Source: Hassallia byssoidea VB512170 (GTDB lineage: Bacteria > Cyanobacteriota > Cyanobacteriia > Cyanobacteriales > Nostocaceae). From it: a stretch of DNA of 60,434 bases. The translations under genes were made by a program, and so were the position numbers. Under the pieces are notes generated by a model that saw nothing but the letters and a program-made list of their open reading frames with translations, was not told where the DNA came from and searched no databases. This document shows, piece after piece, positions 1 through 60,434 of this stretch (position 1 is its first letter; each line of letters starts with the position of its first letter). The DNA lies in assembly GCF_000817785.2 (NCBI RefSeq), contig NZ_JTCM02000031.1, forward strand, positions 1 through 60,434. Direction: 5' to 3'.

Positions 1-97
1 ATGCAAGCCGATGCATTAACAATGCAAGCCGATGCATTAACAATGCAAGCCGATGCATTAACAATGCAAGCCGATGCATTAACAATGCAAGCCGATG
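1..97. repeat. 21-bp perfect tandem repeat
   Basis: Unit ATGCAAGCCGATGCATTAAC plus A. Four full identical copies and a 13-base partial copy are visible, and the array continues beyond the left edge. There are no unique spacers, so it is not a CRISPR array. Confidence 0.95.
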
Positions 98-105
98 TTT
101 TATAG
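1..105 (+). CDS. 3' end of heptapeptide-repeat ORF, partial
   Basis: The window opens inside a reading frame made of a perfect 21-bp repeat. Each unit encodes the seven residues MQADALT. Four identical units lie at 1-84, and a fifth, altered unit (MQADVL) runs straight into a TAG stop at 103-105. The start lies outside the window, so total length is unknown. Identity at DNA level means the array expanded recently or is kept uniform by recombination. I cannot name a family. It could also be a non-coding tandem array that happens to be open in this frame. Confidence 0.45.
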   Translation: MQADALTMQADALTMQADALTMQADALTMQADVL

Positions 106-158
106 TTAATTGCTAACTTTCCACTCCCCCATCTCCCCATCTCCCCATCTCCCACTCC

Positions 159-1520
159 CTATTTTTTATTCCAAGGTCCCCAAATAGCAAAAGTGATTCC
201 GGGGGTTTGGATATTCACGAACAACGTCTGACCATCTGGAGAGAAACAAGCACCAGCAAACTCGTTATCGTTAAGAGCGTTACGAGCAAATTGGTACAGT
301 TCCCCACCAGGAGTAACCCCGACAAGGAAATTATCGCCGTCGCCATCTTCACAAAGTATGAGGTCGCCAAAGGGAGCGACGACTATGTTATCGGGCATAT
401 CTAGTATGGTTCTATCGTTTGGCTCAACAAATAGTTCGATGGTGCCACCTTCTCTTTTATTTCTGCCAGGAATGTAACGCCAAACCTGACCCCCACTATT
501 AGCACCCCCACTTGTACAACAAAAGTAAAACTCTCCGTTGCCATACCATATTCCTTCACCGCGAGCAAATTGTGCGGCTCCTTTCTCAAAGCCTTCTTTC
601 CGCACTGTGTCTTTTTCGGGATCGTAATCTTCAATGCGAACCCACTCTACTTCCTTTGGTTCATTTACAGGGAAATTAGTTTTGGTTATGGCTTGAGGCA
701 TATCCTTAATTTTGAGAGCCTCAAGGATACCACCTGCCTCTAACTTGCCTGGTTTATTGGGGATGAAGCGATAAAAAAGGCTATCTCCGGAGTCTTCTGT
801 CTCATAGACAATTCCTGTTCTGGGGTCTATGGCAACGGCTTCATGGTTGAACCGACCCATTTCTATTAATGGTACCGGGTCAACAGTACCCTTTTTGGGT
901 TTGCGAAGCGCTGGAACTTCAAAGTTATAACCGTGGCGTTTAGAAACTCTGTTCGGATTGGGTACGAAGATACCAGAATTTGCTGGCTGTTCTATCGTCT
1001 CAGGAGTTGTTTCTGGAGTGGAGGTGTTTTCTTCACAACTAATCCATGACCCCCAAGGAGTTAGACCACCAGCACAGTTACGGTAAGTTCCCGCTAGTGA
1101 GGCATAATCTCTAATCAGTTCACGCTTTGGGCTAACGATTAATGTACTTGTGCCACCTTTACAAAGCTCGTCATACTTTTGTCCAATGACTTGCGTTGAG
1201 GAGTTTGGACTAAGTTCGTGGTTGCGAACTAAGATAACCGAGCGATTTGGTCCAGCGAAAGTAGCCATGCCATCATGACCACCAGGCACGGGATTACCAT
1301 CAGCCATGATATCCCCTGTCCGCGAAAATGCTCGGTATTTAAATCCGTCTGGTAAGTCTAACAAGCCATCAGGATCTGGGTTGAGCGGACCATAGCCTGA
1401 ACCTGTGAGCGATTTTCCTTGAGCGGCTTTAGCATAAACAGCTTTTAAAGTATCTCCAACAACAAGAGTTGCAGCAGTTGCACCTGCAATAGTAAAAAAT
1501 TGTCTTCGTGAGAAAGCCAT
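159..1520 (-). CDS. PhoX-like phosphatase (DUF839), Tat-exported
   Basis: 453-residue protein of the PhoX/DUF839 family, calcium- and iron-dependent phosphatases that release phosphate from organic esters outside the cytoplasm. The N-terminus is a twin-arginine signal: SRRQF at residues 4-8, then a hydrophobic stretch. The family segment PWGSWISCEEN is present; in characterised PhoX its cysteine and acidic residues help bind the metal cluster. It is at the short end for PhoX proteins, as is common in cyanobacteria. It is transcribed away from bciB, and a Pho-box-like triplet sits about 225 bases upstream. The family call is firm; the substrate is inferred. Confidence 0.85.
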   Translation of the reverse strand: MAFSRRQFFTIAGATAATLVVGDTLKAVYAKAAQGKSLTGSGYGPLNPDPDGLLDLPDGFKYRAFSRTGDIMADGNPVPGGHDGMATFAGPNRSVILVRNHELSPNSSTQVIGQKYDELCKGGTSTLIVSPKRELIRDYASLAGTYRNCAGGLTPWGSWISCEENTSTPETTPETIEQPANSGIFVPNPNRVSKRHGYNFEVPALRKPKKGTVDPVPLIEMGRFNHEAVAIDPRTGIVYETEDSGDSLFYRFIPNKPGKLEAGGILEALKIKDMPQAITKTNFPVNEPKEVEWVRIEDYDPEKDTVRKEGFEKGAAQFARGEGIWYGNGEFYFCCTSGGANSGGQVWRYIPGRNKREGGTIELFVEPNDRTILDMPDNIVVAPFGDLILCEDGDGDNFLVGVTPGGELYQFARNALNDNEFAGACFSPDGQTLFVNIQTPGITFAIWGPWNKK

Positions 1521-1842
1521 AGTTTACTGATAATTCTTTTATTTGTCTGTAAAAATTAGTAGATGTTGTGCAATATTTAGGCTGTGTTATAAATTTCTAC
1601 AAGAGAAATATTTCTGGCTTTTTCACGCCGAAGCTGACTCTTGAGCATAATTAAAACACGTAAAATTTCTCAATTTTTTGCCGAAAAATTTTTTGTTACC
1701 ACAACTACTCAACTAAGTTAATGCAACCAAAGAATATACTTTTAAAGTTAAGCTCAGTTAATCTCGGTGTTAACTATGTTTTAAGAAGCAATATTCAAAA
1801 TTTTATATTGATAAAAATTCTCATTTCTTAAGATAAAAAATA
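1521..1842. other. AT-rich intergenic region
   Basis: Non-coding stretch between the PhoX-like gene start and the bciB terminator. Apart from the Pho-box-like triplet I see no gene, RNA fold or repeat here. Confidence 0.6.
1745..1774 (-). promoter_or_regulatory. Possible Pho box upstream of the PhoX-like gene
   Basis: Read on the minus strand there are three TTAAC cores: CTTAACTT (1745-1752), ATTAACTG (1755-1762) and GTTAACAC (1767-1774). The cyanobacterial PhoB-type box is three PyTTAAPyPy(T/A) octamers spaced by 3 bp. Only one octamer here fits fully and the spacers are 2 and 4 bp, so this is a weak match. Its position before a phosphatase gene is what makes it plausible. Confidence 0.3.
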
Positions 1843-1865
1843 GGGACACGATATTATCGTGTCCC
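1843..1865 (-). terminator. Rho-independent terminator of bciB
   Basis: Perfect palindrome with 11-bp arms (GGGACACGATA) around one central base. On the minus strand it is followed by a T-rich run (TATTTTTTAT). It lies 47 bases past the bciB stop. Confidence 0.85.
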
Positions 1866-1912
1866 AACAAATAACTGAAAAGCGTCTCTAATTTACTCAC
1901 AGCAAACAAGTA

Positions 1913-3106
1913 TTATTCTGGCAATTTATACTGCCCGACAATACGCTTGGCAAAGTCCGGAACATGTGCATCTAACTTCTCTGGATGATTGCGCTTCACG
2001 TATAAATAGTTACGAGTAAAGTGAGAATCAATCGAGAAACGCGCATATTCCAATCCTTTGGGACCAATTTTTTCAATCACGACACCCATCAATTTTGCCG
2101 CCCACATGGGCAGGGTAACGCCTTTATCGTAAGCGGGAATGCTTTGTTGTACGGCTTCTTTCCGGTTTCCCTGCGACATCACCGGCTGGGTTTCTAGCTG
2201 GTCTTTCACTAAATCCAGCATTTGTTTGCCTGTATCATTTCTAACTACAATCCACTGCCAACCGAAGGGTGCGCCCATATAACCGACTACCAAATCTGCC
2301 AGAGAATTGACGTAATCAAAGCAACTCATGCAAGAAGGGGCAAAAACATCTTTGAGTTTGTTGGTTTTTAAGCCAAAGAAAGGTACGGTTTCTGTTGAGC
2401 CATCTTCATGTTTAAAGTGAACTCGGAAGTCTTGCATAAATTCGTAATGTACGACTGTCTCAGGCGATCGGCTGGTGGTTTCTAAGAATTTTTGCAGTCC
2501 GGCACGGTTAACGTTATCTACACAAGGTGTTCCTAAAACATAAAGCTTTTCTAAGCCAAGTTGTTTTTCGACGGCTCGTAATGCTTGAATTTGGCAACCA
2601 ACCCCAATTACTAACAGTCGCTTCATCCCCGATTTTTCTATCTGTTCCAAGACGGAAAGATTAGGTGATAGTGTTGGTTTGTTTACTCGTGCCGCTAGTA
2701 TTTCTTCTGCGGTTCGGGCGATGATTGGCATCGGTTGAAAGCGGTCTTCTTTGGTGTTTTGCACGCAAACAACACCTTCAACTATGCCGCGATTGAGCAT
2801 TTCAATGGCAATGCTGCTAACAATACCCGTCCATTGCGCTCCTTCGATTGGTTGAGTTTTTCGTGCTGCGGTCATGTGTTGATGAACACCAAAATATAGT
2901 TCATCCGGGTTGTCGAGATTGCGAGAGCGATCGTGTGTTTCTTCTTCAAGTTCGCCTATTTGCTGATTAATAAAAGCGCAGGCTTCCTTGACATAGTGAA
3001 TGTAATATGTATCGCACAGTCCGCACTCGCTACAAAGTTCTTTAGCAGGACGACGGCTAGAGGGTTTGAGAGCCTTGGCTTTTTTGTGAGGAGAAACTGA
3101 AGTCAT
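1913..3106 (-). CDS. bciB: Divinyl chlorophyllide a 8-vinyl reductase, BciB type
   Basis: 397-residue FrhB-family iron-sulfur flavoprotein. It matches the cyanobacterial enzyme (Synechocystis Slr1923 type) that reduces the 8-vinyl group of divinyl chlorophyllide using reduced ferredoxin, giving monovinyl chlorophyll a. Visible features are the N-terminal cluster motif CSECGLC (Cys25, 28, 31), a further APSCMSC pair in the second half, and length typical of the family. The plant relative is 7-hydroxymethyl chlorophyll a reductase, so that activity is the main alternative. The start codon lies inside the upstream sequence that is duplicated at 5195-5326. Confidence 0.82.
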   Translation of the reverse strand: MTSVSPHKKAKALKPSSRRPAKELCSECGLCDTYYIHYVKEACAFINQQIGELEEETHDRSRNLDNPDELYFGVHQHMTAARKTQPIEGAQWTGIVSSIAIEMLNRGIVEGVVCVQNTKEDRFQPMPIIARTAEEILAARVNKPTLSPNLSVLEQIEKSGMKRLLVIGVGCQIQALRAVEKQLGLEKLYVLGTPCVDNVNRAGLQKFLETTSRSPETVVHYEFMQDFRVHFKHEDGSTETVPFFGLKTNKLKDVFAPSCMSCFDYVNSLADLVVGYMGAPFGWQWIVVRNDTGKQMLDLVKDQLETQPVMSQGNRKEAVQQSIPAYDKGVTLPMWAAKLMGVVIEKIGPKGLEYARFSIDSHFTRNYLYVKRNHPEKLDAHVPDFAKRIVGQYKLPE

Positions 3107-3232
3107 GTTAAGCGCAGTTTGTTAACTAAAAACCTAAGATAGCGGAAGGCTGCACTTTACACAAAATTTAAGAATAAAAAGCAAGATTTCATTGATTTCT
3201 CTGAACTCGCAAAAATTTACCAAGTATAAGCT
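3101..3232. repeat. Duplicated upstream region, copy 1
   Basis: About 130 bases closely similar to 5195-5326 at a constant offset of 2094. It includes long identical blocks such as TAACTAAAAACCTAAGATAG and TGCACTTTACACAAAATTTA. It starts at the bciB start codon and ends shortly before the GTG start of the WD40/DnaJ gene, so it holds the promoter of that gene and probably that of bciB. Confidence 0.9.
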
Positions 3233-3265
3233 GTAAGTAACTAATATTACTTAAAATTCAAACAA

Positions 3266-5038
3266 GTGACACAAACTTCTCGAACAGGTGCAGTATTTAT
3301 TGCAGGAGGAGCCGTAGGAGGTGCTGGTGTTTCCGCATCTGTCGGTGGGATGGGATTAGCTGGAGGATTTGGAGCAGTTGGAATTGGAATAGTTCCTGTA
3401 GTTGGTGCCGGCGCTGTTGCTGGTGCAGCTGCTTATGGTGTAATTAATGCGATCGCACAGGGAGATGCTGCGGCTTTCGGTGCAATGGGAATTGGTGCAA
3501 TCGGCGGTGCTGGCGTTTCTAACGTTATTGGTGGTATGGGATTAGTAGCACCAAAAATAGGTTTGGCATTTGGTATTGGTACAGTACCGATGGCAGGAGT
3601 TGGTGCAGTGGTTGGACTTGCAGCCTATGGTATTGCCAAACTGTTAGACGAATCTGGAATTAGTGAAACTCCCGCACAGCTTTTTGAGCGAATGGAAGAA
3701 AAAGTCTTGCAGATGGATTTTTATTCCGCAGCAGTTATCGAGTTAGATTTATTTTTATCTGGGGAGGATCTCAACCAACAATTTGCAGCCTTGGAAGTCG
3801 AAGATGAGTTACAAGCGCTCAAGGCGGAAAGACATAATCCTACAATATCAAATTCCTCGCCATCTATAACCCCGGAAACCTCTGCTTTCAATACAGAAGA
3901 AGTAATATCCCTCAACACCCAAGCATCTGAAACTTGGAGATGTGTACAAACACTTCATTGTCACTCAGCCGCAGTTAATGCGATCGCTATTAGTCCCGAT
4001 GGTAATACCTTTGTTAGTGGCAGTGATGACAGACAAGTTAACCTGTGGGACTTGAAAACAGGAAAATGGCTTTATACTTTCTCCGGACAAGCAGAGGCAG
4101 TTTTATGTGTTGCCATCAGCCCTGATGGACAGCAGATTGTCAGTGGTAGTGTAGATCGCAAAATCAGCAGTTGGCAGCTAGATACAAGAAAATTTATCAG
4201 GACACTCTCTTATTTAAATTCTCCCTACAGTCATAATGGCTTTGTTTGCTCAGTTGCTTTTAGCCCTGATGGAAAAATTCTTGCTAGTGGTAGTGCTGAT
4301 AAAACTATTAGACTTTGGGGACGCTATACAGGAACAGTAAAACGTACCTTTAATGGACATTTAGATGCAGTTTTGTCTGTTGCTTTCAGTCCCGACGCTA
4401 AAATTTTTACTAGTGGCAGTGCCGATAAAACTATTAGACTTTGGGATGTAAAAACTTGGGAACAGCGCTGTATTCTTACCGGACATTTGGCAGCAGTTAA
4501 TACACTTGCCATCAGTCCTAATGGTCAAACTCTTATTAGTGGGAGTACAGACACCACCATTAAGCTGTGGAATCTCCACACTGAGGAACTACTCCACACC
4601 CTGACTGGACACTCAACAGCGGTTTTATCTGTTGCTATCAGCCCAGATGGACAAACCCTCGCTAGTAGCAGCAGAGACGGCATCATCAAACTTTGGAACC
4701 TACAAACTGGGGAAGTATTACAAACTCTTTCTGGGCGTAATCCTGTTGCCTTCAGTCCTGATGGCAAAATGTTGGTAAGTGGTGGTAACGGTGGAAGCAT
4801 CAAGATTTGGTCTCAAAAACAAAACTTTAATGAATCCGTACTTAACCCAATACTATCTGGGGAATGGTGGGAAATCTTAGGCGTAAATCCGGGCAATCAT
4901 CGCAGTGATATCAAACAAGCCTACCTTCAATTAGCAAGACAATATCATCCCGATGTCAACAGTTCTGCAACTGCAAAAGCCTCAATGCAAGCAATTAATC
5001 AGGCTTATAAAGAGTTTTTAGCGCAATTGAATAGCTGA
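3266..5038 (+). CDS. Gly/Ala-rich membrane module + WD40 + DnaJ fusion protein
   Basis: 590 residues, GTG start. Residues about 7-125 hold two copies of a Gly/Ala-rich hydrophobic unit with the signatures GGAGVS, GGMGL and AAYG, likely membrane-inserting glycine-zipper segments. A short acidic linker follows. Residues about 223-515 form seven WD40 blades with repeated SPDG...SGS.D..I.LW cores, giving a beta-propeller for protein contacts. The last 57 residues are a J domain with an intact HPD motif (561-563), which should stimulate an Hsp70. The order membrane module, propeller, J domain is unusual and I do not know a named family. The promoter and end hairpin are shared with the next gene. 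The domains are well seen; the role is unknown. Confidence 0.85.
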   Translation: MTQTSRTGAVFIAGGAVGGAGVSASVGGMGLAGGFGAVGIGIVPVVGAGAVAGAAAYGVINAIAQGDAAAFGAMGIGAIGGAGVSNVIGGMGLVAPKIGLAFGIGTVPMAGVGAVVGLAAYGIAKLLDESGISETPAQLFERMEEKVLQMDFYSAAVIELDLFLSGEDLNQQFAALEVEDELQALKAERHNPTISNSSPSITPETSAFNTEEVISLNTQASETWRCVQTLHCHSAAVNAIAISPDGNTFVSGSDDRQVNLWDLKTGKWLYTFSGQAEAVLCVAISPDGQQIVSGSVDRKISSWQLDTRKFIRTLSYLNSPYSHNGFVCSVAFSPDGKILASGSADKTIRLWGRYTGTVKRTFNGHLDAVLSVAFSPDAKIFTSGSADKTIRLWDVKTWEQRCILTGHLAAVNTLAISPNGQTLISGSTDTTIKLWNLHTEELLHTLTGHSTAVLSVAISPDGQTLASSSRDGIIKLWNLQTGEVLQTLSGRNPVAFSPDGKMLVSGGNGGSIKIWSQKQNFNESVLNPILSGEWWEILGVNPGNHRSDIKQAYLQLARQYHPDVNSSATAKASMQAINQAYKEFLAQLNS

Positions 5039-5080
5039 TAGGTAATCAACACACAGCACCTTTTGAAAAATCTTCTTTTT

Positions 5081-5109
5081 AGCCCTTCAGTGAACTTCAC
5101 CGAAGGGCT
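5081..5109 (+). terminator. End hairpin of the WD40/DnaJ gene (duplicated)
   Basis: Inverted repeat AGCCCTTCAGTGAA / TTCACCGAAGGGCT with one mismatch, 43 bases after the stop. The T-run is weak (TTCACTATTT). An almost identical hairpin with the same 3' flank ends the following two-gene unit at 6595-6622. Confidence 0.6.
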
Positions 5110-5386
5110 TTCACTATTTCAAAAATCTCTCTTCTCTCTTCCTCTGCTTCCTCTGCGCCTAGAAAGGTTCGTTACTCTTTGCGGAAAATTCTAAAGTCAC
5201 GTTAAGCATCATTTATTAACTAAAAACCTAAGATAGCTCAAGGCTGCACTTTACACAAAATTTAAAAATAAAAAGCAAGATTTCACTGATTCTAACGAGG
5301 TTGCAAAAGCTTACTCAGCTTAAACTAAACATAGTATTATCTATCACTTTTAACCAAGTAATAACCAGGAAATAAAAGACAGAAAT
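5110..5386. other. Intergenic region with the second promoter copy
   Basis: Holds a short interspersed remnant rich in CTCTTCCTCTGC-type sequence (about 5125-5185), then the second copy of the upstream duplication, then about 60 AT-rich bases before the next start codon. No gene is visible. Confidence 0.7.
5195..5326. repeat. Duplicated upstream region, copy 2
   Basis: Counterpart of 3101-3232 at an offset of 2094. It sits at the same distance from the start of the second Gly-rich gene as copy 1 does from the first, so promoter and coding module were duplicated together. Confidence 0.9.
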
Positions 5387-6190
5387 ATGGGACTAAATAA
5401 TCGCATCAGCCGCATAGTCAAAGCAAACCTTAACGATATAGCAGGTAATTTCAAACCAGGAGAAAGTGCAGCATTTATTGCTGGAGGAGTCGCCACTGGT
5501 GCTGCTATTTCTCATACAGTCGGTGGTATGGGATTAGCAGCCGCAGGAACAGCTGTAGGTATTGGTGCGCCGCATTTGATGGCTGCGGGAGCGGTTACGG
5601 GTATGGCTGCTTATGGAGCTAAGAAAGGAATAGAAAACCAAGATCCCTTAGCTTTGGGTGCAGCTGCACTAGGAGCGGTTGGTGGTGCTGGAGTTTCTGC
5701 CACTGTTGGAAAGATGGGATTACTTGCAGCCGGAAGCGGTTTTAGCATTGGTATGGCTCCTGTAGCTGCTGCTGGTGCAGTTGTTGGACTTGGTGGTTAT
5801 GGTTTGTTGAAGTTGCTTGATGGTAGTCAAGATACTAATGACCCAAACAAAGTTGTTGAATCTCTTAACCAAACAAAATTCAGCATACTACAGAATATTC
5901 ATCTTGCTAAACGTAACAGAGAACAAGTACAAGCAAATTACAACCAAGCTGAAAATAAAGTCCAAGAGTGGCATCAAATAGCTTTATTAGCTATGAAAAA
6001 AGAACGTGAAGATTTGGCTCGTGAAGCTTTGACTCGTAAGCATACTCACCAGCATTCTGCTGATAGCCTGAAAAATCAGCTTGAGCAGTTAATCACAGTA
6101 ATAAACAGTCTCGAAAATGACTTAAGGTTTATTGAAAAGACAATTGCCCAAGTTAAAGCAGAAGCCGACTCAAACTATGGGTGGGCTTAA
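5387..6190 (+). CDS. Gly/Ala-rich membrane protein with helical tail
   Basis: 267 residues. Residues about 26-148 contain two units homologous to the N-terminus of the WD40/DnaJ protein (GGMGLA, GAVxGxxxYG, GGAGVS). Instead of WD40 and J domains the C-terminal 110 residues are charged and helical, probably a coiled coil (QVQANYNQAENKVQEW, then NQLEQLITVINSLEN). It is a tandem paralogue that kept only the membrane module. Its stop is two bases from the ATG of the HNH gene, so the two are very likely co-translated. Function unknown; a membrane-active effector or scaffold is a guess. Confidence 0.8.
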   Translation: MGLNNRISRIVKANLNDIAGNFKPGESAAFIAGGVATGAAISHTVGGMGLAAAGTAVGIGAPHLMAAGAVTGMAAYGAKKGIENQDPLALGAAALGAVGGAGVSATVGKMGLLAAGSGFSIGMAPVAAAGAVVGLGGYGLLKLLDGSQDTNDPNKVVESLNQTKFSILQNIHLAKRNREQVQANYNQAENKVQEWHQIALLAMKKEREDLAREALTRKHTHQHSADSLKNQLEQLITVINSLENDLRFIEKTIAQVKAEADSNYGWA

Positions 6191-6192
6191 CA

Positions 6193-6567
6193 ATGTCAAG
6201 AAAAACTACTAATTCACTGCAAAAACTTGTACGAGGGGTGATTCGGGATTTTGCAGTTTTGGTAAATGAGCCAAAGCCTGAGAAAGTAAAGAAGGCAAAA
6301 GCGAAAAAATATCCTGTTACCAAATCTCAATCTCAGCCAAAGCAACAAGCAAACAAGCGATCGCGTTACATTCCCCTATCAGTTCGTTTTACAGTTCTCC
6401 AAAGAGACAATCATAAATGTGTATCTTGTGGTAAAACTCCCCCAGAAGTCACTCTAGAAGTCGATCATAAAGAACCGTTTTCTCAAGGAGGTACAAACGA
6501 CATTAGCAACTTGCGAACGCTGTGTTTCAAGTGCAATCGTGGCAAAGGTGCGCGTAGCTTAAAATAA
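6193..6567 (+). CDS. HNH endonuclease domain protein
   Basis: 124 residues from the ATG at 6193 (an in-frame GTG at 6181 would overlap the preceding gene). The N-terminal 60 residues are basic and Lys-rich. The C-terminal half is an HNH fold: CVSCGK and CFKCNRG zinc-binding pairs flank LEVDHKEPFSQGG, with the catalytic His in VDH and the Asn in DISNL. Such domains cut DNA. Its immediate coupling to the Gly-rich gene suggests they act together. It is too small to be a restriction enzyme of known layout and has no immunity gene that I can recognise. Confidence 0.85.
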   Translation: MSRKTTNSLQKLVRGVIRDFAVLVNEPKPEKVKKAKAKKYPVTKSQSQPKQQANKRSRYIPLSVRFTVLQRDNHKCVSCGKTPPEVTLEVDHKEPFSQGGTNDISNLRTLCFKCNRGKGARSLK

Positions 6568-6594
6568 CGTACAAAATCTTTAATTATCGGAAAT

Positions 6595-6622
6595 AGCCCT
6601 TCAGTGAACTCACCGAAGGGCT
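6595..6622 (+). terminator. End hairpin of the Gly-rich/HNH unit
   Basis: AGCCCTTCAGTGAA and TTCACCGAAGGGCT-type arms, near-identical to 5081-5109 and likewise followed by TTCACTATTT. The repeated use of promoter and hairpin frames two tandem transcription units. Confidence 0.6.
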
Positions 6623-6639
6623 TTCACTATTTTCCCTCT

Positions 6640-6715
6640 TCCTTTGCGTCTCTGCGCGCCAGTCGCCTCACTCCTCCACCCCCGCACGGCGCTGGCTTGC
6701 CTCTGCGTGAGACCT
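6640..6715. repeat. Interspersed palindromic remnant
   Basis: Contains CTCTGCGCGCCAGTCGCC and GCACGGCGCTGGC-type blocks followed by TTGCCTCTGCGTGAG. These are short GC-rich pieces unlike the flanks and of a kind scattered between genes in filamentous cyanobacteria. No coding role is seen. Confidence 0.5.
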
Positions 6716-6722
6716 TGCTTAA

Positions 6723-7808
6723 TCAAACAGCACTCTCAACAGATTCCTCTCGAAAACCCAAGCGCGATCGCTTTTGCAAAAATATTTCCTGCATTCGCTC
6801 AGTATAAGGCAGCAACAAAGCTTTTTGTTCTGGATTCACACGCCTAATAATTTCATCCCCTAATACTTGACACCATTTTTCTGTCATTTCCCATTTGATT
6901 TCTACTCCCTCGACAACCATCTCACATAAAGGAAGCAATTCTTCTTCAAATGATGCCATACTACCCTCTAAAAAACACAACCATAAATATGCCTGAAACA
7001 TATTTAAGTCACGAAGGCAAGAGTGTGTTACACCAGAATCATTCAATTTTCCCCGACGGCTGCGATGATTGGGCAATAATTCTACAAGTCGATTATAAAC
7101 ACTTTGAGCAATATCCCTAGCTGCTGGTAACATTTGCTCTACAATCATAAACTCAGGCGAATTGAATTTATATTTAGCACTTTGATTGCAGACTCGCTGC
7201 CACGGCATCGCAACTTGCTCTTCGACAAAGTTTAAGTAAGAAGCAAGCAATATTTTTTCACATGGTGTAAGTTTTTTCAGAATTAAACTATTGCTAAAAT
7301 TCAACTGCGTTGTCAAAAAACCTAGGGCACGCCAATCCTTAGATGCAATGTGTTGTTCTTGAAACACCAATAATATTGGTTCAAGAGCGTATGCTAGTTC
7401 CTCAATTGCTGGAATTGCCCATAAAGTAAGGGAATTATCTTTACTTTCAACCGAAACTGAGCCAGTATTTATTGACTGTTTTTGATAAATTTCTAGTACT
7501 TTTCTATACACCCTAAAGGCAAATTGAGTTATGCGCTTTGCCTCGTTCAAATCTAAAATGTTAGGAATATAAGAGTAAAGGGTTTTTGTTTGTATCCATG
7601 CCATGTTGCAGTTGATATCTAATACGTTATCCTTTAACTTGGTAGCAGTTAAGGCTCGACCCTCTGGGGATGAGGCTTTGAGCAACTCTTCAGCGGATGC
7701 TCCGTTTTCTAAAGATAGAGAGGATAAATCAACTGTGTAGCGCTGTGCCCAAAGATTGAGCAAACGGTCAACCGTGGGAGTTTTCACAGGTTGAGAGGTT
7801 TTTAACAT
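6723..7808 (-). CDS. Unknown helical protein
   Basis: 361 residues, mostly predicted helical, with no signal peptide, membrane segment or motif I recognise. It is rich in Leu/Glu/Arg and contains pairs such as NMAWIQTKT and FQAYLWLCFLEGS. It converges on the HNH unit and has the 1.4-kb gene-free stretch upstream. Length and codon use are those of a normal gene. I cannot assign a family; a soluble regulatory or scaffolding protein is only a guess. Confidence 0.6.
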   Translation of the reverse strand: MLKTSQPVKTPTVDRLLNLWAQRYTVDLSSLSLENGASAEELLKASSPEGRALTATKLKDNVLDINCNMAWIQTKTLYSYIPNILDLNEAKRITQFAFRVYRKVLEIYQKQSINTGSVSVESKDNSLTLWAIPAIEELAYALEPILLVFQEQHIASKDWRALGFLTTQLNFSNSLILKKLTPCEKILLASYLNFVEEQVAMPWQRVCNQSAKYKFNSPEFMIVEQMLPAARDIAQSVYNRLVELLPNHRSRRGKLNDSGVTHSCLRDLNMFQAYLWLCFLEGSMASFEEELLPLCEMVVEGVEIKWEMTEKWCQVLGDEIIRRVNPEQKALLLPYTERMQEIFLQKRSRLGFREESVESAV

Positions 7809-8079
7809 AAATTTTTCCTGACTAAACTTGATTAATTAACTTTCTGTAGATTATTCATATAATTACGCCCTGCATAATATCAAGTATAATTACTACATAT
7901 TAATTAAGTTAGATTACTTCTGAGCCAATATAAAGATTGCTATGTCGGAGCGATCGCTTTTACAAAAACGTGCGTAAGCAAATCTACTCATGCCAACCGC
8001 CAAAGTTGGGCGAGCGCTCCTTCAGTTGGTAGTGCTTTAGCTTCTGGACGCAACCTGATTAAAATTGTAGTTTACACTA

Positions 8080-8150
8080 ACTTTAAGATTCATCCGGAAG
8101 ATTTTACAAATTCTTGCCGATCCGTACCCGTTGCCTCCTGCAAATGGGTA
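8080..8150 (-). ncRNA. Candidate small RNA with AGGAGG hairpin loop
   Basis: At 8125-8150 the sequence folds into TACCC-g-TTGC / GCAA-at-GGGTA with a five-base loop. On the minus strand the loop region reads GCAGGAGGCAAC, and a TATAAT-like -10 element lies just upstream (complement of 8150-8158). A 5'-proximal hairpin with a purine-rich loop recalls cyanobacterial Yfr2-type RNAs, but I cannot confirm the family. The 3' end is not defined. Confidence 0.3.
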
Positions 8151-8821
8151 TATTATATTTACTAGTGCGTCAGTAACAATAGTTACAAAATAGCAATTAA
8201 TTTCAAACGATAAGTTTTAAATCTTAACAGCATAAGAAAAAGAACTATCCAACAAACATACTTTATGCGATAGTTCGTATTGCTGTTTTTGTGGAGAGAG
8301 TAGCAAACGCTTGTTTTATTGCCGGATCTAGCAACAAATCTTGTTATGAATTACGTACATTAGAAATTTTCGCTTTCTTAGTCTATAAATAACTGAGTAA
8401 TTTGCTTTTATTATTATGTATCGAATGCTATCGCTGTTTGAGGAACTTCAGTAGAAAAAAGTCTTGAATCCTCTGACCGCATCGATAATATTACTTAAGT
8501 TCAAGCAGTAGAAATTTTATTGTTGTTTCAAAAATCACTTTATCTTGTCTCCATCTTTTTTCATTTTGTCTGCGTGCAAGTTTTCTGGTTGATCGTGTAA
8601 AGCCTGTATGCCTTTCTCTAGCTGCACTCTGGCTTTTGAACTGGATAATAACACATGTGAACGAAAAGATATGTATGTTAAAATATTCGGCTTTTATGAA
8701 AAAATGATGACGAAAATTTTAAAACTATATTGCATCTTCTGAAAATTCGTTATAAATTATTAACTAATAGGGGAATAATTTAATTTGTAGTGTAAAAAGC
8801 TAAATCAAATTTAAGTAAATA

Positions 8822-8861
8822 CGCTGTTTCAGCTTTAATTTAATGTGAAGCCGAAACAGCG
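8822..8861. repeat. Long hairpin, 14-bp arms
   Basis: CGCTGTTTCAGCTT pairs with AAGCCGAAACAGCG across a 12-base loop with one mismatch. No T-run on either side, so more likely an RNA structure or a palindromic repeat than a terminator. Confidence 0.6.
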
Positions 8862-9041
8862 CATGAGGTATAGTTATGTTTTTCAAGTAATTATTCCGAA
8901 TGTGAAACAGAAAAAATCCTCATTGAAAAGTATATTTGACTGCACTTTTAGAAACGATTATGTTAATACTACTTACATGAAAAAATAAATGATTTAATTC
9001 AGTATAAATACAATTTATCAAAATAACCAAAAATTTTAGAT

Positions 9042-9062
9042 AAGCTGCTCAAAAAGCAGCTT
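9042..9062 (+). terminator. Terminator-like hairpin upstream of the invertase
   Basis: AAGCTGCT-CAAAA-AGCAGCTT, perfect 8-bp arms, followed by TATCTGCTATTTTT. It could end a short upstream transcript or act as an attenuator in the invertase leader. The sequence GCTGCTCAAAAA recurs at about 9102. Confidence 0.45.
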
Positions 9063-9213
9063 TATCTGCTATTTTTGGATAAATTATTAGCTGATTGTAT
9101 TGCTGCTCAAAAAATTGTCTTTGTTATGATCGGAATAGCAAAAATAATAATCAGGGCACATCTACCACAAGACACAATATAAGTACAAAATCTAAACGGA
9201 GATATAAAGAGCG

Positions 9214-10665
9214 ATGCAACTAAACGAATTAGTAACAATTAAAAGTGTAGACCAAGAAGCATGGGAAGCACTAGAGAAATCGATTCTTTACTATCAAGGG
9301 CGTCCCGTGGGCACGGTAGCCGCCTATGATGTATCAGTAGAAGCGCTCAATTATGACCAGTGTTTTATTCGAGATTTTGTTTCTTCTGCGTTACTTTTTC
9401 TGATTAAAGGCAGAGCAGAAATTGTGCGTAATTTTCTCGAAGAAACCTTAAAGTTACAGCCGAAAGAAAGAGAATTAGATGCTTATAAGCCAGGTAGGGG
9501 TTTGATTCCAGCTAGCTTCAAAGTTGTATCTCACAAAGGAGAAGAATATTTAGAAGCTGATTTCGGCGAACACGCGATCGCCAGAGTGACACCTGTTGAT
9601 TCTTGTCTGTGGTGGATGATTTTATTGCGTGCTTATGTCATCTCTACCAAAGATTTTTCTCTAGCTTATCAACCTGAATTCCAAAAAGGTATCAGGTTAA
9701 TTATGGAACTTTGCTTGGCAACTCGCTTTGATATGTATCCAACGCTGTTAGTTCCAGATGGTGCTTGTATGATTGACCGTCGTCTAGGTATCTACGGGCA
9801 TCCTTTAGAAATTCAAACTCTATTTTATGCTGCATTGCGTGCGGCTCGCGAGTTATTAATTTGTAAAGGCAATCAAGATATTGTCGAAGCAATTGATAAC
9901 CGCTTACCTCTATTATGCGCTCATATTCGTCAGCATTATTGGATAGATATCAATCGCCTAAATGCAATTTATCGCTTTAAGGGTGAAGAATATGGCAAAA
10001 CAGCGGTTAATCTTTTCAATGTATATGCAGATTCTCTTCCCTATTATGAATTAGATAAGTGGTTGCCAAAAAAAGGTGGTTATCTAGCAGGTAATGTTGG
10101 ACCCTCGCAGCTAGATACTCGCTTTTTTTCAGTCGGAAACTTGATGGCGATCGTTTCCGATCTGGCAAGCGTTGAGCAATCGCAAGCGATTATGAATCTC
10201 ATTGAGAAACGATGGGACGATTTAGTGGGAGATATGCCGATGAAAATCTGTTTCCCCGCTTTGGAAAATGATGAATACAGAACTGTAACTGGATGTGACC
10301 CCAAAAATATTCCTTGGTCTTATCATAACGGTGGCAGCTGGCCCGTTTTAATGTGGATGTTGGCAGCAGCAGCGGTAAAAACTAACAGAACAAATCTCGC
10401 ACAAATGGCGATTGAAATTGCCGAAGCACGTTTGAGTGATGATGAATGGCCCGAATATTATGATGGGAAAAAAGGACGACTGATGGGTAAGCAAGCCAGG
10501 AAATTTCAAACCTGGACTATTACTGGATTTTTATTGGCAAAAGAACTAATGGCAAACCCTTCTTATTTACCATTAGTCAGTTTTGATGAATTACCTCCAG
10601 AAGTAGTTTCTAGAGCGTGTGAGTTTGAAATCAACAGTGTAGATACTTACACTTCTCGCGCTTAA
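9214..10665 (+). CDS. Neutral/alkaline invertase, GH100
   Basis: 483-residue glycoside hydrolase family 100 enzyme that splits sucrose into glucose and fructose in the cytoplasm. The catalytic pair falls at the family positions: Asp188 in [12 protein letters not shown] and Glu414 in DEWPEYYDG, the same numbers I recall for Anabaena InvA. The (alpha/alpha)6-barrel signatures [15 protein letters not shown] and [15 protein letters not shown] are intact. Anabaena has two such genes (invA, invB), one needed in heterocysts; I cannot tell which this is. GGAG lies eight bases before the ATG. A hairpin terminator follows. Confidence 0.93.
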
Positions 10666-10691
10666 ATAAGTAGTCTAAAGTCCAGTTGATG

Positions 10692-10710
10692 GGCTGCTTA
10701 GGCAGCCTTT
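10692..10710 (+). terminator. Terminator of the invertase gene
   Basis: GGCTGC-TTAG-GCAGCC followed by TTTAT, 27 bases past the stop codon. Confidence 0.75.
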
Positions 10711-10790
10711 ATCCTTGAAGAATTTTCCAAATTTATTTTTTATCGGTTAACAACTCTATATAGCAATCCGTTTAGGAATCGTGAAAAACA

Positions 10791-10823
10791 AGATACCCGA
10801 CTTCTTTAAGAAGTCGGGTATCT
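10791..10823. terminator. Perfect 16-bp-arm palindrome between convergent genes
   Basis: AGATACCCGACTTCTT, one base, then its exact complement. It lies between the invertase (+) and the small membrane protein (-) and can serve as terminator for both strands. The same type of sequence is a common cyanobacterial intergenic repeat. Confidence 0.8.
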
Positions 10824-10838
10824 GAAGAATTTAGATTT

Positions 10839-11039
10839 TTAAGATATATATACTAGTTTTATCTCCTTGTCATCAGCTGGATGATGATAAGTAATGACTG
10901 CTGATTGGTTAAGTTGGCTAATGGGGGCAGGTTTCATTTCTCCCCGAAAGTCTAGCAACTGGACAAGAATTAGGTAGGCGATCGCTAAAATTATCGAAAT
11001 TGCACCTGTAATAATTGCCACTATTTTTGAACGTTCCAT
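10839..11039 (-). CDS. Small single-pass membrane protein
   Basis: 66 residues with one strong transmembrane helix (about residues 7-27, IVAIITGAISIILAIAYLI) and a short polar tail. It starts 22 bases after the DUF1995 gene and reads the same way, so they probably share a transcript. No family name is known to me. Confidence 0.65.
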   Translation of the reverse strand: MERSKIVAIITGAISIILAIAYLILVQLLDFRGEMKPAPISQLNQSAVITYHHPADDKEIKLVYIS

Positions 11040-11061
11040 TACATATTCCTGTTAATAAAAT

Positions 11062-11793
11062 TTAACTACTCAACGCTTTGAGGAAACGTTGCAAATTCTT
11101 GAATATACTGGGCTTTTTCGTGCGTGTACCATCAGTTGAGGTTTGCGATTTTTTTGCTAGAATCAGATCCACCTCGTCACCGGCTGGTTTATTGGGTAAA
11201 TCGGCTATTTTTTCGTAATTACCGCTTTTTTGTACCCAGACTTCCCACTGTTGAGGGTAGCAGCGAAATACACCTGTTTCATCATCTACAGGACGCAGGT
11301 AGTAACATGATTCAAGGGTGCTAATGAAGCGATCGCGGACTTGTCTTGCTGCATAACCGATACCCACAACTCCAGCATCATCTAAGCGAGGATTTAAAAG
11401 GACAAAAGGGCGATCGCCTATATATTCACATAGTTTTTCCAGCTGTGGCACTTCTACAGAAGTGGGAGCGATAAATAAGAAAATTTCGTCTTCTGGCTGA
11501 ATTTTTGATTCTAGGGAAGCAACTCTACCACTGCCAATATCTTCAATTTTAAATGGTACATCTGCCCAGTCGCGACGGGCAAGAGCCGCAGCACCCGCAT
11601 CGGTAAAGAATATTTTCAGACGAGAATCATATGATTGAAAAGCTGGTAAAAATTGCTCCGCGACTGACATATGTTTGAGTTCTGGGAAGACTAACTCAAC
11701 TTGCAGACGTTTATAACCATCTGTTAGCGCAGCTTGGGTAGCGACTTGTGCTTGAGCGATCGCGTCTTCTAAAGTATTAGGAAGTTCAGCCAT
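11062..11793 (-). CDS. DUF1995 family protein
   Basis: 243 residues of the DUF1995 family found in cyanobacteria and plant plastids (the plant relative LPA3 takes part in photosystem II assembly). Typical features are the N-terminal LEDAIAQAQVATQAAL helix, ELVFPELK, and the central LFIAPTSVEVPQLEKLCE segment. The family is clear; a role in photosystem assembly is inferred from the plant protein only. Confidence 0.8.
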   Translation of the reverse strand: MAELPNTLEDAIAQAQVATQAALTDGYKRLQVELVFPELKHMSVAEQFLPAFQSYDSRLKIFFTDAGAAALARRDWADVPFKIEDIGSGRVASLESKIQPEDEIFLFIAPTSVEVPQLEKLCEYIGDRPFVLLNPRLDDAGVVGIGYAARQVRDRFISTLESCYYLRPVDDETGVFRCYPQQWEVWVQKSGNYEKIADLPNKPAGDEVDLILAKKSQTSTDGTRTKKPSIFKNLQRFLKALSS

Positions 11794-11897
11794 TTTAAAC
11801 GATTTTAGGTTTTATAAAGAATAAATTGATTTGTTACCATCAATGAATTGAGTAGCTCTGTCTGTGAAATTATGAATTATGAATTATAAATTAATAA

Positions 11898-13046
11898 TTA
11901 TTTGGTCAACCTTTGCAAAATTTGCTTGAACACCATCGCTACCCAATCTACATCAGCGGAAGTGGTTTCGCGTCCTAAACTCATGCGAATTGCTCCTAAT
12001 GCAGCTTTTTCTGAATAACCCATCGCTAACAATATCGGACTTGGACTAAGTTTACCACTATTACAAGCAGCACCTGCACTAATACCAATGCCAGCTAAAT
12101 TCATCATTCGTACTAAAGTTTTACCGCTGAGTTTTTCCCCATCAGCGTATTGCAGACAGAAACTGACATGATGAGGTAAGCGGTAAATCATATCGCCTGT
12201 AGGTATTAAACCAGGAATATCGGCTAATTGGGAAAACAAGCGATCGCGTAATTTAATTAAACGTGGTGTTTCCGTTACTATTTCTTGCGTTGCTAATTCC
12301 GCTGCCACACCAAATCCGGCAATATTTGGCACTGCTTGCGTACCTGAACGCAGTCGCATTTCTTGCCCTCCACCACTCAACAAAGGCGCTAAATCTACAC
12401 CAGGACGGACATACAGCGCTCCTGCACCTTGGCATCCATAGATTTTATGGCTGGATAGACTAAGTAAATCTACAGCGAGTGTTTGTACGTTTATTGGCAA
12501 GCGTCCGGCAACTTGCACAGCATCTGTGTGGAATATGACGTTGTGCGATCGCGCAATATTTCCTAATTCGGCTATTGGTTGGACTGTTCCAACTTCACTT
12601 TGACCGTAAATCACGGAAATCAGCACGGTGTTAGGTTGCAACGCTGCTTCTAAATCTACAGGATTTACTGTACCTTTCGCATCCACCGGCAAGCGGGTTA
12701 TTTGCCAACCCCACATTTCCAATAATCGCGCAGGTTCAGAAATCGCAGAATGTTCCACACTGGATATTATCATATGTTGGGGAACCGCGTACAAACGGGC
12801 GATACCCATAATTGCCAGATTATCAGCTTCCGTACCCCCAGAGGTAAAGATAATCGATTGCGGATCGACTGCGTTTATTAATCCGGCAACCTGCATTCTC
12901 GCTTGTTCGACAATTGTTGCTGCTCGCTGTCCCCACTCGTGTAAGCTGGAAGGATTGCCCCACTGTTGAGTGAGGATTGCTTGCATTGTGGCGATCGCTT
13001 CAGAACGAGTGGGAGTAGTCGCACTGTAATCTAAATAAATTTGCAT
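11898..13046 (-). CDS. Cysteine desulfurase, NifS/IscS family
   Basis: PLP enzyme that takes sulfur from cysteine for Fe-S clusters and other thio-cofactors. From the ATG at 13046 it has 382 residues. The ORF is open to 13145, but those 33 codons match nothing in the family, while MQIYLDYSATTPTR is the usual N-terminus. The PLP lysine lies in SSHKIYG and the sulfur-accepting cysteine in SAGAACNSG. It is divergent from the PLD lipoprotein gene. It is a stand-alone gene with no iscU or nif neighbour, so the target pathway is open. Confidence 0.9.
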   Translation of the reverse strand: MQIYLDYSATTPTRSEAIATMQAILTQQWGNPSSLHEWGQRAATIVEQARMQVAGLINAVDPQSIIFTSGGTEADNLAIMGIARLYAVPQHMIISSVEHSAISEPARLLEMWGWQITRLPVDAKGTVNPVDLEAALQPNTVLISVIYGQSEVGTVQPIAELGNIARSHNVIFHTDAVQVAGRLPINVQTLAVDLLSLSSHKIYGCQGAGALYVRPGVDLAPLLSGGGQEMRLRSGTQAVPNIAGFGVAAELATQEIVTETPRLIKLRDRLFSQLADIPGLIPTGDMIYRLPHHVSFCLQYADGEKLSGKTLVRMMNLAGIGISAGAACNSGKLSPSPILLAMGYSEKAALGAIRMSLGRETTSADVDWVAMVFKQILQRLTK

Positions 13047-13161
13047 ATTATATTGCGGGAGAACACACGCTGGCAACTTTTGACATTTGGCTAATTCTGC
13101 GTTGAAAAACTTTCTTATTTGGGAATTATAAATTTGTTCACCCAACGATTAGCAGACTAAG

Positions 13162-14568
13162 GTGCAAATTTTTTCTACCCAAAGACATTTTTATTTTATC
13201 TTTTTACTGATACTTACTCTCGCTGGTTGTCAGCGAGTCCAGTCTGACAGTAAACGTCTTCAACCGCTACCGCAAGATTTATTAGTCAAAGTTTACTTTA
13301 ACCATTCCGAGTCTTCAGAATATAAAGAACCTTACCGACAGCAAACCCGTCTTGGGGATGATTTAGAAAAACAGATTGTTGATGCAATTTACCAAGCTAA
13401 ATCAACAGTAGATGTAGCAGTACAAGAATTGCGTCTACCCAAAGTTGCACAAGCGTTGGTTGATAGACAAAAAGCTGGAGTTAAGGTGAGATTAATTTTG
13501 GAAAACACTTATAGTCGTGCTTGGAGTAGTTTCACTGCGGCAGAAGTTGGTAAGCAAGAGTTGAGAGAAAAGGAAAGATATCAAGAATTTCGGCAATTTG
13601 TAGACATTAACAAAGATAATCAACTTAGTTCAGAGGAAATCAACCAAAGAGATGCTTTGGCGATTTTGCGTAATGCGAAAGTCCCTATAGTTGATGATAG
13701 AGCAGATAATTCACGAGGTAGCGATTTGATGCATCATAAATTTGTGATTGTCGATAATCGCATTGTGATTGTTACTTCGGCTAATTTTACCTTGAGTGAC
13801 ATTCATGGAGATTATTCTAATAATACCACTTTAGGTAACGCCAATAATTTATTGAATATCGACAGCCCAGAATTAGCGGCTTTATTCACCAAAGAGTTTA
13901 ACATCATGTGGGGCGATGGACAAGCAGGAAAATCAGATAGTAAATTTGGCTTGAAAAAACCATTACGCTTACCTGAAAAAATCAGCTTGGGTGCAAGCAA
14001 AATTACCGTGCAGTTTTCACCAACTTCCCCAACTCAACCTTGGAGTAAAAGCAGTAACGGTTTAATCGGCAAAACTTTAACTTCCGCGACAAATAACGTC
14101 GATATGGCATTATTTGTCTTTTCCGAACAGCATCTTGCTAATATCTTAGAAAATCGTCATCAAGAAAGTGTGAAAATTCGCGCTTTGATTGAACCTCAAT
14201 TCGCTTATCGTTCATATAGTGAAGCATTAGATATGATGGGTATTGCTTTCAGAAACAAATGTAAATATGAACTGAATAATCATCCTTGGCAAAATCCCAT
14301 TACCACAGTTGGTGTACCTTTATTACCCAAAGGTGATTTATTGCATCATAAATTTGCTGTCATAGATGGACAAATCGTAATTACAGGTTCTCACAATTGG
14401 TCAGAAGCGGCAAATAATGGTAATGACGAAACACTTTTAATAATCGAAAATCCTGTAGTTGCGGCTCATTATATGCGAGAATTTGAACGTCTTTATAAGA
14501 ATGCCAAAATCGGCTTACCGCCAAAGAAATTAGAGAAAATTAAAACCCAAGAAAAACAGTGTTCGTAA
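13162..14568 (+). CDS. Phospholipase D-family lipoprotein with EF-hand-like loop
   Basis: 468 residues, GTG start. A hydrophobic signal ends in the lipobox LAGC, so the mature protein is probably a membrane-anchored lipoprotein. Two HKD catalytic motifs are present: HHKFVIVD (191-198) and HHKFAVID (395-402), each followed by a Ser/Asn-rich SANFT or SHNWS, as in PLD-type nucleases and phospholipases. Between the N-lobe strands, residues 148-159 (DINKDNQLSSEE) match a calcium-binding EF-hand loop. The likely activity is hydrolysis of a phosphodiester, lipid or nucleic acid, outside the cytoplasm. Confidence 0.88.
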   Translation: MQIFSTQRHFYFIFLLILTLAGCQRVQSDSKRLQPLPQDLLVKVYFNHSESSEYKEPYRQQTRLGDDLEKQIVDAIYQAKSTVDVAVQELRLPKVAQALVDRQKAGVKVRLILENTYSRAWSSFTAAEVGKQELREKERYQEFRQFVDINKDNQLSSEEINQRDALAILRNAKVPIVDDRADNSRGSDLMHHKFVIVDNRIVIVTSANFTLSDIHGDYSNNTTLGNANNLLNIDSPELAALFTKEFNIMWGDGQAGKSDSKFGLKKPLRLPEKISLGASKITVQFSPTSPTQPWSKSSNGLIGKTLTSATNNVDMALFVFSEQHLANILENRHQESVKIRALIEPQFAYRSYSEALDMMGIAFRNKCKYELNNHPWQNPITTVGVPLLPKGDLLHHKFAVIDGQIVITGSHNWSEAANNGNDETLLIIENPVVAAHYMREFERLYKNAKIGLPPKKLEKIKTQEKQCS

Positions 14569-14578
14569 AATTTAATTC

Positions 14579-14625
14579 GTAGTGAGCGATTTATCGCTCA
14601 ATAAAAGGGCTAAAGCCCTTACTAC
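14579..14625. repeat. GTAGT...ACTAC double-hairpin repeat, copy 1
   Basis: 47 bases bounded by GTAGT and ACTAC with two inner stems (GAGCGATttATCGCTC and AGGGCtaaaGCCCT). Same architecture and length as 27341-27387. It sits between convergent genes. Confidence 0.8.
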
Positions 14626-14626
14626 A

Positions 14627-15691
14627 TTAACTTAATCGCTGACGCAACCACAAAGCAAGTAACGGTAACGCCAATTTATAACCATGTTCAGCATCATAAA
14701 TTAAACCTTTATGCTGAAGTCCAGTTAAAGCACCTTGCAAACTTCCACCACGAGAAAGACCATGTTTTTGAATGTATTCTCGACGTTGAGGTTTATCAGT
14801 CGGATCTATTGCCAAACATTCTAAAAGATGCACTTGATTTGCCGGAAGTAACATCAGTAAAGACTCAAAAGTAATCGATAAATCTTTCAGCAATCCGCTA
14901 ATTGCTTGTTCTACTTCTTGTTCTGTAATTATCCCATCTGGACAACGCAAAATTTCTAGACGACGAATCAATGCCATTGCATCACCGATGTGTCCTTGCA
15001 CGGCATTTATGAATAATTGCAATGCTTTGGAACGGAAATCAAATGTTAATTCTTGGGTTTGCAAAATTTCTCTTGTCCATAGTGCCAAAACTTCATTTGC
15101 TAAAGGAGCTAATTGCACCGTTTCTAAAGGATAATCAGTTTGGTTACTTGTTTCCGCAATCGTGGCAATTAAAATGTAACTTACTCTATCTTGCCGTTTA
15201 ATTTCTCGTCGCAGTGTCGCTTCCCATAAATTATTACGATCCCAAGAACGAATGTGAGGGAAACTCTGTAAAATCAAGATTACACGTTGTTCTGAACCTG
15301 TAACTAATTGTTGTGGTAACAAAATCAATATTTCAAATGCTTGCCATAGCTGTTTTTGGTTGAGAGAACGCAGCAGCTTAAGTTTACCGTCTTGGGGATG
15401 AAAAGCAAAAAGTTCTCTAGCTGTGTTGTCTAACCAAGCGTTAATTTCTGCTGCTTCAAAGCTTTGACTAATCGTCTCAGCCAATAATTGCAAAAATCTT
15501 TCACCATCAGTAGCGCGTATACAGTCTACCTCTAAAACGATCGCTTTCACTGCTTTTGCCGCACTTCGCACTAAGGTACGTCGTCCACTTCCAGCTACAC
15601 CCACAATCAGCAAGTCACCATCTTCAGCCAGCGCATCGACTATCCGCTGAAATTCCGCCGATCGCCCAATCAATTCTAATGAAGTAGACAT
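14627..15691 (-). CDS. AAA/STAND-like P-loop ATPase
   Basis: 354 residues. Walker A is GVAGSGRRT (residues about 31-39) and a Walker B-like strand is RVILILQSFPHI. A helical lid region and a C-terminal winged-helix-like segment (HLLECLAIDPTDKPQRREYIQKHGLSRG) follow. This layout is that of Cdc6/Orc-like or STAND-type ATPases. No effector domain is attached. Function unknown; it may be a regulator or loader. Confidence 0.7.
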   Translation of the reverse strand: MSTSLELIGRSAEFQRIVDALAEDGDLLIVGVAGSGRRTLVRSAAKAVKAIVLEVDCIRATDGERFLQLLAETISQSFEAAEINAWLDNTARELFAFHPQDGKLKLLRSLNQKQLWQAFEILILLPQQLVTGSEQRVILILQSFPHIRSWDRNNLWEATLRREIKRQDRVSYILIATIAETSNQTDYPLETVQLAPLANEVLALWTREILQTQELTFDFRSKALQLFINAVQGHIGDAMALIRRLEILRCPDGIITEQEVEQAISGLLKDLSITFESLLMLLPANQVHLLECLAIDPTDKPQRREYIQKHGLSRGGSLQGALTGLQHKGLIYDAEHGYKLALPLLALWLRQRLS

Positions 15692-15846
15692 TACACGCTT
15701 TTCGCCTTTATCGAGTCCTCACCGCTAGTGCAAGCATAGACCATTGAAAGGAACTATTGTCTGCATCAAAAAAATTAGTGTTTAAATTTTTATAACACTA
15801 TTTACTAGTGCTAAAACATATATAACACTCTCAAATATCTACAGTC

Positions 15847-18588
15847 ATGCAAGTAACAACATCTGCGGTAGGGTCATCAGAACAAACCCCAGTTTGCCAT
15901 TCTTGGGAAATGAAGGAAGCGATCGCTTTATTAGAAACCGATCCAACAACCGGATTGAGTGATGCCGTAGTTAAACAGCGTTTAGCGAAATATGGCGCAA
16001 ACGAACTTACGGCGAAGAAAAGCAAAGCTTGGTGGTTGAAGTTTCTTTTGCAATTTAACCAGCCTTTACTAATCATCTTGCTGTGTGCGGGATTAGTAAA
16101 AGCACTATCTGGCAGCTTTGTGAATGCGGGAGTGATTTGGGGTGTCACCACAACCAATGCAATTATTGGTTTCGTGCAGGAATCAAAAGCCGAAGGAGCG
16201 ATCGCTGCTTTAGCGAAAGCGATAACTACAGAAACCGTAGTTCTACGCGATGGTGAAAAATTACGCATTCCTTCGCAACAATTAGTTCCTGGGGATGTGG
16301 TGCTGCTTACCTCTGGCGATAAAGTCCCAGCAGATTTACGGTTAATTCAAGTCAAAAATCTCCAAATTGATGAATCAGCGCTGACAGGTGAATCTGTAGC
16401 GATTGAGAAAATTACCCAACCTTTAAAAACAGACACACCCCTTGCCGAACGAAAAAACATGGCGTATGCAGGTGGTTTCGTCACCTTTGGGCAGGGAATG
16501 GGTATTGTAGTTGCGACGGGTAACAATACCGAAACTGGGCGAATTTCGCAGTTAATGGAACAACATACAGATGTTTCTACTCCCTTAACTCGTAAATTCG
16601 ACAAATTCAGTCAAAATTGGTTGTATATGGTGTTGGGATTAGCAACCCTCACCTTTGTAGTTGGACTGAGTTACAGAAATTTTCAAGATGCTTTAGAAGC
16701 AGCCGTCACTTTAACTGTGAGTGCGATTCCTGAAGGTTTACCAGCCGTAGTTACAGTCACACTAGCGATCGGCGTTTCGCGAATGGCAAAGCGACACGCA
16801 ATTATCCGCAAATTGCCAGCGGTGGAGACTTTAGGAAGTGCAACTGTGATTTGTTCTGATAAAACAGGCACTTTGACGGAAAATCAAATGACGGTGCAAG
16901 CAATTTATGCGGGAGGACATCAATATAATTTAACTGGGGTCGGTTATAATCCAGAAGGGGAGATTCTAAGTGATGACATTGTTGACTTAAATCGCCAGCG
17001 CGGATTGCAAGAATGTCTGATTGCAGGTTTGTTGTGCAATGACTCGCATTTAGAAAAGAAGAATGGGAAGTGGGTAGTATTGGGAGACCCGACAGAAGGC
17101 GCGTTGATTGCATCTGCGGAAAAAGCTGGTTTTAGCCAGTCGATGCTTGCCAAGCAAATGCCCAAACTAGATGCGATTCCTTTTGAGTCAGATTTCCAGT
17201 ACATGGCGACTTTGCACGTAACTGCAAAGGGAAAGACGATTTACGTCAAAGGTTCGGTGGAAGCGATTCTCCAACGCTGTACCTTGATGCTAAATAGCGA
17301 TGGACAGACACGTCCGATGGATTGTGTAGAAACCTTACGCCAAACCACGATTGAGCGGGAAGTGAATATTATGGCACGGCAAGGCTTGCGGGTGCTAGCT
17401 TTGGCGAAAAAGCCGATGTCAAATGAGCAAACGACGGTGGATCATAATGATATAGAGACAGGATTGATTTTCCTCGGTTTGCAGGGAATGATCGATCCAC
17501 CGCGTGAAAGTGCGATTAAAGCCGTAGAAGCTTGTCAAAATGCCGGAATTCAGGTAAAGATGATTACAGGCGATCATGCAGTCACAGCACAAGCGATCGC
17601 TCGACGCATGGGAATCAATAAAAATGGTTCAGTTCTCGCTTTTAGCGGTGCAGAACTAGCGCAAATGAATCCCACCGAACTTGCACAAGTCGCTGAAGAA
17701 GGTGTAGTATTTGCCCGTGTCGCACCCGAACAGAAACTGCGTTTAGTTGAAGCTTTGCAGTCAAAAGGTGAAGTTGTCGCAATGACGGGAGATGGTGTCA
17801 ACGACGCACCCGCATTAAAACAAGCAGATATCGGCATTGCGATGGGTGGTGCAGGTACGGAAGTCGCCAAAGAAGCAGCAGATATGCTGCTAACTGATGA
17901 TAATTTCGCTTCCATTGAAGCTGCTATAGAAGAAGGACGGGCAGTTTATAAGAATCTTCTAAAAGCAATTTGCTTTATTCTCCCTGTCAACGGTGGAGAA
18001 TCGATGACAATTTTACTCAGCACTTTATTATCAAGAGACTTACCGATTTTATCGTTACAAGTTCTCTGGTTAAACATGCTCAATTCCATCACAATGACTG
18101 TACCTTTAGCCTTTGAACCTAAAGCAGCAAACGTGATGACACAACCACCACGTCATCCCAACGAACCGTTACTTTCTGGCAGTCGGGTAAAGCGGATTTT
18201 AGCAATCTCTTTGTTTAACTGGTTGGTGATTTTCGGAGTATTTGAATATATTCGTCAAACTACGGGAAATATAGATTTAGCTCGAACAATGTCGATAAAT
18301 TCCTTGATTGCGGGGCGGATTTTTTACATGCTGAGTATTAGTCAATTAGTACCGAATTTAATTGCGAAGATGGATGGAACGATTAAAGAAAATGTTGATA
18401 TTCCGGCAATTGGATTGGGAATTGTGGGAGCGATCGCTTTGCAAATTGTCTTTTCACATGTGCCTTTGATTAATCAGGTATTTTCAACTGCACCTTTGAG
18501 TTTTCAACAGTGGTTGTTCTGTCTTGCCGTGGGTTCACCGATGATTATTTGGGCAACGTTTGTGAATAGGTTAGATCCACCGAATTAA
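15847..18588 (+). CDS. P2-type cation-transporting ATPase
   Basis: 913 residues with the full P-type layout: N-terminal cation ATPase domain, actuator LTGES, phosphorylation site DKTGTLT (Asp338), KGSVE nucleotide site, [17 protein letters not shown] hinge and 8-10 membrane helices. PEGLP in M4 (Glu296), Glu718 in M5 and Asn743 in M6 align with SERCA Glu309, Glu771 and Asn796. The position equivalent to SERCA Asp800, needed for calcium in both SERCA and PMCA, is Ser747 here. The transported ion is therefore uncertain: calcium is the default annotation, but sodium, potassium or another cation is possible. Confidence 0.88.
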
Positions 18589-18934
18589 AAAGATTTTATT
18601 TGGTATCCTTCTTTTGTTGGTCTATAAGGGTGGCAAGCATAGAGATAACGAACCGCGAAGACGCGAAGGACACAAAGGAATAAGAGGAGCGAGAGGGTTT
18701 TTGCATAAGTCCTATAAACATCTTTCTTTCTTCGTGTCCTTCGTGTCTTCGCGGTTCGTTTTTTAAGTTTTATAATTGCAATAGGTCATTACAGGCAAGA
18801 TATACCGTTAATTATGCTTTTTAATTTGATTAATTTATGCGATCGCCCTGACTTTTGGGACTTTTTATATTTTTATTTTGTCATTGGGATGACAAGTTAA
18901 GTCTTCGAAATTGAAAAAATAATTTTGACTTGAG
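18589..18934. other. Intergenic region with large inverted repeat
   Basis: Holds the inverted repeat described at 18648-18759 and an AT-rich leader for the acetyltransferase gene. No coding region is visible. Confidence 0.7.
18648..18759. repeat. Inverted repeat, arms about 33 bp
   Basis: ACGAACCGCGAAGACGCGAA (start of left arm, 18648-18680) is closely complementary to 18727-18759, which ends GTCTTCGCGGTTCGT. The loop is about 46 bases. It is the MITE-like element GAACCGCGAAGACACGAAGG, common in filamentous cyanobacteria; a fragment ending GCGGTTCGTTA is also inside the alpha-mannosidase gene. Confidence 0.85.
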
Positions 18935-19507
18935 ATGATAATCAAAAACGATAAAATCATGATTCGTAAAATGCAAGACGAAACGCACGACTATCAGTTA
19001 ATGGCAAAATGGCTGACTGATGATAAAGTTTTAGAATTTTACGAAGGAAGAGATAATCCTTTTCCTTTAGAAAGAATTATCGAAGCATACAAACCCCAAG
19101 TCATGGGAGATGACCCGGTTATCCCTTGTCTGGTTTATTATGACAAACTACCTATTGGTTATATTCAATATTGCTTGCTTGATGACTTATCGGAAAACGA
19201 CAGACAAACGTATTGTTTAAATGAAACAAATAATGTTTATGCAATTGACTTGTTTATCGGTGAAACGAATTATTGGAATCAAGGAATTGGTACGAAAATA
19301 TTATCAACGCTTGTCAACTATCTTTTTGCAGAATTACACGCTGAAAAAATTGTCATCGATCCACATGTGAGGAATACTCGTGCTATCCGCTGCTACGAGA
19401 AATGTGGCTTTGAAAAAGTGAAAATTTTGCCCAAACATGAACTACATGAAGGAAAATATCAAGATAGCTGGTTAATGGTCAGAGATAGAAATAAATCATT
19501 AAACTAA
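18935..19507 (+). CDS. AAC(6')-like GNAT acetyltransferase
   Basis: 190-residue GNAT enzyme. It strongly resembles the aminoglycoside 6'-N-acetyltransferase domain of the Gram-positive bifunctional AAC(6')-APH(2'') protein: matching blocks include MxKWLTDxxVLEFYxGRD, FIGExNYWxxGIGT, DPHxxNxRAIRxYxKxGF and LPxHELHEGKxxD. The acetyl-CoA loop is in NQGIGTKI. Family members modify aminoglycosides, but environmental relatives may act on other amines. It is AT-rich relative to its neighbours and stands alone. Confidence 0.85.
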   Translation: MIIKNDKIMIRKMQDETHDYQLMAKWLTDDKVLEFYEGRDNPFPLERIIEAYKPQVMGDDPVIPCLVYYDKLPIGYIQYCLLDDLSENDRQTYCLNETNNVYAIDLFIGETNYWNQGIGTKILSTLVNYLFAELHAEKIVIDPHVRNTRAIRCYEKCGFEKVKILPKHELHEGKYQDSWLMVRDRNKSLN

Positions 19508-19540
19508 AAGAACTCCCTCGCTATGCCGACTTAAAGACCG

Positions 19541-20731
19541 ATGACTCAACAACCTGCTAGAATCTGTATACTAGGTGGAGGCTTTGGTGGTCTTCACACT
19601 GCCTTACGTTTAAGTCAGTTACCTTGGGCTACGCAAAAACCGGAAATTGTTCTGGTAGATCAAAGCGATCGCTTCCTCTTCTCCCCCCTACTCTACGAAC
19701 TTCTCACCGGGGAACTACAAACTTGGGAAATTGCCCCACCTTTTGAAGAACTTCTACAAAACACAGGTATACGTTTTTGTCAATCACTCGTATCGGAAAT
19801 TGACATAGACCAGCAAAGAGTACACTTACAGAATAGTCAGGAAATTCCCTACGATCGCTTAGTTTTAGCGCTGGGTGGAGAAACACCTTTAGATTTAGTT
19901 TCGGGTGCTTCATCCCACGCTTACCCCTTCCGCAGCGTTGCTGATGCGTATAATCTAGAAGAACGTCTGCGCGTTTTAGAAGAATCACCAGCAGACAAAA
20001 TCCGCGTCGCAATTGTTGGTGGTGGTTACAGTGGTGTAGAGTTAGCTTGCAAACTTGCAGACAGGTTAGGTGAAAGAGGACGCTTTCGTTTAGTTGAACT
20101 CAGCGATCAAATTTTGCGAACTTCCCCAGAATATAACCGCGAAGCTGCACGCAAAGCTTTAGAAGCGCGAGGTGTTTTTATTGATTTAGAAACCAAAGTT
20201 GAATCAATTACTCAAGATAGCATTTCCCTAGATTATAAAAATCAGGTTGATACAATTCCCGTAGATTTGGTAATCTGGACAGTGGGAACGCGAGTTAGTC
20301 CGGTAGTGAAAAATCTTCCCCTGAAGCAAAATCAGCGCGGTCAAATTACCACTACACCAACACTGCAAGTAATTGACCATCCAGAAATCTTTGCTTTAGG
20401 AGACTTAGCAGACTCTCATGATATCGAAGGTCAGCAAGTCCCCGCAACCGCCCAAGCTGCTTTTCAACAAGCTGATTATACCGCATGGAATATCTGGGCA
20501 ACTTTAAGCGATCGCCCTTTACTTCCCTTCCGCTACCAGCAGTTAGGGGAAATGATGACACTAGGGATAGACAACGCTACCCTCACCGGTTTAGGAGTTA
20601 AATTAGATGGTTCTTTGGCAGCGATCGCTCGTCGTCTAGCTTACCTCTATCGGATGCCAACTTTAGATCATCAGCTAAAAGTTGGTTTTAACTGGTTAGC
20701 CCGTCCTATCATCGAAGCACTTTCGTCGTAG
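19541..20731 (+). CDS. ndbB: Type II NAD(P)H:quinone oxidoreductase, NdbB-like
   Basis: 396-residue two-dinucleotide-fold flavoenzyme. The FAD site is ILGGGFGGLHTA (9-20), the NAD(P)H site VAIVGGGYSGVELA, and the second FAD motif FALGDLAD. Length and the segment DRFLFSPLLYELLTGELQTWEIAPP fit cyanobacterial NdbB (Slr1743 type), which reduces demethylphylloquinone so the last methylation of vitamin K1 can occur. NdbA and NdbC are longer. It acts at the membrane surface. An ordinary NDH-2 role is the alternative. Confidence 0.8.
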   Translation: MTQQPARICILGGGFGGLHTALRLSQLPWATQKPEIVLVDQSDRFLFSPLLYELLTGELQTWEIAPPFEELLQNTGIRFCQSLVSEIDIDQQRVHLQNSQEIPYDRLVLALGGETPLDLVSGASSHAYPFRSVADAYNLEERLRVLEESPADKIRVAIVGGGYSGVELACKLADRLGERGRFRLVELSDQILRTSPEYNREAARKALEARGVFIDLETKVESITQDSISLDYKNQVDTIPVDLVIWTVGTRVSPVVKNLPLKQNQRGQITTTPTLQVIDHPEIFALGDLADSHDIEGQQVPATAQAAFQQADYTAWNIWATLSDRPLLPFRYQQLGEMMTLGIDNATLTGLGVKLDGSLAAIARRLAYLYRMPTLDHQLKVGFNWLARPIIEALSS

Positions 20732-20769
20732 AGACTTTCATGTGATAGAATTAGCAGTTCACACATATT

Positions 20770-20799
20770 GTAGAGACGTTCGGTCCAGAACGTCTCTAC
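20770..20799. repeat. GTAGAGACGTTC hairpin repeat, copy 1
   Basis: Perfect 12-bp arms GTAGAGACGTTC / GAACGTCTCTAC with a six-base loop. Further copies are at 48810-48839 and 54351-54381, and a variant lies inside the alpha-mannosidase gene at 39189-39216. Confidence 0.9.
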
Positions 20800-20817
20800 G
20801 ACGGTTGCTGCATCACT

Positions 20818-21471
20818 ATGGAACGACCTAAAGTTATTTTTTTAGATGCTGTTGGTACACTCTTCGGAGTCAAAGGCAGTGTGGGTGAAATTTATAGTCA
20901 GATAGCGCAGGAATTTGGTGTCCAAGTTCCCCCCGATACTTTAAATAAAGCATTTATCCAAAGCTTTAAAGCAGCTTCACCACCTATATTTCCCGGTGCA
21001 GAACAACAAGATATCCCCCAGCGCGAGTTTGATTGGTGGTTGCAAATAGCTTGTCACACATTTGAACGCGCAGGTGTTCTTGCACAATTTTCTGACTTTT
21101 CAGCTTTTTTTAGCGAACTTTATATTCACTTTGGTACAGCCGATCCCTGGTTTGTTTATCCTGATGTTTTAGCATCATTAATAAATTGGAAAGGGTTGGG
21201 AATTCAACTAGGGATAATTTCTAATTTCGATTCTCGTCTTTATTCAGTATTGCAAGATTTGCAACTAAGAGAGTTTTTTAGTTCGATTACAATATCCACC
21301 CAAGTAGGTGCAGCTAAACCCGATCGCCAAATTTTTCTTACCGCTTTAGAAAAACATAACTGTCCACCTGAATTAGCATGGCACATCGGCGACAGCATTA
21401 AAGAAGATTATCACGGTGCCAAAGCAGTTGGACTCAGAGGTATTTGGATTAATCGGAATGGGAAGAGTTAG
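20818..21471 (+). CDS. HAD-family hydrolase
   Basis: 217 residues, HAD subfamily IA, related to HDHD3-like proteins. Motif I is DAVGTL: the nucleophile Asp10 is present, but the usual second Asp (general acid/base, +2) is Val12. Motif II is a Ser/Asn pair (ISNFD), motif III AAKPDRQIF and motif IV HIGDSIKEDYHGA. Loss of the acid/base Asp changes or slows phosphatase chemistry, though related cyanobacterial proteins seem to share it. Substrate unknown. Confidence 0.85.
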   Translation: MERPKVIFLDAVGTLFGVKGSVGEIYSQIAQEFGVQVPPDTLNKAFIQSFKAASPPIFPGAEQQDIPQREFDWWLQIACHTFERAGVLAQFSDFSAFFSELYIHFGTADPWFVYPDVLASLINWKGLGIQLGIISNFDSRLYSVLQDLQLREFFSSITISTQVGAAKPDRQIFLTALEKHNCPPELAWHIGDSIKEDYHGAKAVGLRGIWINRNGKS

Positions 21472-21593
21472 TGGTTAGTGGATAGTGGTTAGTGGATAGT
21501 GGTTAGTGGATAGTGGGAATTTGAAGAGGGGAAAAGGGCAAAGGGGAAATGCCCAATGCCCAATACCCACTATCAACCAACAACCAACAACTA
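21472..21593. repeat. Low-complexity intergenic repeats
   Basis: Three copies of a TAGTGGTTAGTGGA-type unit (about 21469-21515), then GGGGAAAAGGGCAAAGGGG and CCCAATGCCCAATACCCAC blocks. These same blocks recur at 34735-34880, 37440-37590 and 50498-50640. Confidence 0.85.
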
Positions 21594-22826
21594 TCAACCA
21601 ACAACTTGCAAAACTTGCACTTCCTCGCCAGGAGAAATTAAGGTTTTACCCACAGGTAAAATAGCTAAAGCATTGGTTTGCGCTAAATTTATTAAGTTTC
21701 CCGAACTGTGACTACCACCAGCTACATGAAAGTGGTAAAATCCATCAATTAAATGCAACTTACCCCAAAGGTAAGTTTCTCGCTTGCCATCCGATCGCAA
21801 TTCATGATGCGATCGCACTTTCACAAAACTTAGCCAATTGTCTGCAAGTCCTGACATCTTTCTCATAGCCGGTTGCACAAACCGCCAAAATGTCACCAAA
21901 ACCGCAGCCGGATTTCCTGGTAAACCAAAATATAAACAGGAATTCTGATTTGGGAAAGTAGCGAAAGTAAGCGGTTTACCTGGTTTCATTCCCACAGATC
22001 GAATGTGAATTTTTGCGCTTAAGGATTCGAGAATTTGCTCAACGTAGTCATAATCTCCCACCGAAACCCCACCAGAAGAGATAATTATATCGGCGTTAGC
22101 TATGGCGTATGTAATCGTTTGTTTTAAAACTTCTGGATCGTCCTTAACAATTCCTAACATTAACACTTCTGCCCCGGTTTGCCTAATTAAAGAGGCGATC
22201 GCATACTGATTGGAATCCACAATTTGTCCGGGTTGCAGCGGTTTGTCAGGCGTTACCAATTCATTACCTGTCGAAAATATAGCTACACGCAATTTGCGGT
22301 AAACACGTAATTGGGTACATTGAGCAGCAGCTAAAACGGCAATTTCCGGCGCATTCAAGACAATGCCGGCGGGTAGTAATTCTGTCCCAGCTTGATAATA
22401 AGATGCTTTATGTCGGACAAATTCTTGCGCCTTGGGTGCAGTCAGGATAAAAACGCGGTTATCTTCCAAGCGAGTTTTTTCCTGCATAACTACCGTATCC
22501 GCATCTGCCGGCATGACCGCACCGGTGAAAATTCGCGCAGCTTGCCCCAGCTTAATTGTACACTGAGGCTGATACCCGGCGGGAATTTCTTCAACAATTT
22601 CCAAAACCGCTGGTGCTTCCTCGCTAGAATGCTGCACATCTTCATAACGCACAGCGTAACCATCCATCGCCGAATTATCCCAATGGGGAAAATCTAACTT
22701 ACTTACGACAGGTGAAGCCAGAATGCGATTATCTGCAAGTAAATCGACAACTTCTGTATCCTGCTGATTGTGCAGCGGTTGCACCAAATTTAAAATAATT
22801 GCTTCTGCATCACTGACTGACAACAT
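21594..22826 (-). CDS. moeA: Molybdopterin molybdenumtransferase MoeA
   Basis: 410 residues. It inserts molybdate into adenylated molybdopterin to make molybdenum cofactor, as needed for nitrate reductase. The family core is complete: DNSAMDGYAVR near the N-terminus, TGAVMPADADTVV, the VSVGDYDYV segment and GLPGNPAA in the MoCF-binding domain. Length is standard. No other moa/moe gene is in the window. Confidence 0.94.
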   Translation of the reverse strand: MLSVSDAEAIILNLVQPLHNQQDTEVVDLLADNRILASPVVSKLDFPHWDNSAMDGYAVRYEDVQHSSEEAPAVLEIVEEIPAGYQPQCTIKLGQAARIFTGAVMPADADTVVMQEKTRLEDNRVFILTAPKAQEFVRHKASYYQAGTELLPAGIVLNAPEIAVLAAAQCTQLRVYRKLRVAIFSTGNELVTPDKPLQPGQIVDSNQYAIASLIRQTGAEVLMLGIVKDDPEVLKQTITYAIANADIIISSGGVSVGDYDYVEQILESLSAKIHIRSVGMKPGKPLTFATFPNQNSCLYFGLPGNPAAVLVTFWRFVQPAMRKMSGLADNWLSFVKVRSHHELRSDGKRETYLWGKLHLIDGFYHFHVAGGSHSSGNLINLAQTNALAILPVGKTLISPGEEVQVLQVVG

Positions 22827-22884
22827 GGCGATCCTGACTTTTACAGAGTTAGAAACAGTAATGAAGCGTTTCCGGGATTATTTG

Positions 22885-23505
22885 TCATTGGACTCCGATA
22901 TATTTATGTGTTTGCAAAGAAAGCCTGTAGTGAGGTTTTTGTTGTAGCAATTGTAAAATTAGAGGTAGGGTTTTTGCTGAATTGTTCCATTCTGGTTGCA
23001 AGTAAACAGGCAGGTTAGATTGAGCAGATAGATGTTCTTGGTAGAAGTCAACTTCTGTTCCAGTTTCTATCACTATCTTCACTTCATTTATCCGGCTCCA
23101 AAACTGCTTTTGGACTGGGTATTTAGGGTTAACGTGTTCCTTGGGAGATAAAGTAATCCAAGCCGCAGGAGAGATTTCTTGCCAAAAAGCTCCAGAGGTT
23201 TCAATACTGACTTCCTTGCCTGCTGCCAAGAGAGCTTGCACTAAGTCAGGTAAATGCTTGTGAATGAATGGCTCTCCACCAGTGATTACGACTCTGGGAG
23301 ATTTTAGCTCCGCTAAAAGTTCCTGGATAAAGCGTTCCTTTCGCGGTAATTTGGCACCACCATCAGCATAACCAGTGTCGCACCAAGGGCAGCCCACCGG
23401 ACACCCAGATAAGCGAATAAAGTCTACCAAAGAACCAGTCCAGTATCCTTCACCTTGAACTGTACTCTGAAAAGTTTCGTGAATTGGTAGCTTGATATCT
23501 AACAT
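22885..23505 (-). CDS. queE: 7-carboxy-7-deazaguanine synthase QueE
   Basis: 206-residue radical-SAM enzyme that makes the 7-deazaguanine core for queuosine tRNA modification. The cluster motif is CPVGCPWC (Cys35, 39, 42), CX3CX2C as in Que[14 protein letters not shown] and [11 protein letters not shown] complete the signature. It lies 58 bases downstream of moeA's start in the same orientation and may share its transcript. Confidence 0.93.
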
Positions 23506-23694
23506 TAGTACAATTGTTGATGCAGTTCGGCGATTTAATTAAACTCTGGGTAAAATCCCAGTTAAAAATTCACTAAAAAAACATAACATGGATTTCGCAT
23601 CAATTCACAACCAAGTATAATAACCCTTTTAGTTTTATATATTACAGTGAAAAGATACGTGTCTTATTAAAACAGGACTTAGCATACTGCCAAG

Positions 23695-23769
23695 AAATAA
23701 ATGCCCAGCCGTCAAACCTAGATCCTCGATACCCACGAATAATTTCAATACACGGCTGGGCATTTATTT
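23695..23769. repeat. Inverted repeat, 18-bp perfect arms
   Basis: AAATAAATGCCCAGCCGT (23695-23712) and its exact complement (23752-23769) around a 39-base loop. It ends two bases before the ATG of the truncated PIN-domain ORF. It may be a MITE-like insertion that removed the 5' part of that gene, or the fold of a small RNA with a T-rich end. Confidence 0.85.
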
Positions 23770-23771
23770 TT

Positions 23772-24044
23772 ATGGATCACTCTTACGCACAAAATAGAAA
23801 AGCAGCATTTACTGAAAAGCAAATTGGGCAAGTTATACAATCCTTCTGCAACCGAGTTATGGTAGTCGAGGTAAATCGTGACATACTTATGAGCGCGTCT
23901 AGTTTACGAACTCGATACGGCTTTTCATTTTGGGATAATTTGATTGTGAAGAGTGCGTTATCTGTGAATGCCAATATTCTCTACTCAGAAGACATGCAAG
24001 ACAACTTAGTCATTGAACAACGACTCACAACGTCAATCCCCTAA
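23772..24044 (+). pseudogene. Truncated PIN-domain toxin (VapC-like)
   Basis: 90 residues matching only the C-terminal two thirds of a PIN-domain ribonuclease: the RYGFSFWDNLIVKSAL helix with its acidic residue and ILYSEDMQ at the end are intact. The usual N-terminal strand carrying the first catalytic Asp (DTNVLxY type, about 45 residues) is missing, and an 18-bp-arm inverted repeat abuts the start. No antitoxin gene is next to it. It is most likely a dead remnant of a toxin-antitoxin pair. Confidence 0.75.
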
Positions 24045-24054
24045 ACTAAGGGGA
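24037..24054 (+). terminator. Hairpin at end of PIN remnant
   Basis: TCCCCT-AAACTA-AGGGGA overlaps the stop codon of the PIN remnant. There is no T-run, so termination is uncertain. Confidence 0.4.
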
Positions 24055-24124
24055 GTTCCTTAAAATTGAGATAGAGGAAAAACACGCACACCATCTCCCA
24101 ACCCTTATATAAATATTTATTTTT

Positions 24125-24682
24125 ATGACTATCGACCGAGTACCCCAAAAACATTATCCCAAAGTTGACATCGGGCGACGCGGTATGGCATTGGGAATCG
24201 ATTTCCTTGGTGTCTGGTTACTCAGTTCGGTATTCGGTAGCGGTGAAATTGGCATTCAAGTTGTGCAAATACTAGTTTTTGCGATCGCTTGGGCAATAAC
24301 GCGAGTGGTGGTAGTGTACAACAATCAGGGGCAGAGTCTAGGACGTTGGGCTTTCGACATGAAGCTGCTAGAAGTCCAAGATGGACAAGTAGTAGGCAGA
24401 ATTCCAGATTTGCAGTCTCTTCTCAAAAGAGAAGCTATAATCTGTTTTGGTGCGCTTTTAATATCAATTGCCCTCGGCAACATTATTAGAAACCCGACTG
24501 CTATAGTGCTAGTGATTCCTCTGGCAATAGACTGTGGGGCTGCGTTATCAGATACCCAGATGCGGCAGGCTTTGCACGATCGCGTATCTGGTACTATGAT
24601 AGTTTCGTCGCGTCGAGGCTATTCGCTGGATATAAAAATCAAGCGATTAGTTGAAAAGACACGACGTAATGTGAGAAAATAG
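24125..24682 (+). CDS. RDD-family membrane protein
   Basis: 185 residues with an RDD-type core: RRGMALGIDFLGVWLL near the N-terminus, NNQGQSLGRWAFDMKLLE, and HDRVSGTMIV at the end. Three to four membrane helices are visible. Some RDD proteins act as sodium/proton antiporters; most are uncharacterised. It is 43 bases upstream of rpmG and may be co-transcribed. Confidence 0.8.
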   Translation: MTIDRVPQKHYPKVDIGRRGMALGIDFLGVWLLSSVFGSGEIGIQVVQILVFAIAWAITRVVVVYNNQGQSLGRWAFDMKLLEVQDGQVVGRIPDLQSLLKREAIICFGALLISIALGNIIRNPTAIVLVIPLAIDCGAALSDTQMRQALHDRVSGTMIVSSRRGYSLDIKIKRLVEKTRRNVRK

Positions 24683-24725
24683 TTATTTGTGTTAATTCTC
24701 TTCAGGCTTTACTGTTTGTAAGATT

Positions 24726-24920
24726 ATGGCTAAAAGTAAAGGTGCTCGCATAATTGTGACACTAGAGTGTACCGAGTGTCGGTCAAATCCAGATAAGCGT
24801 TCTGCTGGTGTTTCACGTTATACCAGCACTAAGAACCGTCGCAACACAACCAATCGGCTAGAACTGAGCAAGTTCTGCACCCACTGCAACAAACATACCG
24901 TTCACAAGGAAATCAAGTAA
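24726..24920 (+). CDS. rpmG: 50S ribosomal protein bL33
   Basis: 64 residues. CTEC and CTHCNKHT give the zinc-ribbon type of L33. It starts [19 protein letters not shown], a typical cyanobacterial L33, and is followed after three bases by rpsR, the usual pair. Confidence 0.96.
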
Positions 24921-24923
24921 AAC

Positions 24924-25139
24924 ATGAGTTATTTTCGCCGTCGTCTGTCTCCGATTAAGCCTGGAGAACCAATCGATTATAAAGATGTCGATTTATTGCG
25001 TAAATTCGTCACCGAAAGAGGTAAAATACTTCCACGTAGAATTACCGGACTGACTTCTCAGCAACAGCGAGAGTTAACATTAGCGATCAAACGCTCCCGG
25101 ATTGTGGCATTGATGCCTTTTATCAATGCAGAAGGCTAA
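24924..25139 (+). CDS. rpsR: 30S ribosomal protein bS18
   Basis: 71 residues with the S18 core [27 protein letters not shown] and the [10 protein letters not shown] end. Co-transcribed with rpmG and probably with the RNase gene downstream. Confidence 0.97.
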
Positions 25140-25142
25140 AAA

Positions 25143-25215
25143 GAGTTATGAGTTATGAGTTATGAGTTATGAGTTAAAAACTCCTCACTCCTAACTTTTC
25201 ACTCCTAACTTTTTT
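25143..25215. repeat. Short tandem repeats GAGTTAT
   Basis: Four to five copies of the 7-bp unit GAGTTAT followed by CTCCTAACTTTTCA-type repeats. It is a heptanucleotide short tandem repeat of the kind typical for filamentous cyanobacteria. Confidence 0.85.
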
Positions 25216-25259
25216 CCGAACTCTTAACTATTTAAATTATTCACTAATAAGATGCGATT

Positions 25260-27314
25260 GTGGAGAAGGGGACGCTAGTTGAATTTAGAGTTCAAGGCGA
25301 TCGCCGTCTGGGTGTAGTAGAAAAACCAGACGGCAAAACCCGTTGGTTTGTGGTAGATGAACGTAGTCAGTCACACAGCCTCGCGCCAAGACAAATCACT
25401 TACACTGTTAGCGGGCAAACCTACAAGCCCACAGAAATTAAAAGCTTTCAAGAACAAGTTAAGGATTATTTAGATCCATCAAGCTTGGAGATCGCTTGGG
25501 AATTACTGGTTGAGGATGGAGAAACAGTCACTCCTAAAGAATTGGCGAATTTGCTGTTTTCCGATTCAGATGCGACTTTGTGTTACGCGGCTCATTGCTT
25601 GTTATCAGATGATAAAATGTATTTCAAGCAAAAGGGAGAAGCTTACGAACCTAGAAGCGCTGCGGCTGTTGCAGAACGCAAACACCAGCTAGAAGTAGAA
25701 GCACTCAGAGCAAAGGGACAGCAGGAATTTTTAGATCGTGTAGAACAAGCGCTCAAAGGTGAATCGGTAGAGTGGGGGCGGCACGATCGCCATAGAATAG
25801 AAGCAGTAGAAAAATATGCGGCTCTACTTGCGGATATCGTGCGTGGGGGTGTAAATTATGACACAGTGGCTCGCGCATATCCCCCCCCGGCTCCAGTATT
25901 GGAAACCATGACGATGCTAGGGCGTCCTGCCACCCCCCAAGGAGCCTTTCAACTATTGATTGATTTGGGTTGGTGGAGTCCTCATGAGAACTTATTCCTA
26001 CGTCGATCGTCAATTCAGGTTCAGTTTCCTAGCAAGGTATTAGAAGTGGCGCAACAGCGTTTGGATTTTCCGCCGGCTGACTTAGATAGCGATCGCCTGG
26101 ATCTCACACATTTGAAAGTCTACACAATTGATGATGAAAGCACCACTGAAATAGACGATGGTCTGAGTTGGGAAAGACTTTCAGATGGACGAGAACGCTG
26201 GTGGGTACATATCGCCGATCCCACACGCTGGTTAGAGCCAGAAGATGAATTAGACCTAGAAGCCAGAAAGCGCGGTAGTACAGTTTATCTGCCTACGGGA
26301 ATGATTCCCATGTTCCCAGAGTTATTAGCAACCGGACCCATGAGCTTAATTCAGGGTAAGGTGTGTTGCGCTCTCAGCTTTGGGATAATTTTAAATCAAG
26401 CTGGGGGAGTAGAAGATTATAGCATACATGCGAGTTTAATTAAACCCACCTATCGGCTGACTTACGAAGATGTCGATGAAATGCTTGAATTGGGCGCAGA
26501 ACCAGAAATCGAAGCGATCGCCAACGGAGCAACAAGACGCAAACAATGGCGCTATGCTCAAGGAGCAATCAGCATCAACATGCCGGAAGCGATGATTAAA
26601 GTCAAAAATGACGAAATCAGCATCGACATATTAGATGATTCCAAATCGCGCCAACTCGTAGCCGAAATGATGATTCTTGCCGGTGAAGTTGCGGCTCACT
26701 ACGGTAAAACTAATAACATTCCCCTGCCTTTTCGCGGTCAGCCACAGCCAGAATTGCCCCCCGAACAAGAATTGCTACTGCTACCAGCCGGATTTGTCCG
26801 CGCTTGCGCTATGCGTCGCTGTATGCCCAAAAGTGAAATGAGCATCAACCCGTTGCGTCATGCCGGTTTGGGATTAGATACCTACACTCAAGCGACTTCC
26901 CCGATCCGTCGTTACAGCGACTTACTCACGCACTTTCAGCTGAAGGCACACCTGCGCGGTGAAGTTCTGCCCTTCACAGCAGATCAACTCAAAGAAGTGA
27001 TGATGACAGTGACTGCCATCACTCAAGAATTAACGATGGTGGAAAGGCAAACTAATAGATATTGGGCTTTAGAGTATTTGCGGCGTCATCCGCAGCAAGT
27101 TTGGCAAGTTACCGTTTTGATGTGGTTGAGAGAAGATAGCAATTTAGCATTAATTCTTTTAGAAGATTTAGGCTTGCAATTGCCCATGTCTTTCAAGCGA
27201 TCAGTAAATTTAGGCGAACAGATATTAGTGAAAGTGAGCCACGCCGATCCGCAAAAAGACGTAATTCAGTTTCAGGAAATAATTTATCAAGAAGCGCAAT
27301 CAGCAGCGAATTAA
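25260..27314 (+). CDS. RNase II/R family exoribonuclease
   Basis: 684 residues, GTG start. It degrades RNA 3' to 5'. An N-terminal cyanobacterial/plastid-type domain (EKGTLVEFRVQGDRRLGVVEKPDGK) precedes the RNB catalytic domain, which opens with YTIDDESTTEIDDGLSW holding the metal-binding acidic residues. QATSPIRRYSDLLTH and the C-terminal S1-like fold follow. In the acidic motif the third position is Glu where E. coli RNase II has Asp207, a change I believe occurs in related enzymes. It follows rpsR by 120 bases. Confidence 0.9.
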   Translation: MEKGTLVEFRVQGDRRLGVVEKPDGKTRWFVVDERSQSHSLAPRQITYTVSGQTYKPTEIKSFQEQVKDYLDPSSLEIAWELLVEDGETVTPKELANLLFSDSDATLCYAAHCLLSDDKMYFKQKGEAYEPRSAAAVAERKHQLEVEALRAKGQQEFLDRVEQALKGESVEWGRHDRHRIEAVEKYAALLADIVRGGVNYDTVARAYPPPAPVLETMTMLGRPATPQGAFQLLIDLGWWSPHENLFLRRSSIQVQFPSKVLEVAQQRLDFPPADLDSDRLDLTHLKVYTIDDESTTEIDDGLSWERLSDGRERWWVHIADPTRWLEPEDELDLEARKRGSTVYLPTGMIPMFPELLATGPMSLIQGKVCCALSFGIILNQAGGVEDYSIHASLIKPTYRLTYEDVDEMLELGAEPEIEAIANGATRRKQWRYAQGAISINMPEAMIKVKNDEISIDILDDSKSRQLVAEMMILAGEVAAHYGKTNNIPLPFRGQPQPELPPEQELLLLPAGFVRACAMRRCMPKSEMSINPLRHAGLGLDTYTQATSPIRRYSDLLTHFQLKAHLRGEVLPFTADQLKEVMMTVTAITQELTMVERQTNRYWALEYLRRHPQQVWQVTVLMWLREDSNLALILLEDLGLQLPMSFKRSVNLGEQILVKVSHADPQKDVIQFQEIIYQEAQSAAN

Positions 27315-27340
27315 GATGAGTAAACGAAAGCACATTACTC

Positions 27341-27387
27341 GTAGTAAGCGTTTCAACGCTTAGGAAGGGCACTTAAGTGCCCACTAC
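27341..27387. repeat. GTAGT...ACTAC double-hairpin repeat, copy 2
   Basis: 47 bases, same length and plan as 14579-14625: AAGCGTTtcAACGCTT then GGGCACTTAAGTGCCC between GTAGT and ACTAC. The stems differ in sequence but keep pairing, so structure is conserved. Confidence 0.8.
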
Positions 27388-27435
27388 AGTCATAAAGGTA
27401 ATAGGTAAATTTTATTTGTTGACAATTAACAACTA

Positions 27436-28266
27436 ATGACTAAAGTGCTAATTTTTGACACCACCATGCGTGATGGAGAACTTACCCCTGGTGTCAAAAT
27501 GAATTTGCAACAAAAAATCAGCATTTCCCAACTGTTGGAAAACATGGGAATAGATATTATTGAAGTTGGTTATCCAGGGAGTTATCAAAAAGATTTTGAG
27601 GAAGTTTTGCAGATTTCTCAAATCATTAAAAACTCTATTATTTGCGGATTAGCAAGCGCAAATGAAGATGAAATAATCACTCTTGCTGAAGCGATTAAAA
27701 CAGCAAAACAAGGCAGAATTCATACTTATAGTTTGGTAAATATTAAGAATCAATCTATCAGTGCACAAGTATTAGCAACAATTAAAGATAGTGTATCTCT
27801 GGCACGAAATTACTGCGATGACATCGAATGGAGCGCGTTTGATGCTTTAAGAAGTGAGCCGGATTTTTTGTGTCAAGCTATTGAAACTGCAATCAAGAGT
27901 GGTGCTACCACAATTAATATTCCTGATAGTTTAGGTTTGGCATCACCATCAGAATTTTCGCAACTTCTGCAAATGATTTTTAATCGCGTGCCAAATATTG
28001 ATCAAGCTGTGGTTTCAGTTCACTGTCATGATGATTTAGGCTTGGCAGTGAATAATTCCCTGATTGCCTTAAATTGTGGCGTCAGGCAAATTGAATGTGC
28101 AATTAATGGTTTGGGTGCGAGAAAGGGAAATGCAGATTTAGAAGATGTTGTGACGGGGGTTTTACAACAGGGGAATTATCAAGTTGATATTAACACTAAA
28201 TTAATGAGTAAAGCCTCAGAGTTAGTTGCTGAAATCTCTGGATTGAAAAGGCAAATAAAGAGGTAA
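27436..28266 (+). CDS. Stand-alone 2-isopropylmalate synthase-like enzyme
   Basis: 276 residues comprising only the HMGL-type TIM barrel. The metal and catalytic motifs are intact: DTTMRDGELTPG at the N-terminus, HCHDDLGLAVNN, and a GLGARKGNADLEDVV glycine loop (usually GxGERAGN in LeuA). The second half of LeuA, with linker and leucine-sensing domain, is absent. It could be a homocitrate- or alkylmalate-synthase-like enzyme of a side pathway. The neighbours give no pathway. Confidence 0.8.
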   Translation: MTKVLIFDTTMRDGELTPGVKMNLQQKISISQLLENMGIDIIEVGYPGSYQKDFEEVLQISQIIKNSIICGLASANEDEIITLAEAIKTAKQGRIHTYSLVNIKNQSISAQVLATIKDSVSLARNYCDDIEWSAFDALRSEPDFLCQAIETAIKSGATTINIPDSLGLASPSEFSQLLQMIFNRVPNIDQAVVSVHCHDDLGLAVNNSLIALNCGVRQIECAINGLGARKGNADLEDVVTGVLQQGNYQVDINTKLMSKASELVAEISGLKRQIKR

Positions 28267-28485
28267 TTGTATAAGATGCCCTCACCCTAGAAGGGCAGTG
28301 GGGCTATACGAACGAAGCTAGACGAGCGCAGGCTTTAGTGTTAATACTCCATAAAGGGAGCGATAGAATCTCAAAAAGTAAGTATTAATACAGTTGTAGA
28401 TTAATTAATACGTAATACATATTGGAGTTAATTGTGGTTAAAAAAAACACAAAATAACTCTGCAAATAAAAAAGGAATTCTGAAT

Positions 28486-28983
28486 ATGAGGAATACAGGA
28501 GCCGCTTACCTTCTTTGGTTCACTGTTATTTTTGGATTTGCTGGAATCCACCGCTTCTATACTGGTAAGTATTTTAGTGGAGTTGTGTGGTTGTTTACAT
28601 TTGGGTTATTTGGGATTGGTCAGCTTATAGATTTGGCTCTCATACCAGGAATGGTTGAGGATAAAAATCTAAAATATAAAATGCTTTATGGGAGTCCTAA
28701 TCAGAATAATATCTCAAATACTCAACAAGTTGTCATTAACGTAGCTGACCACATTGCTCCAAAAGTCAGCGATAACAAGTCAATCGCTGCCAAGTCTGAT
28801 ATTCAGATAATTCTACAATTAGCTAAAGACAATGGTGGGGATATATCTGTTACAGATTGCGTGATAGCTACTGGAAAACCTATTCCAGAAATTAAGAAGA
28901 CTCTTGAAAGTTTATGTGCCGAAGGTTTGCTAGAAATAGGCAATCATCAGAGTACTGGTGCAATAACTTATAAAATTGTTTAG
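28486..28983 (+). CDS. TM2-domain membrane protein with winged-helix tail
   Basis: 165 residues from the ATG at 28486, which has AAAGGA eight bases upstream; a GTG at 28432 in frame is less likely. The N-terminal TM2 domain (AAYLLWFTVIFGFAGIHRFY, then GVVWLFTFGLFGIGQLIDL) gives two membrane helices with the characteristic HRFY turn. The C-terminal 60 residues resemble a winged helix (GGDISVTDCVIATGKPIPEIKKTLESL). Role unknown. Confidence 0.75.
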   Translation: MRNTGAAYLLWFTVIFGFAGIHRFYTGKYFSGVVWLFTFGLFGIGQLIDLALIPGMVEDKNLKYKMLYGSPNQNNISNTQQVVINVADHIAPKVSDNKSIAAKSDIQIILQLAKDNGGDISVTDCVIATGKPIPEIKKTLESLCAEGLLEIGNHQSTGAITYKIV

Positions 28984-29411
28984 AGAGTTTTCTGATTTAC
29001 CTGAACGAGCAAATGCTGTTAGCAGTTATTTAGCATCGATTTTCTTCTGTCTACTTAATACTGATTTTGCCCTGAAATTGGCTTGATTCAATAGCAGGGC
29101 TATTTAATTGAAATGTGTAGCAGATTAAAGAGCGATCGCCTGCTTTATTCTCATCTAATTCTTCGTTCTTGAGACACCAAACTTATTCTATTTATCAGAC
29201 AAGAGGGTTAGCTATACTTATTAGCGCCCTCTTGAAGCAAGGTAAATCTGGTAAAATAATTTAACCAGCGCCTGTAATTTAACATTTCCGCCCTTTGACG
29301 AGTATTGGCACTTTATGGAAGGGAGACTCGCCACAAAGAACGTTTTAATTGGGTAATGAAGAGATGCTGGTTTTATTTCCCAAAAGCACTTATTTACCTT
29401 TTCCTTCTTAC
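28984..29411. other. Intergenic region downstream of rpsU
   Basis: No gene is supported. A hairpin AAGAGGG...CCCTCTT spans 29201-29233. It may end one of the convergent transcripts (TM2 gene on plus, rpsU on minus). Confidence 0.5.
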
Positions 29412-29603
29412 CTAATAGCGAGAACGTTGTCTGCGACGTTGCTTGTGTCTTGCAATTGCTTTACGCTTTTCTTTTTCTAATGGCGTCTCAAAGTGACGCT
29501 TCTTTCGCATATCTTGGAAAATTCCTGCTTTAGAAACTTCGCGCTTAAATCTTCGCAAAGCTGATTCAATTCCTTCGTTTTCTCCTAAGACTACTTGCGT
29601 CAT
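29412..29603 (-). CDS. rpsU: 30S ribosomal protein bS21
   Basis: 63 residues, [20 protein letters not shown] start and a very basic Arg/Lys tail, the S21 signature. It lies downstream of the RNA-binding protein gene in the same orientation, a known cyanobacterial pairing. A second S21 gene is at 35996-36175. Confidence 0.95.
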
Positions 29604-29728
29604 GCTTATTCCTCCTATATATGAATCAATAGTTGCAAGTTATAGCACAAATAAAATATTCCAGCAGAGTCAAGCATTTGCCTTTATCTGCTGGAGACTC
29701 TAAAATTTTAAATTTTTAACCTAATAGC

Positions 29729-30037
29729 TTAATAACGGCGATTACCACCACGGGTATTATTTCCCCAACTACCACCACCACCACGGGGTCTGTCTTCCTT
29801 GGGTTTAGCCTTGTTGACTTTGAGATCGCGTCCCATCCATTCGGCGCCATCGAGTGCTTCAATTGCGGCTGTCTCTTGTGCCTCTGTTTGCATTTCTACG
29901 AATGCAAAGCCACGAGGACGACCGGTTTCGCGATCTGTGGGTAACTGAACTCGATTAACAGTTCCGTATTCTGCAAAGGCAAGCTTAAGATCTTCTTCAG
30001 TTACCTGATAGGATAAGTTACCTACGTAAATTGACAT
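29729..30037 (-). CDS. rbp: RRM-type RNA-binding protein (Rbp)
   Basis: 102 residues from the ATG at 30037, which has GGGAGA eight bases upstream; an in-frame codon five residues earlier is less likely. A single RRM has RNP2 IYVGNL and RNP1 RGFAFVEM, followed by a short Gly-rich tail. Cyanobacterial Rbp proteins bind RNA and are often cold-induced and linked to rpsU, as here. A long AT-rich leader lies upstream (30038-30300), where cold control would act. Confidence 0.92.
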   Translation of the reverse strand: MSIYVGNLSYQVTEEDLKLAFAEYGTVNRVQLPTDRETGRPRGFAFVEMQTEAQETAAIEALDGAEWMGRDLKVNKAKPKEDRPRGGGGSWGNNTRGGNRRY

Positions 30038-30052
30038 TTGGCTGTCTCCCAA

Positions 30053-30576
30053 ACCAGAGAATGTAGAGAGTTAGATTCGGAGAGACCTTTTAAAACTTTA
30101 AAACGAATTCCCAACCGAAAATAATCCTTATATGCACTACTATAACACAAAGTTCAATATAGACATTGTTTGTAAACTTTGTATAAAGATGAAAAAGACC
30201 TAGACCCTTACTTGGGTGAAAGCCGCTTACTGTATGATTTTGGAGCATGTAGTAAACATGGCTTATTGTCTTTATTTTCAGAGGAAAAAGCGATCGCATC
30301 AAACCAAAATATCACTAATTATTACCTGGTTATCAGTGAATTTACTTTCTCAAGTTTCTGGCTTCCACTCATCAGTATTCTTATCATTTAGATAAATCAT
30401 AAAATAGTTTTTACAAAAATTGCTTGCTAATAATAGCAATTTCTAAAAGCCCGTCTTGAATGTATGCGATCGCACTTATATATTTTTCCCTTGAACTTTA
30501 ACAAAAAAAACAAAAATGCATTTTTCCAACTAATTAAGAGACAATATAAGTCTGAAAATTAAAGCACGATTGCAAT
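30053..30576. other. Divergent intergenic region
   Basis: About 520 bases between rbp (-) and the broken D-glutamate cyclase gene (+). AT-rich with HIP1 sites and probably the long rbp leader. The short ORFs here overlap each other on opposite strands and look non-coding. Confidence 0.6.
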
Positions 30577-31972
30577 ATGCGATCAACCATGAACTCATTC
30601 ACACATAAAGAAATTCGTCAACTGTGTCGTCAAGGTAAATTTCAAAGTCCCACTCCTGGCTTTGCGTCTGGATATGTGCAAGCTAATTTAGTCGTTTTAC
30701 CAAAGTCTGTCGCATTTGACTTTCTGCTGTTTTGTCACCGCAACCCCAAACCTTGTCCTTTACTGGATGTGACTGAGGTTGGCGATGCCGAACCGCGAAT
30801 GGTTGCACCTGGATCTGATTTGAGAACTGATTTACCTCGCTACTGTGTTTTTCGTCACGGTGAATTAATAGAGGAAGTTACGGATATTAAACAATTGTGG
30901 CGTGATGATTTTGTCGCGTTTTTGATTGGCTGTTCGTTCTCTTTTGAAACCGCGTTGCTGAGTGCTGGTGTACCGGTTAGACATATTGAGGAAAAGAAAA
31001 ATGTGCCGATGTATAAGACTAACCTTTCTTGCATGTCTGCCGGCGTTTTTTCTAGTCCGTTAGTGGTTTCGATGCGTCCTTTGTTACCTGCCGATGCAAT
31101 TCGCGCTGTAGACATTATGAGTCGTTTTCCCAAATCTCATGGTGCGCCGGTGCATTTGGGAGATGAAAGCGCGATCGCTCGCCGAACATTCATCACCTCA
31201 TGTCGCAATTATCACCGGCTTTTTCATGCCTTATGGAAATCCACCCGCTGCTGAAACTGATGGTCCGATAGGTTGCGCTCAATTGGCTGCGGGACTGCAT
31301 CGCGTTGGAATTCCTGTGAGAATTGTCACAGATTCTATGTGCTTTCATGCAGTAAAAGTTGCCGTTTTTGCTGCTGGAGTTCCGGCGAATGTTCCTTTTG
31401 ATATTGTACCTGTTGCAGATAACTCAAATGATGCGATCGCTTCCATTTTAAATTTCTGGTCATCTCTAGAAAAGCCTGTTTATCATATAATTTCGATTGA
31501 AAGAGCGGGTCTTGCTGACGATGGAATTATCCGCAATATGAAAGGACAAGATATAACGGATCATACTGCTTTTTTGCATCTTTTATTTAATAATCCAAAA
31601 TTTATCTCTATCGGAATTGGAGATGGTGGTAATGAAATAGGGATGGGAAATATTTCCAGAGAAGTTATCAAGGAAAATATTCGTTATGGAGAACGAATTG
31701 CTTGCGTAACAAGTTGCAATTATCTGATTGTTTGTGGTGTTTCTAATTGGGGTGCAACTGCTTTGTTAGGGGCTATTTCTTTATTGCGTCCGGAATGGAA
31801 AGCGGGAATTTTTGAGGGATTAAATCCAGATGTTGAGTTTCACATTTTAGAAACAATTGTAAATGCAGGTTTAGCTGTAGATGGAATTACGGGTGTGCAA
31901 AGTTTAACTGTTGATAATTTATTTTGGGATTTTCATGCTCAAGTTTTGCAAATGATGATTGAAATAATATGA
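30577..31972 (+). pseudogene. D-glutamate cyclase-like gene (DUF1445 + DUF4392), broken
   Basis: Two partial domains in different frames. 30577-31170 encodes most of a DUF1445 domain ([47 protein letters not shown]). From about 31172 in frame +2 a DUF4392 domain follows ([34 protein letters not shown]) to 31972. In human DGLUCY both domains sit in one D-glutamate cyclase polypeptide. The end of DUF1445 and the start of DUF4392 are missing, and the frame changes exactly at a HIP1 octamer (31171-31178). A deletion between two HIP1 sites would explain this. Confidence 0.8.
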
Positions 31973-32086
31973 AACGTTCGCCCTTGGCGTTGCCGCAGGC
32001 TACCGCTCCAGACGCAGAGAGCGCAGAGGAAAGAGAAGAAGAGGGTTATTAGGAGTGAATATATTGAGTTTTAAAAGCTGGATAAA
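31973..32086. repeat. Interspersed GC-rich remnant
   Basis: GTTGCCGCAGGCTACCGCTC followed by CGCAGAGAGCGCAGAGGAA, a scattered cyanobacterial repeat type. The related CGCAGAGG block is also found inside the alpha-mannosidase gene. Confidence 0.6.
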
Positions 32087-32947
32087 TCAATTTTTAAATT
32101 TATCAAATTCTCCTAAAATAGCTTCAGCTTGTTGGCAAAGTTCTTCATGAAATTGACCGTTGCTTGCTAGTAAACCACCCCATTGATTAATATCACCTGT
32201 GTTATATTGCAATGGTGTACCGTCGAAGTGGGTGTACTTTCCACCAGCTTCTGTGAGAATCAATTCTGGGGCAGCTATATCCCAATCTTTGGGTGCAGAT
32301 TTTCCCGAAAGGGAAATATAAACATCTGCGTTTTGTTCAACGATGGTAGCGATTTTGCAACCGACACTACCAACAGCTTTCTGATTAGCAAAGGGCAGTT
32401 TTTGCAGCAGATAATCTAATCTTTGATTGCGGTGACTGCGACTGACTACTACAGTTAAATCTTGGATGTTTTCGCGTGATGAAACTTGTATTTTTTTACT
32501 TTGACGTTGGCGTGTTTCTACAAATGCACCGCTACCTTTTATTGCATAATACAATTTTTCTGCTTCCGGCACAGCTACTACTGCTAAAATTGGGCGTTTT
32601 TCTTTCACCAAAGCGATGTGAACTGCATATTCACCAGTTTTTTGGATAAAATCTCGCGTACCATCTAAAGGATCGATTATCCATACTAATTCTTGAGTCA
32701 GCGCTGCTTGTACTTTATAAGTTTCTTCGCTAATATAACCAAAATCTTCATTACCCAAACTCGCTTGTAGCTTCTCTAAAATGTATTGACTCACAGCTAC
32801 ATCTGCAACAGTTACAGGCTCATTTTGCTTATATTGCACTTCTAAATCGAAGTTTTTTGCAGTTCCGTGGTAATAAGATTGTAGTATATCGGCTGCCCCC
32901 CAACCAACAGAACAAGCGATCGCTAATATTTCTTGTATGTCTTTCAT
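32087..32947 (-). CDS. cysQ: 3'(2'),5'-bisphosphate nucleotidase CysQ
   Basis: 286 residues of the inositol-monophosphatase superfamily. The metal sites are DPLDGTRDF and, near the C-terminus, WDIAAPELIL, with EET upstream (ISEETYK). It removes 3'-phosphate from PAP formed during sulfate assimilation. It follows the PfkB kinase gene by 42 bases and is probably co-transcribed. Confidence 0.88.
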   Translation of the reverse strand: MKDIQEILAIACSVGWGAADILQSYYHGTAKNFDLEVQYKQNEPVTVADVAVSQYILEKLQASLGNEDFGYISEETYKVQAALTQELVWIIDPLDGTRDFIQKTGEYAVHIALVKEKRPILAVVAVPEAEKLYYAIKGSGAFVETRQRQSKKIQVSSRENIQDLTVVVSRSHRNQRLDYLLQKLPFANQKAVGSVGCKIATIVEQNADVYISLSGKSAPKDWDIAAPELILTEAGGKYTHFDGTPLQYNTGDINQWGGLLASNGQFHEELCQQAEAILGEFDKFKN

Positions 32948-32989
32948 TTATTTCTCTTTTATAAATAATCACGTAAAAATACACGATTC

Positions 32990-33850
32990 TTAGTGTGAAT
33001 TCATCCAGCGACGTGTACCAAAAAATTGACATGAATAAGCAGCGATATTAGCCGCCTGTGCAAGTGCATCGGCAAAACTTTCTCGTAAAATATAATTACA
33101 GAAAGCACCGTGAAAAATATCTCCGGCTCCTAGTGTATCTTTTGGTTGAATATTCGGTACTTCTACAGTCCCAGTTTTCCCCTCCCAGAGATATTCTATT
33201 GGTTTTTCCCCGTGGGTAATGGCAATGTAGGGAATATTAATTTTATTAAGATATGCAAAAACTTCTTGACTTGTATGACAACCAGGAGGATAAAAATTAG
33301 CTGAACAAATCGCGTAATCTACAAAAGGTAAAAGTTCCTCAAAACCAGGTTTCCAGCTACCACCATCAATTACAACTGGGATATTCTCAGATTTAGCAAT
33401 TTGCGCGATCGCTTTACCACTTTTCATTTGATGTCCATCAATCAGCACAATATCGACATTTTGTAAAATATCTGGTGGAATAGATTCGCAGTTTGCTTCA
33501 GCTTTCACAGCATTAATCGAAATTACAGCGCGATCGCCTGTAGATTTCGTGACAATAATTGAAGAGACGGGGGGTGGTTCGGTAGCGTTGTTATCAAGGT
33601 CAGCGATCGCTACTTTTAATGCTTCTAAATCTCCTTTTATTAACTGCGTCATCGGGTGAGAACCCAGCATTCCCAACACCGTAGCGTCATTACCTAAATA
33701 ACCGAAAGTAACAGCCGCATTGGTTGCGGGTCCCCCTGCTGCTACAGTATAATCAGCAGCAACAATTTTCTGATTATTCTTCGGAGCAGACTCGGCAAGG
33801 TAAATCAAATCCAAAGTTACTAAACCGACAAATAAACCACAATTAGTCAT
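32990..33850 (-). CDS. PfkB-family sugar kinase
   Basis: 286 residues. The N-terminal Gly pair is in AAGGPATNAA and the C-terminal signature is DTLGAGDIFHGAF, with the catalytic Asp in GAGD. It phosphorylates a sugar, nucleoside or related alcohol with ATP; the substrate cannot be read from sequence. Adjacent to cysQ. Confidence 0.85.
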   Translation of the reverse strand: MTNCGLFVGLVTLDLIYLAESAPKNNQKIVAADYTVAAGGPATNAAVTFGYLGNDATVLGMLGSHPMTQLIKGDLEALKVAIADLDNNATEPPPVSSIIVTKSTGDRAVISINAVKAEANCESIPPDILQNVDIVLIDGHQMKSGKAIAQIAKSENIPVVIDGGSWKPGFEELLPFVDYAICSANFYPPGCHTSQEVFAYLNKINIPYIAITHGEKPIEYLWEGKTGTVEVPNIQPKDTLGAGDIFHGAFCNYILRESFADALAQAANIAAYSCQFFGTRRWMNSH

Positions 33851-33886
33851 TAGTTAAGCGCTTGGGTAAATCGAAAACTTAAGTTA

Positions 33887-34714
33887 ATGGAAATTCCAGC
33901 TAGAATACATCTATTACCAGCTAAAGGTTCACCCTATGTTGCTGTAATCCGACGAAAGCCATCAAAAATTTTTCATATAATTCGTTGGAATACACAAAAC
34001 GATAATCTGGAATACGGTTCTTGGTTTAAAGGTCAATTATATCCAAAAAGATGTGATATCTCTTTTGATGGACAATGGATGGTTTATTTAGCTATGGGTG
34101 CAAAAGGTAACACTTGGAATGGAGTTTGTCAGTTACCTTGGTTGAAAACCTACCTCGAAGGAGAAAACTGTGGAACTTGGTTTGGAGGTGGTTATTGGAA
34201 AACTGAAAAAGAACTATTATTAAATGGTTCTTGGGCAGAACCCAATAAAAGCATTCCTTTTCAACTAGGTAACTTAAATTCTCAGTTTGGGGGAGAAGAT
34301 TTAGGTGTATTATATCCTCGTTTAGAGCGGGATGGCTGGAAAAGAAGCGGCGAAAATTACGGCGAAAATAGAAAAGTTAAGAATTCTAAAAACTATATTG
34401 TTGAATGCCTTGGCGATGATGGTTGGTATTGTCAACCAACTAAAAAACATCCGACACTAAGAATGTATTATCAAGGATATTTTGGTAATCAATCTGGATA
34501 CACTTTTAAGTTTACTATAGATGAGTATCCTGAACTGCTTGATTATAATGTAGACTGGGTAACTTGGGATTTTTTGGGTAATTTAGTCTTTGCCAAACAT
34601 GGAATGCTTTATAAATATGAGCTTAATGACTTCAAAAAAGGCAAGCCGAGTTTTTGCAAAGATTTGGAACCTCTATTACCTTATGACAGAAATATAGCAA
34701 TCCCAAATAATTAA
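33887..34714 (+). CDS. Conserved protein of unknown function
   Basis: 275 residues, opening PARIHLLPAKGSPYVAVIRR. Similar proteins with this PARIHxLxAxxxPxAVVIRRGPS start occur sporadically in distant bacteria, which suggests transfer. It is rich in Trp, Tyr and Gly with repeated short strands (DISFDGQWMVYLAMG), perhaps a beta-propeller. There is no signal peptide. Function unknown. Confidence 0.7.
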   Translation: MEIPARIHLLPAKGSPYVAVIRRKPSKIFHIIRWNTQNDNLEYGSWFKGQLYPKRCDISFDGQWMVYLAMGAKGNTWNGVCQLPWLKTYLEGENCGTWFGGGYWKTEKELLLNGSWAEPNKSIPFQLGNLNSQFGGEDLGVLYPRLERDGWKRSGENYGENRKVKNSKNYIVECLGDDGWYCQPTKKHPTLRMYYQGYFGNQSGYTFKFTIDEYPELLDYNVDWVTWDFLGNLVFAKHGMLYKYELNDFKKGKPSFCKDLEPLLPYDRNIAIPNN

Positions 34715-34734
34715 TATTTTTTGACACCCAACAC

Positions 34735-34885
34735 CCGACAAGGGGACAAGGGGACAAGGGGACAAGGAAGAATTTATTCTATTACCCATTACCTATGCCC
34801 AATGACGGCAGGTGCTTCAAGCCGGGGAACCCGTCCAACGCACTGCCTCCCCAATGCCCAATGCCCATCAACCATCAACCAAAGA
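34735..34885. repeat. Low-complexity repeats with an embedded palindromic element
   Basis: Four AAGGGGAC units, then CCCAATGCCCAATG-type blocks. Between two CCAATG copies lies a GC-rich element at about 34803-34850 (ACGGCAGGTGCTTCAAGCC...). A diverged, reverse-oriented relative is at about 59875-59925. Confidence 0.7.
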
Positions 34886-34893
34886 AATGAATA

Positions 34894-35802
34894 ATGCAAA
34901 CAGATTCTAAACCAGGAACACTTTACATTGTCGGGACACCAATTGGCAACCTGGAAGATATAACTTTCCGGGCGGTGCGAATTTTGCAAACTGTAGATAT
35001 AATTGCGGCAGAAGATACGCGCCATACTGGTAAACTGTTACAACATTTTCAAGTTAAAACACCCCAGATAAGTTACCACGAGCATAATCGTCAAAGTCGC
35101 ATCCCGGAATTATTAGAGCATTTAAAGAATGCTCAAGCGATCGCTCTAGTCACAGATGCAGGTATCCCTTTAATTTCCGATCCGGGCTATGAATTGGTGA
35201 AAGCTTGTATTGACGCGAAGATAGCAGTAGTACCAATTCCTGGTGCTAATGCTGCAATTACAGCTTTGAGTGCAGCCGGATTGCCTACAGATAGATTTGT
35301 CTTTGAAGGCTTTTTGCCAGCCAAAGCTCAACAACGGCAAGAACATTTAGAATCTCTACAGACAGAATCTCGCACTTTGATTTTCTACGAATCGCCGCAC
35401 CGATTGCAAGAGACTTTACAAAATTTAGCAGAAAGTTTCGGAAGTAATCGCCAAATCGTGTTTGCGCGAGAGTTAACTAAATTACACGAAGAATTTTTGC
35501 GCTTTACAATTGGCGAAGCGATCGCCCATTATCAAAATCGCGAACCAATTGGCGAGTATACCTTAGTAGTGGCAGGAATTCCACCCGACAAACCGCAACT
35601 GAGCGAAGCCGAACTAAAAGCAGAATTAATCGCGATTATGAATCAGGGAATATCGCGATCGCAAGCTAGCCGTCAGTTAGCAAAAGTTACATCCTTACCC
35701 CGTCGCCATCTTTATCAACTCGCTCTTGCCATCAAAACATTTGACGAAGAGACTGATATCATAGAACAAGACATAATCGGTGGAGAAGAATCACCAATTT
35801 AG
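34894..35802 (+). CDS. rsmI: 16S rRNA (cytidine1402-2'-O)-methyltransferase
   Basis: 302 residues. The tetrapyrrole-methylase fold begins TLYIVGTPIGNLEDIT, followed by AAEDTRHTGKLL, VTDAGIPLISDPG and VPIPGANAAITAL, all RsmI hallmarks. It methylates C1402 of 16S rRNA with SAM. It precedes the second rpsU. Confidence 0.95.
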   Translation: MQTDSKPGTLYIVGTPIGNLEDITFRAVRILQTVDIIAAEDTRHTGKLLQHFQVKTPQISYHEHNRQSRIPELLEHLKNAQAIALVTDAGIPLISDPGYELVKACIDAKIAVVPIPGANAAITALSAAGLPTDRFVFEGFLPAKAQQRQEHLESLQTESRTLIFYESPHRLQETLQNLAESFGSNRQIVFARELTKLHEEFLRFTIGEAIAHYQNREPIGEYTLVVAGIPPDKPQLSEAELKAELIAIMNQGISRSQASRQLAKVTSLPRRHLYQLALAIKTFDEETDIIEQDIIGGEESPI

Positions 35803-35995
35803 GATTAAAGTAGATTTTCTCCAACATCCGATAAAGACTGATATGTAACTGAGTAGTAATTTTACTACCAGTAAGTGCATAAAACTGACTTGGGCACAAT
35901 AAGTTGTGTCTAATCATCATTATGAAAAAAGCAGTTTCAATCAAATTGAGGCTACTATTACAATGGAAATTATTCATAATGAGGAACTAGTCAGA

Positions 35996-36175
35996 ATGAC
36001 CCAAGTGGTTTTAGGAGACAACGAAGGCATAGATTCGGCTCTACGTCGCTTTAAACGCCAGGTTTCCAAAGCTGGAATCTTAGCCGATGTCAAGTATCAT
36101 CGCCACTTTGAAACACCCATAGAAAAGCGCAAACGTAAAGCAGTAGCAGCTAGACGCAAACGCCGTTTTAAATAA
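35996..36175 (+). CDS. rpsU: 30S ribosomal protein bS21, second copy
   Basis: 59 residues from the ATG at 35996 with GAGGA ten bases upstream; the frame is open further upstream but only this part matches S21. It is clearly similar to the first copy ([20 protein letters not shown] versus [20 protein letters not shown]). Two S21 paralogues lie 6.4 kb apart, one with rbp and one after rsmI. Confidence 0.92.
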
Positions 36176-36483
36176 ACCTATTTTGTGCTGGGGTTGCTTG
36201 ATAACATTCTGTTAAACAAGCCACAGCGCATTCAATATCATTTTTAAACAAACTTTCGCGATCGCACCCCTTCAAAGGGGTGTGAGTGCGTTGAAACCAG
36301 CGATGTACAAAAAGTATCATTCATTGTGATTATGGTTAGATAAAGTAAGTCATAATTATATAGGTTGGATTAGCGCCCCCTGAAAAATTTCCTTGGTTGA
36401 AGTGACTGGCGTTTGAGGAACCAAACCCAACACATCAAGATTTTTGTTGCTAGTAGCTCAACCTAGTATTAATAACTCAAGAT
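36176..36483. other. Intergenic region between rpsU and pth
   Basis: Convergent spacer of about 300 bases. A hairpin CACCCCTT-CA-AAGGGGTG lies at 36265-36282 beside a HIP1 site. No gene is visible. Confidence 0.6.
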
Positions 36484-37110
36484 TCACAAATTGCTGATAG
36501 TATAGCTATTACAGCGATTCATCGCCTTTTCTACTCCTTGCTTTAGGCTGAGTTCTACACACTCAACCACGAATTCGAGTACCTCAGACATCAATTTAGT
36601 TTCGCTGGCAGAAAATCGCCCCAGAACGTGGGATACAGTATTGGAATCATCGCTACTCTCAGCATTTTTTGGTTTACCAATGCCGATTCGCAAACGGGGG
36701 AAGTTTTGAGTACTAAGATGAGCGATCGCGCTTTTCATTCCATTATGTCCCCCAGCGGAACCAGATAAGCGCAAGCGAGTTTTTCCTAAAGGTAAATCCA
36801 TATCATCATAAATCACCAGCACCGACTCAGGCGGCAATTTATACCAACTTGTCACCGCTTGCATTGACTGTCCGGAGAGATTCATATAAGTAAGTGGCTT
36901 CAGCAACCGGATTTTCTCTCTATTTGGTGCAATTCCTTCGCCAAATTCACCCTGAAACTTACGATTTTCTGCCAAAGGAATCTTCCAAGAACGAGATAGC
37001 GCATCCACAGCTGCAAAGCCGATATTATGGCGTGTTTTATCGTACTTAGGTTCTGGATTCCCCAAACCGACAATTAGTTGGGGAATTACCATCGTCACAG
37101 CTTCTGTCAT
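36484..37110 (-). CDS. pth: Peptidyl-tRNA hydrolase
   Basis: 208 residues from the ATG at 37110. The frame is open to 37185 but the extra 25 codons overlap tatA and match nothing. Family motifs: LIVGLGNPEPKYDKTRHNIGF with the catalytic His, KPLTYMNLSG, DDMDLPLGK and SGSAGGHNGMKS. It frees tRNA from stalled peptidyl-tRNA. It begins seven bases after the tatA stop, same strand. Confidence 0.95.
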   Translation of the reverse strand: MTEAVTMVIPQLIVGLGNPEPKYDKTRHNIGFAAVDALSRSWKIPLAENRKFQGEFGEGIAPNREKIRLLKPLTYMNLSGQSMQAVTSWYKLPPESVLVIYDDMDLPLGKTRLRLSGSAGGHNGMKSAIAHLSTQNFPRLRIGIGKPKNAESSDDSNTVSHVLGRFSASETKLMSEVLEFVVECVELSLKQGVEKAMNRCNSYTISNL

Positions 37111-37117
37111 TTTGCCT

Positions 37118-37390
37118 TTAGCTTTGTTGTGAAGAACTAGCAGTATCCTTCTGTGTTGAAGACGCCTCAATTTGCTTCGGTTCAAGTTCAGCAGTAGTTT
37201 TCACAGCTTCTTGTAATTTTTCAGCTTCCTGCTTAAACTCATTTTGAAACTCCGAAGAAGCTTCTTGAAAGCCACGAATTGCCTTACCCATACTACGTCC
37301 AATTTCTGGCAGCTTCTTTGGACCAAAGATTAACAGCGCTACTACCATAATTAGACCCATTTCTGGCAAACCAATACCAAATATATTCAT
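37118..37390 (-). CDS. tatA: Sec-independent translocase TatA
   Basis: 90 residues: one N-terminal membrane helix (MGLIMVVALLIFGPKKLPEIG), the FGPKKLPE hinge, an amphipathic helix and a polar tail. It forms the pore for folded proteins with twin-arginine signals, such as the PhoX-like protein at the start of the window. No tatC is adjacent. Confidence 0.94.
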   Translation of the reverse strand: MNIFGIGLPEMGLIMVVALLIFGPKKLPEIGRSMGKAIRGFQEASSEFQNEFKQEAEKLQEAVKTTAELEPKQIEASSTQKDTASSSQQS

Positions 37391-37439
37391 GATTTTTCTC
37401 CTGTTAATTTAAAAATCGCTCCAGAGGCACACATATGTA

Positions 37440-37598
37440 GTTTAGTAAATAGTTAGTGGATATTGGGAGCGTGGATAGTGGGAATTTGAAGAGGGGACAA
37501 GGGGGACAAGCGACGCTTGGACTGGGGACTGGAAAAAGAATTATTACCAATGCCCAATGCCCAATGCCCAATTCCCAATGCCCACTAATAACCAATTA
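37440..37598. repeat. Low-complexity intergenic repeats
   Basis: TAGTGGATA, AAGAGGGGACAAGGGGGACA and CCCAATGCCCAATGCCCAAT blocks, related to those at 21472-21593 and 34735-34885. Confidence 0.8.
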
Positions 37599-37599
37599 T

Positions 37600-37622
37600 A
37601 AAAAAACCCGGACAAGCCGGGG
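37600..37622 (-). terminator. Terminator of psbH
   Basis: On the minus strand CCCGG-CTTGT-CCGGG is followed by seven T residues, 45 bases after the psbH stop. Classic intrinsic terminator. Confidence 0.9.
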
Positions 37623-37666
37623 GGTGCGATCGCTTGCGTAGTGCAAGCTTTGTCATGTCGCATTCC

Positions 37667-37870
37667 TTAGCTGCCTAAACTCCGCCAATCTACATTTACA
37701 TCCTGAATTAGTAGTGAGGAGTTGTAAACTTGGAGAATAATCAGCAAAAACACGAAAAATAACAGCATAAAAATAGCCATCACAGGAGTCGTACCCCAAC
37801 CAGGGGCTACTTTACCATACTCAGAGTTCAGAGGTCTGAGGACATCTCCCAACCTAGTCCGTTGTGCCAT
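37667..37870 (-). CDS. psbH: Photosystem II protein PsbH
   Basis: 67 residues, [21 protein letters not shown] followed by one membrane helix, the standard PsbH plan. It helps stabilise CP47 and quinone exchange in photosystem II. Divergent from psbN, as in other cyanobacteria. Confidence 0.97.
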
Positions 37871-37959
37871 AATTCACCTTTAAATTAGAGTTGCACTCAT
37901 CTTTTTTTAATCTTCTGTAATATTCTATAAGAATAGCACTCATAATTTATTTTTTGATT

Positions 37960-38091
37960 ATGGAACCCGCAACAGTTCTTATCATTTCTGTATGTGCTGG
38001 GGTGATCGCCATCACCATAGCATCGATTTATACTTCTTTTGGTCCTCCAAGCAAGCAATTAAGCGATCCTTTTGAAGACCACGAAGATTAG
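37960..38091 (+). CDS. psbN: Photosystem II assembly protein PsbN
   Basis: 43 residues starting MEPATVLIISVCAGVIAIT with one membrane helix and ending FEDHED. PsbN is needed for photosystem II assembly and repair but is not a stable subunit. It starts 89 bases from psbH on the opposite strand, the conserved arrangement. Confidence 0.96.
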   Translation: MEPATVLIISVCAGVIAITIASIYTSFGPPSKQLSDPFEDHED

Positions 38092-38099
38092 AATCATTC

Positions 38100-38133
38100 G
38101 TAGTTGGCGCTTCAGCGCTGAAGCGCTTACTAC
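38100..38133. repeat. GTAGT...ACTAC hairpin, short variant
   Basis: 34 bases bounded by GTAGT and ACTAC with inner GGCGCTTCAGCGCTGAAGCGC pairing in part. It lies between the convergent psbN and alpha-mannosidase genes, so it may stop both transcripts. Confidence 0.7.
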
Positions 38134-38140
38134 GAACACA

Positions 38141-41100
38141 TCAAAACTCACAAATAACTTTGAAACTTAAGATTTTCCAAGGCTTTATGCTATGAGATGA
38201 CGATTCAGCGGTGGACAAATAGCGTTCCAACAAATCCACTGAATCTGCCAAACTTAACTTCAAATCGCTTGTCAAAGTTAACTCAGCGGTTTCTCCGTGA
38301 CATTCATAACACCGGAGAATCCACTGTTGGTCATCTTCGCCTTGCTTAAACGCCATTAAAATCAAATTCTCAGCGGATAAATTCAAGAAACTCATGCTTT
38401 CAGCCCTGCTGAGTTTTGAATTTGCAGTTCTGGCTGGGTTTAAGACAACTTTCAATGGGGTATTCAATTCATACCCGCGTCTTACCGTATGAGCAGATTC
38501 CCAACTACCAGCGTGGGGATATAAGGCATAAGTAAATTCATGAAAGCCTCGGTCAGCTTCTGGGTCGGGCCATTTGGGACTGCGTAATAGCGTTAGCCGT
38601 AATTGCTGCGGTTGACTATCGTAACCATATTTACAATCATTCAGCAAACTTACACCGTAAATACACTCATCTTGTTCCTCGGTCAAATCAGCCCAACGTA
38701 AAGCCGGAACTTCCCATTTTGCTTGTTCTGCTGGGGTTTCGCGTTTGGTTGGGCGGCGAATTGCACCACAAGGAATTTCAAAGGTAGCAAAATCGGCTTT
38801 CACATTCAGAGGAAAAGCAGCTTTCACCAAAACTTGACTTTCTTGCCAATTAACAGTGGTGGCAATTTTGAGTAAAGGTGAACCAGCTTGTAAGATATAA
38901 TCTTGACAAAATTCAGATTGTCCTATTTGACGCACCACCCGCAGGCGATTTTGGACTACACCTTGTTCTAACCATTGAATAGATTTAAGCTGCGTTGGTG
39001 GTAAAGGATGCTGGGCATAATTTGGATCAATATTCCAAGCATCCCAATATTGTCCGCTATCTTGGAAAGCTTGCAATTGATTACCACCTGTTTGAGAAAG
39101 AACTTCTCGATGATTAACCTTGTCAAAAATACTCGATAAATCACCATTTTCTTCATCAACAATGACTCTCAAAAACTCATTTTCTAAAGTAAAGACGCGA
39201 TTAATCGCGTCTCTACTTTTTGGGTAAAAATGTTCTTGCTTTTGCAAACCCGTTTTGCTATCATCAGGATGTGCACTGCTATGGTCATTTTTATGTTTGG
39301 CAGGACAGAGCCAGAAAATGCGATAGCCAAGAGAGGGGATATCCCCAGCAAGGAAAATAAGCTCAGACGGTTCCCTAAATTGACAAGGCAAGGCAACGCC
39401 AGCCAAATTGTATACGCAAGCGTCTAGAAAAGAATCAGGTAAATCAACAACAACTACCTCAGAACGCTGCCAATTAAGGGAGTTAAAGACGAAAATCGGT
39501 AAACTGTCAGGGTGTGGTGGTTCAGGTAGAGTAATCTGAGATGCGATCGCACTCAATGAATTTTGCAGTATCTCCGTTCCCACTTGTTGGACTTCCTCCC
39601 AAGTAGGAAGTGCATCCGTATAAACTTCCGGAATCGAAGAACCGGGCAAAATATCGTGAAACTGGTTAAATAACATTTTTTTCCAAGCCGCTTCTATCTC
39701 CGCTTTCGGATACGTAGCTTTACAGATGATTGTCGCCAAAGCCGCAAAAAGTTCAGCTTCATACAACAAACCTTCACAACGGCGATTCCAACGTTTTTGA
39801 TCCGCGTGAGTGGTATAGCATCCGCGATGGAATTCTAGATAAAGTTCGTCATTCCAAGTAGGGAAGGGAGTGGGGAGTGGGGAGTGGGGAGTGGGGGGAG
39901 ATGAGGGAGATGAGGGAGATGAGGGAGATGAGGGAGAAGAAAATTCATCTTGTCCTCCTTGTCCTCCAAGTCGTCCTTGTCCCCGAATCTGCTGCAAATA
40001 TTTCTCTGCTGTCGTGAATTCTAACTGGGGGAAGAAAGGTGATTTTGAAAAGCGTCGGGCAGTTTCTAACATATCACGAGTCGGACCGCCGCCGTGGTCG
40101 CCGACACCCGGAAGCCAGAGACAATCTTCTAAACCAGTTTGAATTTGCCATTCACAAGCATATGATGCCATTTTAACCGGATCGATGCCTTCCCCGATAA
40201 GCGCAGACATGTAACTGAATACTTCACTACCATCAGGCGATCGCCACCAAAAAGCGCCATAATCAAACTTAGTCGTATCATTCCAGCGCAACTTCTGAGT
40301 CACAAAAAACTCAATTCCAGCCAAAGCCAAAAACTGCGGTAAAGTTGCACAGAAACCAAAACTATCCGGAACCCAAACTATAGTCGAAACCTTGCCAAAC
40401 TTTTCCAACACATAGCGTTGACCATATAGTAACTGACGAGCGATCGCTTCACCCGAAATCAAATTAAGTTCCGGTTCAACCCAAAACCCTCCCAAAACCT
40501 CCCAACGTCCAGCCGCAACCGCTTTTTGAATCGCTGCAAACAAATCAGGACGATATTCTTCAAGCCAAGCATAAAGCGCTGGAGTCGAATGACAAAAAAT
40601 CAACTCCGGAAAATCCTCCTGCAACCTCAAAACCGACTCAAAAGTACTTTGTGCAACCCGCCAAGTTTCACTCACTCGCCACAACCATGCTAAATCCAAA
40701 TGAGCATGACCCAACAAATAGATTTTGGATTTTAGATTTTCGATTTTGGATTCAACAAGACTTTGACGCATCGCCAAAAGTCTTCTCTCTAACTCTTCCT
40801 CTGCGTCCTCTGCGCCTCTGCGGTTCGTTACCTTTGCCAAAACACCCAACTTATCCGGCGCAAACCTTTCCAAAAAACACAACAACACAGCCAACTCATC
40901 AGCCACAAAACCCGGATCTAAATCATTATCAGACTCATACACCAAAAGCGATCGCATCAAAGCCCCATCACAATGTCCAGGAATTGTCAACCGTACAGCA
41001 ACAAAAAACTCCTCCCCCGGCATCACCTCACGACTCAGTAACACCCTCGGCGAACAATCAAACAAATCACCTTCAACCGCCAACTCACCATTAACATAAA

Positions 41101-41419
41101 CCTCAGCAGAATCCGCCCACCAAGTCAACGCCAATCGCAAACACAAACCAGCCAAAGGATAGCCTTGTAAATTCTCAGGAACTATCAACTTTTGCGCCAA
41201 CCATAACACTTTTCGCCCCCCACCCCAAGCAACATGTCCTTTCTCATTCAACTCAACAGGTGTCCAAACAGACAAATTAGATGCCGTAATATCCGCAACA
41301 GTTAAATCAGCTTCACTATACAGCCAAGTAGACTGAACATTCACTTGAGAACAAGAGCGCAATTCCTCAATTGCTTGGACAATCAATTTAGTATCAGATG
41401 AAAGTACAGGAGGGGTCAT
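38141..41419 (-). CDS. Alpha-mannosidase, GH38
   Basis: 1092 residues from the ATG at 41419; a TTG at 41488 in frame is less likely. It trims alpha-mannose from glycans. GH38 signatures: GHAHLDLAWLW with metal-binding His/Asp, and WVPDSFGFCATLPQFL with the nucleophile Asp (about residue 352). The middle-domain stretch from NQFHDILPGSSI and a beta-rich C-terminus follow. The protein is longer than I expect because intergenic-type repeats are inserted in frame at 40783-40831, 40714-40766, 39861-39984 and 39189-39216, encoding RRGAEDAEEE, KIENLKSKI, a Pro/Ser tract and RDAIN. The active-site blocks are intact. Confidence 0.9.
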   Translation of the reverse strand: MTPPVLSSDTKLIVQAIEELRSCSQVNVQSTWLYSEADLTVADITASNLSVWTPVELNEKGHVAWGGGRKVLWLAQKLIVPENLQGYPLAGLCLRLALTWWADSAEVYVNGELAVEGDLFDCSPRVLLSREVMPGEEFFVAVRLTIPGHCDGALMRSLLVYESDNDLDPGFVADELAVLLCFLERFAPDKLGVLAKVTNRRGAEDAEEELERRLLAMRQSLVESKIENLKSKIYLLGHAHLDLAWLWRVSETWRVAQSTFESVLRLQEDFPELIFCHSTPALYAWLEEYRPDLFAAIQKAVAAGRWEVLGGFWVEPELNLISGEAIARQLLYGQRYVLEKFGKVSTIVWVPDSFGFCATLPQFLALAGIEFFVTQKLRWNDTTKFDYGAFWWRSPDGSEVFSYMSALIGEGIDPVKMASYACEWQIQTGLEDCLWLPGVGDHGGGPTRDMLETARRFSKSPFFPQLEFTTAEKYLQQIRGQGRLGGQGGQDEFSSPSSPSSPSSPSSPPTPHSPLPTPFPTWNDELYLEFHRGCYTTHADQKRWNRRCEGLLYEAELFAALATIICKATYPKAEIEAAWKKMLFNQFHDILPGSSIPEVYTDALPTWEEVQQVGTEILQNSLSAIASQITLPEPPHPDSLPIFVFNSLNWQRSEVVVVDLPDSFLDACVYNLAGVALPCQFREPSELIFLAGDIPSLGYRIFWLCPAKHKNDHSSAHPDDSKTGLQKQEHFYPKSRDAINRVFTLENEFLRVIVDEENGDLSSIFDKVNHREVLSQTGGNQLQAFQDSGQYWDAWNIDPNYAQHPLPPTQLKSIQWLEQGVVQNRLRVVRQIGQSEFCQDYILQAGSPLLKIATTVNWQESQVLVKAAFPLNVKADFATFEIPCGAIRRPTKRETPAEQAKWEVPALRWADLTEEQDECIYGVSLLNDCKYGYDSQPQQLRLTLLRSPKWPDPEADRGFHEFTYALYPHAGSWESAHTVRRGYELNTPLKVVLNPARTANSKLSRAESMSFLNLSAENLILMAFKQGEDDQQWILRCYECHGETAELTLTSDLKLSLADSVDLLERYLSTAESSSHSIKPWKILSFKVICEF
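39189..39216. repeat. GTAGAGACG-type hairpin inside alpha-mannosidase
   Basis: GTAAAGACGCGATT / AATCGCGTCTCTAC, 14-bp arms with one mismatch. It is the same GTAGAGACG family as 20770-20799, here part of the coding sequence in frame. Confidence 0.85.
39861..39984. repeat. GGGAGTGG / GGGAGATGA low-complexity insertion in alpha-mannosidase
   Basis: Tandem GTGGGGA and GAGATGAGG units followed by GTCCTCCTT repeats. On the coding strand they give SSPSSPSSPSSP and GQGRLGGQGGQ. This is sequence otherwise seen between genes. Confidence 0.85.
40714..40831. repeat. Two further intergenic-type insertions in alpha-mannosidase
   Basis: TTTTGGATTTTAGATTTTCG (about 40722-40752) matches the CCAAAATCTAAAATC array at about 43868-43902 in complement. 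CTTCCTCTGCGTCCTCTGCG (about 40793-40830) with GCGGTTCGTTA is the intergenic repeat also found near 5150. Both are in frame. Confidence 0.8.
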
Positions 41420-41522
41420 ATTTTCGCTAAGATGATGGCAATTACTATAATTAACAGCTTGTCGTTTTATTGTTTGACGCAAGTCCAATAAATAACAAAG
41501 CGCTCAATAAAAGTTCATCATT

Positions 41523-43094
41523 ATGCCTTCTGCTTCCTCCAATCGTTATCAAAGCAGACTATTTAACTTTGTCCATCGGCAATCGCGACGTTTAGGCGAT
41601 CGCTTAAATAGCACTTTTCGCCATCTGCAAGTCGCTACAAAATGGTCATTACAAGCACTGCTTTATTCAGTAGTTATATTGGTGCAACAAGCAGTCGAAT
41701 CAGTCGGTAAACAACTGCACCCCCAAACGCCGCAAAACAGGTTACATTTAGAAGCAAATAATATCCGTTCTCAACTAGAAACTCCCCCAGCCGCTGATAC
41801 TCCAATTCAACGAGTGTTACAAGCGCTAGAAGACCCCTTCGAGACAGCGAGACAACCAGACAAGGGGAATGTAAATACAAGCTTCTTAGGATTTTGGGGG
41901 TTTAAATTTTTTCCAAATCAACCCAGCGCATCTAGTCTGACTTCCGATTCAACAGTTACAGACATTCCCAAGCGTCATCTGACCACAGTGCAGGGAATAG
42001 CCAGCCAACTGGAAAATCGCAATTTGGTACTTGTCACCGCCGATAATCAAATTCTCGACATTTTAACACGCCAGCAACAGGAAAAATTACAAGATAGAAT
42101 TATTGGCGAAATTGCAGATTACTGGCATTATTGGCAGTTGGCTACAGAAAAAGAAACAGAAGTCTTACCAGAAATTGAGCGCTTGTTGACAAAGTTAACA
42201 GGTAATGGTATTATAACGCCTGCGCTACCCGAAGAAACGGAAACACAAGCTTTAGTTAAGTCTGAGGAAGTGCTAGCATTTCTCGATGCATCTGTGGCGA
42301 AGTTAGAATCAAATGCTTTAACTCCTTTGTCTCGCGCCACATTAACTGTACAACAACGCAGTCGGGAAATTATCAAAGTTGCCCAAACTCAGTTAAACAT
42401 ATTTCTTTACGGGAAAGAATTAACAGTTCGTGGTGAAGAGATTCAAAGCGATCGCTTGCGAATTAAAGCAATAATCGAAGCTGCGGTAAATTACTTTTTT
42501 GGACGCACTGGCAAAAAACTCGACGCATCCCCACCAGCAAGTAAGGTTTCCCCAGCTTTACCTATTAGCCGTCAATCGCAAAATCAAGATTTAGTCGCAG
42601 ATCCTTGGCTGAGTTGGGATGATTTGTTTGGCGATTTTGAACCGATTGAGTCAGAAGTTACACAAACAGCAAATCCGGCTTTGCCTGCCAATCAATCACC
42701 AGAATATGTAGTACAAAACTGGCTTAATAGTTACCAAAATATCCCCAAAAAACCAGCTTCCAAATTGGTCAAACAGCAAAAACCAACCACCGATTTAACT
42801 CGAACTGAAAAAGCATCTGGAAAAGTCGCTGCTATAAAATCAAGTGAATCCAAGATTTCCCAGGTTGAAAGTAACAAAATGGAAACTTCTCAAAAGCAGC
42901 GTTTGCAAACAACTGAAATTGAGGCTAAACCAGATTGGATAGAAACCAAAGCAACATCAATCGGGTATGAAAAGCATCCTTTAGAGCAAATTTTAGCATG
43001 GCTTGATGCAGCGTTGCTTTGGTTGGAGGAGAAGTTTGTGAAACTTTTTCAGTCGTTGCAGCAGTTTTGGGTAGGGAAATCGAATCACAGATAA
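41523..43094 (+). CDS. Cyanobacterial protein of unknown function
   Basis: 523 residues. A basic N-terminus and one hydrophobic helix (about 44-58, LQALLYSVVILVQQA) suggest membrane attachment. A helical central region, DPWLSWDDLFGDF, a polar disordered linker with many Lys/Ser/Thr, and a C-terminal amphipathic segment (LEQILAWLDAALLWLEEKFV) follow. I know no named domain. Divergent from the alpha-mannosidase. Confidence 0.7.
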   Translation: MPSASSNRYQSRLFNFVHRQSRRLGDRLNSTFRHLQVATKWSLQALLYSVVILVQQAVESVGKQLHPQTPQNRLHLEANNIRSQLETPPAADTPIQRVLQALEDPFETARQPDKGNVNTSFLGFWGFKFFPNQPSASSLTSDSTVTDIPKRHLTTVQGIASQLENRNLVLVTADNQILDILTRQQQEKLQDRIIGEIADYWHYWQLATEKETEVLPEIERLLTKLTGNGIITPALPEETETQALVKSEEVLAFLDASVAKLESNALTPLSRATLTVQQRSREIIKVAQTQLNIFLYGKELTVRGEEIQSDRLRIKAIIEAAVNYFFGRTGKKLDASPPASKVSPALPISRQSQNQDLVADPWLSWDDLFGDFEPIESEVTQTANPALPANQSPEYVVQNWLNSYQNIPKKPASKLVKQQKPTTDLTRTEKASGKVAAIKSSESKISQVESNKMETSQKQRLQTTEIEAKPDWIETKATSIGYEKHPLEQILAWLDAALLWLEEKFVKLFQSLQQFWVGKSNHR

Positions 43095-43199
43095 ATTTGT
43101 CTGGGAATGATAAGCGATCGCCCGCTTTTTCCTCTATAAGTTTAGCAAGGGAGCGATCGCAGCTACGTGGATGCGGCAAAATTATCCTTCCAGCCAAAT

Positions 43200-43427
43200 T
43201 CAACGCAGGGATTCTATGATTATTGTTGTTGTCATCAAACACAACAGGAGAATTCCCAGCTTAGAAAACCAATTTCCTGCAAAGGGCAGCAGCACTGCGA
43301 CAATATTCAAAGCCCCAAAACTCATTGATAGAATATAGGCGATCGCAAACCCGAATATTGCTAGCAAGAAATATTTGAGGAACTTAGCAGTCAATTTGAA
43401 CAGACGACTATACTGATTTGTTGTCAT
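43200..43427 (-). CDS. Small two-helix membrane protein
   Basis: 75 residues from the ATG at 43427, which has GGAG ten bases upstream; the open frame extends to 43475. Two hydrophobic helices (YFLLAIFGFAIAYILSMSF and LGILLLCLMTTTIII). No family recognised. Confidence 0.6.
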   Translation of the reverse strand: MTTNQYSRLFKLTAKFLKYFLLAIFGFAIAYILSMSFGALNIVAVLLPFAGNWFSKLGILLLCLMTTTIIIESLR

Positions 43428-43562
43428 GGCTATGAACTCCATTGTTTTGGTTTTTACTTTGCCTAGTAGCAGCACGCTTATTTTTTCCTACAGCATTTCA
43501 TAAATTCGTAGCGTTTTTAAAGCCCAGTGAGTAGCACTGTTACGAACTTGTGAAATACTGTA

Positions 43563-43772
43563 TTAAGCTAATTCCTGCTCAAGCTTAGGCTGGATCTCTA
43601 GCAGTTGCGGGTCAATTGGACACCCAGCAGAATGATTGTTCACTTGCACTTGTAAGCCTAAAGGCGTAACTTGCACAGTAACAGTTCCATCAAACTTTGC
43701 AAGTATGCCTAAAAGGATAGTCAGCAAAGCTAAATAGGCAAAATACTTAAAGTTGTAGTTTGATAGATTCAT
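43563..43772 (-). CDS. Small membrane-anchored protein
   Basis: 69 residues with one N-terminal hydrophobic helix (FAYLALLTILLGILA) and an outer part containing TVTVQVTPLGLQVQV. A strong GGAGAGG site precedes the ATG. No family recognised; it is next to another small membrane protein on the same strand. Confidence 0.6.
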   Translation of the reverse strand: MNLSNYNFKYFAYLALLTILLGILAKFDGTVTVQVTPLGLQVQVNNHSAGCPIDPQLLEIQPKLEQELA

Positions 43773-44088
43773 TTTTTCCTCTCCAAGTGATTAATTTGTT
43801 TTGTTGTACCAAGAGCGAAAATAGAATCTTGAAGATGGATTATTGAAACAAAGATGCAATCACCATTTCACAATCCAAAATCCAAAATCTAAAATCTAAA
43901 ATGGTATTAGTTATCAAAAACCAAAAAACGGATGTGCGAAGCTGAAGCTTCAGCAGCATCCGTCGTGGTTATTCCCATCGATTCGATGATGTGTTAGCAG
44001 AAATTTATTAAGTTGTTCAGAATCACTCTCACACGAGATTCATTTCAAAAATTCATGAGGTGGAACTTTACTGTCATCACCTCTAAGA
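43773..44088. other. Intergenic region with repeats
   Basis: Holds a CCAAAATCTAAAATC array (43868-43902) and a hairpin CGGATG...CATCCG (43929-43962) with the inner palindrome GCTGAAGCTTCAGC. No gene is visible. Confidence 0.7.
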
Positions 44089-44472
44089 TTAACAACGCTT
44101 TATTCCGTGGATTATTGATGGCGAAAACTCGAACCCGTATCGACTGTCGTGTCCGCGATGCCGTATCACAATAGTCGCATAACCTTGCTGTAGACGAAAA
44201 GTCTCAAACAATGCGCTATCGAGTTTAGCTAGAACCTGTTCCACGGTTTCTAGGTTTTCCCGCTGTCTAGACAGCGGATTTGTTTCCCAGACAGCTAGGT
44301 CTTCTGGCATAATCAGGAAACTTTGAAAATTTCCACACCAGCAATCGACTTTGTACTGACCTTGATTAGGGTAGCACCGGATTTCCATAAGTCCAGTGTT
44401 ATTAAATTGCTGAAATCTAGCTATCTGTTGTTCGCAGGAGTCGAGGATTTGCTCTACCGCTTTGGGAGGCAT
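44089..44472 (-). CDS. Unknown 127-residue protein
   Basis: Contains a helical N-terminus, a Cys/Trp-rich strand region (KVDCWCGNFQSFLIMP) and a polar C-terminus with HRGHDSRYGFEF. No family known to me. It is divergent from the large HTH protein, sharing a 229-bp promoter region; such pairing hints at a shared system. Confidence 0.6.
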   Translation of the reverse strand: MPPKAVEQILDSCEQQIARFQQFNNTGLMEIRCYPNQGQYKVDCWCGNFQSFLIMPEDLAVWETNPLSRQRENLETVEQVLAKLDSALFETFRLQQGYATIVIRHRGHDSRYGFEFSPSIIHGIKRC

Positions 44473-44701
44473 AAATTATTCATACACTGTAAATTTCAGA
44501 TACATGTCAATCATAAAAACATTTTATTTATTGAATAAACTGTAATATATGCTACAAAAAGCAGTTATTTTTCTAAAATCATGTAAAATATGGTCCTGAA
44601 GGGCTATTTAAGAAAGCCATGATTAGCAAAATTTTGTATAAGCAACCACAAAAACTTAACAGGCGTCGCATTTTAATGTCAATATGATTTACATGTAGGC
44701 G

Positions 44702-47257
44702 ATGCGTAGAATAAAAGCTATGAACAAAGAAAGCACTGGAGATCAAGAAGAACTACGGGACATGCTCCACTTCTTCTTAGACAAAATGGGAGCAACGCAG
44801 GTGGAACTCTCAGAAGGGATGGGTATTAGCCGACCAGTTGTGATTAATTTTTTGAATAAAGACAAGAAACAACGGTTGCCGATTGACCGTAAAAGCTTGA
44901 TCGAACTGTGCAACAGTCTTCAAAGCCGTAGGATATCCAAAAGGAAATCAAAAACAGAGGTAAAAAAAACAACACAAGAAATAGAATCTAATCCTGACGA
45001 ACTACGAAAGTTATTGGGAGAGATTGGAGCTGACGAACTACTGGAGTCTGCTGGTTTCTTGCCAGAGAACACTAGTATTATTAGAGTAACCCGAGAAAAG
45101 TTTTTTCAAGTTGCTCAAGTAGTTGCATTGCTTGAGTTTTTGGATTATGAAGATTTTCTGCCCACAACCCAAGAATTCTTAGCGATCGCCACTAATAAGA
45201 TAGCAATTGCCAGTAAAAAGCTTTTTGGGGAGTATTCTGAGTATCAAGAGAATGACTTTCTAGAATACTTGATTGAGAACCTACAAAAATCTTACCCAAC
45301 CCTGGGCTTAAAACTGAGACTGGAAGTAACTGACAAACTACAACGAACCTGGAAAAGACTTAAAGCTGGAGGAAAGAGAAACTTCACCCAAAAAGAGGCG
45401 ATCGGACTCTTCCTGAGCATTGCTATCAAAGAGCAAATGCCCAAATATCCAGCGAACCTTCATTTAAGAGTTGAAAAGTTAGAATTTAGAACTTTATCCC
45501 TGTCTATTACTAAAGAAGCAGAATATAACTCAGTTTACGATAAATTCGTAAAGATTGCTAATCAGGCAGAGTGCGCTCTGAAAAATCCAGGTGTAGGCTT
45601 AACAACCCAATTAGAGGTACAGTCTCTTGACTCCCTTAGTCCAGTAATTATGGCTGTAGTAACTTGTAGCTTTAGCCCTGATGACAAAAAGAGCGAATTT
45701 CTTGAATGGATGTATACCTCTAGCAACACAATGGTGGAGAATGCTATCGGTGCTTGTAGCCTGCACATGGGCTTAACTAAGAAGGTAGCTAAAATAACCC
45801 TATCAACAAAAACTCTGGATAGCAGTATTGATTCTTTAGTTGAAACAGCGGTAATTCTGGGAAATCAACAACATTATCAAGGCATTTGGGTTGACCGCGA
45901 CTCAATGATCGCTATTCTGCAAGCGATAGTCTGTGCTGCAAAGTCATGGCTAGCAGATAAAAACTGGAGTGGCGAACTCAATTTAGAAATCTACAATTCA
46001 GCATTTAAAGCTCTCTCTGAGTTGAGAATGCAATTAACTAAAGCAAGAAAGGCTTTTCAAAAATTTCAGTTTCTTGGCGAAGAGTGCAATCTCGCTGAAA
46101 TTAAGAGGATTGCTGATACAGCTAGGGATGAATTGAAGAAAATTCCCAAGGACGAGATTTACTTTTCATATCGACTCAACTTCTACCGCTGCTATTTTCT
46201 CGCAAAACGACTAGAGCTAAGGCTATCCAATGCTCAAGGCAATATAAGTAACGCACGATTGCTTATTCAAGAAATTAAACAAGTCCTTGAGGAAGACGAA
46301 GAAGTAAAAAAAGAACTTGTTCCTATCCAGGCTCTAATTCAGTCAGAAGTCTATTTATATGAGCTTTCCTGCGGGCATAATTCAGATTTATTTGAATCTA
46401 GCAAGAGGAGCAAGTGGCTGGGATTGAAAGAATGGGACGATAGAATTAGAGATGCAATTCAACCAGAATCTTGTTACAAAGATCCTGGTTTGGATATTTA
46501 TCAAGCCTTGTCTGAAATTTATGGAAATGTTGCGCGGATAGAGTTCTACCTTTGCGATGAGAGAAGTACGCTCTCAAAAGCCGCAGAATATTTTCTTAGA
46601 GCAGCTTACTATGCATCACGTATTGGTTTAACTCAGCGAATGTCTCGATGGCTAGCTTTAGCAGGACGAGTTTGGGTCAGACTTGGAGATGATAATTTGC
46701 CAAAACAGGCATCCAAATTTGCCGATCAACTTGCTAAAACTGATTTAACAGTTGGTCACAGTCATAATTTTTGCCAAGCAGTTCTCTCAGAAATTTCTTT
46801 GCTTGATGGAGAATATTTGCTCTTAATTCAAAATGACCCGACCAATGCTTTAGAGTGTTTTTTAAAGGCACTTAAGGGGTCTGTATATTTAGGCTTGAAC
46901 CGTCGGATTTGTGATGCGCTCTTCAATATTTCGAGGTGCTCAAAGAAGCTAGGCAACTTCAGCACTAAGGAAGGACTTAGCAGGGTCTTCAAGGAAGAAG
47001 ATCAGTTAACTGAATCAAACAAAGGTAAACTGAATCCAATGAGTAACCACACCTCCGAGAAAGTTTTAGATTTGCTCTGTAGCCTATGGAGTAGAGAAGA
47101 TAATCCTACCTGGTTCCAAGTGCGAGGTGAGTTTTCTCAACTCGCTGCCCAAACTTGGCAAGGATGGCATCGTGATACATCTAAGCCTGGATCAACGACA
47201 AAACATCCTATCGCCAAGCGGATGGAAAGCGAATCTTGGCTTCGTCAAGTTATTTGA
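44702..47257 (+). CDS. Large HTH protein with helical repeat body
   Basis: 851 residues (a second ATG at 44720 is possible). Residues about 20-75 look like an XRE-type helix-turn-helix (MGATQVELSEGMGISRPVVI, then a basic wing). The rest is alpha-helical; the last 300 residues have TPR-like pairs (AAEYFLRAAYYASRIGLTQR, NALECFLKALKGSVYLGLNR). This is the plan of sensor-regulators that bind DNA at one end and a partner or peptide at the other. I know no named family for the whole protein. Confidence 0.75.
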   Translation: MRRIKAMNKESTGDQEELRDMLHFFLDKMGATQVELSEGMGISRPVVINFLNKDKKQRLPIDRKSLIELCNSLQSRRISKRKSKTEVKKTTQEIESNPDELRKLLGEIGADELLESAGFLPENTSIIRVTREKFFQVAQVVALLEFLDYEDFLPTTQEFLAIATNKIAIASKKLFGEYSEYQENDFLEYLIENLQKSYPTLGLKLRLEVTDKLQRTWKRLKAGGKRNFTQKEAIGLFLSIAIKEQMPKYPANLHLRVEKLEFRTLSLSITKEAEYNSVYDKFVKIANQAECALKNPGVGLTTQLEVQSLDSLSPVIMAVVTCSFSPDDKKSEFLEWMYTSSNTMVENAIGACSLHMGLTKKVAKITLSTKTLDSSIDSLVETAVILGNQQHYQGIWVDRDSMIAILQAIVCAAKSWLADKNWSGELNLEIYNSAFKALSELRMQLTKARKAFQKFQFLGEECNLAEIKRIADTARDELKKIPKDEIYFSYRLNFYRCYFLAKRLELRLSNAQGNISNARLLIQEIKQVLEEDEEVKKELVPIQALIQSEVYLYELSCGHNSDLFESSKRSKWLGLKEWDDRIRDAIQPESCYKDPGLDIYQALSEIYGNVARIEFYLCDERSTLSKAAEYFLRAAYYASRIGLTQRMSRWLALAGRVWVRLGDDNLPKQASKFADQLAKTDLTVGHSHNFCQAVLSEISLLDGEYLLLIQNDPTNALECFLKALKGSVYLGLNRRICDALFNISRCSKKLGNFSTKEGLSRVFKEEDQLTESNKGKLNPMSNHTSEKVLDLLCSLWSREDNPTWFQVRGEFSQLAAQTWQGWHRDTSKPGSTTKHPIAKRMESESWLRQVI

Positions 47258-47385
47258 GCAACGGGAAAAAGTTGGGTCAGGCTTAAATTAGGCGATCGCG
47301 CTTTAGTCGCAGCTAGCTACAGCTTTGCACAAAGAAAGTAACCAATTAAATTCCAAAAAACTCTGCGTTTAATTTGTACTTAGTA

Positions 47386-48741
47386 TCAATTACTAAATTC
47401 GGCGCGAAACTGATTGACAACGCGATCCAAACCTACGGAATGTGCGGCTTTGAAAAGTAAACGATCGCCTTCTGTGACAAATTCTTTCAATCGAGCAAGC
47501 AAATCGGCATGAGTTGCAAAGCACTCGGATGGAATACCTTTGGCGTAATGGGCGATCGCTTCTGCATCTTGTCCGTCAACCAAGACTAGCAAATTATCTA
47601 AATTCAACTTTCGCACCATTTCTCCTACTGAGGAGTGTAAGGAGTGCGATCGCTCTCCTAATTCTTTCATTGCACCCAATACGGCAATCTTCCGTTTTCC
47701 GGGTGTATCTGCTAATAATTGCAACGCTGCCATCATAGCTTCTGGTGCAGCATTGTATGTTTCATCTAATATTATCACATCATTGGGCAAAGCAAAACGT
47801 TGCGATCGTCCGGAAGGCATATCAACGACAACACCCGCTTTCAAGCACGACCAATCAATATTTACAGCTTGCGCTACTGCCAAAGCTGCCATAAAATTAG
47901 TCGCATTATGGCGTCCGGGTAAAGGTAAAGGAAGTTGGATTTCCCCGACTTTCACAGTCTGGTTATCAATTAAAAGCCCGTGGATATCGCCTCCAGACAA
48001 GCCATAAGTCAAAGTTTCGCCTTGCCAAACTTTCGCCGCCGTTGCCATTAATAATGGGTTATCGTGGTTGAGAATTGCTACACCAGATGAGGGCATTTGC
48101 GCTAATAACTCACATTTTGCTTCGGCGATCGCTTCCGTGGAACCGAGTAACTCAATATGCGCGGTTCCCACATTAGTAATTACAGCAATCGTCGGACGGG
48201 CAATTTCTGTCAGTTCGGCGATTTGTCCTTTACCGCGCATTGCCATTTCAATTACGGCATAATCATGTTCTGAACTGAGTTCTAGAAGAGTTTTTGGGAC
48301 ACCGATTTCATTGTTATAATTTCCATAAGTTTTGTGAACTCGTCCACGAGTTCCTAAAACAGCGGCGATGAGTTCCTTGGTGGTAGTTTTACCTACAGAA
48401 CCTGTTACCCCAATTACAGGTATATGAAAGCGATCGCGCCACCAAGAAGCGATTTGTTGATATGCTTTGAGGGTATCTTTTACCTGCAAGACAGGAAATC
48501 CCGGATTTTCGTATTCAAAATCAACGATCGCAGCGATTGCATTTTTGGCGATCGCCATTGGTACAAACTCGTGTCCATCAAACTTTTCCCCTCGTAAAGC
48601 CACAAATACTTCACCCGGTTGCAAAAAACGGGTATCCGTTTGAATGGCGCTACCCAATTGTGTTAACGCAGCTTCAGATAAGTTTACAGGCTGGGCAGAA
48701 AGAACTTCAACCAGTTGAGTTAAGGTGGCAGAACAGGGCAT
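47386..48741 (-). CDS. murF: UDP-MurNAc-tripeptide--D-Ala-D-Ala ligase
   Basis: 451 residues from the ATG at 48741 (a TTG at 48762 is in frame). It adds D-Ala-D-Ala to the peptidoglycan precursor. GVTGSVGKTTTKEL is the ATP site, and YNNEIGVPKTLLEL, NVGTAHIELLGS and DETYNAAPEAMMAAL are Mur-ligase blocks. Standard length. No other mur gene is adjacent. Confidence 0.95.
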   Translation of the reverse strand: MPCSATLTQLVEVLSAQPVNLSEAALTQLGSAIQTDTRFLQPGEVFVALRGEKFDGHEFVPMAIAKNAIAAIVDFEYENPGFPVLQVKDTLKAYQQIASWWRDRFHIPVIGVTGSVGKTTTKELIAAVLGTRGRVHKTYGNYNNEIGVPKTLLELSSEHDYAVIEMAMRGKGQIAELTEIARPTIAVITNVGTAHIELLGSTEAIAEAKCELLAQMPSSGVAILNHDNPLLMATAAKVWQGETLTYGLSGGDIHGLLIDNQTVKVGEIQLPLPLPGRHNATNFMAALAVAQAVNIDWSCLKAGVVVDMPSGRSQRFALPNDVIILDETYNAAPEAMMAALQLLADTPGKRKIAVLGAMKELGERSHSLHSSVGEMVRKLNLDNLLVLVDGQDAEAIAHYAKGIPSECFATHADLLARLKEFVTEGDRLLFKAAHSVGLDRVVNQFRAEFSN

Positions 48742-48809
48742 ATTACTACTTTTGTATTCCAAACGATACGTTTATTAACTTCTGGAGAGAAATACCTCTT
48801 CCGGAAGTC

Positions 48810-48839
48810 GTAGAGACGTTCGGTGTGGAACGTCTGTAC
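48810..48839. repeat. GTAGAGACGTTC hairpin repeat, copy 2
   Basis: GTAGAGACGTTC-GGTGTG-GAACGTCTGTAC; one base differs from the perfect palindrome. It lies upstream of murF. Confidence 0.85.
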
Positions 48840-48931
48840 AATAAAATTGGCATTGACACCAAAAACAATGCCAAAGAAGCGATCGCTCCTTTGGCACACT
48901 TAGTTTATAAGTTATAACTGATTTTCTATCT

Positions 48932-49396
48932 TTATCCCCGGTTTTTTATCATCATCACCTGCACAACTTGTATGGCAATGTCCCTTGATATACCTAAAGC
49001 TTGATATAAATCGTTTAAAAAACTATTTTCTTCTTCAGTAAAGATACCCGAGGCTAATATTAAATCCGCCGTTACCGCAAAAGCCGCTTCCCGTAAGTCG
49101 GGGGGCAGAGATTCTTTAGCTGTATCAAATAAAGTATTGATACCATCCCGCTGGAGAATTCCTAGGAGTTTGTCAAACAGCCTGTTGATTACATCATTGG
49201 GATAACTTCTGAAAAGCTTCATCCGAGACAGAGTAGCCGTGAACTCTCTTGTTTCTTCTTCAGAAAGATAACCGTCGGAGGCGTATGCCGCTAGAGTAAT
49301 AGCAGCAAAGGCTTCTGCTGGACTGAATGCTTCTTGGACTTGAGTATGTGCGCTAAACATTTTATCGACTAAACCCATTGTAGTTTGCTCCATCAT
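48932..49396 (-). CDS. TerB-like protein
   Basis: 154 residues of the tellurite-resistance TerB fold: an all-helical protein with paired acidic helices (AYASDGYLSEEETREF and ILASGIFTEEENSFL). Metal-linked stress functions are proposed for the family; no other ter gene is present here. Two ATG codons overlap at the start. Confidence 0.8.
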   Translation of the reverse strand: MMEQTTMGLVDKMFSAHTQVQEAFSPAEAFAAITLAAYASDGYLSEEETREFTATLSRMKLFRSYPNDVINRLFDKLLGILQRDGINTLFDTAKESLPPDLREAAFAVTADLILASGIFTEEENSFLNDLYQALGISRDIAIQVVQVMMIKNRG

Positions 49397-49556
49397 TTAG
49401 GTCTTAGTAGTGATGTCGTTACCTGTTCTTTACGTAATACTTAGGTAATTTAAATAACTCCTTTGACCTTAGTGCTTTTAGTGTTCCCAAGAATTCTCAG
49501 TATTGAACACTTGCACCTCAAAGATGTGGAAAACAAGTCTACAACTAAGGTTGGGG

Positions 49557-49694
49557 TTAGCGTTGACCTGATTTTTCAATCGTTTCGATGACTGCTAACC
49601 CAATACCAGAAGCTGCGATTAGCAGTACAGCTGATACTAAGTAAGCGTTGACAAGCATTTGGAGGGCTTCGTTAAAAAAAATGTAGGTGTTCAT
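49557..49694 (-). CDS. Small single-pass membrane protein
   Basis: 45 residues starting MNTYIFFNEALQMLVNAYLV with one hydrophobic helix (about 14-36) and a short charged tail. GGAAG lies about ten bases upstream of the ATG. It resembles the small subunits of thylakoid complexes in size and plan, but I cannot name it. Confidence 0.5.
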   Translation of the reverse strand: MNTYIFFNEALQMLVNAYLVSAVLLIAASGIGLAVIETIEKSGQR

Positions 49695-49970
49695 TGCTTT
49701 ATCTTCCGAACTCTATGTGTGTTAGTGCTATTTCTTTCTTCACATCCTGATTGATGTTTTTCGTTAAGAAACTACTAACATTTGCATCTTAACAAAACTT
49801 TAGCTGATTGATGACTTTTTCTTTTTGAAGATTCGATGAATGTCTAGCATGATTTGGTACAATGCAATACGGAAAATTTTTTAAGTAAAAATTACATCAC
49901 CTTATACTCGCGTATAAATGATTTTATCAATTAGTAAACTCAATAACATCAGGCAATAAAAATAGAAAAG

Positions 49971-50498
49971 ATGGAACTATTAGAGTTAGAAATATCTACT
50001 AGTCGTTTATTATTACAAACAATATCTATGAAATATCAAGAGGATATTTTTAAAGAATTTAATCAAGAAATTACTACTTATATGTATACCAAACCTCCGA
50101 AACATATTTCGGAGACAGAAGATTTTATTAATAACTCACTCAGCGAAATAAAAAAAGGTGAAAATCTTGTACTTGTTATTTTAAATAATAATTCTTTCAA
50201 GTTTTTGGGTTGTACGGGAATCCACCAAATAAATAGTAATCAGCCAGAACTGGGTATTTGGTTGAAGAAATCAGCACATGGCAAAGGTTATGGATTAGAG
50301 ACTATCATCGCTCTGAAAACATGGGCTGAGGAAAACTTAGATTTTCAATATCTTGTCTATTGTGCCGATAAAGCAAATATTCCCAGTCGTCGAATTCCTG
50401 AAAAGCTTGGTGGCAAAATTATTAGAGAATATAAGAAGACAAATTTAAGTGGAAGAGTTTTAAATATTTTAGAGTATGCAATTCCTAAGGCTGGGTAA
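49971..50498 (+). CDS. GNAT acetyltransferase, RimJ/RimL type
   Basis: 175 residues. ISTSRLLLQTIS at the start, GIWLKKSAHGKGYGLETIIA (acetyl-CoA loop) and NIPSRRIPEKLGGKIIREY give the RimJ/RimL-type GNAT plan. Substrate unknown. AT-rich, with a repeat-filled spacer downstream. Confidence 0.85.
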   Translation: MELLELEISTSRLLLQTISMKYQEDIFKEFNQEITTYMYTKPPKHISETEDFINNSLSEIKKGENLVLVILNNNSFKFLGCTGIHQINSNQPELGIWLKKSAHGKGYGLETIIALKTWAEENLDFQYLVYCADKANIPSRRIPEKLGGKIIREYKKTNLSGRVLNILEYAIPKAG

Positions 50499-50640
50499 TG
50501 GGTAATGGGTAATGGGGTTTTTAAAGAGGGGAAAAGGTTAAAGGGAAAAGGGTAAAGGAATAAAGAACTTTCTTTTTCTTCCCTTTCCCCCTTCCCCCTT
50601 CCCCTTTCCCCCTCTTCTTTCCCCCTTGTCTCCCTTGTCC
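50498..50640. repeat. Low-complexity intergenic repeats
   Basis: GGGTAAT x3, then GGGAAAAGG-type units and a CCCCCTTCCCC tract, able to fold back on itself. Same class as at 21472-21593. Confidence 0.85.
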
Positions 50641-50647
50641 CTAAATA

Positions 50648-51448
50648 CTATCCCGGACTAATAACTAAAACTGGCGAGTCTGGTTGGCGATAATAGCGGG
50701 TCATGTCGTCAAACTTTCGCAATTCGGCACGATTTACCAAAAATTCGGGTGAATTTCCCAACCATTGTTGATTTAATTCAGAAAGCATTGTACTTAAGCT
50801 TGTGCGGTCTAAATCGGGCGATATCTCGCCAAAATAGCCTAATGTAATGTGTGCTGTAAAGTGATAATGCTGTTCAATGCCTAAAGCAACTAGCTGGGGA
50901 TTTTGATAAATTGTCCGGCGTAAGTTAATAATCTGCTCGTAACAGCTTTCATCTTGGGGTACTAAACAAACGCCTATAGCTCTTGGCATTATAATTAGTC
51001 CTAACATCTGCCAGCAAATCAGATTATTTCCCTTTGTGATGGATTGTTGATATTGCTGAAAGATTTGGGCAATGCAAGAGCGTAACTCTTGTTCAAATTC
51101 GGGATTTTTTTCGCAGGCATCGCGGTAAGCATCGTCCCAAATTAAATCTGCCAAAGTTAGATGAAAGCTGCTAGAAGGTACGGGAATAATCAAATTACCG
51201 TTTTTTGGCAGCTGCAACAGTTCTTGTTGGTAAGTTTGTAATTTGGTATAGAAAGCAGAGTTTTCCGATTCATCCTCCCACGGTGGGGTAATTATCGTAT
51301 ATCCAGGAAAGGGTACAGCTTGTCTAAGTCCCTGAACATGCGGCTGAAACTTAGACGATTCCTGGATATGCTGGATTTGGGATCTATAAGCTTCTGGCAG
51401 CGTCATTCTTGCTACCCGATTTAAGTAAGTTTGATAGTTGTCGTCCAA
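50648..51448 (-). CDS. 2H phosphoesterase-like protein (DUF1868 type)
   Basis: 266 residues with two HxT motifs, FHLTL (His96, Thr98) and AHITL (His200, Thr202), the catalytic pair of 2H phosphoesterases/ligases acting on cyclic phosphates or RNA ends. Spacing suits the fold. DUF1868 is my family guess. Role unknown; it is divergent from holA. Confidence 0.7.
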   Translation of the reverse strand: MDDNYQTYLNRVARMTLPEAYRSQIQHIQESSKFQPHVQGLRQAVPFPGYTIITPPWEDESENSAFYTKLQTYQQELLQLPKNGNLIIPVPSSSFHLTLADLIWDDAYRDACEKNPEFEQELRSCIAQIFQQYQQSITKGNNLICWQMLGLIIMPRAIGVCLVPQDESCYEQIINLRRTIYQNPQLVALGIEQHYHFTAHITLGYFGEISPDLDRTSLSTMLSELNQQWLGNSPEFLVNRAELRKFDDMTRYYRQPDSPVLVISPG

Positions 51449-51565
51449 TCTTTAATGCCTCCCGCGCTCACGTTTATTGATTTTAGGGAAATTTATCGTG
51501 ATTTAAAAAGTATTTAGCTTTTCTTGCGCTGAAGAAGCGATGATATTTTCAGTTGAGGTTGCTCT

Positions 51566-52549
51566 ATGCCAGTTTACGTTTACTGGGGTGAAGATGATTT
51601 TTCTATCGAAAAGGCGATCGCTCTTTTGCGCGATCGCATCCTCGACCCCAATTGGATCGGTTTTAACTACACTTCTATTTCCCCAGATCAACCCGATGCG
51701 GCGATAATAGCGCTAAATCAAGTTATGACACCAATTTTTGGTGCTGGTGGACGCTTGGTATGGCTGATGAATACTACTATCAGTCAGAACTGCCCAGAGA
51801 ATGTATTAACAGAATTACAGAGAACGCTGCCAGTAATTCCCGAAGATTCATTTTTATTGCTCACTAGTCGCAATAAACCAGATGAACGCCTGAAATCGAC
51901 AAAATTACTGAAACAATATGCTAAAGAATTCCGGGAATTTCCGCTAATACCAACTTGGAAGACAGACTTGCTGCTGCAATCAGTTAATCAAGCGGCTGAA
52001 ATTGTTGGTGTGAAGCTGAGTCCCAAATGTGCGGAACTTTTAGCAGAGTCTGTAGGTAATGATACACGTCTGTTATACAATGAGTTGGAGAAGTTACGGC
52101 TTTATACTGAAGGCAGCAATCAGCCTTTAGAGGTTGACGTAGTTGCTCGGCTAGTCAGAAACACCACACAAAACAGCTTTCAATTGGCGGATGCAATCAT
52201 TATGGGAGATACGGCAAAAGCTTTAACAACCTTAGCGGATTTGATGAATGCTTCTGAACCTGGTTTGCGGATAGTGGCTACACTGATTAGTCGATTTCGC
52301 ACATGGTTGTGGGTAAAAATTATGATTGAAAGTGGAGAGCGAAATCAACAAGCGATCGCTCAAGCTGCTGAGATAGGCAATCCTAAGCGCATTTACTTTT
52401 TACAGCAAGAAATAAAGTCTGTTTCTTTGCCACAACTTATTTCTACTTTACCCGTACTATTAGAGTTAGAAGTTAGTCTCAAGCAAGGAGCTTCCGAGAT
52501 ATCAACACTGCAAACTAAAGTTATCGAACTTTGTCAGTTATACCGATAA
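51566..52549 (+). CDS. holA: DNA polymerase III delta subunit
   Basis: 327 residues. YVYWGEDDFSIEKAI is the usual cyanobacterial HolA start, and the C-terminal helical collar domain (QLADAIIMGDTAKALTTLADL) is intact. It opens the sliding clamp in the loader complex. Upstream lie HIP1 sites and the divergent 2H gene. Confidence 0.92.
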   Translation: MPVYVYWGEDDFSIEKAIALLRDRILDPNWIGFNYTSISPDQPDAAIIALNQVMTPIFGAGGRLVWLMNTTISQNCPENVLTELQRTLPVIPEDSFLLLTSRNKPDERLKSTKLLKQYAKEFREFPLIPTWKTDLLLQSVNQAAEIVGVKLSPKCAELLAESVGNDTRLLYNELEKLRLYTEGSNQPLEVDVVARLVRNTTQNSFQLADAIIMGDTAKALTTLADLMNASEPGLRIVATLISRFRTWLWVKIMIESGERNQQAIAQAAEIGNPKRIYFLQQEIKSVSLPQLISTLPVLLELEVSLKQGASEISTLQTKVIELCQLYR

Positions 52550-52691
52550 AGCTGACAATAGATTATCCTTTTCTTGGAACTTCTAACTTCTAAAATAATT
52601 CAAAGTTCTTAAGATATCCCTACTGTGTTTCCGTGTCAGACCGCATATGAAAATTATATCCTATTTCTTTTTTGGATCAAGAAAGCAACTA

Positions 52692-53102
52692 ATGCTTGAA
52701 AAATCGTTTTTATTTGGCGCTCTAGCCGCTGTGGGTCTTGCTTCTAGCGCTTTTGCTTTCAGTTACCAAGTTGATGCCCAAACTCCAACTGAAATTAGAA
52801 ATTATGCTAAAGCTGTCTTAGCGATGGAGCCAGAGCGACGCCGAACATTTGAGGGAATTAAAAAACTTATTGGTGGCGGGGAAATTCCCCAGATTGTTTG
52901 TAGCAACCCCAACAGCCTCAACGGTTTGCCAAACAAAGCGCGAGAACTTGCGGTAAATTATTGTAATCGCTCGCAACAAATAGTTGAACAAAATGGTCTC
53001 AGCATTGATAATTTTAACAAGATTACTAGAGACTTACAAAGTAATCAAAAATTAAAAGATGAAGTTTACAATACACTACTCGATTTGCAAAAAAAACCTT
53101 AG
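52692..53102 (+). CDS. DUF4168 family secreted protein
   Basis: 136 residues from the ATG at 52692, where a clean signal peptide begins (LEKSFLFGALAAVGLASSAF); another ATG at 52647 would add 15 residues. The mature part contains IRNYAKAVLAMEPERR, the DUF4168 core. Periplasmic or exported; function unknown. Confidence 0.75.
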   Translation: MLEKSFLFGALAAVGLASSAFAFSYQVDAQTPTEIRNYAKAVLAMEPERRRTFEGIKKLIGGGEIPQIVCSNPNSLNGLPNKARELAVNYCNRSQQIVEQNGLSIDNFNKITRDLQSNQKLKDEVYNTLLDLQKKP

Positions 53103-53572
53103 TTTTTCTAAGTAAATTTTTCGTAACAATTAAAAATTATCTGATTACATACTAGTACCCCTGGATTTATTCAGGGGAAAAATATTTATTATTTAATAGT
53201 AAATAATAATTAGTGACTTTTTTAATTAACTACTTGTTCCCCACTGAAGGCAATTGATGATCAAGAGTGCGATCGCACTCATAGCGCTACTAGTGATAAG
53301 TATGTTTGTATGAAAAATTACTTAAGTGTAACTATTTGTAATTATCGCTGACATAACAATAAATTTGTATATAAATATATCAGTATTTAATTTGATGTTT
53401 GCTGCATTACGCACAATTGCGGCAAAACCCCTCATACAAGCGCAGAGGGGTTAAATGTAGAGTTATTTTTTTCGGCATTGCAAATATATCAATCTTAATT
53501 GATTCGTGAAATTCGCTCCTCAAAGCAGTGAATAATTACATTTCACTAATCAATTCGGATTGTCGAATTTCC
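53103..53572. other. Intergenic region with two hairpins
   Basis: CCCCTG-gatttatt-CAGGGG (53158-53177) just after the DUF4168 gene, and AACCCCTC...GAGGGGTT (53426-53452). The second is followed by a T-rich run (GTTATTTTTTT) and may end a plus-strand transcript. No coding region. Confidence 0.6.
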
Positions 53573-54181
53573 TTAGTTCTGGGTGTGAATATTTGCTTGT
53601 CGCTTGGCGTGAATGTTTTTCATGTGCTTCTTGACCGTATTCAGGCTAATATAAAGCTGGACGGCAATTTCTTTGTAGCTGTAGTTGCAGCGATAAAGAA
53701 GCCAAATTTCAGCTTCTCGTGGTGTTAAGTCGTATTTTTTGACTTCAGCGATCGCTACATTTTTTAACGTCTCACATTTATTTTCGATTGTCACCAACAA
53801 GCAAGGACGTTGTAACGGATCTACATCTAGCCATCTTACCCGCAAGCGAAAAATATTAAACTTATTAAGCACAATCTCATCAGAGAGAATGACGTGTTGG
53901 TTGGGAAATAAACTCCAATCAATCAACGATTTGCAATGATGCCAAATGGCTGGTGGTACAAAGTTAGCCTGAGAAATGCCTTGACTTATTTGACCACAAA
54001 TGCTTCTCGCAGATGCGTTAGCATGAACGATTTCTCCTATCTCCGTCAAGATTAAGATGCCATCTTGTAAGCCTTCAATTACTTTTTGTAAAAAATCTAG
54101 TTGTTTTGTTTTCAAATTAGCATTATTTAGCTCTGGTGATTCAACGGCTGTTGGTGCTAATGTGTTTGTTATGCTTATCAT
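53573..54181 (-). CDS. PAS + LuxR-type HTH transcription regulator
   Basis: 202 residues from the ATG at 54181 (the open frame starts at a TTG six codons earlier). The N-terminal half is a PAS-like sensor (VIEGLQDGILILTEIGEIVH). The C-terminal 65 residues are a LuxR HTH: LTPREAEIWLL, YSYKEIAVQLYISLNTVKKH, MKNIHAK. No receiver domain. Targets unknown. Confidence 0.85.
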   Translation of the reverse strand: MISITNTLAPTAVESPELNNANLKTKQLDFLQKVIEGLQDGILILTEIGEIVHANASARSICGQISQGISQANFVPPAIWHHCKSLIDWSLFPNQHVILSDEIVLNKFNIFRLRVRWLDVDPLQRPCLLVTIENKCETLKNVAIAEVKKYDLTPREAEIWLLYRCNYSYKEIAVQLYISLNTVKKHMKNIHAKRQANIHTQN

Positions 54182-54199
54182 AATAAATGCTTCAATCAA

Positions 54200-55044
54200 A
54201 ACACTATTTATTTAGTAGTTTGATTTGCATAAACATATGCACCCTGAGTTGTATCAAGTCCGTCGAATTAACATTACAGCAGTTTTCATTTATTTGAACC
54301 TGTGGTCTAAGTAAGCTGAAAATAGCTGTAATAAAAACATACCTACCGTCGTAGAGACGTTTCTGTGTGGAACGTCTCTACATTCAGCAGATCGCAAACT
54401 TTTCCCAAAAGGGCGATCGCCAATAAATAAGCACGTAATTCATATATTTATCAATTTTTGAACATTTTCCCAAAGTGAAATGGTGAAAGTAGTGTGTACC
54501 ATGTTGGCTAAAATCAACCTAAACTTCTAGCTCTGTGAAACTGCAACTCTGAAAATTCCAAATCTACTCCTTTAATTACTGGAAAACTATTCCTTTACAG
54601 GTGTCAACAGCCTAAGGTATTATGGTTGCGTAAAAAGTAGATGTGACGCTTATTACTGCAAAAAAATGGATAAGACAAAATTGCAACGCCTGCTGGCTAA
54701 GAGTGTTGCTTCTTACCAGAAAGAGAAACGGACATGAAATACCAATAGCTTGGCAGCAGCGATCTACATAAGAACAGATTATGACGCTGTTTCAAAAGGT
54801 CGGTATGCACCCGACTAATATGCCGGACACCGCAGCGCTTATGAGCGTGGAGCGTTCCCAAGGGTGCATATCATCACCTAGCAACAGGGTTTACTGACCA
54901 CAAAATCAATACTTTCAGCAGATAAAACGAAGCGATGTGCCGTGTCAACGCTCCGGCTCTATTTGAGGGTTCCGAAGAATGAACATACCGCAATGAATGA
55001 ATCACGCCACTAGATAACCCTGTAACTGTAAAGGAGAAACTACG
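54200..55044. other. 845-bp intergenic region
   Basis: Holds the third GTAGAGACG hairpin (54351-54381) and, from about 54600, sequence that looks richer in G and C and lacks the AT runs of the flanks, continuing into the YcaC-like gene. A 34-codon ORF at 54666-54770 has no support beyond being open. The last bases give AAAGGAG, seven bases before the ATG at 55045. Confidence 0.6.
54351..54381. repeat. GTAGAGACGTTC hairpin repeat, copy 3
   Basis: GTAGAGACGTT-TCTGTGTGG-AACGTCTCTAC; perfect 11-bp arms. Confidence 0.85.
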
Positions 55045-55743
55045 ATGGATAGTATCTACTACGATCGCCTGACAAAGGATAACTGCGCGATGCTGATGAT
55101 TGACCATCAGACTGGCACGATGTTGGGTGTACAAGACATTAAACTGTCCGAGTTCCGCAGCAATGTGCTGGCTCTGGCAAAAACAGCGAAGATGCACGAC
55201 TTGCCGACTATCCTCACCGCTAGTTTTGCCGAAGGACCCAATGGTCCACTGATGGAGGAGTTAACCGCCATGTTTCCAGATGCGCCCACCATATATCGCC
55301 CCGGTCCGATCAGCGCGTGGGACGACCCCAACTTTGTCCAGGCGGTTGAGACGACGGGACGCAAGAAACTCATTATGTCAGGCGTAACCACAGACGTATG
55401 CCTAATGTTTCCAGCACTACAAGCAAAGGCTCAGGGCTATGACGTGTACGCTGTGTACGATTGTTCTGGATGCTGGGATCAGATGTCGGAAATGATGTCT
55501 TGTATGCGGATGGTACAGGCTGGGATCAAGGTCGTCAACTGGGCTGCCATCACTGCTGACCTGCAAGCCGACTGGCGGCGTCCTACAGCGGCTGGTACGC
55601 TGGACGTGTTCCACCAGCACCTGCCTTTCTATAATTTCCTGTCCAACAACCAGAACGCTCTTAAAAACGGTATTCCTGGACTGAACGCGCCTAAATCCGA
55701 CAGCGTGGACAACGGCGAAAAAATTGTCACTACGACTAACTAG
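55045..55743 (+). CDS. YcaC-like isochorismatase-family hydrolase
   Basis: 232 residues. Cysteine hydrolase fold with catalytic Asp in LMIDHQTG and Cys in SGVTTDVCLMFPAL; SFAEGPNGPLMEEL and RPGPISAWDD match YcaC. The substrate of YcaC proteins is unknown. Codon use is G/C-ending in many places (CTG, GTC, ACC) and no HIP1 site is present, unlike the neighbours, so recent transfer is likely. A strong AAAGGAG site precedes the start. Confidence 0.88.
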   Translation: MDSIYYDRLTKDNCAMLMIDHQTGTMLGVQDIKLSEFRSNVLALAKTAKMHDLPTILTASFAEGPNGPLMEELTAMFPDAPTIYRPGPISAWDDPNFVQAVETTGRKKLIMSGVTTDVCLMFPALQAKAQGYDVYAVYDCSGCWDQMSEMMSCMRMVQAGIKVVNWAAITADLQADWRRPTAAGTLDVFHQHLPFYNFLSNNQNALKNGIPGLNAPKSDSVDNGEKIVTTTN

Positions 55744-55866
55744 CAACTTGTCTTGGGATTGTGCCGATCTCGGCACAAGTGCGATATGACACAAGCCATA
55801 TTGAAGTAGGGGTAGAGAAATGCTGTACCCCTACGATGATTTGGAATGAGCAAATTTGGAATTTCT

Positions 55867-58800
55867 TTATGTGCGTCCAACAAGACTCGCGACTACTGTT
55901 GCTAACTCAGCCGGTTCAACAGGTTTAGGTAAATGTAGCTGATAACCAGATTGTATGACTCGCATTCTATCTTCTGCTCTAGCATAAGCTGTCAGGGCTG
56001 CTGCGGGAATATTTCCGCCTTTGTCTGGGGGTTGCGATCGCACTTTGCGAATCAATGAGTAACCGTCTTCTTCTGGCATTCCGATATCGCTAATTAAAAC
56101 ATCTGGTTGAGAGTGTGCTATAATTTCTAGGGCTTCCTGCACTGATGCAACCGCCTGAACTTCGGCAGCGCACTGTTCGAGTACGGTGGTGATAAAGTCA
56201 CGAATATCAACTTCGTCGTCTACCACCAGCACGCGGACACCTCTTAGGGAGGGGGGGAGGGGAGCAGGGGGAGAGGGGGAGAGGGGGAGAGCGGGAGTGT
56301 TGTTCTGTGTGTTTGTTTGTCCGAGGTTGGCGTTGAGTAGTGGCAGTTTAAGTGTGAATTTGGAGCCTTTGCCAACACCTGCACTTTCTACACAAACAGT
56401 ACCACCATGTAGTTCTACTAGATGACGGACGATTGATAATCCTAATCCTAATCCGCCGTGGGATCTGGTGCTGGAACTATCTGCTTGACGAAAGCGATCG
56501 AAGACATAAGGTATAAATTCCGGTTTGATACCAATGCCTGTGTCGCTTACCGTAATTTCCACATGAGAATTAATTTGCTGCAAATTAACTTGCACGCGCC
56601 CGCCTTGGGGTGTAAACTTGATTGCGTTGGATAGTAGATTCCAAATAATTTGCTGCAAGCGTCCAGAATCGCCAAGGATTGGTTCAGTATTTCGGTCAAT
56701 TGAAGTTTCGATGTGAATTTCTTTTGCATCAGCCGCTAGACGTACAGAATCGATTGCTGATTCAATAATCGGCACTAAATCGCAACTGCGGACATTGAGA
56801 CGCAATTTGCCTCTAATCATCCGCGAGATATCTAACAAGTCTTCAATTAGTTGTGTTTGCGCTCTAGCGTTGCGCTCGATTGTCTCTAAAGCTTTAGCGG
56901 TTTGAGTTTCGGTAAGCTTGCGTGAAGAACGTAGCATCTGTGCCCAACCGAGAATGGCGTTGAGAGGCGATCGCAATTCATGCGATAATATTGCCAGAAA
57001 CTCATCTTTCATCCGATTTGCTTCTGTAAGTTGCTCTGTTTGCTGTTGCAAAGAACTAATCAAGCTTGCTCTTTCCATTGCGATCGCTATCTGGTCGCAA
57101 ACCGCTTGCATCATCCCAATTTCATTTTGGCTAAAGCTATCTTTACTGCGGCTGGCAAAGGAAAGTGTACCTAAAACTCGTCCCCGCGCTACCAACGGAT
57201 AACTATAATATGCGGTAATGCCAATAGCGCGAATTATTTCTGTTTTCACATCCTTTGATTGCTGCACATTCTCTAAAGCAATTGCACGGTGTTCCATTGC
57301 AACTGTACCGCATACCGCTTGCCCAAACTCCAACCACTCAATATCTTTAGCAAGTTCCTCAGAAATACCACTATAAGAAGCTAGCCGCAAGACTAATTCG
57401 TTTTCTTCAACTAAATAGTTAAAATAAGCATCTAAACCAATTTGCTCGGCAAGTTTTTGGAATAAACCATCAAGCAGTGTTACTGGTTCTTGGCTCGATA
57501 GTAAATCGCTAGCGGTGCCAAATAAAAGCTGAAGCCTTTTATAACCTAATGAAAGCGCTTTTTCTACCCGCTTGAGGTTGGTGATGTCTTGAAATGTCAA
57601 AACGCAGGTAGCTCCAAGACCGTGCATTGCCGGCAGAGTATCTGCATATATTAGCAGAGAACGGATTCCTTCAGGCGTGTGCCAGTTCAACTCTACCCCA
57701 TCGAGACGTTCGCCACGAGCAACTCTTACCCCAGGTGCTTGTTCGTTCTCAATCGGATTTCCTGCTGCATCTGTGCTGTAATAAGTTGTGTAATAATCTT
57801 CCACGCATTCAGCTAAAGGAAATTTACCTCCAGCTAATTCGTCAGCAGCGCGATTGGCGAAAGTTACCCGTGCAGTTTTTGGTTCGATAAACAGCAAAGG
57901 TGTTGGCATTAAGTTTACAGCATCTTCCAGCCATTTTTGCTGATTTTGCAGAACTTCTTCGGCACGCTTGCGGACGGTGATATCGTCAGTCACGCCGAGA
58001 ATCTGGTAAATTTCACCTTTCTCATCCAGGATTGGCACATATTTGATGAGTGTAGTGGAAGTACCATAATCAGGTAAATTTATTGTGGCTTCTACGGTTT
58101 GTAAGGTGCGCGTTTGCAGTGCTTTTTTTAAAGTTGGTAAATAAGCGTTTGTAATTTCTGGTGGAAAAATTTCCTCGTCAGTGCGTCCTTTGATTTCTTC
58201 TAATGACTTGTTAGTGCGTTGCAAACCCGCAGCGTTGACAAATTGTAATCGCAATTCGGCATCATATATACCAAACACATCGGGGATATTATCAATAGCC
58301 AAGCGAAATCTTTCTTCGCTGCGACGTAAGGCGGCTTCTGCAAGAGTGCGATCGCTCAAGTCTAAAATAAAGGCTACTGACTGTTCCCGTTCTTCTCCCC
58401 GCAAAGTGTAACCAACTACAACCCGGACGCGACTACCGTCAAAACGAATGTATTCTTTTTCATAAGGAGTACAAGCACCAGTTAATTTTGCCTCGGCGAT
58501 CGCAATTTCATCCAGATGCAGATATTCTGGTGGTGTGATGTCAATCCAGTCTATCTTCCCGGCTACCAAATCCTCTCGCGTGTAGCCGATAATTCGCAAA
58601 AATTCATCATTTGCCTGTAAAATACCCCCGTAAATGTCGCCAAAAAGAATGCCGATGACGTTAGCATCTACGAAACCCATCAATTTTTGTTCGTTGTGTT
58701 TCAGCGCTTCTATTGCGCGATCGCGTTCTAAGCTAAGGTGTTCAATTAGCGCTGCACTTTGCCAAATCAAAACGACGAAACTGACAATAACGATGATGGC

Positions 58801-59697
58801 AAACATTGACACTGCAAACGCCGCATCATACTGTTTTTGACGTTGACCTTCAACGATTAACCAGCCGATCGCACAAGGAAGTGCGATCGCCGCAAACAAT
58901 AAACGCCTCGCAAGCAACCCAGCGTCAGTATCACTTGTTACTACCCGCATCAACCCTGACTCTGGACGACTCCAAAGAATGCCCGCACAGAGTACTATGA
59001 AGGTCAGTGCCGTCAGTAACGCCATAGATGTTGTGTAAGGAGCAACACCGTAAAGCACTTTTACGTTGTAGGCATAGCCGATGACAGCTTGTAAAGAAAT
59101 CAAAGCAGCTATCAGGGTAAGAATTTGAGCATACCAAAAGCTACGGCGGGTTTTTGGATGCATTATAAGCTCTATAGCTCTACCAACCAGCACAAAATTC
59201 AATGCCGTGTTTAACCCCATTCGCCCAGGATAAAATGTTGTCACAGACGATGAGTCACGCAACAGCAATTCATCAATACCAAAATTCCAGCCGAACACAT
59301 ATTCAATCAGCGTGAGCAAACCAATTAACATCACTGCGACTGAACATACTTTGGAAAGCCAGAAGGTTGGGGTTTTAGAGGGTTCGGAGGGTTCAAAGAC
59401 AAACTCCCCCTGCCCCCTGCCCCCTGCCCCCTGCCCCCTGCTCCCTGCCCCCTGCCCCCTATCTCCTTCTTGCGACCACAGCGAAACACCAGACAGTACA
59501 AAGCACAATGCTGTATTCGCTTTCATTATTGAGGTACTGTTCCCAAAGCCATGCGTGACAACTTCGATGTTCAGCCACCACCCAAGCAGTACTAAGCCAC
59601 CAACACAAATAGCGATCGCACTGGCAATTTTTCCAATAACTTTGGGTGAAAATGTCAGAGGTATATCATGCAGATGCAAGCGGTTGCCTTTTAACAT
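55867..59697 (-). CDS. Hybrid sensor histidine kinase (PAS x3, GAF, REC)
   Basis: 1276 residues. Domains in order: membrane sensor region with about seven helices (1-325), three PAS domains (about 340-705), GAF (about 715-880), HisKA with phospho-acceptor His906 in ILSHELRSPLN, HATPase with NAIKFTPQGG and GLGLGLSIV, and a C-terminal receiver with phospho-acceptor Asp1204 in LISDIGMPEEDGY. It phosphorylates its own receiver and probably a partner regulator; signal unknown. Two low-complexity insertions lie in linkers: GQGAGSRGQGAGGRGQG (about 77-100) and a Pro/Ser tract (about 1132-1154) just before the receiver. Confidence 0.93.
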   Translation of the reverse strand: MLKGNRLHLHDIPLTFSPKVIGKIASAIAICVGGLVLLGWWLNIEVVTHGFGNSTSIMKANTALCFVLSGVSLWSQEGDRGQGAGSRGQGAGGRGQGEFVFEPSEPSKTPTFWLSKVCSVAVMLIGLLTLIEYVFGWNFGIDELLLRDSSSVTTFYPGRMGLNTALNFVLVGRAIELIMHPKTRRSFWYAQILTLIAALISLQAVIGYAYNVKVLYGVAPYTTSMALLTALTFIVLCAGILWSRPESGLMRVVTSDTDAGLLARRLLFAAIALPCAIGWLIVEGQRQKQYDAAFAVSMFAIIVIVSFVVLIWQSAALIEHLSLERDRAIEALKHNEQKLMGFVDANVIGILFGDIYGGILQANDEFLRIIGYTREDLVAGKIDWIDITPPEYLHLDEIAIAEAKLTGACTPYEKEYIRFDGSRVRVVVGYTLRGEEREQSVAFILDLSDRTLAEAALRRSEERFRLAIDNIPDVFGIYDAELRLQFVNAAGLQRTNKSLEEIKGRTDEEIFPPEITNAYLPTLKKALQTRTLQTVEATINLPDYGTSTTLIKYVPILDEKGEIYQILGVTDDITVRKRAEEVLQNQQKWLEDAVNLMPTPLLFIEPKTARVTFANRAADELAGGKFPLAECVEDYYTTYYSTDAAGNPIENEQAPGVRVARGERLDGVELNWHTPEGIRSLLIYADTLPAMHGLGATCVLTFQDITNLKRVEKALSLGYKRLQLLFGTASDLLSSQEPVTLLDGLFQKLAEQIGLDAYFNYLVEENELVLRLASYSGISEELAKDIEWLEFGQAVCGTVAMEHRAIALENVQQSKDVKTEIIRAIGITAYYSYPLVARGRVLGTLSFASRSKDSFSQNEIGMMQAVCDQIAIAMERASLISSLQQQTEQLTEANRMKDEFLAILSHELRSPLNAILGWAQMLRSSRKLTETQTAKALETIERNARAQTQLIEDLLDISRMIRGKLRLNVRSCDLVPIIESAIDSVRLAADAKEIHIETSIDRNTEPILGDSGRLQQIIWNLLSNAIKFTPQGGRVQVNLQQINSHVEITVSDTGIGIKPEFIPYVFDRFRQADSSSTRSHGGLGLGLSIVRHLVELHGGTVCVESAGVGKGSKFTLKLPLLNANLGQTNTQNNTPALPLSPSPPAPLPPSLRGVRVLVVDDEVDIRDFITTVLEQCAAEVQAVASVQEALEIIAHSQPDVLISDIGMPEEDGYSLIRKVRSQPPDKGGNIPAAALTAYARAEDRMRVIQSGYQLHLPKPVEPAELATVVASLVGRT
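56236..56300. repeat. GGGAGAGG low-complexity tract in kinase linker
   Basis: Tandem GGGGGAGA units, in frame on the coding strand as ALPLSPSPPAPLPPSL. Same class as the intergenic low-complexity tracts. Confidence 0.85.
59403..59461. repeat. CCCCCTG tandem tract in kinase N-terminal loop
   Basis: Seven to eight copies of a CCCCCTG-type unit (some with small changes) encode the Gly/Arg/Gln-rich insert between two predicted membrane helices. Confidence 0.9.
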
Positions 59698-59968
59698 TGA
59701 GCTTTGTTTAACTGCATCTATCTAAGGCGGGACAGTTTGGTATTTCTTTCGTTACAAACGGTTATACCCATTGTTTTTCATACTACTTACTTAAATTATT
59801 TTTACATCTACCTTTGTGCAGATTTTCTTCTTTTGGGAATTGGGAATAGGGCAATTGTTTAATGGGCATAGGTTTGGCTGTGCGGTCTTGGGGATCACCT
59901 GCGTGGAGCATCTGCCGTCATGGGGCATTGGTGTTTAAGTGTAGAACGAGACATTCCCAGTTAAAAGC
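59698..59968. other. Intergenic region with dispersed element
   Basis: At about 59875-59925 lies a reverse-oriented relative of the element at 34803-34850 (ATCTGCCGTCATGGGGCATT here, AATGACGGCAGGTGCT there). No gene is visible. Confidence 0.5.
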
Positions 59969-60274
59969 TTAAAGTTTCGTGTTGCGAACTCGAAGTTTCA
60001 TGTTCTGAAGCTCAAGTTTCGTGTTCAGAACTCGAAGTTTCATGTTCAGAACTCGAAGTTTCATGTTCAGAACTCGAAGTTTCATGTTCAGAAGCTGAAG
60101 TTTCATGTTCAGAAGCTGAAGTTTCATGTTCAGAAGCTGAAGTTTCATGTTCAGAAGCTGAAGTTTCATGTTCAGAAGCTGAAGTTTCGTGTTCAGAACT
60201 CGAAGTTTCGTGTTTTCCTTCTCGTTTCCTTGCTCTGCCAGTAAATGTAGTTCTTGGAGAACTGCTGCCTCCAT
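59969..60274 (-). CDS. Heptad-repeat (coiled-coil) ORF
   Basis: 101 residues from the ATG at 60274 (frame open to 60343). After about 23 residues (EAAVLQELHLLAEQGNEKEN) comes an array of 11 seven-residue units of consensus N(M/T)KLQLL or N(M/T)KLRVL ending at the stop. Leu at positions 3 and 6 of each heptad makes a perfect coiled-coil or leucine-zipper pattern. The DNA is a 21-bp repeat with few differences. It could be a real structural peptide or an expanded repeat that happens to be open. Confidence 0.45.
   Translation of the reverse strand: MEAAVLQELHLLAEQGNEKENTKLRVLNTKLQLLNMKLQLLNMKLQLLNMKLQLLNMKLQLLNMKLRVLNMKLRVLNMKLRVLNTKLELQNMKLRVRNTKL
59971..60213. repeat. 21-bp tandem array, about 11.5 copies
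   Basis: Unit GAAGTTTCATGTTCAGAACT plus C, with variants GAACTC and GAAGCTG at the end of the unit. Variants are clustered: GCTG type in the middle, ACTC type at both ends. No spacers. Second 21-bp array in the window after 1-97. Confidence 0.95.
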
Positions 60275-60299
60275 TACTAACAGTCGAGGCAGCAGCCCA

Positions 60300-60395
60300 C
60301 TAAATGCGTTCCCATTCCCGATTCCCCATTCCCGATTCCCCATGCCCTTTGAAGAGGGGGAAAGGGGAAAGGGGAAAGGGGAAAGGGAAAATGTT
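60300..60395. repeat. Low-complexity intergenic repeats
   Basis: CCCATTCCCGATTCCCC copies followed by GGGGAAAGGGGAAAGGGGAA units up to about 60390. Confidence 0.85.
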
Positions 60396-60434
60396 GAAAT
60401 ATTTTCACTTCTCTTCGACTGATTTTATATGACT

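Follow-up and report, generated by a model that had tools for sequence, protein, structure and literature searches.

Why would genes for a membrane-type protein, an Hsp70-recruiting protein and a DNA-cutting enzyme lie together in one small cyanobacterial locus? The locus, at positions 3101-6640, is from Hassallia byssoidea VB512170 (assembly GCF_000817785.2, contig NZ_JTCM02000031.1, positions 1-60,434, forward strand). This whole stretch of 60,434 nucleotides is called the window, and features lie on the plus strand unless stated otherwise. The original prediction described a tandem-duplicated island, and its repeats, its domains and the order of its genes were all confirmed.

The module proteins and their PspA/Vipp1 parts

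The first protein, WD40-J (3266-5038, 590 amino acids, GTG start), consists of a Gly/Ala-rich module, a PspA C-terminal part, seven WD40 repeats and a J domain. The seven-bladed propeller and J domain that had been predicted are present: PF00400 matches in seven stretches at 3911-4825 (aa 216-520), which also contains seven DNA repeat copies, and the J domain (4841-5035, aa 526-590) matches the DnaJ model TIGR02349 at 1.7e-10 and contains HPD. The HPD motif of a J domain is kept in 45 of 47 WD40-J ORFs, the domain being cut short in the remaining two. The second protein (5387-6190, 267 aa) consists of the PspA amphipathic helix alpha0 (5387-5449, aa 1-21), a two-unit module (5450-5830, aa 22-148) and the PspA helical hairpin (5858-6166, aa 158-260), and has no PspA C-terminal part.

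The hairpin had been described as a coiled-coil tail. It is helical, but not a generic coiled coil; it is PspA/IM30 (PF04012, 4e-12), with 46.7 bits for the 267-aa protein against a gathering score of 33.9. The hairpin scores 59.3 bits to positions 38-136 of the Vipp1 HMM and matches Vipp1 in the PDB at 2.3e-9, and alpha0 scores 13.3 bits to positions 1-21. A structure model shows residues 151-260 as a pair of long helices (pLDDT by tens 80-98), and the first 15 Foldseek ranks obtained with the hairpin model are all Vipp1/PspA (best E 1.1e-3). The C-terminal part is found in the WD40-J linker between module and propeller (3677-3886, aa 138-207), with 33.5 bits to Vipp1 HMM positions 166-236 and 19.1 bits to PF04012 positions 160-211 (E 0.0011, under the Pfam cut-off). 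Pfam recovers it in 8/8 WD40-J linkers (E 0.018 to 1.5e-5, each below cut-off), and our own HMM places it at the same position in 49 of 53 WD40-type module ORFs. The profile matches show that PspA is split in the window, with alpha0 and hairpin on the 267-aa protein and the C-terminal part on WD40-J.

Neither window protein holds the complete core from alpha0 to the C-terminus in one chain. Twelve ORFs in relatives have the module inside a nearly complete PspA. In 11 of these, residues 3-24 match Vipp1 HMM positions 2-23, always in the same place and each time weakly (-1.2 to 7.3 bits), while residues 137-384 match positions 13/15-218/257 at 187-369 bits; the twelfth (L053) lacks its start. 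By sequence, the Gly-rich module is shown to sit between the PspA helices alpha0 and alpha1. The window proteins descend from PspA but are not regular PspA/IM30 members, because the core is split over two proteins and is nearly complete only in the 12 relatives.

The two-unit module predicted at the N-terminus of both proteins was found as four DNA repeat copies, and the proteins are 52% identical. In WD40-J it is assigned by alignment (3266-3655, aa 1-130) and has no alpha0 before it. No convincing Pfam match was obtained among 21 members (best E 0.22). Composition is the one property that suggests membrane insertion, because modelling gave no usable fold for the module (pLDDT 44.5). Of 192 genomes from the taxonomic family, 112 carry the module. 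Among 120 module ORFs, the WD40 type is the commonest (53/120). The at least 45 loci listed are all cyanobacterial by record title (45/45, one-pattern scan). No module was confirmed in IMG/VR, and one of 72,556 plasmid records carries a relative.

Repeated elements and the history of the two modules

The upstream region is present twice, as predicted (3101-3232 and 5195-5326), with slightly extended limits: copy A at 3097-3232 and copy B at 5191-5326 are 81% identical over 136 nt and 89% across the first 101 nt. Copy A overlaps the start of a divergent frhB-type gene (1913-3106, minus strand). These are the only two sites in the 7.5-Mb assembly at E <= 0.001. The core of the element (3141-3232) is found again upstream of module-family genes elsewhere, also in different genera and at different genomic locations. 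Of 33 sites, 26 precede a module- or PspA-family gene by at most 250 nt, a count inflated by fetching loci that bear modules and by orthologous loci that are not independent. The element is thus shown to be common to many of these genes.

The end hairpin is also found twice, at 5081-5109 (3' of the WD40-J gene) and 6595-6622 (3' of the HNH gene), the sole exact pattern matches in the assembly when mismatches are excluded. At -17.8 kcal/mol (z -5.9) and -18.1 kcal/mol (z -5.1), each is more stable than all of its 200 shuffles. As terminators they are unproven, because a terminator scan of the region found 0 against 3.3 expected from shuffles.

The 81-89% upstream repeat and the identical hairpin stretches would be expected if a low-complexity membrane protein had recently been duplicated in tandem and its neighbours were there by chance. 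The tree of 110 modules shows another history. WD40-type modules (50/52) and modules of the 267-aa type (14/14) fall into distinct clades, with support of 0.97 and 0.98, so that the two modules are old paralogues and not each other's closest relatives, and the upstream element is found in relatives of other genera and in other genomic places. Tandem duplication as the origin of the two modules is thereby refuted, and the chance-neighbour explanation as a whole is hardly credible; the hairpin copies may have arisen by tandem duplication. Nor does the tree show one copy gaining WD40-J, as had been proposed.

Comparison with a sister species shows a difference in gene content. Window positions 2901-3197 correspond to 8389-8685 of the sister locus L108 (98%) and 3182-5050 to 9893-11760 (93%). 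At the junction within the upstream element (3182-3197) the sister species has an extra 1.2-kb stretch with a PspA-mosaic gene, which is absent from the window.

Nucleases coupled to module genes

The HNH nuclease gene (6193-6567, 124 aa) begins 2 nt past the stop of the 267-aa gene, its start most likely being ATG 6193 by alignment with relatives. The HNH domain proper (6418-6555, residues 80-125 of a 128-aa reading) matches PF01844 at 3e-14, and an N-terminal helix (QKLVRG.IRD, 6199-6267) is supported by alignment, hydrophobic moment and phmmer. The zinc CxxC pairs and the catalytic DH...N...N are present, and the strict motif is found in 18/22 ORFs; of the remaining four, read by eye, L116 lacks the catalytic His and the rest deviate at other positions. 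A full-length HNH protein with the N-terminal extension occurs in 18 of the 192 genomes, in all cases (18/18) at most 400 nt from a module match. Permanent separation of the genes elsewhere, or separate conservation of the HNH gene, had been named as grounds for abandoning the prediction; examination of the 192 genomes gave neither. The proposed association of membrane-type part, Hsp70-recruiting part and nuclease is real: in 11/22 distinct HNH loci, one fetched region contains HNH together with two module genes, one of them of the WD40 type. The exact trio of 267-aa protein, HNH and WD40-J was seen in the window only, and HNH comes next after the 267-aa type in 2/14 cases.

Other nucleases also lie beside module genes. 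In Microcystis and relatives, the short N-terminal helix of the HNH type is joined to a PD-(D/E)XK-like nuclease, and a module gene adjoins it in 8/8 cases. The motif GRID...E.IE(V/L)K is strict in 8/10 ORFs and the other two keep D, E and K by eye; library matches are weak (at best Pfam PDDEXK_9 0.0043 and PADLOC Cas4b 7e-4). A third, PDC-S18-like type lies 31-35 nt after a module-PspA gene in four loci. The 26 module-only ORFs are followed by HNH in 12, by PD-(D/E)XK in eight and by neither in six, and 14 of the 20 nuclease genes start from 4 nt before to 4 nt after the end of the module gene. Module genes are thus shown to be coupled to at least three kinds of nuclease, of which two share the N-terminal helix, and this swapping among relatives suggests a membrane-linked stress or defence device.

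PADLOC identified no known anti-phage system in the three window proteins, only partial domain matches: HEAT-ARM_XIII (1.3e-25, repeats) in the WD40 part and REase_II (1.2e-8), PtuB (1.5e-6) and DpdF (3e-6) in the HNH part. Septu (PtuAB) was rejected, since the PtuB match is accompanied by no PtuA match in the two neighbours. The likeness to defence HNH and PD-(D/E)XK nucleases (PtuB, REase_II, PDC-S18) is one of partial nuclease domains, whereas the two neighbours match no partner gene, and it is the module and N-terminal helix that stay constant here.

A selfish cassette, in which HNH or PD-(D/E)XK spreads in a homing-like manner by cutting and repair with the module gene as landing site, would account for the gene gain and loss between sister species at a junction inside the repeated element, for HNH remnants without a module match (G070 and G144) and for the plasmid-borne relative. 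Homing needs neither the spacing within 4 nt nor a helix conserved across two folds, and this origin is improbable. Less probable still is a toxin-antitoxin or contact-competition pair, the nuclease being the toxin and the module protein its partner for immunity or export. It would fit the two-gene overlap with the small partner first, the nuclease domains swapped behind a constant N-terminus and the Gly-rich proteins that stand under the same upstream element in three relatives and whose N-terminus looks, by eye, like a signal peptide; module genes without HNH are common, however, which an antitoxin alone would not need.

More serious is the possibility that WD40-J and module-PspA only service thylakoid or plasma membranes, as a cyanobacterial counterpart of VIPP1-CDJ2-HSP70, with the nuclease as passenger. 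The WD40 type is the commonest, for 40/53 WD40-type ORFs the fetched region contains neither an HNH nor a PD-(D/E)XK partner (13/53 have one), the slot adjoins frhB-type and GH100 invertase genes, Vipp1 is reported to bind DnaK2 and DnaK3 in Synechocystis (PMC4297356), and the alpha1-3 hairpin is reported to bind membranes (PMC12636044). This explanation is plausible though doubtful, given that helix-bearing nucleases stand beside a module gene in 18/18 and 8/8 cases, that their active-site residues are kept in nearly all, and that one helix is common to two different folds.

Proposed function and relation to known systems

Our preferred reading, held tentatively and at somewhat less than even chances, is that the locus encodes a chaperone-controlled, membrane-anchored PspA/Vipp1 relative (bacterial ESCRT-III) with an optional, exchangeable nuclease effector. 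Such a device would probably serve stress or phage conflict. The protein would be recruited to the cell or thylakoid membrane by alpha0 and the hairpin, and Gly-zipper-like module stretches would enter this membrane and pack against their counterparts in partner proteins. By analogy with HSP70B-CDJ2 acting on VIPP1, the J domain would recruit DnaK and the polymer would be assembled or taken apart. The short amphipathic helix may dock the nuclease on module or membrane and keep it quiet, until membrane damage, for example at phage entry, or polymer remodelling would free it to cut DNA. The WD40-J/PspA part would be the core and the nuclease a swappable add-on for conflict.

A more specific possibility, conceivable but rather unlikely, is a new kind of bacterial immune device that watches over membrane integrity by means of an ESCRT-III-type membrane polymer anchored through its own glycine zipper. 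The assembly state of the polymer would be set by an Hsp70 co-chaperone, and a breach of the membrane, as when a phage enters, would release a docked, exchangeable nuclease that destroys DNA. Release of a nuclease cannot be the general role, because most module genomes have no HNH (module in 112/192, full-length HNH in 18/192) and only 13/53 WD40-type ORFs have an HNH or PD-(D/E)XK partner in their fetched region. Membrane remodelling, the alternative given in the original prediction, gains from the identification of the tail as PspA/Vipp1.

Alpha0, the alpha1-3 hairpin and the C-terminal part of PspA/Vipp1 (IM30), of the ESCRT-III superfamily, are recognisable by sequence, but here a Gly/Ala-rich stretch of about 125 residues separates alpha0 from alpha1, and the window parts are on two chains. 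An architecture survey (PMC11237479) gives departures from PspA architecture as <2%, naming tandem repeats and fusions, for example with NlpC/P60 and PspAA; its main text does not contain the words glycine, WD40, DnaJ or HNH. DnaJ-domain genes are reported near WD40 genes in cyanobacteria (PMC5587647), in a main text that does not contain the words PspA or HNH. In Bacillus, a CBASS cyclase held on PspA likewise couples a PspA-type protein to an immune enzyme of phage defence (PMC11153139); that link is reported as enzymatic conjugation to the host's PspA, whereas in the window a PspA relative is encoded beside a nuclease.

Vipp1 has been linked with Hsp70/J (PMC10602608, PMC13051332, PMC4297356). 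The HSP70B-CDJ2-VIPP1 system of Chlamydomonas also ties a J-domain protein to a Vipp1-type protein (PMC10602608), but the window J domain shares its chain with a module, a PspA C-terminal part and a WD40 propeller. A J protein bearing its own PspA part is a natural candidate for a Vipp1-DnaK adaptor in cyanobacteria, because cyanobacterial Vipp1 is reported to bind DnaK2 and DnaK3 (PMC4297356) and CDJ2 to serve VIPP1 in an alga (PMC10602608). The locus joins bacterial ESCRT-III, its Hsp70 control and DNA-cutting enzymes, which the papers cited here treat apart. Should the nuclease prove to be an effector, this would make the locus an immune sensor of membrane breach built of ESCRT-III parts.

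Module genes of the locus and their PspA parts

The locus lies beside a divergent frhB-type gene of the F420-hydrogenase beta family (1913-3106, minus strand). On the plus strand follow the genes of a 590-aa protein (3266-5038) with the module, seven WD40 repeats and a J domain (the WD40-J protein), of a 267-aa protein (5387-6190) with the module and a PspA/IM30 tail, and, third, of a small HNH protein (ATG at 6193, to 6567). The next gene (6723-7808, minus strand) is weakly phycobilisome-like (PF00502, E 4e-4, just under the cut-off) and its protein has no NCBIfam match; a similar gene is retained close to the locus in several relatives.

The repeats, hairpins and module copies of the original prediction were borne out at their coordinates. 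The two upstream stretches (3097-3232 and 5191-5326) agree at 81%, and the hairpin at 5081-5109 has a near-identical match at 6595-6622. The 7.5-Mb assembly holds no third copy of the upstream repeat at E <= 0.001 and no third exact copy of the hairpin pattern, and Rfam gave no match at E <= 0.1 over 2900-6900. The hairpins form direct repeats flanking the 267-aa and HNH pair, and may mark an inserted cassette.

The module, the Gly/Ala-rich two-unit stretch at the N-terminus of both larger proteins, has no Pfam match better than E 0.22 among 21 members. That match, a phage holin, was found with one of the 21 members, and a phage coat protein was the best among PDB sequences (0.025); both were taken as chance. 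A resemblance to IFI6/ISG12 proteins is at best conceivable and is supported by none of these searches. The 120 pattern matches for it in viral contigs gave no confirmed case. Predicted by itself (30 rows), the module reaches pLDDT 44.5 and pTM 0.22, which is unusable as a model, and the module part of the 267-aa model is below pLDDT 50 as well.

The tail of the 267-aa protein is PspA/IM30 by Pfam (4e-12), matches solved Vipp1 chains at 2.3e-9 and comes out of structure prediction as a pair of long helices (pLDDT 80-98 across residues 151-260). Foldseek ranks 1-15 for this model are all Vipp1/PspA (best E 1.1e-3), and the top ranks are attributable to the tail. With an HMM whose training set was 16 Vipp1/PspA proteins from related genomes, the first 21 residues of the 267-aa protein correspond to HMM positions 1-21 (13.3 bits) and residues 158-260 to positions 38-136 (59.3 bits), while residues 138-207 of the 590-aa protein correspond to positions 166-236 (33.5 bits). 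Between them, the two chains of the window thus carry complementary pieces of PspA, each chain with one copy of the module.

The C-terminal PspA part seen in the 590-aa protein was found by this HMM in 49 of 53 WD40-type module ORFs, and by Pfam in all eight relatives tested (E 0.018 to 1.5e-5 at profile positions between 160 and 218, all under the curated cut-off). Twelve ORFs of relatives continue after the module into an almost complete PspA (HMM positions 13 or 15 to 218-258, 187-369 bits). Eleven of these also match alpha0, the amphipathic N-terminal helix of PspA, before the module, residues 3-24 corresponding to HMM positions 2-23, each weakly (-1.2 to 7.3 bits) but at the same place; in the other, L053, this start is missing. 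By these alignments the module is an insert within PspA.

Other Nostocaceae also have WD40-J genes adjoined by genes that consist of partial PspA copies, one or two each. Module-free PspA-mosaic genes, with two matched PspA stretches each, lie near or overlap WD40-J genes at L059:4326-5048, L056:5608-6414, L058:5803-6657 and L052:7671-8657.

Partner nucleases of the module genes

The module was found in 112 of 192 family genomes, among the matches listed, and in 44 of 386 phylum genomes; the HNH and module listings for the family were sorted by E-value. A full-length HNH protein was present in 18 of the 192 genomes, among the matches listed, and each of the 18 has a module match no more than 400 nt away (-4 to 363 nt). 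In one of them (G092) the module neighbour is the WD40-J gene and the contig ends there. The remaining listed HNH matches are four truncated ones, left out of the count, and weaker ones, no better than E 1.8e-19, which with few exceptions start at query residue 29 or later, beyond the short N-terminal helix. The truncated HNH of G083 adjoins a module gene, those of G144 and G070 have no module among the matches listed, and that of G154 is cut by the contig end.

The fetched loci contain 22 distinct HNH ORFs, and for four of these the gene map shows no second module ORF: one has the WD40-J gene beside it at a contig end (L065), one a half module with a stop (L195), one a module piece missed by the ORF caller (L184), and one is short and at a contig end (L201). 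Several genomes have, between HNH and WD40-J, a gene for a conserved protein of no clear family, about 150-177 aa long (L052:6287-6745, L060:6555-7088, L062:5606-6070).

In Microcystis and its relatives, the module is followed by a gene for a protein with the same N-terminal helix joined to a PD-(D/E)XK-like domain. Matches to this protein occur in 15 of 386 phylum genomes. Eight cover the helix wholly or for the most part, and these eight, read by eye, all adjoin a module gene. The other seven, left out of the adjacency count, lack the helix, start at query residue 37 or later, and in no case lie beside a module match. With the helix of the PD-(D/E)XK protein as query, phmmer picked up HNH proteins (4e-4 to 1e-7). 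Of the four PD-(D/E)XK loci covered, the search in the other direction found only one (5e-4). Six of seven examples of the helix exceed shuffles in amphipathicity (P <= 0.004); the seventh, L094, does not (P 0.37).

A third nuclease type is a protein of 398-404 aa encoded 31-35 nt after a module-PspA gene in four genomes, once on a Nostoc plasmid. These proteins partly match the PADLOC candidate PDC-S18 (1.4e-10 to 5.8e-12), and the three scanned all have NucS_C matches under Pfam's cut-off. The predicted association of module, WD40-J and HNH genes is real, and larger than was thought. Two further genes were seen after module-PspA genes. One is a 2270-aa ORF 140 nt downstream (L046:9192-16001), open at the end of the region and with a weak peptidase-like match only. 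The other encodes a DUF2887 protein (PF11103, 4.5e-76) 119 nt downstream (L176:3746-4537), with a module-only gene and frhB alongside.

The fetched loci gave 120 distinct module ORFs, of which 53 are of WD40 type, 12 PspA-full, 14 of the 267-aa type, 29 module-only, 8 half modules and 4 other; genes were mapped with a simple longest-ORF caller, which may misplace starts, and where one genome stands under two locus ids copies were dropped only if identical. Three of the module-only ORFs were taken for broken WD40-J genes and left out, leaving 26. The nucleases are an add-on to module genes and not a constant part, since an HNH or PD-(D/E)XK gene follows 20 of the 26 remaining module-only genes but is found in the fetched region of only 13 of the 53 WD40-type ORFs. 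Eight of those 20 partners are PD-(D/E)XK genes, one of which (L089) is a short ORF at a distance of 189 nt. The counts for HNH adjacency, trio loci, element sites and alpha0 come from a scripted recount.

History of the modules and the upstream element

A tree of 110 modules placed 50 of 52 WD40-type modules in one group (support 0.97), together with seven pieces read as broken WD40-J genes or relatives, and all 14 modules of the 267-aa type in a separate group (0.98). The two WD40-type modules outside are L191 and L206. Because each belongs to a different supported group, the two window modules are old paralogues, and the tandem duplication originally proposed, with one copy gaining the WD40-J part, does not hold as their origin. 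In six loci (L079, L109, L099, L205, L209 and L210) a module ORF is directly followed by the remainder of a WD40-J gene, pointing to decay or draft errors.

Gene content varies among close relatives. Spirirestis rafaelensis (L108) has a PspA-mosaic gene between frhB and the WD40-J gene and is without the 267-aa and HNH pair. Gene exchange appears to run through the upstream element, because alignable sequence between the window and this locus breaks at window 3182-3197, within the element. Within the genus of the window, all that G070 retains beside frhB is a remnant of the HNH gene and a stretch resembling the hairpin, with no module among the matches listed; G021 likewise has no module among the matches listed in the 192-genome family scan, and G124 is a genome of just 54% completeness.

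In the fetched loci, 33 distinct sites match the 92-nt core of the upstream repeat. Twenty-six have a module- or PspA-family gene at most 250 nt downstream, among them module and HNH pairs and module-PspA genes that lie away from frhB. Since the loci were chosen for holding modules and many are orthologous, this count is support for a shared regulatory element rather than a test. The sole unselected control, a search of the window's whole assembly, gave two sites, both at this locus. No sigma-70 consensus was found in the element. Three of the seven other sites precede Gly/Ala-rich proteins with, by eye, a signal-peptide-like start (L066:8218-8661, L096:7466-8080, L103:8876-9322); the last matches the module HMM weakly (10.9 bits).

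A putative PspA system with exchangeable nucleases

VIPP1 is reported to be assembled and disassembled in vitro by HSP70B, CDJ2 and CGE1 (PMC10602608), and cyanobacterial Vipp1 to bind DnaK2 and DnaK3 (PMC4297356). The alpha1-3 hairpin of PspA/Vipp1 is described as binding membranes, with alpha0 engaging internal tubules (PMC12636044), and a CBASS cyclase is proposed to be kept on PspA in an inactive state until phage infects the cell (PMC11153139). From the anatomy and these known systems, the locus would encode a membrane-anchored PspA relative with its assembly set by a dedicated J protein, and the docked nuclease would be its exchangeable effector. The chief rival is membrane upkeep, with the nuclease as a passenger. 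The PspA/Hsp70 part of the proposed mechanism is likely, and a role in conflict is possible. No account of this locus was found among open-licence PMC papers. The locus is built from known parts, and there is a fair chance that it represents a new type of system.
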